A stretch of DNA of 34,052 bases from Thermoplasmata archaeon (lineage in GTDB: Archaea > Thermoplasmatota > UBA186 > UBA287): NCBI GenBank assembly GCA_011620765.1, contig WOYO01000075.1, forward strand, positions 9,793-43,844, read 5' to 3'. Both the position numbers and the translations under genes were made by a program. Shown in pieces: positions 1-34,052 of the stretch (the first letter of the stretch is position 1; every line of letters begins with the position of its first letter). Under the pieces are notes generated by a model. That model was not told the DNA's origin. It made no database searches and worked only from the letters and a program-made list of their open reading frames with translations.

Positions 1-2
1 TT

Positions 3-305
3 CTTGGCAGCGAAGAGATCAACACAGGATTGCTTGCGCTTATCATATCCTGTGCACTCGCTGTAACTGCTCTCTTTTCCTATCGCAGATTGATAGCCAT
101 CGAAGCCAGAACAGAGCCAGAAACCGAAGCAGAGGCAGAGACAAAAGAGCCGGCAGATCAGGGAATTGCTATGGTAGATACAGAGCAGAGCCTTGAGAGC
201 TACATCTCCATAATAGAGGAGAGCATAAAGGAAGAAAGAGATAGGAATGAAAAGCTAAAAGAAAGAATAAGAGAGATAAAGGAAAAGATAGATTCTCTGC
301 AATAG
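3..305 (+). CDS. C-terminal part of a membrane-anchored coiled-coil protein (5' end lies outside the window)
   Basis: Frame is open from the window start (LGSEEINTGLLALIISCALAVTALF...); one TM segment followed by a Glu/Lys-rich coiled coil; stop TAG at 303-305. Confidence 0.55.
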   Translation, partial: LGSEEINTGLLALIISCALAVTALFSYRRLIAIEARTEPETEAEAETKEPADQGIAMVDTEQSLESYISIIEESIKEERDRNEKLKERIREIKEKIDSLQ

Positions 306-377
306 GGGCTGTAGGGTAGCTTGGTATCCTACGGGCTTCGGGAGCCCGAGACCCCAGTTCAAATCTGGGCAGCCCCA
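305..377 (+). tRNA. tRNA-Pro (anticodon CGG)
   Basis: Full cloverleaf: acceptor GGGGCTG/CAGCCCC (7 bp), anticodon stem CGGGC/GCCCG with loop TTCGGGA (anticodon CGG), T-arm CCCAG-TTCAAAT-CTGGG; no encoded CCA. Confidence 0.95.
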
Positions 378-394
378 TAAAAACAAATAAAGCA

Positions 395-745
395 TCAATC
401 AAAAACTATCCTCTTTTTTCCCCTGAGATAGGCTGTCCTTATGCCTTTTGCCCTCGCCTCTCTGCGCAGCTCTCTGTCATTTGTAGCAAGAGTGCAATCA
501 AGCATTGATGCGATCTCAAGGAGATCTCTATCAGCAAAGGTGGAAAGACTCTCTATAACCTTGCATCTATCCTGAACGAAGCTCAGTGCAGCCTTTGCGT
601 TCTGGGAGTGCATTGATCTCAGCTCATTCACAACGCTTTCGGTGACAAAAAGGTCTGAGTTTTCATCCAGTGCTACATTGAACCTGAACAGAGAAAGAAG
701 CATGTTCGTGTCGAGAAGCACTTTGATTTTATTTGAGGATCCCAT
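395..745 (-). CDS. PIN-domain (VapC/Fcf1-like) nuclease
   Basis: N-terminal LLDTNMLL, internal VTESVVNEL, C-terminal TLATNDRELRREARAKGI acidic motifs; directly downstream of aIF2-gamma as in many archaea. Confidence 0.85.
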   Translation of the reverse strand: MGSSNKIKVLLDTNMLLSLFRFNVALDENSDLFVTESVVNELRSMHSQNAKAALSFVQDRCKVIESLSTFADRDLLEIASMLDCTLATNDRELRREARAKGIRTAYLRGKKRIVFD

Positions 746-1961
746 AGCCTATCAGACGCCACCTTGAGCCAAACCGCCTGCTTATCGCCACCCTCTGGCT
801 TTTGACAGGGCATACCGGAACCTTCAGAGTTATGTATGCGCTGTTTCCTTTTGTGCTTTTTACCGTGCCCACAGTTGTGGCAGAGCCCACGTTGAGCATC
901 AGCGGCTCCATCGTCTTTATGGGCTCAACAGGTATGTCTCCCTCAAGCCCCACGACACGATCGAGAAGGCTTACCTCCACATTAAGGTCAAAAAGAACCT
1001 CTGGTAGAGAGCCTGGCTTACCAAGCGTTTGACCTGCGAGAGAATCACTTTTTGTCAGAGAGGGATCCAGATATGTGCCAACCGCGATAAGCCCTCCTCC
1101 CTTTGCTCTTTCAAGGTCAAGCTCTCCAGCTCTGAGAGAGGATATTTCGGAAAAAAGAGGCTCCCATACTATCTTGTTGTGCTCTTCCTTCTTGATGCCT
1201 GGCCTTATCTCTATCTCATCCCCCACCTCCAGCTGTCCCTGGAGCATAGAACCGCCCAGAACACCACCCCGAAGCTCTGAAGGCTTCATGCCTGGCCTGT
1301 TGATATCAAATGATCTCAAAACACTCATCAAGGGAGGCTTATCCAGATGTTGATCTGGCACTGGTATGTTCTCTATTATCGCCTTTATGAGCATGTCTAT
1401 GTTTGCATTGTGATGAGCAGAAACAGGGATTATAACAGAATCCGCAGCGATAGTGTCTTTCACAAAATTCTTTATCTCCTGATAATTCTTTTTGACATCA
1501 TCCTCCGGGACAATATCTATCTTTGTCTGTACTATAACCACATTTCTTATACCGAGGATCTCCAGAGCCTCCAGGTGCTCTCTCGTCTGGGGCTGTGGGC
1601 ATTTCTCATTCGCAGCGATAACCAGCAAGGCTCCGTCCATCACAGCAGCACCTGAGAGCATCACAGCCATGAGAGTCTCATGCCCCGGGCTATCAACAAA
1701 AGAAACCACACGCTCAAGCTCGGTTTCGTTCTTACATGCAGGGCATACAGGAGCAGCACAATAGCACTGTGGCTCTTCACACTCCCTGCATTTATAGAAT
1801 GCAGCATCAGCGTATCCGAGCTTTATCGATATGCCTCTCCTCATCTCTTCGCTGTGCCTGTCAGTCCATTCACCCGTAAGAGCGTTTGTCAGGGTAGTCT
1901 TGCCATGGTCTACATGGCCTACCATCCCTATGTTGACTTCAGGCTGTCTCGGAACCTTCAT
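729..1961 (-). CDS. eif2g: Translation initiation factor aIF2 subunit gamma
   Basis: G1 GHVDHGKTTLTNALTG, zinc knuckle CRECEEPQCYCAAPVCPAC, DSPGHETLMAVMLSGAA, full-length 410 aa. Confidence 0.97.
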   Translation of the reverse strand: MKVPRQPEVNIGMVGHVDHGKTTLTNALTGEWTDRHSEEMRRGISIKLGYADAAFYKCRECEEPQCYCAAPVCPACKNETELERVVSFVDSPGHETLMAVMLSGAAVMDGALLVIAANEKCPQPQTREHLEALEILGIRNVVIVQTKIDIVPEDDVKKNYQEIKNFVKDTIAADSVIIPVSAHHNANIDMLIKAIIENIPVPDQHLDKPPLMSVLRSFDINRPGMKPSELRGGVLGGSMLQGQLEVGDEIEIRPGIKKEEHNKIVWEPLFSEISSLRAGELDLERAKGGGLIAVGTYLDPSLTKSDSLAGQTLGKPGSLPEVLFDLNVEVSLLDRVVGLEGDIPVEPIKTMEPLMLNVGSATTVGTVKSTKGNSAYITLKVPVCPVKSQRVAISRRFGSRWRLIGYGILK

Positions 1962-2331
1962 CTTCCTTTTCTCCTATGGGCCTTGATCCCTCCTTCACTA
2001 CCTTCATGTTTATCTGGGTTATCTCCTGTGAGATCATGTTTCCACGCACAAGTCTTCTTTTTCTCTGCCCCTCTTTCGCATTTCTGAAGCCCTTGCTCTT
2101 AGAAAGAAGCACATCCTTTCTTCCTATGCCTGAGATATCTTCTCTCATCGGAAAGCCGTCTCTATCGCTCCCTCCGGTTATAACAAGCCTGTAGCCCGGA
2201 AGACCAACGAGAATGCCATCAACCTCGTCACCTATCCTCTTCCCGAGTAGCGCACCTGCATGCTGTTCCTTTACCTCAAACTGCCTCGTTTTTCCATCCT
2301 TTGTGCTCACGTTGACACGAAACTCAACCAT
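1939..2331 (-). CDS. rps6e: 30S ribosomal protein S6e
   Basis: GKRIGDEVDG...GYRLVITGGSDRDGFPMREDISG...RKRRLVRGN; overlaps aIF2-gamma in the conserved archaeal order. Confidence 0.96.
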   Translation of the reverse strand: MVEFRVNVSTKDGKTRQFEVKEQHAGALLGKRIGDEVDGILVGLPGYRLVITGGSDRDGFPMREDISGIGRKDVLLSKSKGFRNAKEGQRKRRLVRGNMISQEITQINMKVVKEGSRPIGEKEDEGSETA

Positions 2332-2371
2332 GCTTGAGGAATGGATTAGTGCAAATTAAAACTTTCTATTA

Positions 2372-2773
2372 TCAGGATTGAGGTTTAGAGTGCCTCGGGA
2401 CTACTGTTTTCCTTGCCTTGTTTGCGTGAAAGAATGCCTTAGAAAACTCGGTAACGATCTCCGGGTCGTAGTACTTGCATGAGAAGCAATCGATATAAGC
2501 GCTCTTAAGCTCGTTTGAGAGGTGTCCTGAGATGAGTGAGGTCTCTATCAGCTGAAGGAAGCTCAGACCCTCTTTATCGCCACTACCGAACCTGTAGACC
2601 TGGCATTCACCATAGCGTTTCATTTCTATGAGATCGCAGAGCTCCACAACGAACCTTTTTATATTCTCCTCCGAATTTATGATCTCTGGATCACAATCAA
2701 AGAGGTCTATCGAGGTAAGCATACCCCATAGCGTCCCTTCTTCCATGGCCTCGCTGTAATTCATGGAGGGCAA
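2372..2773 (-). CDS. S-adenosylmethionine decarboxylase (SpeD)-like protein, atypical processing site
   Basis: 133 aa; LWGMLTSIDLFDCDP...VQLIETSLISGHLSNELKSAYIDCFSCKYYDPE resembles the SpeD [13 protein letters not shown]..YAAxDVFTCG block but lacks a canonical ESH. Confidence 0.55.
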   Translation of the reverse strand: MPSMNYSEAMEEGTLWGMLTSIDLFDCDPEIINSEENIKRFVVELCDLIEMKRYGECQVYRFGSGDKEGLSFLQLIETSLISGHLSNELKSAYIDCFSCKYYDPEIVTEFSKAFFHANKARKTVVPRHSKPQS

Positions 2774-2942
2774 AAAGATGTCAACATATTTAAAAATTTT
2801 TGTGCCGTTGGTGTGGGAGTGTAGTTCTATGTTATCCCTGCATTTGATCTAGCCATTTACAAAAAAAAGCATAACAGGTTTTTCCCAAGTCTAAAAACGA
2901 TGGGATAGCAAAAGATTAAAAGACAGAAAACAATGGAAAATA

Positions 2943-3890
2943 ATGGCAAAGGAAGTTGTGAGCATTGAGGATCTTCCGGGCGTTGGTCCTGCCACTGCAG
3001 AAAAGCTGGTAGAGGCGGGTTTTAGTGATCTCATGAGTTTAGCTGTTGCTACGCCTGCTATGCTCAAGGAGGCTGCTGATGTTGGTGAGGCCACAGCGAT
3101 GAAGATAATAATGGCAGCAAGGGAGGCCGCAGATGTTGGCGGTTTTGAGACAGGGCTAGAGGTTATGAAGAGAAGAGAGGGTTTGAAAAAGCTTACCACA
3201 GGATCACAGCAGCTTGATGATATGCTTGGGAGGGGTTTAGAAACCCAGGCGATAACAGAGTTCTATGGGGAATTCGGTAGTGGAAAAACCCAGATTGCTC
3301 ATCAGCTAGCCGTGAACGTTCAATTACCAGAGGATAAAGGTGGGCTTGGTGGACATGCAGTGTATATAGATACGGAGAACACCTTTAGACCGGAGCGTAT
3401 AAAGCAGATGGCTACCGCTCAGGAGTTAGACCCTGATGAAGTGCTCAGCAGAATACATGTAGCAAGAGCATTCAACAGCGATCATCAAATCCTTTTGGTG
3501 GATAAAGCAGGAGAGCTGGCAAAGGAGTATCCGGTGAAGCTTCTCATAATAGATTCCCTGACAGCACATTTCAGAGCAGAATTCATTGGTAGAGGGGCTT
3601 TAAGCGACAGGCAGCAGAAGCTCAACATACACATGCATGCTCTCCAGAGATTTGCTGATGTGAATAATGCTGTGGTTTATGTCACAAACCAGGTTCAGAC
3701 AAATCCCGGTATAATGTTTGGTGATCCTACAAGGCCAATAGGAGGAAACATAGTGGGTCATACCGCAACCTATAGAGTGTATATAAGAAAGAGCAAGGGG
3801 GAAAAGCGTATTGCAAGACTTGTGGATAGCCCTAGCTTACCAGAGAGGGAGGTTGTGATAAGCGTTACAGAGGCTGGAATAAGAGACTGA
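2943..3890 (+). CDS. radA: DNA repair and recombination protein RadA
   Basis: Hh[14 protein letters not shown]; Walker [10 protein letters not shown]; Walker [34 protein letters not shown]. Confidence 0.98.
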
Positions 3891-5212
3891 TGAAACGGCT
3901 TGACGATTTTCTTCAGGGCTCAAGTAACATTGAGAATAGTTCTGAAAAAAATAGAGATGTTCTGGCTAATGTAGATAAAGAGGAAAGTATAATAGGAAAT
4001 GTGGATACAGGCACAAAGGCAGATACAACCAGGGAAGAAAAAACATTCACATTTGCGCACATGGCTGACTGCCATCTCGGGGCTTTTCGGGAAGATTACC
4101 TTAGAGAATTAAATCTAAAAGCTTTTGAAAGGAGCTTTGACCTGTGCATCGAAAGAAATGTGGATTTTATAGTTATAAGTGGGGATCTCTTCCACCGCAG
4201 CTACCCTGATCTTTCAGTGGTTAAAGGGGCTGTTGAGAAGATGAAGGAGGCTGTTGATAAGGGCATAAGGATCTATCTTATATACGGAAGTCATGATTAT
4301 ACCGCTAACACAACAAGCCTCATAGATGTTTTGAGTAGCGCGGGCCTTTTCAAGAAAGTTTTTATAATCGATAGTGAGGCAAGCCTGAGTCCTGTCATCG
4401 ATGAGACTGGAGCTGAGCTTATGGGCATAAGCGGTAGAATGCAGGCTTTAGAAAGAGAGTATTACTCTGCCATAAATGCCGTGCCGAAAGGAGAATTCAG
4501 CATATTCCTCTTTCACACAGCGATAAGTGAGCTCCGCCCTTCCTATATACCTCAGGATGATAGCATGCCACTGAGCATGTTACCGAAAGGCTTTGACTAT
4601 TATGCTGGAGGTCATGTGCATGATAGAATAGAGCATGGAAATATATTCTATCCCGGCCCCCTCTTCGGTGCTGATTTCAGGGACTTGAGCGCTTTAAAAG
4701 ACAGAGGCTTCTATATAGTCAGTGTTGAGGGAAAGGATATAAAAACAGAGTTCTTGCCCATAAAGGTTGCAGACTTTACTCTCATAGATCTTGACTTCAG
4801 CGGCATGGATAGCAAGAAAGCTTCAGAGCAGTTGAAGCAGAGATGTGCCGGTAGCTTTAAAGGAGTGGTTCTTTTGAGCCTGCATGGAAGGCTTAAATGG
4901 GGCTCCGTTGCTGACATAGATGTGAATGGAGCAAAAAAGGAGATAGAGGACAATGGGGCAGATATAGTGGTTGTGAGCAAGAGCATTACAACGGAAGAAA
5001 AACCCGCAATCGCAGCTGCAGGTAACACCAGAGAGGAGATAGAGGCTAAGCTATTCTCGGAGCTCTTCGATGATGTCGTAAGGGCGAAATCGCTATTCTC
5101 AGAGCTATCCATAGATCCAGAGGAGGTGAGCATGAGTAAGAGCGATTTTGAGGGAGAGATAAAAAAACGCGGTTTAAGGTTTTTTGATCTGGAGGAAGAG
5201 GATGATAATTAA
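3890..5212 (+). CDS. mre11: DNA double-strand break repair nuclease Mre11, with about 50-aa N-terminal extension
   Basis: Metallophosphoesterase motifs ADCHLGAF, ISGDLFHRSYPD, YGSHDY, FHTAISE, GGHVHDR; start overlaps radA stop (TGATG). Confidence 0.93.
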   Translation: MKRLDDFLQGSSNIENSSEKNRDVLANVDKEESIIGNVDTGTKADTTREEKTFTFAHMADCHLGAFREDYLRELNLKAFERSFDLCIERNVDFIVISGDLFHRSYPDLSVVKGAVEKMKEAVDKGIRIYLIYGSHDYTANTTSLIDVLSSAGLFKKVFIIDSEASLSPVIDETGAELMGISGRMQALEREYYSAINAVPKGEFSIFLFHTAISELRPSYIPQDDSMPLSMLPKGFDYYAGGHVHDRIEHGNIFYPGPLFGADFRDLSALKDRGFYIVSVEGKDIKTEFLPIKVADFTLIDLDFSGMDSKKASEQLKQRCAGSFKGVVLLSLHGRLKWGSVADIDVNGAKKEIEDNGADIVVVSKSITTEEKPAIAAAGNTREEIEAKLFSELFDDVVRAKSLFSELSIDPEEVSMSKSDFEGEIKKRGLRFFDLEEEDDN

Positions 5213-7589
5213 AGAGATAAGGCTGAAGAACATAAGAAGCCACGCAAACTCTGTGATAGATCTTAGAGAAGGAATAAACTTCATACATGGTGATATCGGT
5301 GCGGGTAAGTCATCAATCCTCTATGCTATAGAATTTGCTCTCTTTGGCACAGGCTCCAGGTTCGTGAAGAATGAGATAAAGCTTCTGAGAGCAGGGGAAA
5401 AGAGCGGTTTTGTTGAGGTAGAGATAACAACAGCAGGAAAAAATTACCTTTTTCACAGAGAAATAAAAGAAGGCAATGACAGGGGAGGCTGGATTATAGA
5501 GGATGGAGTTAAGGAGCAGTTGTCGGCGAGTGAGCTGAGGAGGGAAGCTCTGGAGATCCTGAAGCTCAGGGAGCCGAAGAGCTCCAGATCAAGATCTTAT
5601 ATATACGAATACGCGATATTCACGCCCCAGGAAGAAATGAAGAGGATACTTGAGGATAGGCCTGAGGACAGGATGAAGCTCCTCCGCAAGGCATTTGGAT
5701 TGACAGATTATGCTAACGCGAGAGATAACGCAGAGATAATAGAGAAAAGTTTTGGGAATGAAATGAAAAGTTTAAAGATGCAGACGGAGGATATGCCAGA
5801 AAAGGTAGAGGAGCGCTCCAAGACCATGAAAGAGCTGGAGCTTTTGAGGGAGAATGAGAAAACGATCTCTGCAGAGATCTATGATTTAAGAAGGGCAGAG
5901 GAAGAGCTGAAGAAAAAAATTGCTGAATGTGAGAGAAGGGATGAGGAGCGTGAAGAGATTGACAAAAAGCTCGATAGCGTAAGGAATGAGACGGGCTATC
6001 TTCATTCAGAGCTCAACAGAGTTGAGAGCGAACTTGTGAGAATTGGAGAGCTCAAAACGAGACTTCCAGCCTTAGAGAAAGATTATCTGCGCTACAATGA
6101 GCTTGAGAGCACTATAAACAGGGAGTACTCAAAGAGGGAGGAGAGAAAGAGGTATGAGTTCATAGTAAAAGAGCTCAGGAGCAGAATAGATTCTTTAAAG
6201 AAGGAGATAGATGAGATAAGGAGGGGGATATCCAGAGAGGGAGAGATAGCCGAGCGCATAAAAGCTCTGGAGAGAGAAATTGAGAGATCTGATGCAGAGG
6301 AAAGGTCAAAAAAGAACTTTGAGAGAAAAGCTTCTGTAAAGAAGGACATAGAATCTATAGATAATAAACTTAAAGAGCTGAGGGATGAAGAAAAGGGCTA
6401 CAGGGAGCTTAGCGGTCAGAAATACTGCCCAAAATGCGGGCAGCAGCTCACAGAGGAGCATGTTCGTAGATTGATATCTGAAATTGAGGAAGAAATAGAG
6501 AGGAAAGAAGCTGAAAGAAAAGAGCTTTTAAAAATAGAAAAGGAACTTGAGTTAGAGGAGAAGAGCATAATAGAGAGTAGAAAAAGAGTTGAAGCTCTGA
6601 ATAGAGAACTTCAGAGCGCTATTCGTGAGAGCGATAGAATTGAAGAGCGCAGGAGAGAGCTCTCGGTTAAAGAAGAAGAGATGAGGAGAGAGGAAGAGGA
6701 ATATTCTTCTGCATGCGCTAAAAGAGATTCCATTATGGTTGGGGATATCAGCGCTCTGGAGGCGGAGAGGAATGGTTTAAAGAGTAAATATGAGGAGTAT
6801 GTCCTTGCTAAAGGTGAGATAGAAAGAGAGCAGGAGCTGAAGGATGAGAGGGACTCAAAGAGTGAGCGCGTTAAAAAGCTTGCAGCGGAAGAAAAAGCGC
6901 TGATGGAAAAAGCAGAATCGCTTGAACCCGTGAAAGATGAGCTGAAAAGACTCAGGAATGAAGAGAAGGAGCTTGTTGGAGAGCTCTCCGCTAAGGAAGA
7001 AAAGCTAAAGAATACAGGAGAGCTGATAAGAAGGCTGGAAGAGGAAATAAAAAAGGTTGATGATGAGATAGAGAAGCTGGAGAGAAAGGAGGAGAGAAGA
7101 AAGAAATTAGAGATAGCAGCTGAATACCTTACCAATTTTGCTGAAAAGATGGAGATAATAGAGAAAAACATAGTTAATTTTCTCAATCAGGAGTTTCAGA
7201 CAAAGTTTCAGGAGCTATTCTCAATGCTCATAGATGATGAGATAACCGTCGAGGTTGATGAGACTTTTACTCCTGTTATAAAGGAGAATGGGATGGACAT
7301 AAACCTCAGCTCTCTGAGCGGGGGTGAGAGAACCTCTGTTGCTATGGCATATCGATTAGCGCTCAACAGAACAGTGCAGAGAGAGAGCACGGGTATGGAG
7401 GAGAGCACAATAATACTGGATGAGCCAACGGATGGCTTCAGTGCTGAGCAGATAGAGCAGTTCGGAGAGCTTTTAAGGAATATAGGCTGCAAACAGGTAA
7501 TACTTGTTTCCCATGAGCAGGAGCTCATGAGTTGTGCGGATCATGTGGTAAGAGTAGAGAAGGAAAATGGAATAAGCAGGGTCATGTAA
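5202..7589 (+). CDS. rad50: DNA double-strand break repair ATPase Rad50
   Basis: Walker A HGDIGAGKSSILYAIEFALFG; zinc hook CPKCGQ near 6426; coiled coils; signature LSGGERTSVAMAYRLALN; Walker B TIILDEPTDG. Preferred ATG at 5202. Confidence 0.96.
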   Translation: MIIKEIRLKNIRSHANSVIDLREGINFIHGDIGAGKSSILYAIEFALFGTGSRFVKNEIKLLRAGEKSGFVEVEITTAGKNYLFHREIKEGNDRGGWIIEDGVKEQLSASELRREALEILKLREPKSSRSRSYIYEYAIFTPQEEMKRILEDRPEDRMKLLRKAFGLTDYANARDNAEIIEKSFGNEMKSLKMQTEDMPEKVEERSKTMKELELLRENEKTISAEIYDLRRAEEELKKKIAECERRDEEREEIDKKLDSVRNETGYLHSELNRVESELVRIGELKTRLPALEKDYLRYNELESTINREYSKREERKRYEFIVKELRSRIDSLKKEIDEIRRGISREGEIAERIKALEREIERSDAEERSKKNFERKASVKKDIESIDNKLKELRDEEKGYRELSGQKYCPKCGQQLTEEHVRRLISEIEEEIERKEAERKELLKIEKELELEEKSIIESRKRVEALNRELQSAIRESDRIEERRRELSVKEEEMRREEEEYSSACAKRDSIMVGDISALEAERNGLKSKYEEYVLAKGEIEREQELKDERDSKSERVKKLAAEEKALMEKAESLEPVKDELKRLRNEEKELVGELSAKEEKLKNTGELIRRLEEEIKKVDDEIEKLERKEERRKKLEIAAEYLTNFAEKMEIIEKNIVNFLNQEFQTKFQELFSMLIDDEITVEVDETFTPVIKENGMDINLSSLSGGERTSVAMAYRLALNRTVQRESTGMEESTIILDEPTDGFSAEQIEQFGELLRNIGCKQVILVSHEQELMSCADHVVRVEKENGISRVM

Positions 7590-7663
7590 CAGGCTATCTA
7601 TGATAAATACGTCATATTGCATCACATTATATTCTATTATATTGCATATCGCGAGGTAAAAAG

Positions 7664-7786
7664 ATGGTTGACAATAAAGAATGTGTGGAACTGCGCGGGT
7701 ATCCAAAATACGATAAATTTGAAAGAGGGATAAGATACATATCGAGAAGCCAGATCTTCCAGACAGTTGAGACTGTAAACGCCTGA
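7664..7786 (+). CDS. Possible small protein (40 aa) of unknown function
   Basis: ATG preceded by GAGGT; MVDNKECVELRGYPKYDKFERGIRYISRSQIFQTVETVNA*; lies between rad50 and the Lrp-like gene. May be a gene fragment. Confidence 0.3.
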   Translation: MVDNKECVELRGYPKYDKFERGIRYISRSQIFQTVETVNA

Positions 7787-7829
7787 CTTATGTGGAGGTA
7801 AATTTATATAGAGGATATCGCAATAGAGA

Positions 7830-8717
7830 ATGATGGATGAGAGGGACTTTATGATACTGAAAATTCTTTCAGAGAATGTACTGGAATCTTACGATACCAT
7901 TGCAAAAAATGTTGGGCTCACTGGTAATGCAGTGAGGAATAGAGTGCAAGGAATGATAGATGGAGGCATTATAGAAAGATTCTGTTTATGCCCCAATCCA
8001 GCAGTTTTGGGTTATTTTGTGATAGTTGCAATTTTTGAGCATACAGAAAAGGTGGATGTTTTCAGAGAGTTTAATAAAATTGAAAATGTGATGTTTTTAG
8101 TTGAGGCCATTAATGGGGTTGGTGCTGTCGTTCTTCTCTTCAGAGAAGAGGAAGAATGGAGTAGAGAAGTAGACTCCATTTTTACATCTATCCCTTCTGC
8201 AAAATTGATTTCAGCCTTTGTTTACAAGAGACCTGTTTCGAATGTGAAAATAGAAAAAACCGATTGGGAGATCATAAATCTTTTAAAGAGTGATGCCAGA
8301 GAGAGGATGTGCGACATCGCTGTTCAATTGAATTTTTCAACAAAAACTGTTAAAAGGCATTTGGATAAGTTAATTGACAAAGAGATAGTATGCTCCGCAG
8401 TGATTACTCAACCTATGAAGATGGAGGGAGCTATCCCTTACTATATGTTTATAGAGTTTGAAGACGATGCAAAGATGAGAGGTTTTGGGGAGATATTTGA
8501 TAGGTGCTGGTTTAAACAAAAGATATGCGATATGCCTGTTTTCATAATGCAGCTTTACAGCTTTTCCTTTGAAGAGATGTGGAATACTATCAGATTCCTG
8601 CAGAGCGCCAATGGAGTCAAAAACCTGGTATATTTCCTTCCTTACAGGATATACTTCTCTGATTGGTACGTGCATGAAGCTCTAAAGAAAACAACAGAAA
8701 GTATAGCTATCGAGTAA
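7830..8717 (+). CDS. Lrp/AsnC-like transcriptional regulator with two HTH modules
   Basis: N-terminal DERDFMILKILSENVLESYDTIAKNVGLTGNAVRNRVQGMIDGGII and a second HTH TDWEIINLLKSDARERMCDIAVQLNFSTKTVKRHLDKLIDKEIV. Confidence 0.8.
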   Translation: MMDERDFMILKILSENVLESYDTIAKNVGLTGNAVRNRVQGMIDGGIIERFCLCPNPAVLGYFVIVAIFEHTEKVDVFREFNKIENVMFLVEAINGVGAVVLLFREEEEWSREVDSIFTSIPSAKLISAFVYKRPVSNVKIEKTDWEIINLLKSDARERMCDIAVQLNFSTKTVKRHLDKLIDKEIVCSAVITQPMKMEGAIPYYMFIEFEDDAKMRGFGEIFDRCWFKQKICDMPVFIMQLYSFSFEEMWNTIRFLQSANGVKNLVYFLPYRIYFSDWYVHEALKKTTESIAIE

Positions 8718-8834
8718 TTGGTCACCCGTCTCAAGGTAATTTTTGATTTTCTATCACTGAGACAGTTATGAGCGTAGTATGTATCTAATATTTACAATGG
8801 GAAAAGTGAAATCGAGCCTACCACAAGGTTGACT

Positions 8835-8954
8835 ATGGATGGAATTGCAGGATTCGTGGAGCGAACTGTAACTCTCTTTGGCAACGGTGCAAAGGTGGAT
8901 TGTCCTAAAGAATTCATGGGAAGAAGAGTCTATCTGGTAGTGTTGAGAGAATGA
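8835..8954 (+). CDS. DUF2080-like transposon-associated small protein, probably an IS remnant
   Basis: MDGIAGFVERTVTLFGNGAKVDCPKEFMGRRVYLVVLRE matches the archaeal DUF2080 pattern (ERTVTxFGNGAKVxxPKExxGKxVxVVxL); no intact transposase alongside. Confidence 0.6.
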   Translation: MDGIAGFVERTVTLFGNGAKVDCPKEFMGRRVYLVVLRE

Positions 8955-9493
8955 ATTGCAAAGTATGCCGGCAGGGGTACTTGCACTCCGTAGGTGATAG
9001 GATCTTCTGGATGATATCGAACAGCTCAAAAAGAAGAGCTCAGACATGAGCTTTAAAAGATAAGGAAAGAGGAGGAAAGGATTGAGAAAGAACAGGATGA
9101 ATATAGAATGCGACATCCTGAAACAATTGGGGTAAAGCACGGTAAACCATATAAAACCAGATAGCAGGGGAGCAAATCCTAAAAACCGGAGTGCGGTATG
9201 CTGCCAGCCTCACAATCGTCCACTACAAATCACATAGATAAAATTCGTCATATGCCTATTTCCGTATATCCTGAATGTAGTGGTATGGAATTAGGTGATA
9301 TCAAGAAAGCGATAGGTATTCCTGCTAGTAAGTCAATGGTGGTAAAACTGTGAATGGATCGCAGGTAGAAAGATCGTAGAAACACCTGTGCAGGATGCAT
9401 TACCAAAAGCTGGATAGGCTATTCAGTTTCAAGATATCACAGGAGATCAATGCTCATGTGATCTCCCGCTTGTCTGGAGCTCTAGCGCACATC

Positions 9494-11101
9494 CTAGAAT
9501 CTTTTTGGATCTGTGTCAATGTCAACGATGGCTGGCTTGCTGGATTTTATCGCCCGCTCAATTGCGTCCTTCAGCTCTTCGGGCCTTGAAACTTTTATCC
9601 CCATCCCTCCGCACGCTTCCGCATAGGCGGCAAAATCGGGGTTTAGCAGATCAGTTCCGTAGTTGGGATAGTTCTCCATCCTCTGCTCAACCTGTATCAT
9701 TGCGAGCTGTTTGTTGTTAAGGACGGCAACCACCATTGGCAAGCCATACTTTACCGCCGTGACGAAGTCCGCCATTGCCATGGCGAACCCGCCGTCACCG
9801 GTTATGCAGAAAACCGTTTTTTCAGGATAGGCCAGTTTCGCGGCTATAGCGCCCGGCAGCCCGAATCCCATTGTCGCTAGATATCCGGACATCACGAACT
9901 TCTGCTTTCTCATCCTGAAGGTGCGCCCGAACCACCACGTGGATTCGCCGGTATCGAGAGAGATTATCGCATCCTCTGGAATTGCATCCGTCAGGATTTT
10001 CATTATGTATGGCGGCCTTAAGGGTGTGGCGCTTGCGTCCGCCTCCTTTACACGCTGCTCATCCCATTCTTTTTTCATTCTCGCTATTTCCCCTAGAACT
10101 TCTTCGTCTTCTCTCTCATTCAGTTTTTCAAGAAGCCGCGGAAGAACAAGGCTGCAGTTTCCCCAAAGGCCAACCTTGAAATTCACCTTTCCGAATTTTA
10201 TCGGGTCTATGTCTATCTGGATTATTTGCTTATCTGATGGCACGTTTGTCCTTTCCGAAAAGCCGACGCCGCAAGTAAGGATGACATCGGATTCGTTTGC
10301 AAGCTCTCTCGCATGCGGCGATCCGACGTCGCCGAGAACTCCCACAACCCACCTGTTTTCTTCGGTAAAAATTCCTTTTGCCCTGAAAGTTGAAAGCACC
10401 GGCGCCTTTATTTTTTGCGCGATCTCTGTTACCGCACTGACTGATTCCCTCGCACCCCATCCCGCAATTATGATCGGCTTTTTTGCCGCATTTATGATCT
10501 CTGCCGCTGAGTCTATCTTTTCGTCGTCTGGCATTATTGAGAAATCTATCACGCGCCCATCCTTCCCGCGAACTTCTGTCTCCAAAGGCTCGCGCTGCAC
10601 ATCATTAGGAATAGATATCTGCGCCACGCCACGCCGAACTATTGCGTACCTGAGCGCCTTCTCAACCACATTTGCCGCAACATCCCTGCTCGTTATGGTA
10701 TTGTTGAAGACCGCAACGGGGCGAAAGAAAGCATCCTGATCTATTTCCTGGAATCCGCCGGGCCCGGCATACTGCTTTGCCACCTGACCGTTGAGCGATA
10801 TGACAGAAGCGCTATCCTCCTTCGCATCGTAAAGCCCAGTTGCAAGGTTGGTTGCGCCCGGTCCGGATATGGTCAGGCAGGCAGCGATTTTTCCGGTGAG
10901 CTTGTTGTATGCGGATGCGGCCATCGCCGCGTTTTCTTCGTGACGCACCACTATATATCTCATGTTCTTGTTTTTCCTGACTGCTTCCACCAGTCCAAGC
11001 GACGAGCTGCCCGGAATACCGAAGATCAGGGAAATGCCCCATTTTTCCAGCTCTGAAATTACAACGTCGGCAACCGTGCTTTTTGTTTCGTCTTCCGCCA
11101 A
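9494..11101 (-). CDS. ThDP-dependent enzyme, pyruvate oxidase / acetolactate synthase-like
   Basis: RHEENAAMAASAYNKLTGK, TISGPGATNLATGLYDA, ThDP-binding GDGGFAMAMADFVTAVKYGLPMVVAVLNN; probable TTG start at 11101 with GGAGGTGA Shine-Dalgarno. Confidence 0.85.
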   Translation of the reverse strand: MAEDETKSTVADVVISELEKWGISLIFGIPGSSSLGLVEAVRKNKNMRYIVVRHEENAAMAASAYNKLTGKIAACLTISGPGATNLATGLYDAKEDSASVISLNGQVAKQYAGPGGFQEIDQDAFFRPVAVFNNTITSRDVAANVVEKALRYAIVRRGVAQISIPNDVQREPLETEVRGKDGRVIDFSIMPDDEKIDSAAEIINAAKKPIIIAGWGARESVSAVTEIAQKIKAPVLSTFRAKGIFTEENRWVVGVLGDVGSPHARELANESDVILTCGVGFSERTNVPSDKQIIQIDIDPIKFGKVNFKVGLWGNCSLVLPRLLEKLNEREDEEVLGEIARMKKEWDEQRVKEADASATPLRPPYIMKILTDAIPEDAIISLDTGESTWWFGRTFRMRKQKFVMSGYLATMGFGLPGAIAAKLAYPEKTVFCITGDGGFAMAMADFVTAVKYGLPMVVAVLNNKQLAMIQVEQRMENYPNYGTDLLNPDFAAYAEACGGMGIKVSRPEELKDAIERAIKSSKPAIVDIDTDPKRF

Positions 11102-11292
11102 AAAATCACCTCCATACAGTAACGATAAATTTATGGTGGTGCCTCTATAAATATCTTTTCTGGAAAATGCAACATGGGGAAAGCACACCATAGATCTATG
11201 ACATCCTCAACTTCATATAGTGAGAAATTACGATATCAACTTGGTTGAAGTGTGATTGCGCATGTCTTAAAATTGAAGTGTAACTTAAGAAA

Positions 11293-11305
11293 CCTATATA
11301 ATAGG
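11293..11305 (+). promoter_or_regulatory. Candidate archaeal TATA box for the downstream three-gene cluster
   Basis: CCTATATAATAGG about 45-60 nt upstream of the probable start codons (11338 or 11353). Confidence 0.5.
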
Positions 11306-11309
11306 TCAG

Positions 11310-11326
11310 TGCACATATTATGTGCA
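11310..11326. promoter_or_regulatory. Candidate operator palindrome
   Basis: TGCACATA-T-TATGTGCA: perfect 8-bp inverted repeat with 1-nt centre, about where transcription from the TATA box would start. Confidence 0.45.
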
Positions 11327-11778
11327 GGCAAGTTGAAATGGAGGAAAAGAAAATGGAGAATGAAAAATTTGGTCCTTATGCTCTTAAGGGTGGAAACGAA
11401 GAGAGTGTGTGGGAAGGGCACAAAATAACTGGCAGACACTGGGGCACGCCAATTGGAGAGTTAAAAGTAGATAACACATACTCTGAAGACTGGTCCAAAA
11501 TAGAGGGCACGTTAAAGCCTAAACTGCCAGGTGTTAAGGGGAAATACTTCATGACGCGCGTTAAGGCGAGCGATGATGAAGTGGTATATGAGGGTTACTC
11601 CAAGATGATGGGATTCACAACTCCTCTGAGGATGATAATCAGAAGGGATAAAATGATTAATACAGGTATAGGGGAGGCTGAAGAAATTGAGGAAGCACAG
11701 AGTGAACTAAACATAGAACCACCCATATCAGATAAAGATTGGGCCGAATTTCTCAATAAAAAGGAGGGGGAAAAATGA
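11320..11778 (+). CDS. Conserved-looking protein of unknown function (152 aa ORF; start probably 11338 or 11353)
   Basis: Good coding character; GGAGG precedes ATG at 11353; 4-nt ATGA overlap with next gene. Confidence 0.65.
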   Translation: MCRQVEMEEKKMENEKFGPYALKGGNEESVWEGHKITGRHWGTPIGELKVDNTYSEDWSKIEGTLKPKLPGVKGKYFMTRVKASDDEVVYEGYSKMMGFTTPLRMIIRRDKMINTGIGEAEEIEEAQSELNIEPPISDKDWAEFLNKKEGEK

Positions 11779-12584
11779 GGAAGATTCTTTTAATAGCAGT
11801 TCTCTTGTTTGTGATTTCTTCCTTTTCTGACTCTGCCAATATTATTAGTGCCGTTGAGACGGTTCCTCTTCCCTCTGTAGGAGACACGTTTGTATACCAC
11901 GTGAATGTGACGGGAAACAGGGAGGCAACTAAGGAGGAAGCAAACGAGCACGAAGAGACATACGAGTTCATGGGAGTCAAAGAAGTAAAGGGGCAGACGA
12001 AGACAGGCATAGTCGAAAATTCGGAGGCTCTGAGCTCTGCGTGGTGGAGGATAGAGAGGTCTGATAAGGATGCATACACAGATCACTATCTTGCGCTGGT
12101 GGGAAGCTCTCAGTGCTTCTATCTCGATACTGAATCTGGTGGTGATATAACATGGTATCTGGAGCCCATGAAACTGTTTGATTTTCCTCTGCAGAAGGGC
12201 AAAAGCTATTCAAGCGCATCAAAGACTTACCTGTGGGTCCATGACACGGGCTCAAGGATAGTGAGCACCTACGAAACCGGGGGAAAATATCCGGATTACG
12301 GGGACAGCGCGACAGCTAACGTGACCGTTGTCATGGAGAACGTAACAGTGCCTGCAGGGAACTTCAGCTGCTACAAGGTATCCGCGGTCATTACCGTCAG
12401 ATCAGGCTCCGGCGTGACCGCGTCGACCACCACAGACACAGAGACTTTCTGGTATAGCCCAGAGCTCAAGACGTTTGTAAAGTTTGAGTCAAAAATTGAC
12501 GTCTCTGCAGCCTTCTGGCAGCACTTCTCTGGCACAAGGACAAGGGATCTCGTCAGCTACGAGTTAAAGGAGGTAAAAGCATGA
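11775..12584 (+). CDS. Secreted protein of unknown function
   Basis: Signal peptide MRKILLIAVLLFVISSFSDSA; beta-rich remainder (GDTFVYHVNVTG...ATANVTVVMENVTVPAGNFSCYKV); ATGA overlaps on both sides. Confidence 0.7.
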   Translation: MRKILLIAVLLFVISSFSDSANIISAVETVPLPSVGDTFVYHVNVTGNREATKEEANEHEETYEFMGVKEVKGQTKTGIVENSEALSSAWWRIERSDKDAYTDHYLALVGSSQCFYLDTESGGDITWYLEPMKLFDFPLQKGKSYSSASKTYLWVHDTGSRIVSTYETGGKYPDYGDSATANVTVVMENVTVPAGNFSCYKVSAVITVRSGSGVTASTTTDTETFWYSPELKTFVKFESKIDVSAAFWQHFSGTRTRDLVSYELKEVKA

Positions 12585-12832
12585 GTTTAAGTATACCAAG
12601 CGGAAAGCAGATAGGCTTTATGGCGTTACAGGGATTCGGGATGTTTTTCACCATAACGGGGATGGCAGGGATATCACTGATCCTTGGACCGTTGAACCTG
12701 ATAGTGAAGTTTGAGTTCACTACCATGTTCGGGAACGTCATCTACGATTTTCTGTTCTGTATATTCCTCTGCGTCATAGGAGGAGCGATATCGTTCGTAA
12801 GTGACGCCTTCATCAAGGACCTATCAAAATAG
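12581..12832 (+). CDS. Small two-TM membrane protein of unknown function
   Basis: 83 aa with two hydrophobic segments; ATGA overlap with the upstream gene. Confidence 0.6.
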   Translation: MSLSIPSGKQIGFMALQGFGMFFTITGMAGISLILGPLNLIVKFEFTTMFGNVIYDFLFCIFLCVIGGAISFVSDAFIKDLSK

Positions 12833-12970
12833 AGACGCTGGTAAAGGACAACGCAAGGTACTTGGCGCAGAGATTGCAGTCAGGGTAGATTTGACCTGCA
12901 CGATACTGCTGTAAAGAAGTTGCCTATCGCCGGGGAAAAAGCAGAGGTAGCCTGAGATATTATACAGAGA

Positions 12971-13603
12971 TCAGATGTTCATCATCTCAAATATGTCTTT
13001 TTCCATGTCTATTGACTCTTCAGGTATGCTCTCGGGCTTTCCAATAGAGGAGGCTATGATGAATATCTCAGCTAACCTTTCAAGGCGCTCGGCGTTTTCA
13101 AATGCCGACTTTAAATCCTTTCCGCAGGCAAGAGCGCCATGATGGCTCAGCAGAACCCCGTTTCTGTTGCCCAGAGCTTCAATGACGTTCTTTGCCAGAT
13201 CAGAGCTTCCTGGCATACCATACTTTGTGCACTCTATTTCGCCACCAAAATAATTCACCGTCTCGTCCAGTATTGGAGGTATCGAGAGCCCCAGCGCAGC
13301 GAGGGCAGACGCGTTCCTGGAGTGGGTGTGAACGACTGCCCGGACATCCTTTCGGCTATTGTATATGCTCAGATGCATCTTTACCTCACTCGAAGGATTC
13401 CTCTCTCCTTCAACTAGCCTCCCTCCGAGATCAACAAGGACTACATCCTCGGGCTTCATAACGTGATAGTCTATGCTTGTCGGCGTTATCGCGACAACAT
13501 CCCCATCCCTGACACTTATGTTTCCAGAAGTGCCGACAACAAATCCTTTCTCCTCCATCAGCCTTGCGTATTCCACAATTTTATTTTTTAGTTCTTCTTC
13601 CAT
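12971..13603 (-). CDS. Class II aldolase (L-fuculose-phosphate aldolase-like)
   Basis: VGTSGNISVRDGDVVAITPTS, PSSEVKMHLSIYNSRKDVRAVVHTHS, VLLSHHGALACG metal-binding motifs. Confidence 0.92.
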   Translation of the reverse strand: MEEELKNKIVEYARLMEEKGFVVGTSGNISVRDGDVVAITPTSIDYHVMKPEDVVLVDLGGRLVEGERNPSSEVKMHLSIYNSRKDVRAVVHTHSRNASALAALGLSIPPILDETVNYFGGEIECTKYGMPGSSDLAKNVIEALGNRNGVLLSHHGALACGKDLKSAFENAERLERLAEIFIIASSIGKPESIPEESIDMEKDIFEMMNI

Positions 13604-13607
13604 ATTT

Positions 13608-15089
13608 TCACCTCATGTTCAGAAGATTCACATAGAGCGAAAGCCACTTCCTGTAGTGCTCTTCATACTCTGAAGGGCGCTCTGGAAGGATCCTCTCAAG
13701 TTCTGTCATGGACGAGGAAGCGTCCGCTATGCTGTTGTGTGCTCCCACCCCGACGGATGCGCACATCGCGCAGCCAAGAGCTGAAGCCTCAACCACTTTA
13801 GGAACGTTGAGTGGAAGGTTTAAAACGTCGGATAGAATCCTGAGAAAGACTCTGCTCTTGGTCATGCCACCACACACGTGCGCTTCGTCAACTTTCTTTG
13901 CGGATATGCCAACGAGCTGCTCGAGATTGGCACGGACGGCGTATGCCACGCTCTCCAGAGTGGCCCTTGCGAGATTGCCGAGTCCTATGGGCTCGTTTAC
14001 TGGGTTGGTCGGCGAGGGAAACAAAAAGGCGCCTGGCCTGAGAGTCTGCATACTCTTTGCGTTCATTATCTCTGAGCCAAGAAATGCGTAAGTGTTGTTG
14101 GAGCCTATCCTTTCTTTTTCAGCCAATAGGTCCATAGTCTCAAAATCGAGTCCAGATATCATGTCCCTAAGCCATCGGTAGGTCATCCCAGCCATCTGGG
14201 CATTGCTCTCTATTGTCCATCGGTCCTTAACCATGTGCGCACTCGACCATGTCCTGCCCTCCCTGTCTATCAGAGGCTCGGAGAGAGCTATCCTCACCGG
14301 TGCTGTTGTCCCCAGCACTGTCCCTGCATCCCCGTCATTGAAGACCCTGCAGCTTAACAGCCCGCACTCGATATCGGGCCCGCCAATGATTACAGGGGTT
14401 CCTTCCTTCAGACCGCTCTCTGTGCCTTTAACTTCTCCTGCAACCTCGCCTGCCATTCTCAGGTCTGGTAAAAGCTCATATGAGATATCGAGAGCTTCAA
14501 GAACCTTCTTGGACCACTCCCTCTTACTTATATCAAAGAGGAGAGAGTTCGAGGCTGTTGCAGGTTCAGTTGCGAGCGCACCGCTGAGCCGGTAAATGAT
14601 CCAGTCATTTATTGATAATACGTGTGCTATCCTCGCATAGACCTCTGGTTTATACTCTCTGAACCAGAGAAGCCTTGATGGTATAAATATAAGGTAGGGC
14701 GCATGGCCTGCTATCTCATAGAGCTCCTGCCCCAGGACATCGTCGATTATGTCCTGGACCATAAAACCTCTGGCATCTACGTTAGGCCCTCCATAGAGCT
14801 CTTTTCCGTCTCTGTCCAGAAAAACTGCCCCCTGACCCTGACTGGTTGAGCTAACCCCCGCTATCTCCTCTTTTGATACTCCGCCATTGAGCATTGCCTC
14901 CCTTATGAGTGAGCGTATGACACTCCAGAAATGCTCTGGGTCAAACTCCTTTCCAAGAGGCTCAAGTCCCTCAGGGCTGGTGTAGCTCCATTCTCTGTAG
15001 GATCTCGATATCTCCCTGCCAGTATAATCAAACACAACGCACCTGCAGGCCCCTGTGCCAGCGTCTATTGCGAGAAGATATTTTCCCAT
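13608..15089 (-). CDS. FGGY-family carbohydrate kinase (xylulokinase / AI-2 kinase-like)
   Basis: LLAIDAGTGACRCVVFD; STSQGQGAVFLDRDG; GGPDIECGLL; HVCGGMTKSRVFLRILSDVL. Confidence 0.92.
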   Translation of the reverse strand: MGKYLLAIDAGTGACRCVVFDYTGREISRSYREWSYTSPEGLEPLGKEFDPEHFWSVIRSLIREAMLNGGVSKEEIAGVSSTSQGQGAVFLDRDGKELYGGPNVDARGFMVQDIIDDVLGQELYEIAGHAPYLIFIPSRLLWFREYKPEVYARIAHVLSINDWIIYRLSGALATEPATASNSLLFDISKREWSKKVLEALDISYELLPDLRMAGEVAGEVKGTESGLKEGTPVIIGGPDIECGLLSCRVFNDGDAGTVLGTTAPVRIALSEPLIDREGRTWSSAHMVKDRWTIESNAQMAGMTYRWLRDMISGLDFETMDLLAEKERIGSNNTYAFLGSEIMNAKSMQTLRPGAFLFPSPTNPVNEPIGLGNLARATLESVAYAVRANLEQLVGISAKKVDEAHVCGGMTKSRVFLRILSDVLNLPLNVPKVVEASALGCAMCASVGVGAHNSIADASSSMTELERILPERPSEYEEHYRKWLSLYVNLLNMR

Positions 15090-16057
15090 CAGTGCGCTCC
15101 CAGCAGGTATTTCTCTATCTCCTTTGCCATCATAAGAGACTGTTTTCTAACAGAGTCCACTGTCTGCCCACCTATGTGCGGTGTGACTATGACATTATCA
15201 AATTTCAGGAATCTGTTGTCTGAATCAACAGGTTCAACGCCATGTACATCAAGCCCCGCTCCGGCAATCCTCTTTTCTTCTATAGCTCTGTATAAAGCAT
15301 CTTCATCTATGCAGTAGCTCCTTGAGAGGTTGAATAAATAGGCACTCTTCTTCATAAGCGCTAGCTCTCTTTCTCCTACCAGTTTCTCTGTCTCTGCAGT
15401 GACTGATGTGTGAATAGTTATGAAGTCCGATTCCTTCATGAGTGTTTCCATATCAGTTCTTTTTCCTCCAACGCTTGATATCCTTTCTTCATTTACATAT
15501 GGATCATAGATCAAAAGATCAGCGTCAAAGCCTCTTAGCCTCTTTGCAACTTCATATCCGATTGCGCCGAAACCTATTATCCCTACTTTTTTGCCTGCCA
15601 GTTCAACACCAACGAATCTATTATAGAGATCCACCAGATCTTTTTCGTCTTCAACGAAAAAATTACCAGATCGCAGGGTTCTGTCTATCTCTATCAAGCG
15701 TCTCGCAGCTCCAAGCATCATCGCTATTGTGAGTTCTGCAACCGCCTCACTATTTCTTGCAGGGGTATGAAAAAATGGAATATTTCTCTTTTTCAGAGCA
15801 TCCACATCTATGTTCACTGGATTACCTCTGCAGCACCCGACTATCCTGGGCTTAGTTGCCTCTATAACCTCTTCATCAACAGTGTCAGCCTCGACTATAA
15901 GGACATCTGCTTTTTCATCTTTTATCTTTTTTATAAAGGCTTTTGGGTCCATGTATATCTTGCCATGCTCTTTCCAACTTTCATATCTTACATCCATATA
16001 TTTTTTCAGGATGTTCAATCCATCTTCGTGAAAAGGAGCTGTTATCAAACATTTCAT
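15089..16057 (-). CDS. D-2-hydroxyacid dehydrogenase (3-phosphoglycerate dehydrogenase-like)
   Basis: GKKVGIIGFGAIGYEVAKRL Rossmann motif; HTSVTAETEKLVG; AGAGLDVHGVEP; VIVTPHIGGQT. 1-nt overlap with the kinase gene. Confidence 0.92.
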   Translation of the reverse strand: MKCLITAPFHEDGLNILKKYMDVRYESWKEHGKIYMDPKAFIKKIKDEKADVLIVEADTVDEEVIEATKPRIVGCCRGNPVNIDVDALKKRNIPFFHTPARNSEAVAELTIAMMLGAARRLIEIDRTLRSGNFFVEDEKDLVDLYNRFVGVELAGKKVGIIGFGAIGYEVAKRLRGFDADLLIYDPYVNEERISSVGGKRTDMETLMKESDFITIHTSVTAETEKLVGERELALMKKSAYLFNLSRSYCIDEDALYRAIEEKRIAGAGLDVHGVEPVDSDNRFLKFDNVIVTPHIGGQTVDSVRKQSLMMAKEIEKYLLGAH

Positions 16058-16179
16058 AAAAAATGAGAGAAGTTACAATATTTAAGAGTTTCTTGAGTGC
16101 CATTTAGATTTCAGGAACTTCCAAAAACTTCAGTTCAGATTGAGAAAGCTTAAAGACCTATGAATTTCTATAGGGATAC

Positions 16180-16515
16180 ATGGCATCAAAAGAAGAGATA
16201 GAAGGGGGGCTGAAAAAGATAGCGGGAAAACTAGAGGACCCGAAGTTGAAAGAGAGGTTCATGAAGTTCAACAAAACAATGCAGTTCAACTTCTCTGACG
16301 TTGACCTGAAATATTGGTTAAGATTTGAGAACGGAGAGGTCAAAGAGATGGAAGAGGGATCTCTGGAAAATCCTGATGTTTCCGTGGAATTTGACAGTGA
16401 TACTTTCATAAAAGTTCTCAACAAAGAAACAAACCCTGTAGCTGCTTACAGCGCAGGAAAGATACGTGTAAAGGGAGAGATGAGCGATCTGCTCAAATTG
16501 CAGAAGCTGCTATAA
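16180..16515 (+). CDS. SCP-2 sterol-carrier-like domain protein
   Basis: 111 aa; MQFNFSDVDLKYWLRFENGEV...DVSVEFDSDTFIKVLNKETNPVAAYSAGKIRVKGEMSDLLKLQKLL. Confidence 0.8.
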   Translation: MASKEEIEGGLKKIAGKLEDPKLKERFMKFNKTMQFNFSDVDLKYWLRFENGEVKEMEEGSLENPDVSVEFDSDTFIKVLNKETNPVAAYSAGKIRVKGEMSDLLKLQKLL

Positions 16516-16549
16516 AAGCATACTCCAAACCTCTTTCTTACCTGCAGGG

Positions 16550-17467
16550 CTATTGCTGGCGCTCAATCGCAAATGAGGTTATCCTTGCTACGAAATCTCT
16601 GTAAGAGATGCCCGCGGCCTTTAGCGCTCTTGCAAAGCCTGAGTCTTTAGGGCTTATGCAGGGATTGGGATTGGCATCTATAACATAAGCCTCTTCGTTA
16701 ACCCTGAGATCTATTCTCCCATAATCCCTTATTCCAAGAGCGCTGTAAGCTTTCAGCGCTTCCCTTTTTATCATCTCTTCCAGCTCTTTATCAAGGATCG
16801 CAGGGCACACTGGTTCTGTTTTTTTATAGCTCTCGCTACCCTCTAACCATTTTGCATCATATGTCAATATTTTATAGGGAGGCTTGAAGAGGATCTCTGA
16901 AAGAGCTATTATCCTGTCGCCAAGGATAGCAGCGCTTATCTCCCTTCCATCTATGTACTCCTCGCATATAGCTTCCTGCTTGTACACTTTCTTTATTTGC
17001 TCTATGACTTTTTCCAGCTCCTCGGAGTTATGAACTATAGAGGAATCATTTATGCCTATGCTTCCATGTTCTTTAGCAGGCTTTACTATCGCAGGGAAAA
17101 TAACTTCTCCAGGCTCCCAGAGCTCTGGCACCCTGAGATCTTTTGTTTTCAGCGCTCTTTTAGTTTCTATCTTGTTGTTGCAGAGCTTTATCACCTCACT
17201 TGTTGAGCCAGTGTAGGGTATATCAAGCATCTCTGGCACTATATGCTCCTCCCCCTCATCACCTATGCCCTCAGCTAGATTGAATGCGACATCAAATGAA
17301 TTGATGTAAGAGAAATCCCAGGAGACCTTTATAGCTTCTGCTCTGTGGCCCAGGGCTTTTAACTCCCCAACCACAGTCATAGCTGTTTCATATGGCTCTT
17401 TCTGCGCTATATACTCTCTTTCATCCCTGAAATGCTCAGGCATGTTATATATAACAGCTACCCTCAT
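16550..17467 (-). CDS. ATP-grasp ligase, D-Ala-D-Ala ligase-like (second copy)
   Basis: DVAFNLAEGIGDEGEEHIVPEMLDIPYTGS; VKPAKEHGSIGI; EEYIDGREISAAILG; YGRIDLRVNEEAYVIDANPNP. Confidence 0.88.
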   Translation of the reverse strand: MRVAVIYNMPEHFRDEREYIAQKEPYETAMTVVGELKALGHRAEAIKVSWDFSYINSFDVAFNLAEGIGDEGEEHIVPEMLDIPYTGSTSEVIKLCNNKIETKRALKTKDLRVPELWEPGEVIFPAIVKPAKEHGSIGINDSSIVHNSEELEKVIEQIKKVYKQEAICEEYIDGREISAAILGDRIIALSEILFKPPYKILTYDAKWLEGSESYKKTEPVCPAILDKELEEMIKREALKAYSALGIRDYGRIDLRVNEEAYVIDANPNPCISPKDSGFARALKAAGISYRDFVARITSFAIERQQ

Positions 17468-18482
17468 ATCTCCTCATGGCTGCATCAATTACTGCCCATA
17501 TGATCTCATCATAGCTCATCCCGGCAGCATAGCATGCTTTTGGAAATCTAGAATTCTCTTCAGGATCTGGAGCTAAACCAGGGAGAGGATTTACATCTAT
17601 AACATTAGGCTCCCCTTTTTCATCAAGACGTACATCTATGCGGCACAGATCTCTGCACCTCAGGGCTCTGAAGGTCTTTATTGCAATATCCTCTAGCGCT
17701 TCCTTTAGCTCTGTGTCTATATGCGCTGGGCAGACAAGCTTATTCTCATCCAAATACCATTTTACCTCAAAGCAGTCAAACCTCTTTTCTTCTGGCAGTG
17801 AAGAGAAGTCAAGCTCTATTATTGGCAGAACTTCAGGCTTATTCCCCAGGAGAGCAACCGTGAACTCTCTTCCATCAAGGAACTCCTCAACAATGAGAGG
17901 CTCCTTTAATTTTTTGATTAACTCTCTGGAAAGCTCTCTCAGCTGATCCTCGCTCTTTACCAGAGATCTCTCACTTATCCCTATGCTCGACCCCTCAAGC
18001 AGTGGCTTGACGAATAGAGGATACCTGAGATCTCCTATCTCTTCTTCACCATTCCATAGCACCTGGAACCTCGGAGTTGGTATGCCATAGTAATGGAGGA
18101 TCTCCTTCGTTCTTGCTTTATCCAGTGCTATTGCCAGTGTTGATGAATCAGAGCCAGTGTAGGGTATACCGAGCATTTCGAGCATCATTGGCACCTGTGA
18201 TTCTCTTGCTCCTTTTCCTGTGCCCTCTGCTATATTGAATACTAGCACCGTTTTCTCTTTCTTTCTTTCCTTGAGCTCCTTCAGCTTCTGAAGGCAATTA
18301 ATATCTGCCTCTATGAGGGTTGTTTCAAAACCTTTTCGTTCTATCGCTCTTTTTATGGCGTATATTGTCTCTGGTTCGTCATACTCTGCGTCCTCCTCGC
18401 TTCTAGCTCCCTTAAGCTGGTTGAACACTATTGCTATGCAGATCCTGCTACGGGTTCCTGTAGGTAAATAATCTTCCTTCAT
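17445..18482 (-). CDS. ATP-grasp ligase, D-Ala-D-Ala ligase-like (first copy)
   Basis: VFNIAEGTGKGARESQVPMMLEMLGIPYTGSD; VKPLLEGSSIGI; EEFLDGREFTVALLG; CRIDVRLDEKGEPNVIDVNPLPGL. Overlaps both neighbours. Confidence 0.9.
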   Translation of the reverse strand: MKEDYLPTGTRSRICIAIVFNQLKGARSEEDAEYDEPETIYAIKRAIERKGFETTLIEADINCLQKLKELKERKKEKTVLVFNIAEGTGKGARESQVPMMLEMLGIPYTGSDSSTLAIALDKARTKEILHYYGIPTPRFQVLWNGEEEIGDLRYPLFVKPLLEGSSIGISERSLVKSEDQLRELSRELIKKLKEPLIVEEFLDGREFTVALLGNKPEVLPIIELDFSSLPEEKRFDCFEVKWYLDENKLVCPAHIDTELKEALEDIAIKTFRALRCRDLCRIDVRLDEKGEPNVIDVNPLPGLAPDPEENSRFPKACYAAGMSYDEIIWAVIDAAMRRYEGSCYI

Positions 18483-19515
18483 AGTTCTTCAGCACTATCT
18501 TTTCCTCATCCAGTTCCTGCATGTAGTCCGGCAGTATGGGCACCTTGCCCCCGCCACCAGGAGTATCTATGACCAGGTGAGGAATGCATAAGCCAGTTGT
18601 GTATCCCTGTATCTTTCTGAATATTTCAAGAGCCTCCTGCACAGTTGTGCGGAAGTGCTCAACACCCTGAGAGGGATCGCACAGGTAGAGATAGTAAGGC
18701 TTCACCCTGTTCTTCAGAAGCTTCTGGAACAGCTCCTTTAGCGTTTCAGCATTATCATTGACTCCGCGCAGGAGAACAGTCTGACTGCCAAGGGGTATGC
18801 CTGCATCAGCCAGTATGGCTAGAGCTCTGGAGCACTCTTCATCTATTTCCCGGGGGTGCTCGAAGTGGATGTTTATGTATACTGGATGATATTTTTTGAG
18901 CATGCTCGCTAGCTTGGGGGTTATTCTTGCAGGGTTTGATACAGGCATCCTCGTTCCTATCCTTATTATCTCAACATGCTCTATAGCCCTTAACTCCGAT
19001 AGTATATGCTCGAGCTCACTGTCTGTGCGCATCAAAGGATCCCCACCTGAGAGAAGGACGTCCCTCACCTCTCTGTGCTCTCTTATGTATTCTATTCCTC
19101 TCTCTATCTCGCTCATCGGGATCTCATCTATCCTGCCGACCTTTCTTTTCCTTGTGCAGAATCTGCAGTACATAGCACACTTCGAGCTCACGAGCAAGAG
19201 AACCCTATCAGGGTAGCGGTGCACAAGGCAGGAGGTCTTTGAATCTCTCTCCTCCATAAGAGGGTCCTCTCTATTTGAGTCGTGCAGCTCCTCTTTGCCG
19301 GGTATGCACTGTTTCCATATAGGGTCATCTTTTTCCTGTATGAGACCCAAAAAGTGTCTGGTTACCCTCATCGGGTAAACCTTCTTCACCGCTTCTATCT
19401 CTTTTAGATCCGCTCCCTTGGATGCTAAAAAAGCATCCAGAAAAGACCGCTTTGGTGGCGGCTGTTCAGAGTCGTCACCCTCCTCAGGCACCGATATGGC
19501 GCGCATAGTTATCAA
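18448..19515 (-). CDS. kamA: L-lysine 2,3-aminomutase (radical SAM, PLP)
   Basis: Radical SAM CAMYCRFCTRKR; DVLLSGGDPL; LYLCDPSQGVEHFR and LVIDTPGGGGKVP, retaining Asp at both sites associated with lysine recognition and the PLP lysine. TTG at 19515 or ATG at 19506. Confidence 0.9.
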   Translation of the reverse strand: MITMRAISVPEEGDDSEQPPPKRSFLDAFLASKGADLKEIEAVKKVYPMRVTRHFLGLIQEKDDPIWKQCIPGKEELHDSNREDPLMEERDSKTSCLVHRYPDRVLLLVSSKCAMYCRFCTRKRKVGRIDEIPMSEIERGIEYIREHREVRDVLLSGGDPLMRTDSELEHILSELRAIEHVEIIRIGTRMPVSNPARITPKLASMLKKYHPVYINIHFEHPREIDEECSRALAILADAGIPLGSQTVLLRGVNDNAETLKELFQKLLKNRVKPYYLYLCDPSQGVEHFRTTVQEALEIFRKIQGYTTGLCIPHLVIDTPGGGGKVPILPDYMQELDEEKIVLKNYEGRLFTYRNP

Positions 19516-19628
19516 ACGCTGTATATCCGTAGTTATATTTATTCGTTTCTGTTTTGCTTAAAGTGTTATAAAGGAAGAAAAGCAGATCTAACAAAAAGTT
19601 ATATAAGAAGATATGCTGCTTAAAATGC

Positions 19629-21152
19629 ATGACAAGATCTTTAGCTGCAGTGCTGCTGATCCTTCAGGGTGTTGTAAACCTTTTGGCCTCTGTGGCCTTT
19701 CTTGTGATCCCGGGTATTATAGCAGGCTTTGTTGAGGGAATGCCGTCTTTTGTGCTTTCTTCTTTCTCCCTGTTCTCTGGTGCTTTCGTAGTTGTGGGGA
19801 TCCTTCAGATCCTGGCAGCTGCTGGAACTTCAACAGGTGCATCATGGTCGTGGGGTCTGGGTATTGGTGTATCAATTCTAGGGCTATTTAACGTTCCGAT
19901 AGGCACGATACTGGCTATAATCTGCCTTATTGTCCTCCTATCCTCCAGAGAAGAGTTTGATGTGGAAAATGAAGAAAATAAAGAGTGGCCTCTCATTCTT
20001 GGCACAATACTGGTTGTTGCAGGAACATTATGGGTGCTTGCAACTTACGTGAAAACTCCTTATGCATGGGCTATTGCCTTTGGTGTCATAGGCATAGCTC
20101 TTATGATCCTTGATAGAGCTCTGAAAACAGAGACAAAAGGACTTGAAATCCTGGGGGAGATCTCTCTGGGCATAGGAGTTTTTCTTTCACTGCTTGTTTC
20201 TAATATCCGTATTGAATTCTTGGCAGTGCCCATAATAGTGAGTGGTCTTCTCATAATCATTGCATACTACATCTCAAAAAGAAGCAGAGCGGTTGGGAGG
20301 ATCATTGCTGTGCTATGCATAGCTGCTGTGCTCGGCTCTGTTTGTTCTCCTCTCTATCAAACGAGCGTTGAGTGGGATGAGGACTGGATCTTTGGAAATG
20401 AGCGCATCATTTCAGAAATTTCAGAAATTTCAGAGATCTCAGAAACGAAATATCTTGAGCCCAAGGAGAGGGTGAGCATAAACAATGTAAACGGAGGTAT
20501 AACCATAAAAGGATGGGACGAAAACAGGATTAAGCTTGATTACACTAAGCGAGCCTCCAGCGAGCCTCTCCTGGATTATATGGAGATAGACATCATAGAA
20601 AGCGCTGATGAGCTTGTTGTAGTGACAACAGAACGCCCCAGAGAGTCGGGCTGGATATACGTAGAATACAGGATTATGGTGCCAAGGAGCACCTCAGAAG
20701 TCATTCTGAAGTCGAGCAATGGGGGAATAACCGTAGAGGGGTTGAGTAGACTTCGAATGCTGGAAGCAGAGAGCACTAATAGCGGGATACATGTAAAAGA
20801 GGTTGATGGGGGGTATGCAAAGCTTCATACCACAAACGGAGGGATCAAAGTAGGAGCTTCAGGATTTCAGAATCTAAGCGCTGATACAACAAATAGCGGT
20901 TTGGAGGTTGACCTGAAAAGGATAGGAAATATAACACTTGAAACGACGAATGGGGGTGTTAGCATAAGCTCTCCAGATTACAGCAACGTCGTTATTCATG
21001 CAGCGACTTCCAACGGAGGAATAGAGCTCGATGATGACATATCTATTGTTATAGATGAGATCTCAAAGGGTAAGCTGATAGCGCATGCTGGATCCCCAAC
21101 CTACAGAATTGATATAAAAACGACCAATGGCGGTATAGATATAGAGTCTTGA
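19629..21152 (+). CDS. Multi-TM membrane protein with C-terminal DUF4097-like beta-helix domain
   Basis: N-terminal hydrophobic segments; C-terminal repeats of (S/T)(T/S)NGGI: SSNGGITVEG, TNSGIHVKE, TTNGGIKVG, TTNSGLEVD, TTNGGVSIS, SNGGIELDD, TTNGGIDIES. Confidence 0.8.
   Translation: MTRSLAAVLLILQGVVNLLASVAFLVIPGIIAGFVEGMPSFVLSSFSLFSGAFVVVGILQILAAAGTSTGASWSWGLGIGVSILGLFNVPIGTILAIICLIVLLSSREEFDVENEENKEWPLILGTILVVAGTLWVLATYVKTPYAWAIAFGVIGIALMILDRALKTETKGLEILGEISLGIGVFLSLLVSNIRIEFLAVPIIVSGLLIIIAYYISKRSRAVGRIIAVLCIAAVLGSVCSPLYQTSVEWDEDWIFGNERIISEISEISEISETKYLEPKERVSINNVNGGITIKGWDENRIKLDYTKRASSEPLLDYMEIDIIESADELVVVTTERPRESGWIYVEYRIMVPRSTSEVILKSSNGGITVEGLSRLRMLEAESTNSGIHVKEVDGGYAKLHTTNGGIKVGASGFQNLSADTTNSGLEVDLKRIGNITLETTNGGVSISSPDYSNVVIHAATSNGGIELDDDISIVIDEISKGKLIAHAGSPTYRIDIKTTNGGIDIES
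20409..20444 (+). repeat. 9-bp in-frame tandem repeat (ATTTCAGAA x4, encoding ISE x4)
   Basis: ATTTCAGAA ATTTCAGAA ATTTCAGAG ATCTCAGAA, between the membrane part and the beta-helix domain. Confidence 0.9.
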
Positions 21153-21179
21153 GGAGATAGTGAGATGTGGACGCTTTGT

Positions 21180-21869
21180 TCACAGCGCTTCTGGTTTTTC
21201 AAGCAAGCTTTTTACTTCATTTAAAAACTCAGCCGGAGTGCTCGCCAGCACCGCAAAGTGGTCCCAGACCATTGTGAGGTTCATTATCTCTCTCGTTTCT
21301 ATCCTGCCCTCAACCACCCACGGCTTTTCTATAATAGAACACACAATGAGCGAGCTAACAGCATCGCCAGTAAGCAGAGCTGAGGCATTATCTATAATGC
21401 CTAAAGTGCCCACATTTGATATCACAAAAAAGGGCTCTAAGGGAAAGAGCTGTGCCTTCGGCTCTTTCTTTGCCTCTTTTACCCTTTCATTTAACTCTTC
21501 TGCGAACTTAACAATGCTCTTTTTATCAGCGCCATCTATCCACACGCCGTTTGAAAAGTCTCCCACCTGCACGGGAAGGAATATCTTTATGCTCTTTGGT
21601 AGATACACCCGATCAATTCTCTCCAACCATCTCCCTGCCAGTATAAGGTGATGCTCCAGTGCTATCGCTGATGCTCTGACAACCATGGCTGTTATCGTTA
21701 TCTTTTTTTCCTTTTTTGCGAACTTTATCGCTTCAGTCATATCAACGGGCACTGTTAGAGAGCATGAGTAGCTCCTCTCGCAATGTAACAGCTGCCGCAG
21801 GGAGAGCATGAAATCATCAAGCTGGTAGTATGCTCTTCCCTTTTCATCAGTATCGTATATCCTCTGCAT
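21180..21869 (-). CDS. Stand-alone 2-oxoacid dehydrogenase acyltransferase (E2 catalytic / CAT-fold) domain protein, atypical active site
   Basis: EPFFVISNVGTLGIIDNASALL, SSLIVCSIIEKPWVVEGRIETREIMNLTMVWDHFAV; C-terminal DHRxxDG replaced by DHFAVLA; no lipoyl or E1-binding domain. Confidence 0.7.
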   Translation of the reverse strand: MQRIYDTDEKGRAYYQLDDFMLSLRQLLHCERSYSCSLTVPVDMTEAIKFAKKEKKITITAMVVRASAIALEHHLILAGRWLERIDRVYLPKSIKIFLPVQVGDFSNGVWIDGADKKSIVKFAEELNERVKEAKKEPKAQLFPLEPFFVISNVGTLGIIDNASALLTGDAVSSLIVCSIIEKPWVVEGRIETREIMNLTMVWDHFAVLASTPAEFLNEVKSLLEKPEAL

Positions 21870-22182
21870 GGTTGTTATGGTGAAGTTAGTATATCTCTCT
21901 AACTATTAAGGATCTGATAGTTTATTTCTTCTATATCTATATATGATGCAATGCCAGAATGTGATGCGCCTATGTTCGTGCAGGAGCTCTTTCATAGCGC
22001 AGATCGTAAGAGACAAGTTCATCGGACAACTTTATCCCGGGGCCCTAGGAAGAGTATGACATCAAAAGTGAGAGGTTAGTGGCAAGCGCTGCGTCTTTTG
22101 ACGTGCTCTCTTGTTATTTTATATATTTTTCTCCGTTTTAAAAGTAAATCCTATATATGCGTAATGCAGTTATGGCAGTGTT

Positions 22183-23442
22183 ATGCGCGGGGTTCATGTT
22201 CAACACAATAAATTAAATGAGGCTCTAGCGAGGCCGGCTCTACCACAGCGTGTGATCATTCCACTACATCAGCACACGGGTGCTCCGGCGGAGGCTGTTG
22301 TTCAGAAAGGGGATGAAGTTAAAGCAGGACAGCTTATAGGGCAGGCAAAGGGCTATGTATCAGCGAACATACATGCCAGCATCTGTGGCACTGTAAAGGA
22401 CATAAAGGAATTTTATATACCGACAGGGATAAAGACTAAGTGCGTCGTTATAGAGAGTAATGGAAAAGAAGAAAAGTCGTTCATGGATTCTCTGCCTGAG
22501 AGCGCAGCAAGAGAAGAGCTGCTCGCAAGGATAAAGGATGCGGGCATCGTTGGCATGGGTGGTGCTCAATTTCCAACACATGTGAAGCTGGATGCAAAGA
22601 AGCCAATTGATACACTGATAATAAATGGTTCTGAATGCGAACCTTTCGTTACCAGCGACGATAGACTTATGATAGAGCATATAGACGAAGTCATACAGGG
22701 TGCAAGGATAGCAATGAAGATCCTCGGGGTAAAGAAGGCGATATTTGCGATAGAGAACAATAAGAAAGAGGCTATAGAAAAGGTAAAGCAGGGCGATATC
22801 GAGGTTAGAGTTTTGCGCTCGGTATATCCTCAAGGTGCTGAAAAAACCCTTATTTATAATGTGCTGAAGAGAGTTGTGCCTATGGGCGGTCTGCCTCTTG
22901 ATGTAGGGGTCGTCGTTCATAATGTGGCCACGCTCAAAGCCATAAGGGATGCCTGCTATGAAGGAAAGCCTCTGATAGAGCGGGTTGTTACAGTCACAGG
23001 ATCTGTAAAGGAGCCGAAAAACCTCGTCGTTCCGATAGGCACAGAATTTTCTTATCTCATAGATAACTGTGGAGGCGTGAGCGAAGAGCTTGCTAAAGTG
23101 ATAAATGGCGGTCCCATGATGGGGATAGCACAGCCTTCTCTGGATGTGCCTGTTATAAAGGGGACAAATTGTGTTTTAGCTATGGGCAAAAGCATGGTAA
23201 AGAGGTATGAGGAGAAAGATTGTATACGGTGTTCAAAATGCGTCTCCGTTTGCCCCCAGAACCTTTTGCCAACAACGATAGCACTTTATGCTAAGAATAA
23301 AAAATATGATGAATGTGAGCGTTTAAGCGTGATGAATTGCGTTGAGTGCGGTTGCTGCTCTTACGTTTGTCCTGCCAGGATACCTATAGTTCAATATGCG
23401 AAGCTGGCTAAAGCCGAAGTAATAGCAAAGGGGAGGAGATAA
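22183..23442 (+). CDS. rnfC: Rnf complex subunit RnfC
   Basis: GAPAEAVVQKGDEVKAGQLIG; GMGGAQFPTHVKL; two 4Fe-4S motifs CIRCSKCVSVCP and CVECGCCSYVCP. Confidence 0.96.
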   Translation: MRGVHVQHNKLNEALARPALPQRVIIPLHQHTGAPAEAVVQKGDEVKAGQLIGQAKGYVSANIHASICGTVKDIKEFYIPTGIKTKCVVIESNGKEEKSFMDSLPESAAREELLARIKDAGIVGMGGAQFPTHVKLDAKKPIDTLIINGSECEPFVTSDDRLMIEHIDEVIQGARIAMKILGVKKAIFAIENNKKEAIEKVKQGDIEVRVLRSVYPQGAEKTLIYNVLKRVVPMGGLPLDVGVVVHNVATLKAIRDACYEGKPLIERVVTVTGSVKEPKNLVVPIGTEFSYLIDNCGGVSEELAKVINGGPMMGIAQPSLDVPVIKGTNCVLAMGKSMVKRYEEKDCIRCSKCVSVCPQNLLPTTIALYAKNKKYDECERLSVMNCVECGCCSYVCPARIPIVQYAKLAKAEVIAKGRR

Positions 23443-24419
23443 TGGAAGTAAATGTAAGCCCTCACATCAGGAGCGATTGGGATGTAAGGAAGATAATGTT
23501 ATGCGTTGTTTTGGCGCTTATCCCGAGCGCAATAGCGGGTGTTTACTATTTTGGCTATTATGCGCTTATGATAATCGTGCTGAGCATTTTAAGCGCCCAG
23601 ATAACAGAGCTCATAGGTTTTAAGCTTATGGGTAAGCCTGTAGAGTTTGATGGTAGCGCTATTGTCACAGGACTCATACTTGCGCTCATCCTCCCACCCT
23701 CAGTTCCTCTGTGGATCCCTGTTGTTGGCTCTGCCTTTGCCATAGCATTTTTCAAGCTTCTCTTCGGCGGGCTTGGAAAGAACATATTTAATCCAGCCGC
23801 TGGTGGCAGAGTTTTCCTTCTGCTCTCCTTTGGTGCTGTAATGACGTCTTTCCCTGCTCCGCGTGGGCAGAGCGCAGCAGCATCTACAGCAGCATCTACA
23901 GCAGCTACCACGGCAGCCACTACCGCGGCCACCACAGCAGCAAGCCCCTTAGCCTCTAGCGCTGCATATAGCTACATGGATCTTTTCCTTGGTAGGATAC
24001 CGGGAAGCCTTGGTGAAACGTGCAAGCTTGCAATACTGATAGGAGGCATTATCCTTATAGCTTTAGGTTTAATAGACTACATGGTGCCTCTTGTTTATGC
24101 ACTTACATGCATTATAATATCTTTTGCTGCTGGGGCAGATCCCCTATACCATCTGCTCTCTGGGGGTTTGCTCTTTGCTGCCTTCTTTATGGCTACGGAT
24201 TATGTGACAACGCCAATAACCAGAGAAGGGAGGATAGTGTTCGCTATAGGTTTGGGCATTCTCACGATGGCCACAAGGCTTTTAACAGGAGTTGAGAGCA
24301 TATCCTATATGATTCTGTTCATGAACGGTCTTGTGCCCATAATAGATCGCTTCATCATTCCGAGATCTTTTGGGGAACCGAAAAAAGTAAAGGTAGGAGG
24401 AAAGAAAAATGAGCAATGA
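23442..24419 (+). CDS. rnfD: Rnf complex subunit RnfD
   Basis: NqrB/RnfD family: GLILALILPPSVPLWIPVVGSAFAIAFFKLLFGGLGKNIFNPA; MATDYVTTPIT; in operon. Confidence 0.95.
   Translation: MEVNVSPHIRSDWDVRKIMLCVVLALIPSAIAGVYYFGYYALMIIVLSILSAQITELIGFKLMGKPVEFDGSAIVTGLILALILPPSVPLWIPVVGSAFAIAFFKLLFGGLGKNIFNPAAGGRVFLLLSFGAVMTSFPAPRGQSAAASTAASTAATTAATTAATTAASPLASSAAYSYMDLFLGRIPGSLGETCKLAILIGGIILIALGLIDYMVPLVYALTCIIISFAAGADPLYHLLSGGLLFAAFFMATDYVTTPITREGRIVFAIGLGILTMATRLLTGVESISYMILFMNGLVPIIDRFIIPRSFGEPKKVKVGGKKNEQ
23877..23942 (+). repeat. 12-bp in-frame tandem repeat encoding AA(S/T)T x5 plus a partial unit, inside rnfD
   Basis: Protein AASTAASTAATTAATTAATTAASPL; units gcagcatctaca, gcagcatctaca, gcagctaccacg, gcagccactacc, gcggccaccaca, gcagca(agcccc). 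Confidence 0.9.
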
Positions 24420-25098
24420 AAAAGTGAACCTTTGGGATGAGTTTTTCAAGGGCATAGGCAGGATGAATCCTGTCTATATCCTCTTGCTTGGACTGTGCTC
24501 TGCTCTAGCAATAACAACAAGGATAGAAAATGCGATAGTTATGAGCGTTGGCGTTATCTTCTGTCTTGTATGCTCTACTGTTATAATATCTATAGTAAGG
24601 GCTGTTGTTCCAGGAGATGTCAGGATACCCGTCTTCATATCAATCATTGCAGGTTTTGTCACTCTCTTTGGCTTCTTTACCCAGGCTTATCTGCCTACGG
24701 TATACAGTGCTCTTGGAGTCTATCTGGCTCTCATAACAACCAATTGCATACTCTATGGCAGGGCAGAGGCATACGCTGGAAAAAATCCGATCCTGCCTAC
24801 GCTTATGGATGGCCTCGGTATGGGAGCGGGTTACTCTCTAGCAATAATCGGGATAGCTGTGGTTAGAGAGATCCTTGGCTTTGGAGAGATAGTGTTTCAG
24901 GATCTCGCCCAATTTGAAATAACTGTGCTCCCATTTCAGGTTGGCATCCTGCAGCAGTCTGCGGGAGCATACATTGTTATGGCAGGATACCTTGGATTTT
25001 TCATGTATCTTTCAAAAAGGAAGGAGAGAAAGAGGAAAGAAGCGATATCTCTGGAGAGAAAGAGGATGATGGAAGAGCGAACTAGGGAGGTGAGCTGA
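24409..25098 (+). CDS. rnfE: Rnf complex subunit RnfE
   Basis: NqrD/RnfE family: MNPVYILLLGLCSALAITTRIENAIVMS; NCILYGRAEAYAGKNPILPTLMDGLGMGAGYSLAI. Confidence 0.94.
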   Translation: MSNEKVNLWDEFFKGIGRMNPVYILLLGLCSALAITTRIENAIVMSVGVIFCLVCSTVIISIVRAVVPGDVRIPVFISIIAGFVTLFGFFTQAYLPTVYSALGVYLALITTNCILYGRAEAYAGKNPILPTLMDGLGMGAGYSLAIIGIAVVREILGFGEIVFQDLAQFEITVLPFQVGILQQSAGAYIVMAGYLGFFMYLSKRKERKRKEAISLERKRMMEERTREVS

Positions 25099-25679
25099 TG
25101 GTTGAAGAAAGTCTTGTAGCGCTAGCGATAGGTGCAGTGCTTGTCAACAACTTTGTGTTTGTTCGATTTCTGGGGCTTTGCCCATTCTTCGGTACATCAA
25201 ACAACTGGAGTAACTCTATGGGCATGGGACTAATGGTTATATTCGTTATGACATGCTCTTCTGTGCTCTCATGGGTCATAGACGCTTTCGTGCTGATACC
25301 TTTGGATGCAACCTATCTGAGAATAATGGTATTCATCTTCATAATTGCAGTTTTCGTACAGTTGACAGAGCTTATAATAAGGAAATATAGTCCCTCGCTC
25401 TACAAGTCTCTGGGCATATTCCTTCCCTTAATGGTGGTAAACTGTGCTATACTGGGTATAACGCTGATAAATGCCGGGGAGGGTTATGCTTTTCCAGCAG
25501 CACTAGTGAGTGGTTTCTTTTCTGGCGTGGGTTTCTGGTTTGCTATGCTGCTCATGGCTGCAGTTAGAGAAAAACTTGAGCTCGTTGGAGTGCCAGAATC
25601 CCTCAGAGGCATACCTATAGCTATAGTGGTGGCTGCAGGATACTCTATGGCTTTCAGAGCATTTGCTGGTCTGGTGTAG
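25098..25679 (+). CDS. rnfA: Rnf complex subunit RnfA
   Basis: NqrE/RnfA family: ALAIGAVLVNNFVFVRFLGLCPFFGTSNNWSNSMGMGLMVIFVM; VNCAILGITLINAGEGY. Confidence 0.95.
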   Translation: MVEESLVALAIGAVLVNNFVFVRFLGLCPFFGTSNNWSNSMGMGLMVIFVMTCSSVLSWVIDAFVLIPLDATYLRIMVFIFIIAVFVQLTELIIRKYSPSLYKSLGIFLPLMVVNCAILGITLINAGEGYAFPAALVSGFFSGVGFWFAMLLMAAVREKLELVGVPESLRGIPIAIVVAAGYSMAFRAFAGLV

Positions 25680-26258
25680 GTGATAGAGATGAGAAATGAT
25701 GTGAAAAATATGGTAAAGAACACGCTGGTGGTATTCATAACGGTCTTTGTCTTCTCCCTTATTCTGGCTGAGACCTATCAAATGCTCATAGTACCCATAG
25801 AAAAGGAGAGGGCTGCGACGGAGACAAACTACTTTGCAGATCTGTTTGAAGGAGCAACCTTCAACAAGAATAGCGTAAGCTACGAGGGAAAAGATGTTGA
25901 GTTCTGGGAAGCTTTGGAGGGGGGAGAACTGGCAGGCTATGTGGGTAAGGTGAACACAACGGGATCTCAGACAGCAGGCTCGAATCCTCTCATAGCATAT
26001 GTGGCCCTTGATGGAGATCTAGAGGTTATCAGAGTTATAGTGCCTGATGATCTTCTGATGGAGACCCCTGGTCTGGGATCAAGGATAGCTGAAGAGCAAT
26101 TTCTTCAGCGGTTTGAAGGTTTAAGCGCTGAAGAGATAGCCCTCAGCTCTGAGGGCGGTAGCATAGATGCGATAACCGGGGCAACACAGAGCTCTGCGGC
26201 CCTGACAGAGGGCGTCAGGCTCGTTGTTGAGGCTCTTTCTGAGGAGGTTGGAGCATGA
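25680..26258 (+). CDS. rnfG: Rnf complex subunit RnfG (FMN-binding); ATG start probably 25689
   Basis: N-terminal TM; FMN_bind domain with ETPGLGSRIAEEQFLQRF and DAITGATQSS flavinylation motif. Confidence 0.92.
   Translation: MIEMRNDVKNMVKNTLVVFITVFVFSLILAETYQMLIVPIEKERAATETNYFADLFEGATFNKNSVSYEGKDVEFWEALEGGELAGYVGKVNTTGSQTAGSNPLIAYVALDGDLEVIRVIVPDDLLMETPGLGSRIAEEQFLQRFEGLSAEEIALSSEGGSIDAITGATQSSAALTEGVRLVVEALSEEVGA
26111..26170 (+). repeat. 60-bp direct repeat copy 1 (in rnfG)
   Basis: gtttgaaggtttaagcgctgaagagatagccctcagctctgagggcggtagcatagatgc; differs from copy 2 at one base (26156). Confidence 0.97.
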
Positions 26259-27556
26259 GCAGTAAGTTTATACTGTTTCTTTTGCTGTTCTCACTTCTCG
26301 TGCCAGCAGTTATAGCGCAGTCCCAGGAATTGCCCCAGGAGCTAAATGCGTTATATCCTCAAGCAACTGCGGTAGAAGCAGAGAACATAACATACTGGAG
26401 GATAGACGGAGCCGATGACGCAAGATATATAGGACTGCTCTCCGCTAGAGGGATGGAAGGAGAGATAAAAGGATATGTCGTGCTGGATGAGGACTTTAAA
26501 ATTGTGAATGTAATGATAACAGAGCAGCATGAGACTCCCGGGCTTGGATCGAGGATAACGGAGGAACAATTTCTCCAGCAGTTTGAAGGTTTAAGCGCTG
26601 AAGAGATAGCCCTCAGCTCTGAGGGTGGTAGCATAGATGCTATTACCTATGCAACCATAAGCTCCTCTGCTGTGGTTACTGGCGTGAATGATACAATAGA
26701 TGCAATAAAGAGCGCTGAGAGCGCTGGCGGCTTTGGCTATCTGACGGTTGTTGGTGTTTTTGGTCTCATAGCAATAGCTTTTGGTATTGGTTTGAGCGTT
26801 GCTGCCACAAAATTTGCTGTCCAGAGAGACGAGAGGGTTAACAAGGTCTTTGAGCTCCTTCCGCACCAGAACTGCGGTGCATGTGGTTTTGCGGGGTGCG
26901 AGGCTTACGCAGAGGCTCTTGTTGAAAAGCCCGATCTCCTGGGGAGCTGCAGGATAACTCCAAATAGCGCTGCCAAAGAGATAGCACAGATCCTTGGAAC
27001 AGAGGCAGGTGCGAATCTTCCAATGGTTGCGCAGATGAAGTGCGGTGATGGATGCAAGCCAAAATATGAGTATAGTGGTATCAAAACGTGCAAGGCCGCG
27101 GCTCAGGTTGTGAATGGACCCTTGATGTGCGATTATGGTTGTCTGGGCTTTGGCGATTGCATAGAGAAGTGCAAGTTTGATGCGATGTTCATAAATGAAC
27201 TGGGCATAGTGGAGATAGATGAGGAGCGCTGCACGGGTTGCGGCGCATGTGTGCCTGCATGCCCCAAGAATCTCATATCTCTATTTGAGAGGGACTATAA
27301 GGTTATGATAAAGTGCAGCTCTAAGGATATAGGTGTCTTTGTTACCCGCAACTGTGAGAATGGGTGCAATGCATGCAGGAGATGCGTCAAAGCCTGCGAG
27401 AACCATGGTGCGAATGCGATCACAATAGTTGATTACCTTGCTGTGATAGATTACTCAAAGTGCGACAGCTGCTATGATTGTGTAGCAGTGTGCCCACGTG
27501 GTGGTGGAGGAACTATTAAGAAGATAAACCAGATCAAAAAGATGGTTGAAGCATAG
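26255..27556 (+). CDS. rnfB: Fusion protein: secreted/anchored RnfG-like FMN_bind domain, TM segment, RnfB ferredoxin subunit
   Basis: Signal peptide, HETPGLGSRITEEQFLQQF...SIDAITYATISSS (RnfG-like), TM, then RnfB PHQNCGACGFAGCEAYAEAL and several CxxCxxCxxxC(P) motifs. Confidence 0.92.
   Translation: MSSKFILFLLLFSLLVPAVIAQSQELPQELNALYPQATAVEAENITYWRIDGADDARYIGLLSARGMEGEIKGYVVLDEDFKIVNVMITEQHETPGLGSRITEEQFLQQFEGLSAEEIALSSEGGSIDAITYATISSSAVVTGVNDTIDAIKSAESAGGFGYLTVVGVFGLIAIAFGIGLSVAATKFAVQRDERVNKVFELLPHQNCGACGFAGCEAYAEALVEKPDLLGSCRITPNSAAKEIAQILGTEAGANLPMVAQMKCGDGCKPKYEYSGIKTCKAAAQVVNGPLMCDYGCLGFGDCIEKCKFDAMFINELGIVEIDEERCTGCGACVPACPKNLISLFERDYKVMIKCSSKDIGVFVTRNCENGCNACRRCVKACENHGANAITIVDYLAVIDYSKCDSCYDCVAVCPRGGGGTIKKINQIKKMVEA
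26581..26640 (+). repeat. 60-bp direct repeat copy 2 (in the RnfG-like domain of the rnfB fusion)
   Basis: Same 60-mer with t at 26626 instead of c; offset 470 bp. Confidence 0.97.
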
Positions 27557-27621
27557 AACCCAAAAAGTCAGATAACATAGGTAACACAGACATATAAATA
27601 TTGTATCACCTATTGTCCTTT

Positions 27622-28155
27622 ATGAAGATAGAAGTCGAAAGTTCAAGGTACCCCAGTTTGGCTAACCCGAAGATGTGTGTTATACTGACATGTGGAAAGA
27701 CAAATGCGATAACGCTGGCATGGCACACGCCCATATCAAGGAAGCCACCGCTCTACGGTGTGTCTGTTAGCCCCAGAAGATTTTCCTATGGGATCATAAG
27801 GGAAGAAAAAGAGTTTGCACTTAACTTTGTCAGTTTTGATTACTGGGAGATGGTGCATTATTGTGGCACTCACAGCGGTAAAAAAGAGGATAAGATCGCA
27901 AAGGCTAACATATCCCTAGAAGGCTGCAAAGCTATAGGCACAGATAGCATAGCTCAGGCATATGCTGTTTTGGAGTGCACGCTATATGATGAAAAAAAGT
28001 TAGGAGATCACACGCTGTTCGTGGGTGAGGTAAAGCGCGCTGCTGTTGATAATGATCTCTGGGATGGCAGGAAGCTCAAGGGGGTTAAGCCTGTCTATCA
28101 GCTTGGTAGCTATACATACATCACAACCGACAGCTCAAGCGAGATCTATCCATAA
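27622..28155 (+). CDS. Flavin reductase-like / flavoredoxin family protein
   Basis: MKIEVESSRYPSLANPKMCVILTCG..NAITLAWHTPISRKPPLYGVSVSPRRFSYGIIREEKEFALNFVS; ATG at 27622. Confidence 0.88.
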   Translation: MKIEVESSRYPSLANPKMCVILTCGKTNAITLAWHTPISRKPPLYGVSVSPRRFSYGIIREEKEFALNFVSFDYWEMVHYCGTHSGKKEDKIAKANISLEGCKAIGTDSIAQAYAVLECTLYDEKKLGDHTLFVGEVKRAAVDNDLWDGRKLKGVKPVYQLGSYTYITTDSSSEIYP

Positions 28156-28217
28156 ATGCACATACATAATCTATATAGAAATTTATATATAGGAGAAACG
28201 ACATAACAGATATTCTG

Positions 28218-28276
28218 TTCCGAAGGGAAAACTTGCTTTTTTAATGCGAGCCCCTCACCATTTCTCCCCTTCGGAA
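28218..28276. terminator. Candidate bidirectional terminator/stem-loop between convergent genes
   Basis: TTCCGAAGGG (28218-28227) / CCCTTCGGAA (28267-28276) perfect 10-bp inverted repeat; inner CTTGC/GCGAG hairpin with T-run. Confidence 0.5.
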
Positions 28277-28284
28277 TATTGTTT

Positions 28285-29196
28285 TTACTCCGGATACCTT
28301 ACATCATAGCGCATGAAATCTTCAGCTACTGTTGTGTTTGGGAATATCTTTCTAGCTTCCCTCTCAAGCTCCTTCCCCGCCCCATACCTTCCGCTTATGT
28401 GGGTTAGAAACAGCTTTTTGGCATGAGCGAGCATGGCTATTTTTGCTGCGTCGGTTGCGGTAGAATGCTTGAATGTTTCAGCACCGCTTCTCTCTTCCTC
28501 TGAGAATGTCGCCTCATGTATGAGAACATCGCTCTCCTCTGCTAATGATGATAAAGGCTCAAAGTATGCGGTATCTCCACTATAACAAATCTTTCTCCCC
28601 CTCCTTTGAGGTCCTAAAACAGCATCCGGCTCTATTCTCTTTCCATTCCATACTATGCTCTCACCATTCTGAAGTTTTCTATACGATGGCCCCTCAGGTA
28701 TACCCAGCTCTTTAGCTCTCTGGAGATTGAATTTTCCTCTCCTCATAGGCTCCTCTATGCAAAATGATAGAGAATTTTTGCAATGGTTATTCTCTATGGT
28801 TTTTATTGTATATTTACCCAGATCCAGAGTGTCTTTATCTCCAGCCTCATAGACTATTATATCGAAACCCAATCTGAAATAGCCAGGTTCAAGCACATGC
28901 TCTACCAGCTCTTTTGTCCCTTTGGGCCCTATTATCTCTATGCTTTTTTCCCTGTTGTTCAGATTCATAGTCTGCAGCAAACCAGAGAGGCCCATGTGGT
29001 GGTCACAGTGAAAATGGCTTATTATTATTCTCTCCACGCTCATGAAGCTCACATTGCACCGCATCATCTGTCTCTGTGTTCCTTCACCGCAGTCAAGGAG
29101 GCATATGGAGCCATCATCAAATCGCAGAGCTACAGAGGGCAAGCCCCGGAATACTGTAGGTGCTCCTGCAGACGTTCCAAGAAATACAAGCTCCAT
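28285..29196 (-). CDS. rnz: Ribonuclease Z (tRNA 3'-processing)
   Basis: LGTSAGAPTVFRGLPSVALRF; HFHCDHHMGLSGLLQTM; CYSGDTAYFEPL; HEATFSEEE; LTHISGRYG. Confidence 0.95.
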   Translation of the reverse strand: MELVFLGTSAGAPTVFRGLPSVALRFDDGSICLLDCGEGTQRQMMRCNVSFMSVERIIISHFHCDHHMGLSGLLQTMNLNNREKSIEIIGPKGTKELVEHVLEPGYFRLGFDIIVYEAGDKDTLDLGKYTIKTIENNHCKNSLSFCIEEPMRRGKFNLQRAKELGIPEGPSYRKLQNGESIVWNGKRIEPDAVLGPQRRGRKICYSGDTAYFEPLSSLAEESDVLIHEATFSEEERSGAETFKHSTATDAAKIAMLAHAKKLFLTHISGRYGAGKELEREARKIFPNTTVAEDFMRYDVRYPE

Positions 29197-29225
29197 ACCC
29201 TATAATGGCTCTCAAAGATAAATAA

Positions 29226-30488
<1,263 letters not shown>

Positions 30489-30492
30489 TACC

Positions 30493-31683
30493 ATGTTCTT
30501 CACTCTCGATGATTTTGACGTAAATGAAAAAACAGTGCTTGTGAGGGTGGATATAAATAGCCCTCTTGACCCAAAAACTCTTGAGATAATTGATACAACG
30601 AGAATGGAAGCATGCGCTCCAACGATAAAAGAGCTCTCCGATAGGGGAGCAAAGGTTGTCGTGCTGGCGCATCAGGGTAGACCTGGGGAGTGGGACTTTG
30701 TGCCATTGGATAAGCATGCAAAAGCCATGGGCAATATTCTCGGTAAAAGCGTTAGATATGTTGATGATATCTTCGGGCAGAGGGCAAAAGAAGCTATAAA
30801 TGCTATGATGCCAGGGGATATAATCCTGCTTGGCAATGTCAGAGGCTATAAGGAAGAGACGGCAAAGAAGAGCGCGGAAGAGCTCTCTAAATGCGATATG
30901 GTAAAGGAATTAAGCGCTTTAGCTGACTACTTTGTTAATGACGCTTTCGCTGCTGCGCACAGATCGCAGGCCTCTCTCGTCGGCTTTCCCTATGTGCTGC
31001 CTTCGATGGCTGGCAGGCTCATGGAGAGAGAGTTAAAAACCCTGAGCAAGGTCTTTGAAAAGCCCGAGAGACCAACGCTCTTCTTCTTTGGTGGAGCAAA
31101 ATTTGATGATGCGATAACCATGATCGAGAAGCTGAAGGAAATGGGTATAGCGGATCACATAGCCATGGTGGGTCTTGCCGGCGAGGCTTTTGTTGCTGCA
31201 AAGGGCGTAAACTTTGGCAAAACAATGGAGCTCCTGAAGGGTGATTTTGAGAGGGCAAAGAAGCTTATAGATGAGAGCATACTTCTTCCTGTTGATTTTG
31301 CCTATGCAAAGGAAGGAAAAAGGGTAGAGGTTTCTATAGATGCTTTACCCGTAAATGAGGTAGTTTATGACATTGGGCAGAAGAGCATAGAGCTTTTCAA
31401 TAGCCATATAAAAGAGGCAAAGACGATAGTCGTTTCCGGTCCTGCAGGAAAGTTTGAGGATGACCTCTTCATCAAAGGAACAAAGGAGCTTTTTGAGGCA
31501 ATAGCGAAGAGCAAAGCTTTTTCACTCGCAGGCGGAGGTCACACCACAGCTGCTCTTAAAAAATTGGGTCTGGAGTTCTCCTATGTGAGCACGGGCGGAG
31601 GTGCTCTTGAAGCCTTCATGCTCGGTGAGGAGCTCCCGGCTGTGAAGGCTTTAGAGGCATCATACAAAAGGTTTAAGAAATAA
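30493..31683 (+). CDS. pgk: Phosphoglycerate kinase
   Basis: TVLVRVDINSPLDPKTLEIIDTTRMEACAPTIKEL; NDAFAAAHRSQASLVGFP; SLAGGGHTTAALKKLG; STGGGALEAF. Confidence 0.96.
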   Translation: MFFTLDDFDVNEKTVLVRVDINSPLDPKTLEIIDTTRMEACAPTIKELSDRGAKVVVLAHQGRPGEWDFVPLDKHAKAMGNILGKSVRYVDDIFGQRAKEAINAMMPGDIILLGNVRGYKEETAKKSAEELSKCDMVKELSALADYFVNDAFAAAHRSQASLVGFPYVLPSMAGRLMERELKTLSKVFEKPERPTLFFFGGAKFDDAITMIEKLKEMGIADHIAMVGLAGEAFVAAKGVNFGKTMELLKGDFERAKKLIDESILLPVDFAYAKEGKRVEVSIDALPVNEVVYDIGQKSIELFNSHIKEAKTIVVSGPAGKFEDDLFIKGTKELFEAIAKSKAFSLAGGGHTTAALKKLGLEFSYVSTGGGALEAFMLGEELPAVKALEASYKRFKK

Positions 31684-31730
31684 AGACTTAGCCTTCACAA
31701 AGTATATATCCCCCCTTTCCTATTCCTTTT

Positions 31731-32195
31731 ATGCCTTTTGAGATGTATGTGACAGATCACACCCCGATGACAGGTATATCTGATATAGATGTTGTTGCAA
31801 TAACATTCCTGCATCAGATAGGATATTTTCCAAAAGGGTATGATCCAAAGACGAACACAGAGAGCATAAAGCAGAGCGTTCCGTACAAGCTCTTTATGAA
31901 CTGCTTTATGAAAAATCCAGAAAAAGCCTGGAAAATAGATGAGCTGATAACGATACTCAACACTTCCAGGCCTACGGTTTACAGGCATCTAAACAAGTTA
32001 AAATCTCTGGATCTCCTGGAAGAGGTTGAGGCTGAGAATGGGAACAGGAGAGTAAAGTGCTACAGGATAAGGTATGGTAATCTATCAAAGTCTTGGAACT
32101 TCGTCGAAGCTCATGTCAAGCTCTCAATGGAAAATTACAGAAAGACAATAGAGCACCTGCAATCGCTAATAGATAAGAGCAGAAGAGGAATGTAG
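31731..32195 (+). CDS. Winged helix-turn-helix transcriptional regulator
   Basis: KAWKIDELITILNTSRPTVYRHLNKLKSLDLLEEVEAENGNRRVKCYRI. Confidence 0.8.
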   Translation: MPFEMYVTDHTPMTGISDIDVVAITFLHQIGYFPKGYDPKTNTESIKQSVPYKLFMNCFMKNPEKAWKIDELITILNTSRPTVYRHLNKLKSLDLLEEVEAENGNRRVKCYRIRYGNLSKSWNFVEAHVKLSMENYRKTIEHLQSLIDKSRRGM

Positions 32196-32197
32196 GC

Positions 32198-32830
32198 ATG
32201 GAGGTAAGGCTGATAGCCTATACGCCTGAACCGGATAAGGTATGCGCTGCTGCAGCAAAACTCACGCACTCAAAGCTTGCGGGGGAAAAACTTGTTGAGC
32301 AGATGAGTGAGGAAGAGATATCAAGGCTTTTGGGCAATGTTATGAAGATGGGGCACACCAGTGTTATAGAGCATGCCTCCTTTACATTCAGCATAAGCGG
32401 GATCTCAAGGGCATGCTCCCATCAGCTTGTGAGGCATCGCATAGCCAGCTACTCACAGCAGTCCCAGCGCTATGTAAAAGCAGGTGATTTTGTTTTTCCC
32501 CCGAAGATAGCTGAGAACGAAGAAGCAAGCAAGATCTTTGAAGAAGCCTTACAGAGGTGCTATGAGACCTATGAGAAGCTGATGGATATGGGAATACCAA
32601 AGGAAGATGCACGCTATATAATGCCGAATGCTACAAAAACAAACATTATCGTTACGATGAATGCCAGATCTCTGATAAATTTCTTCTCTCTGCGTCTGGA
32701 GAAGGATGCACAGTGGGAGATAAGATCTCTGGCAAAAAAGATGCTTGAAGAGGTCCACAGGGTAGCTCCAGCGATCTTCAGAGAGGTCTATGAAAAATAC
32801 TCTGGAGTTAAACAGAGCGGTGAGTTTTAA
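32198..32830 (+). CDS. thyX: Flavin-dependent thymidylate synthase ThyX
   Basis: ThyX motif RHRIASYSQQSQRY; GHTSVIEHASFTFSISGISRACSHQLVRHR. Confidence 0.97.
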   Translation: MEVRLIAYTPEPDKVCAAAAKLTHSKLAGEKLVEQMSEEEISRLLGNVMKMGHTSVIEHASFTFSISGISRACSHQLVRHRIASYSQQSQRYVKAGDFVFPPKIAENEEASKIFEEALQRCYETYEKLMDMGIPKEDARYIMPNATKTNIIVTMNARSLINFFSLRLEKDAQWEIRSLAKKMLEEVHRVAPAIFREVYEKYSGVKQSGEF

Positions 32831-33348
32831 AAGCGTCAGTGCAAAATCGTCAACAACTGGTAACTTATGCTCATAGATCTTTCCTAGATATGCTATGATC
32901 CCTGGCATTCTTTTAACATCACGATAAACCACGAGATTACCGTTACAATCCTGTCAGCGTTAGATGCCTCACATGAAAGTATCCATGCAAATAGCGCTGC
33001 TATAGCCGTTAACGGTAGAAACGTGCAATCTATTGTGTAAAATCAAACGAATTTGTTCTCCTTCCCCAGTACCAGAAAGACAATACACGTTATCCAGCCC
33101 ATGACGCAGCAAAGAAGCTCAAAAGAAGCTCAAGGTATTTTCCTCAAAACCCATCAAGTTTTTGTCAGAGCTTTCATCATATATCTGTATTGTAGACCTG
33201 CAATGGATATTTTCTGGTGTGTTAAATTAGTAGTATGAACTCCCTGCACTATGCGCATTTTAATGGGCTTCAAAACGGAGCACCATTCTTTCAATACTGT
33301 TTTCTACTTATGACTTTTTTTTGCTTGGAACGCTTTTCTTTAAATAAG

Positions 33349-34014
33349 TCACCTGAGAATTTCTACAAGTTCTCTTAAATCCTTTACCTTGATATCCGCT
33401 TCTGCGCTTACTGCCGGCGCAGCGCTGTAGCCTTTCCTGAGGATTAACGCGGTGTTCATACCAAGCTTCTTTGCAGGTATTATGTCATGATAAACGCTCT
33501 GCGCTGCATGCAGAATATTGCTTGAAGGCAGTCCAATGAGCTTCAAAGCGAGTGTGAAGTTGTTTAGAGAGGGCTTGTAGCTTTTAGCATGCTCGGATGT
33601 TATTATCCAATCAAAATTTACTCCGAGCTTCTTTAAAGTTGGCGATAAAAGGGCATCATCTACATTTGAGATTAGTGCTAGTTTGAAATTTTTCTTCAGC
33701 TCATTCAGCGCTTCAACAGCATCAGAAAATGGCTCCCATGTGCTTATAGATTCTGCTATGCATTCCTGTTCTTTACGTGATGGAGTAAAACCAAACCTCT
33801 CACCCATTTCGTAAACTACTGTTCTTAAGACCTCTCTGTAAGGCATATATTCCATGCCTTCAGCCTTTGCCTCAAGTTCAGCATATAACCTCAAGATCTC
33901 TTCATCTTCTACATCTATGCCCTTGGAAATAAGCAGCGGCTTTAAGGCTTTTACTATGCCACTTCCCCAGTCTATCAGCGTGCCGTAGCAGTCAAAACTT
34001 ATAGCTTCGATCAT
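33349..34014 (-). CDS. HAD-superfamily hydrolase (haloacid dehalogenase type II-like)
   Basis: FDCYGTLIDWGSGI; LALISNVDD; ITSEHAKSYKPS; HAAQSVYHDIIPAKKLGMNTALI. Confidence 0.9.
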   Translation of the reverse strand: MIEAISFDCYGTLIDWGSGIVKALKPLLISKGIDVEDEEILRLYAELEAKAEGMEYMPYREVLRTVVYEMGERFGFTPSRKEQECIAESISTWEPFSDAVEALNELKKNFKLALISNVDDALLSPTLKKLGVNFDWIITSEHAKSYKPSLNNFTLALKLIGLPSSNILHAAQSVYHDIIPAKKLGMNTALILRKGYSAAPAVSAEADIKVKDLRELVEILR

Positions 34015-34052
34015 TCAGATGCTAGAGTAGCGAAGACCTTTGCATCCCCTAC

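Follow-up and report, generated by a model that had tools for sequence, protein, structure and literature searches.

An RnfG-like FMN_bind domain fused to RnfB in an archaeal Rnf operon

The 34 052 bp stretch of Thermoplasmata DNA analysed here (the window) contains an operon for Rnf, a membrane electron pump, in which RnfB, the subunit that receives electrons from the cell interior, carries an additional, RnfG-like FMN_bind domain at its N-terminus. The fused gene (26255–27556, forward strand, as are all operon features below) is an uninterrupted 433 aa ORF with no stops, and a second copy was found in a congener (L036:7333–8113). The original prediction, made from the sequence alone, read the last gene of the operon as a signal peptide followed by an FMN_bind domain, a single transmembrane (TM) helix and RnfB. 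The ORF and its Pfam and NCBIfam matches agree with this architecture, and an AlphaFold2 model was also obtained.

The predicted signal peptide (residues 1–21, 26255–26317, MSSKFILFLLLFSLLVPAVIA; read from the sequence, with cleavage possible after VIA) aligns where RnfG has its own TM helix. The FMN_bind domain (PF04205, residues 66–148, 26450–26698) scores 56.5 bits against a Pfam cut-off of 22. It includes an intact ETPGLG flavin-pocket motif (residues 93–98, 26531–26548), identified in alignments, and the flavinylation motif DAITYAT (residues 128–134, 26636–26656), in which Tyr occupies the usual Gly position and the acceptor, Thr134, is kept. The RnfB TM helix (residues ~161–186, 26735–26812) is helical at 161–186 in the AlphaFold2 model and corresponds in alignments to the TM helix at the N-terminus of canonical RnfB. 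It is followed by the iron-sulphur region (26858–27502), with PF04060 at residues 202–232 and 4Fe-4S repeats to ~416. Pfam FeS and several 4Fe-4S models match within residues 202–416, and the NCBIfam result, alignment and structural match concur.

Assessed as RnfB, the protein has the TM helix followed by FeS/4Fe-4S motifs and passes the cut-off of TIGR01944 (79.6 versus 68.7 bits). It departs from the usual, though not strictly defining, short stretch before the TM helix, which is here preceded by ~160 residues that include the signal peptide and FMN_bind domain. Assessed as an RnfG subunit it fails, with the signal peptide replacing the N-terminal TM anchor and a TIGR01947 score of 70.1 bits against a cut-off of 102, though this model discriminates poorly, as the stand-alone RnfG of the operon is also below the cut-off (49 bits). 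The rnfG_Methano model of NCBIfam gives 89 bits for the N-terminal part of the fusion and 70.6 for the stand-alone RnfG. No in-frame ATG, GTG or TTG could be read just 5′ of the RnfB TM helix in the fused gene, which makes it unlikely that RnfB is also translated from a start of its own at this point. From the order of signal peptide and TM helix, and the precedent of RnfB and RnfG (PMC4023990, PMC9588780), we infer that the protein spans the membrane with FMN_bind outside and the Fe-S part inside.

All six Rnf subunits are encoded within the one operon (Pfam and NCBIfam). Upstream of the fused gene are rnfC (22183–23442; TIGR01945, 515.5 bits; Complex1_51K and 4Fe-4S in Pfam), rnfD (23442–24419; PF03116, 322.9 bits), rnfE (24409–25098; NF009070 RsxE, above cut-off), rnfA (25098–25679; best model TIGR01943 at 219 bits, cut-off 229; Rnf-Nqr in Pfam) and rnfG (25680–26258), a stand-alone paralogue of the fused domain recognized from its ORF, Pfam and the tree described below. 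This rnfG is itself an FMN_bind gene (33.4 bits in Pfam), so the operon does contain two FMN_bind modules, as had been predicted. Its product is a putative Rnf complex, with ferredoxin:NAD+ oxidoreductase activity coupled to ion pumping as the defining activity. Within rnfD, a 12 nt tandem repeat (23875–23943) is located at the flavinylation site, where the window RnfD reads AATTAAS-PL versus D-x-x-[ST]-x-A-T-PL in most RnfD; the motif lacks the Asp, and Ser would serve as acceptor. RnfD of the congener reads DAVTAAS at this site.

The class was compared through three genomes, namely the window genome, the congener (G001) and a class-mate (G002). Gene order is C-D-E-A-G-[G′B] in the window and the congener, which also share an ATGA overlap between rnfG and the fused gene, whereas the class-mate has the usual order, C-D-G-E-A-B, and a plain 261 aa RnfB. 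Among the other operons compared in which rnfG could be recognized next to its neighbours, the gene occupies the rnfD–rnfE interval; the exception is L082, where a cut RnfG-type frame is found 5′ of rnfD. In none of the other operons compared does rnfG adjoin rnfB. We conclude that rnfG moved from the rnfD–rnfE interval to beside rnfB in the fusion lineage.

Other genes in the window were also recorded. Directly 3′ of the fused gene, on the same strand, is a gene with a Flavin_Reduct domain (PF01613; 27601–28155). Read from the sequence, a pair of overlapping minus-strand genes (16550–18482) resembles D-Ala-D-Ala ligase/ATP-grasp proteins, and neighbouring RadA-, Mre11/Rad50-, aIF2-gamma- and S6e-like genes are archaeal in character. 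A 229 aa 2-oxoacid dehydrogenase acyltransferase catalytic domain stands alone, without a lipoyl domain, at 21180–21869.

The congener copy is 75% identical to that in the window, Tyr included, and ends with its contig at about residue 260. As it is on an independent contig, the frameshift or assembly artefact that the original prediction had allowed for does not account for the fusion. In the 390 genomes of the phylum surveyed, RnfB was matched in 14, and fused only in the window genome and the congener. RnfB was matched in 180 of 349 Bacillota genomes, with no fusion among the matches listed; the few of these that start before residue 150 contain internal stops and are not fusions. At a strict threshold, none of the strong RnfB matches in 237 Omnitrophota (10 matches) or 246 Planctomycetota (19 matches) genomes was fused, and both matches in 236 genomes from the phylum of L057 were unfused. 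In 349 Pseudomonadota genomes there was no match at 1e-56, a threshold that makes absence say little. A set of 80 loci contained no further RnfG–RnfB fusion. L073, L092 and L132 gave matches from query residue 77 or 96 through to 415 that suggested further fusions, but were rejected because the alignments cross a stop into rnfA. The phyla named for these surveys are taken from the record titles of the centre loci. Thus, in these surveys, which left out Methanosarcinales and other Halobacteriota, the search for other fusions yielded that of the congener and none elsewhere in the surveyed genomes or listed matches. Every other RnfB examined was unfused, in line with the earlier description of canonical RnfB as having only a short N-terminal TM anchor.

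In a tree of 74 RnfG-type domains, the two RnfG and two fused domains of the window genome and congener form one clade (100/98), within which the RnfG pair and the fused-domain pair separate (100/98 and 100/99). This topology places the duplication before the split of the two species. The sequences therefore identify the fused domain and the operon's rnfG as paralogues that arose by duplication in the genus ancestor; the duplication was not seen outside the genus.

Overall, rnfG and the fused domain are only 46% identical, but they share a segment in which 108/125 nt are identical, including an exact 45 nt run (26111–26155 in rnfG, 26581–26625 in the fused gene). The longest exact run between the two copies in the congener is 11 nt. 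In a null model, the amino acid identities were held fixed and codons were taken from the other comparisons; the observed segment score was reached in 14 of 20 000 draws, a test at the codon level only and from a small pool. The segment, which lies between the pocket and flavinylation motifs and stops just short of the Tyr/Gly codon, was apparently homogenized recently by gene conversion, and either copy could have been the donor. At the end of the tract in rnfG (26139–26156) there is a perfect 18 nt inverted repeat, GCCCTCAGCTCTGAGGGC, with an AG/CT centre, which is one base off in the fused copy. This repeat may have favoured the conversion event.

The fused domain is predicted to have the RnfG/NqrC fold. 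The AlphaFold2 model of the N-terminal 171 residues has a mean pLDDT of 89, with the core >90, and when it was used in a Foldseek search the first match was RnfG of C. tetanomorphum (7zc6_G), followed by RnfG/NqrC entries including 8rb9_G and 8ahx_G. At E≤0.001, 21/21 PDB matches are to RnfG, NqrC or the related CbFMN4 domain. Hence the region called FMN_bind by Pfam also models as such. The full-chain match is modest (TM-scores 0.5–0.6, rmsd 7–8 Å), which we think stems from differing TM and linker helices. A full-length AlphaFold2 model built with RnfB rows only has pLDDT <50 at residues 124–134, and is therefore uninformative on the flavinylation motif. A mixed RnfG and RnfB alignment was dropped as folding input because the families were misaligned.

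The flavinylation motif is DAITYATISS in the fusion versus DAITGATQSS in RnfG. The consensus is given as D-x-x-[S/T]-G-A-[S/T], with Gly (PMC12052999), and the fused domain departs from it at the one position, the rest fitting; the acceptor Thr and the Ser two residues further on are retained. Tyr is found at the Gly position in both fusion species, whereas the other 44 RnfG rows in the alignment have only G, A or S (A in Bacteroidota RnfG). The congener's stand-alone RnfG (L036:6767–7336) reads DAITSAT, with Ser at this position. RnfD is likewise a target of ApbE, though its motif lies in a structural context that differs from that in RnfG; RnfD motifs have G, A, S, T, Q or E at the equivalent residue, and Y in a single case (VDVVTYPT in L060). 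Replacing Gly with Ala only about halved flavinylation of a K. pneumoniae test protein (PMC12052999). The earlier observation of the Tyr stands, and the residue is conserved in the congener, but the proposal that it points to non-covalent FMN binding draws little support from a site where Thr is kept, Gly to Ala only halves flavinylation and the RnfD position is so varied. With the acceptor Thr retained, Ser in the congener RnfG and variation in RnfD, the motif comparison indicates that Tyr alone is no argument against covalent FMN. An ApbE is encoded in the window genome. Covalent FMN on the fused domain seems somewhat likelier than its absence.

Building on this fusion, paralogy, selection (see below), homogenization and predicted fold, we favour, with somewhat better than even confidence, a history of duplication and fusion that has made the fused domain a working second flavin module on the outer face, over RnfA/E and anchored by the RnfB helix. 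After rnfG was duplicated in the genus ancestor, the pair would have come to sit directly 5′ of rnfB, and the second copy would have lost its own TM anchor, where there is now a signal peptide, and been fused in frame to RnfB. ApbE probably links FMN to Thr134, and Tyr may reduce the yield. In C. tetanomorphum Rnf, the RnfB and RnfG helices are bundled with a single helix from RnfA and another from RnfE, four in all (PMC9588780). Because the RnfB helix packs with those of RnfG, RnfA and RnfE in solved Rnf, the added domain, carried on the outer end of that helix, would be expected close to the RnfA/E metal site, on its outer side. There it could take electrons leaving A/E; we favour a relay onward to RnfG or RnfD over delivery to a different outer acceptor or a flavin-free dock. 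Flavinylation could nevertheless fail, as the Tyr is unique among aligned RnfG and the consensus has Gly, and the fusion is known from two genomes only, in one of which the gene is cut at the contig end.

In its swing between A/E and D, RnfG covers about 35 Å (PMC12174285). More tentatively, the complex may have two outer flavin carriers, of which the one fixed to RnfB stays at the RnfA/E exit and feeds RnfG docked at RnfD, such that a two-flavin relay replaces the long RnfG swing. That same swing is compatible with a further reading, which we consider unlikely, that Tyr leaves the fused domain without flavin. The domain would then be retained for a structural or gating role, docking at RnfA/E or RnfD in the manner of RnfG and either restricting how far the real RnfG can swing or stabilizing RnfB. 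The restriction of Tyr to the two fusion species is consistent with this, as is the behaviour of NqrC, which requires covalent attachment for FMN binding and binds free FMN only very weakly (PMC4348036). However, the acceptor Thr, the Ser two residues on, the full ETPGLG, which lines the flavin pocket in NqrC (PMC4348036), and a homogenized pocket segment would all be superfluous without flavin, and RnfD motifs accept many residues, Tyr included, at that position.

Less probable still is that the fused domain opens a side branch through which electrons exit on the outer face to an extracytosolic acceptor, such as a putative lipoprotein with two FMN_bind domains. A bifurcated outflow of this kind has been proposed for bacterial multi-flavinylated RnfG (PMC8238504). 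The genome does encode a 248 aa protein with two FMN_bind domains (L043:3116–3862), and the congener has a similar two-domain frame. However, no obvious redox genes adjoin the lipoprotein gene, which is on a different contig, and RnfC retains its 51K-type and 4Fe-4S domains, such that the usual return path appears intact. A search for multihaem families found none, but was so insensitive that its control missed M. acetivorans. The L043 protein (G000 contig C71) has two DAVTGAT motifs and an apparent lipobox, its nearest solved relatives are 2kzx and 3o6u, and from its sequence it is a possible outer flavin carrier.

Between the window genome and the congener, the fused domain and rnfA each have a dN/dS of 0.092 and the soluble part of rnfG one of 0.094, ratios that are rough because dS is near saturation. 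The fused domain is about 70% identical between the two species and is under purifying selection, so it probably does something. The suggestion that the domain might be vestigial was not supported, with dN/dS of about 0.09, ETPGLG and Thr intact, and a pocket segment homogenized with rnfG. A vestigial duplicate tethered to RnfB by chance might be expected from the off-consensus motif and the few carriers, but is very improbable given a dN/dS equal to those of rnfG and rnfA and an intact pocket conserved across species. An assembly chimera formed at the 45 nt repeat, exact in both genes, can be dismissed almost entirely, as the congener shares the arrangement on a contig of its own, where the longest run common to the two copies is 11 nt. 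Of the remodelled archaeal Rnf originally envisaged, what remains after removing 'vestigial' is a real, conserved, lineage-specific RnfG-like addition to RnfB.

Like canonical RnfB (C. tetanomorphum 7zc6_B, A. woodii 9eri_B, Methanosarcina NF041836), the fusion has a TM helix and cytosolic Fe-S domains, and its RnfB part is 40–44% identical to solved RnfB chains in the structural match. Unlike it, canonical RnfB starts at the TM helix, and the 265 positions of NF041836 include no FMN_bind part. The fused domain shares with RnfG/NqrC (PF04205) the predicted fold, the ETPGLG pocket motif and the acceptor Thr, but lacks the N-terminal TM anchor, is tethered to RnfB at its C-terminus and has Tyr in its motif. 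Rnf operons with more than one FMN_bind domain are already known from multi-flavinylated RnfG and other multi-FMN proteins, though the passages of PMC8238504 considered place the extra domains within RnfG and describe none on RnfB. The open-access literature searched contained no description of an FMN_bind domain on RnfB. Mechanistic work on Rnf and NQR has yet to settle the mobility of RnfG/NqrC between RnfA/E and RnfD (PMC12174285). Whether the swing is obligatory could be tested in a natural Rnf such as this, in which a second RnfG-like domain is anchored via RnfB. The case is also a clear example of an energy-converting complex remodelled via duplication, fusion and apparent gene conversion. 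These three processes are already known together for mtrA-1/mtrA-2 of methanogens (PMC4632066), where a duplication within the operon was likewise followed by fusion of the second copy to a different TM segment, and the soluble domains were homogenized by gene conversion. As mtrA belongs to an unrelated methyltransferase complex, the parallel is in evolution only.
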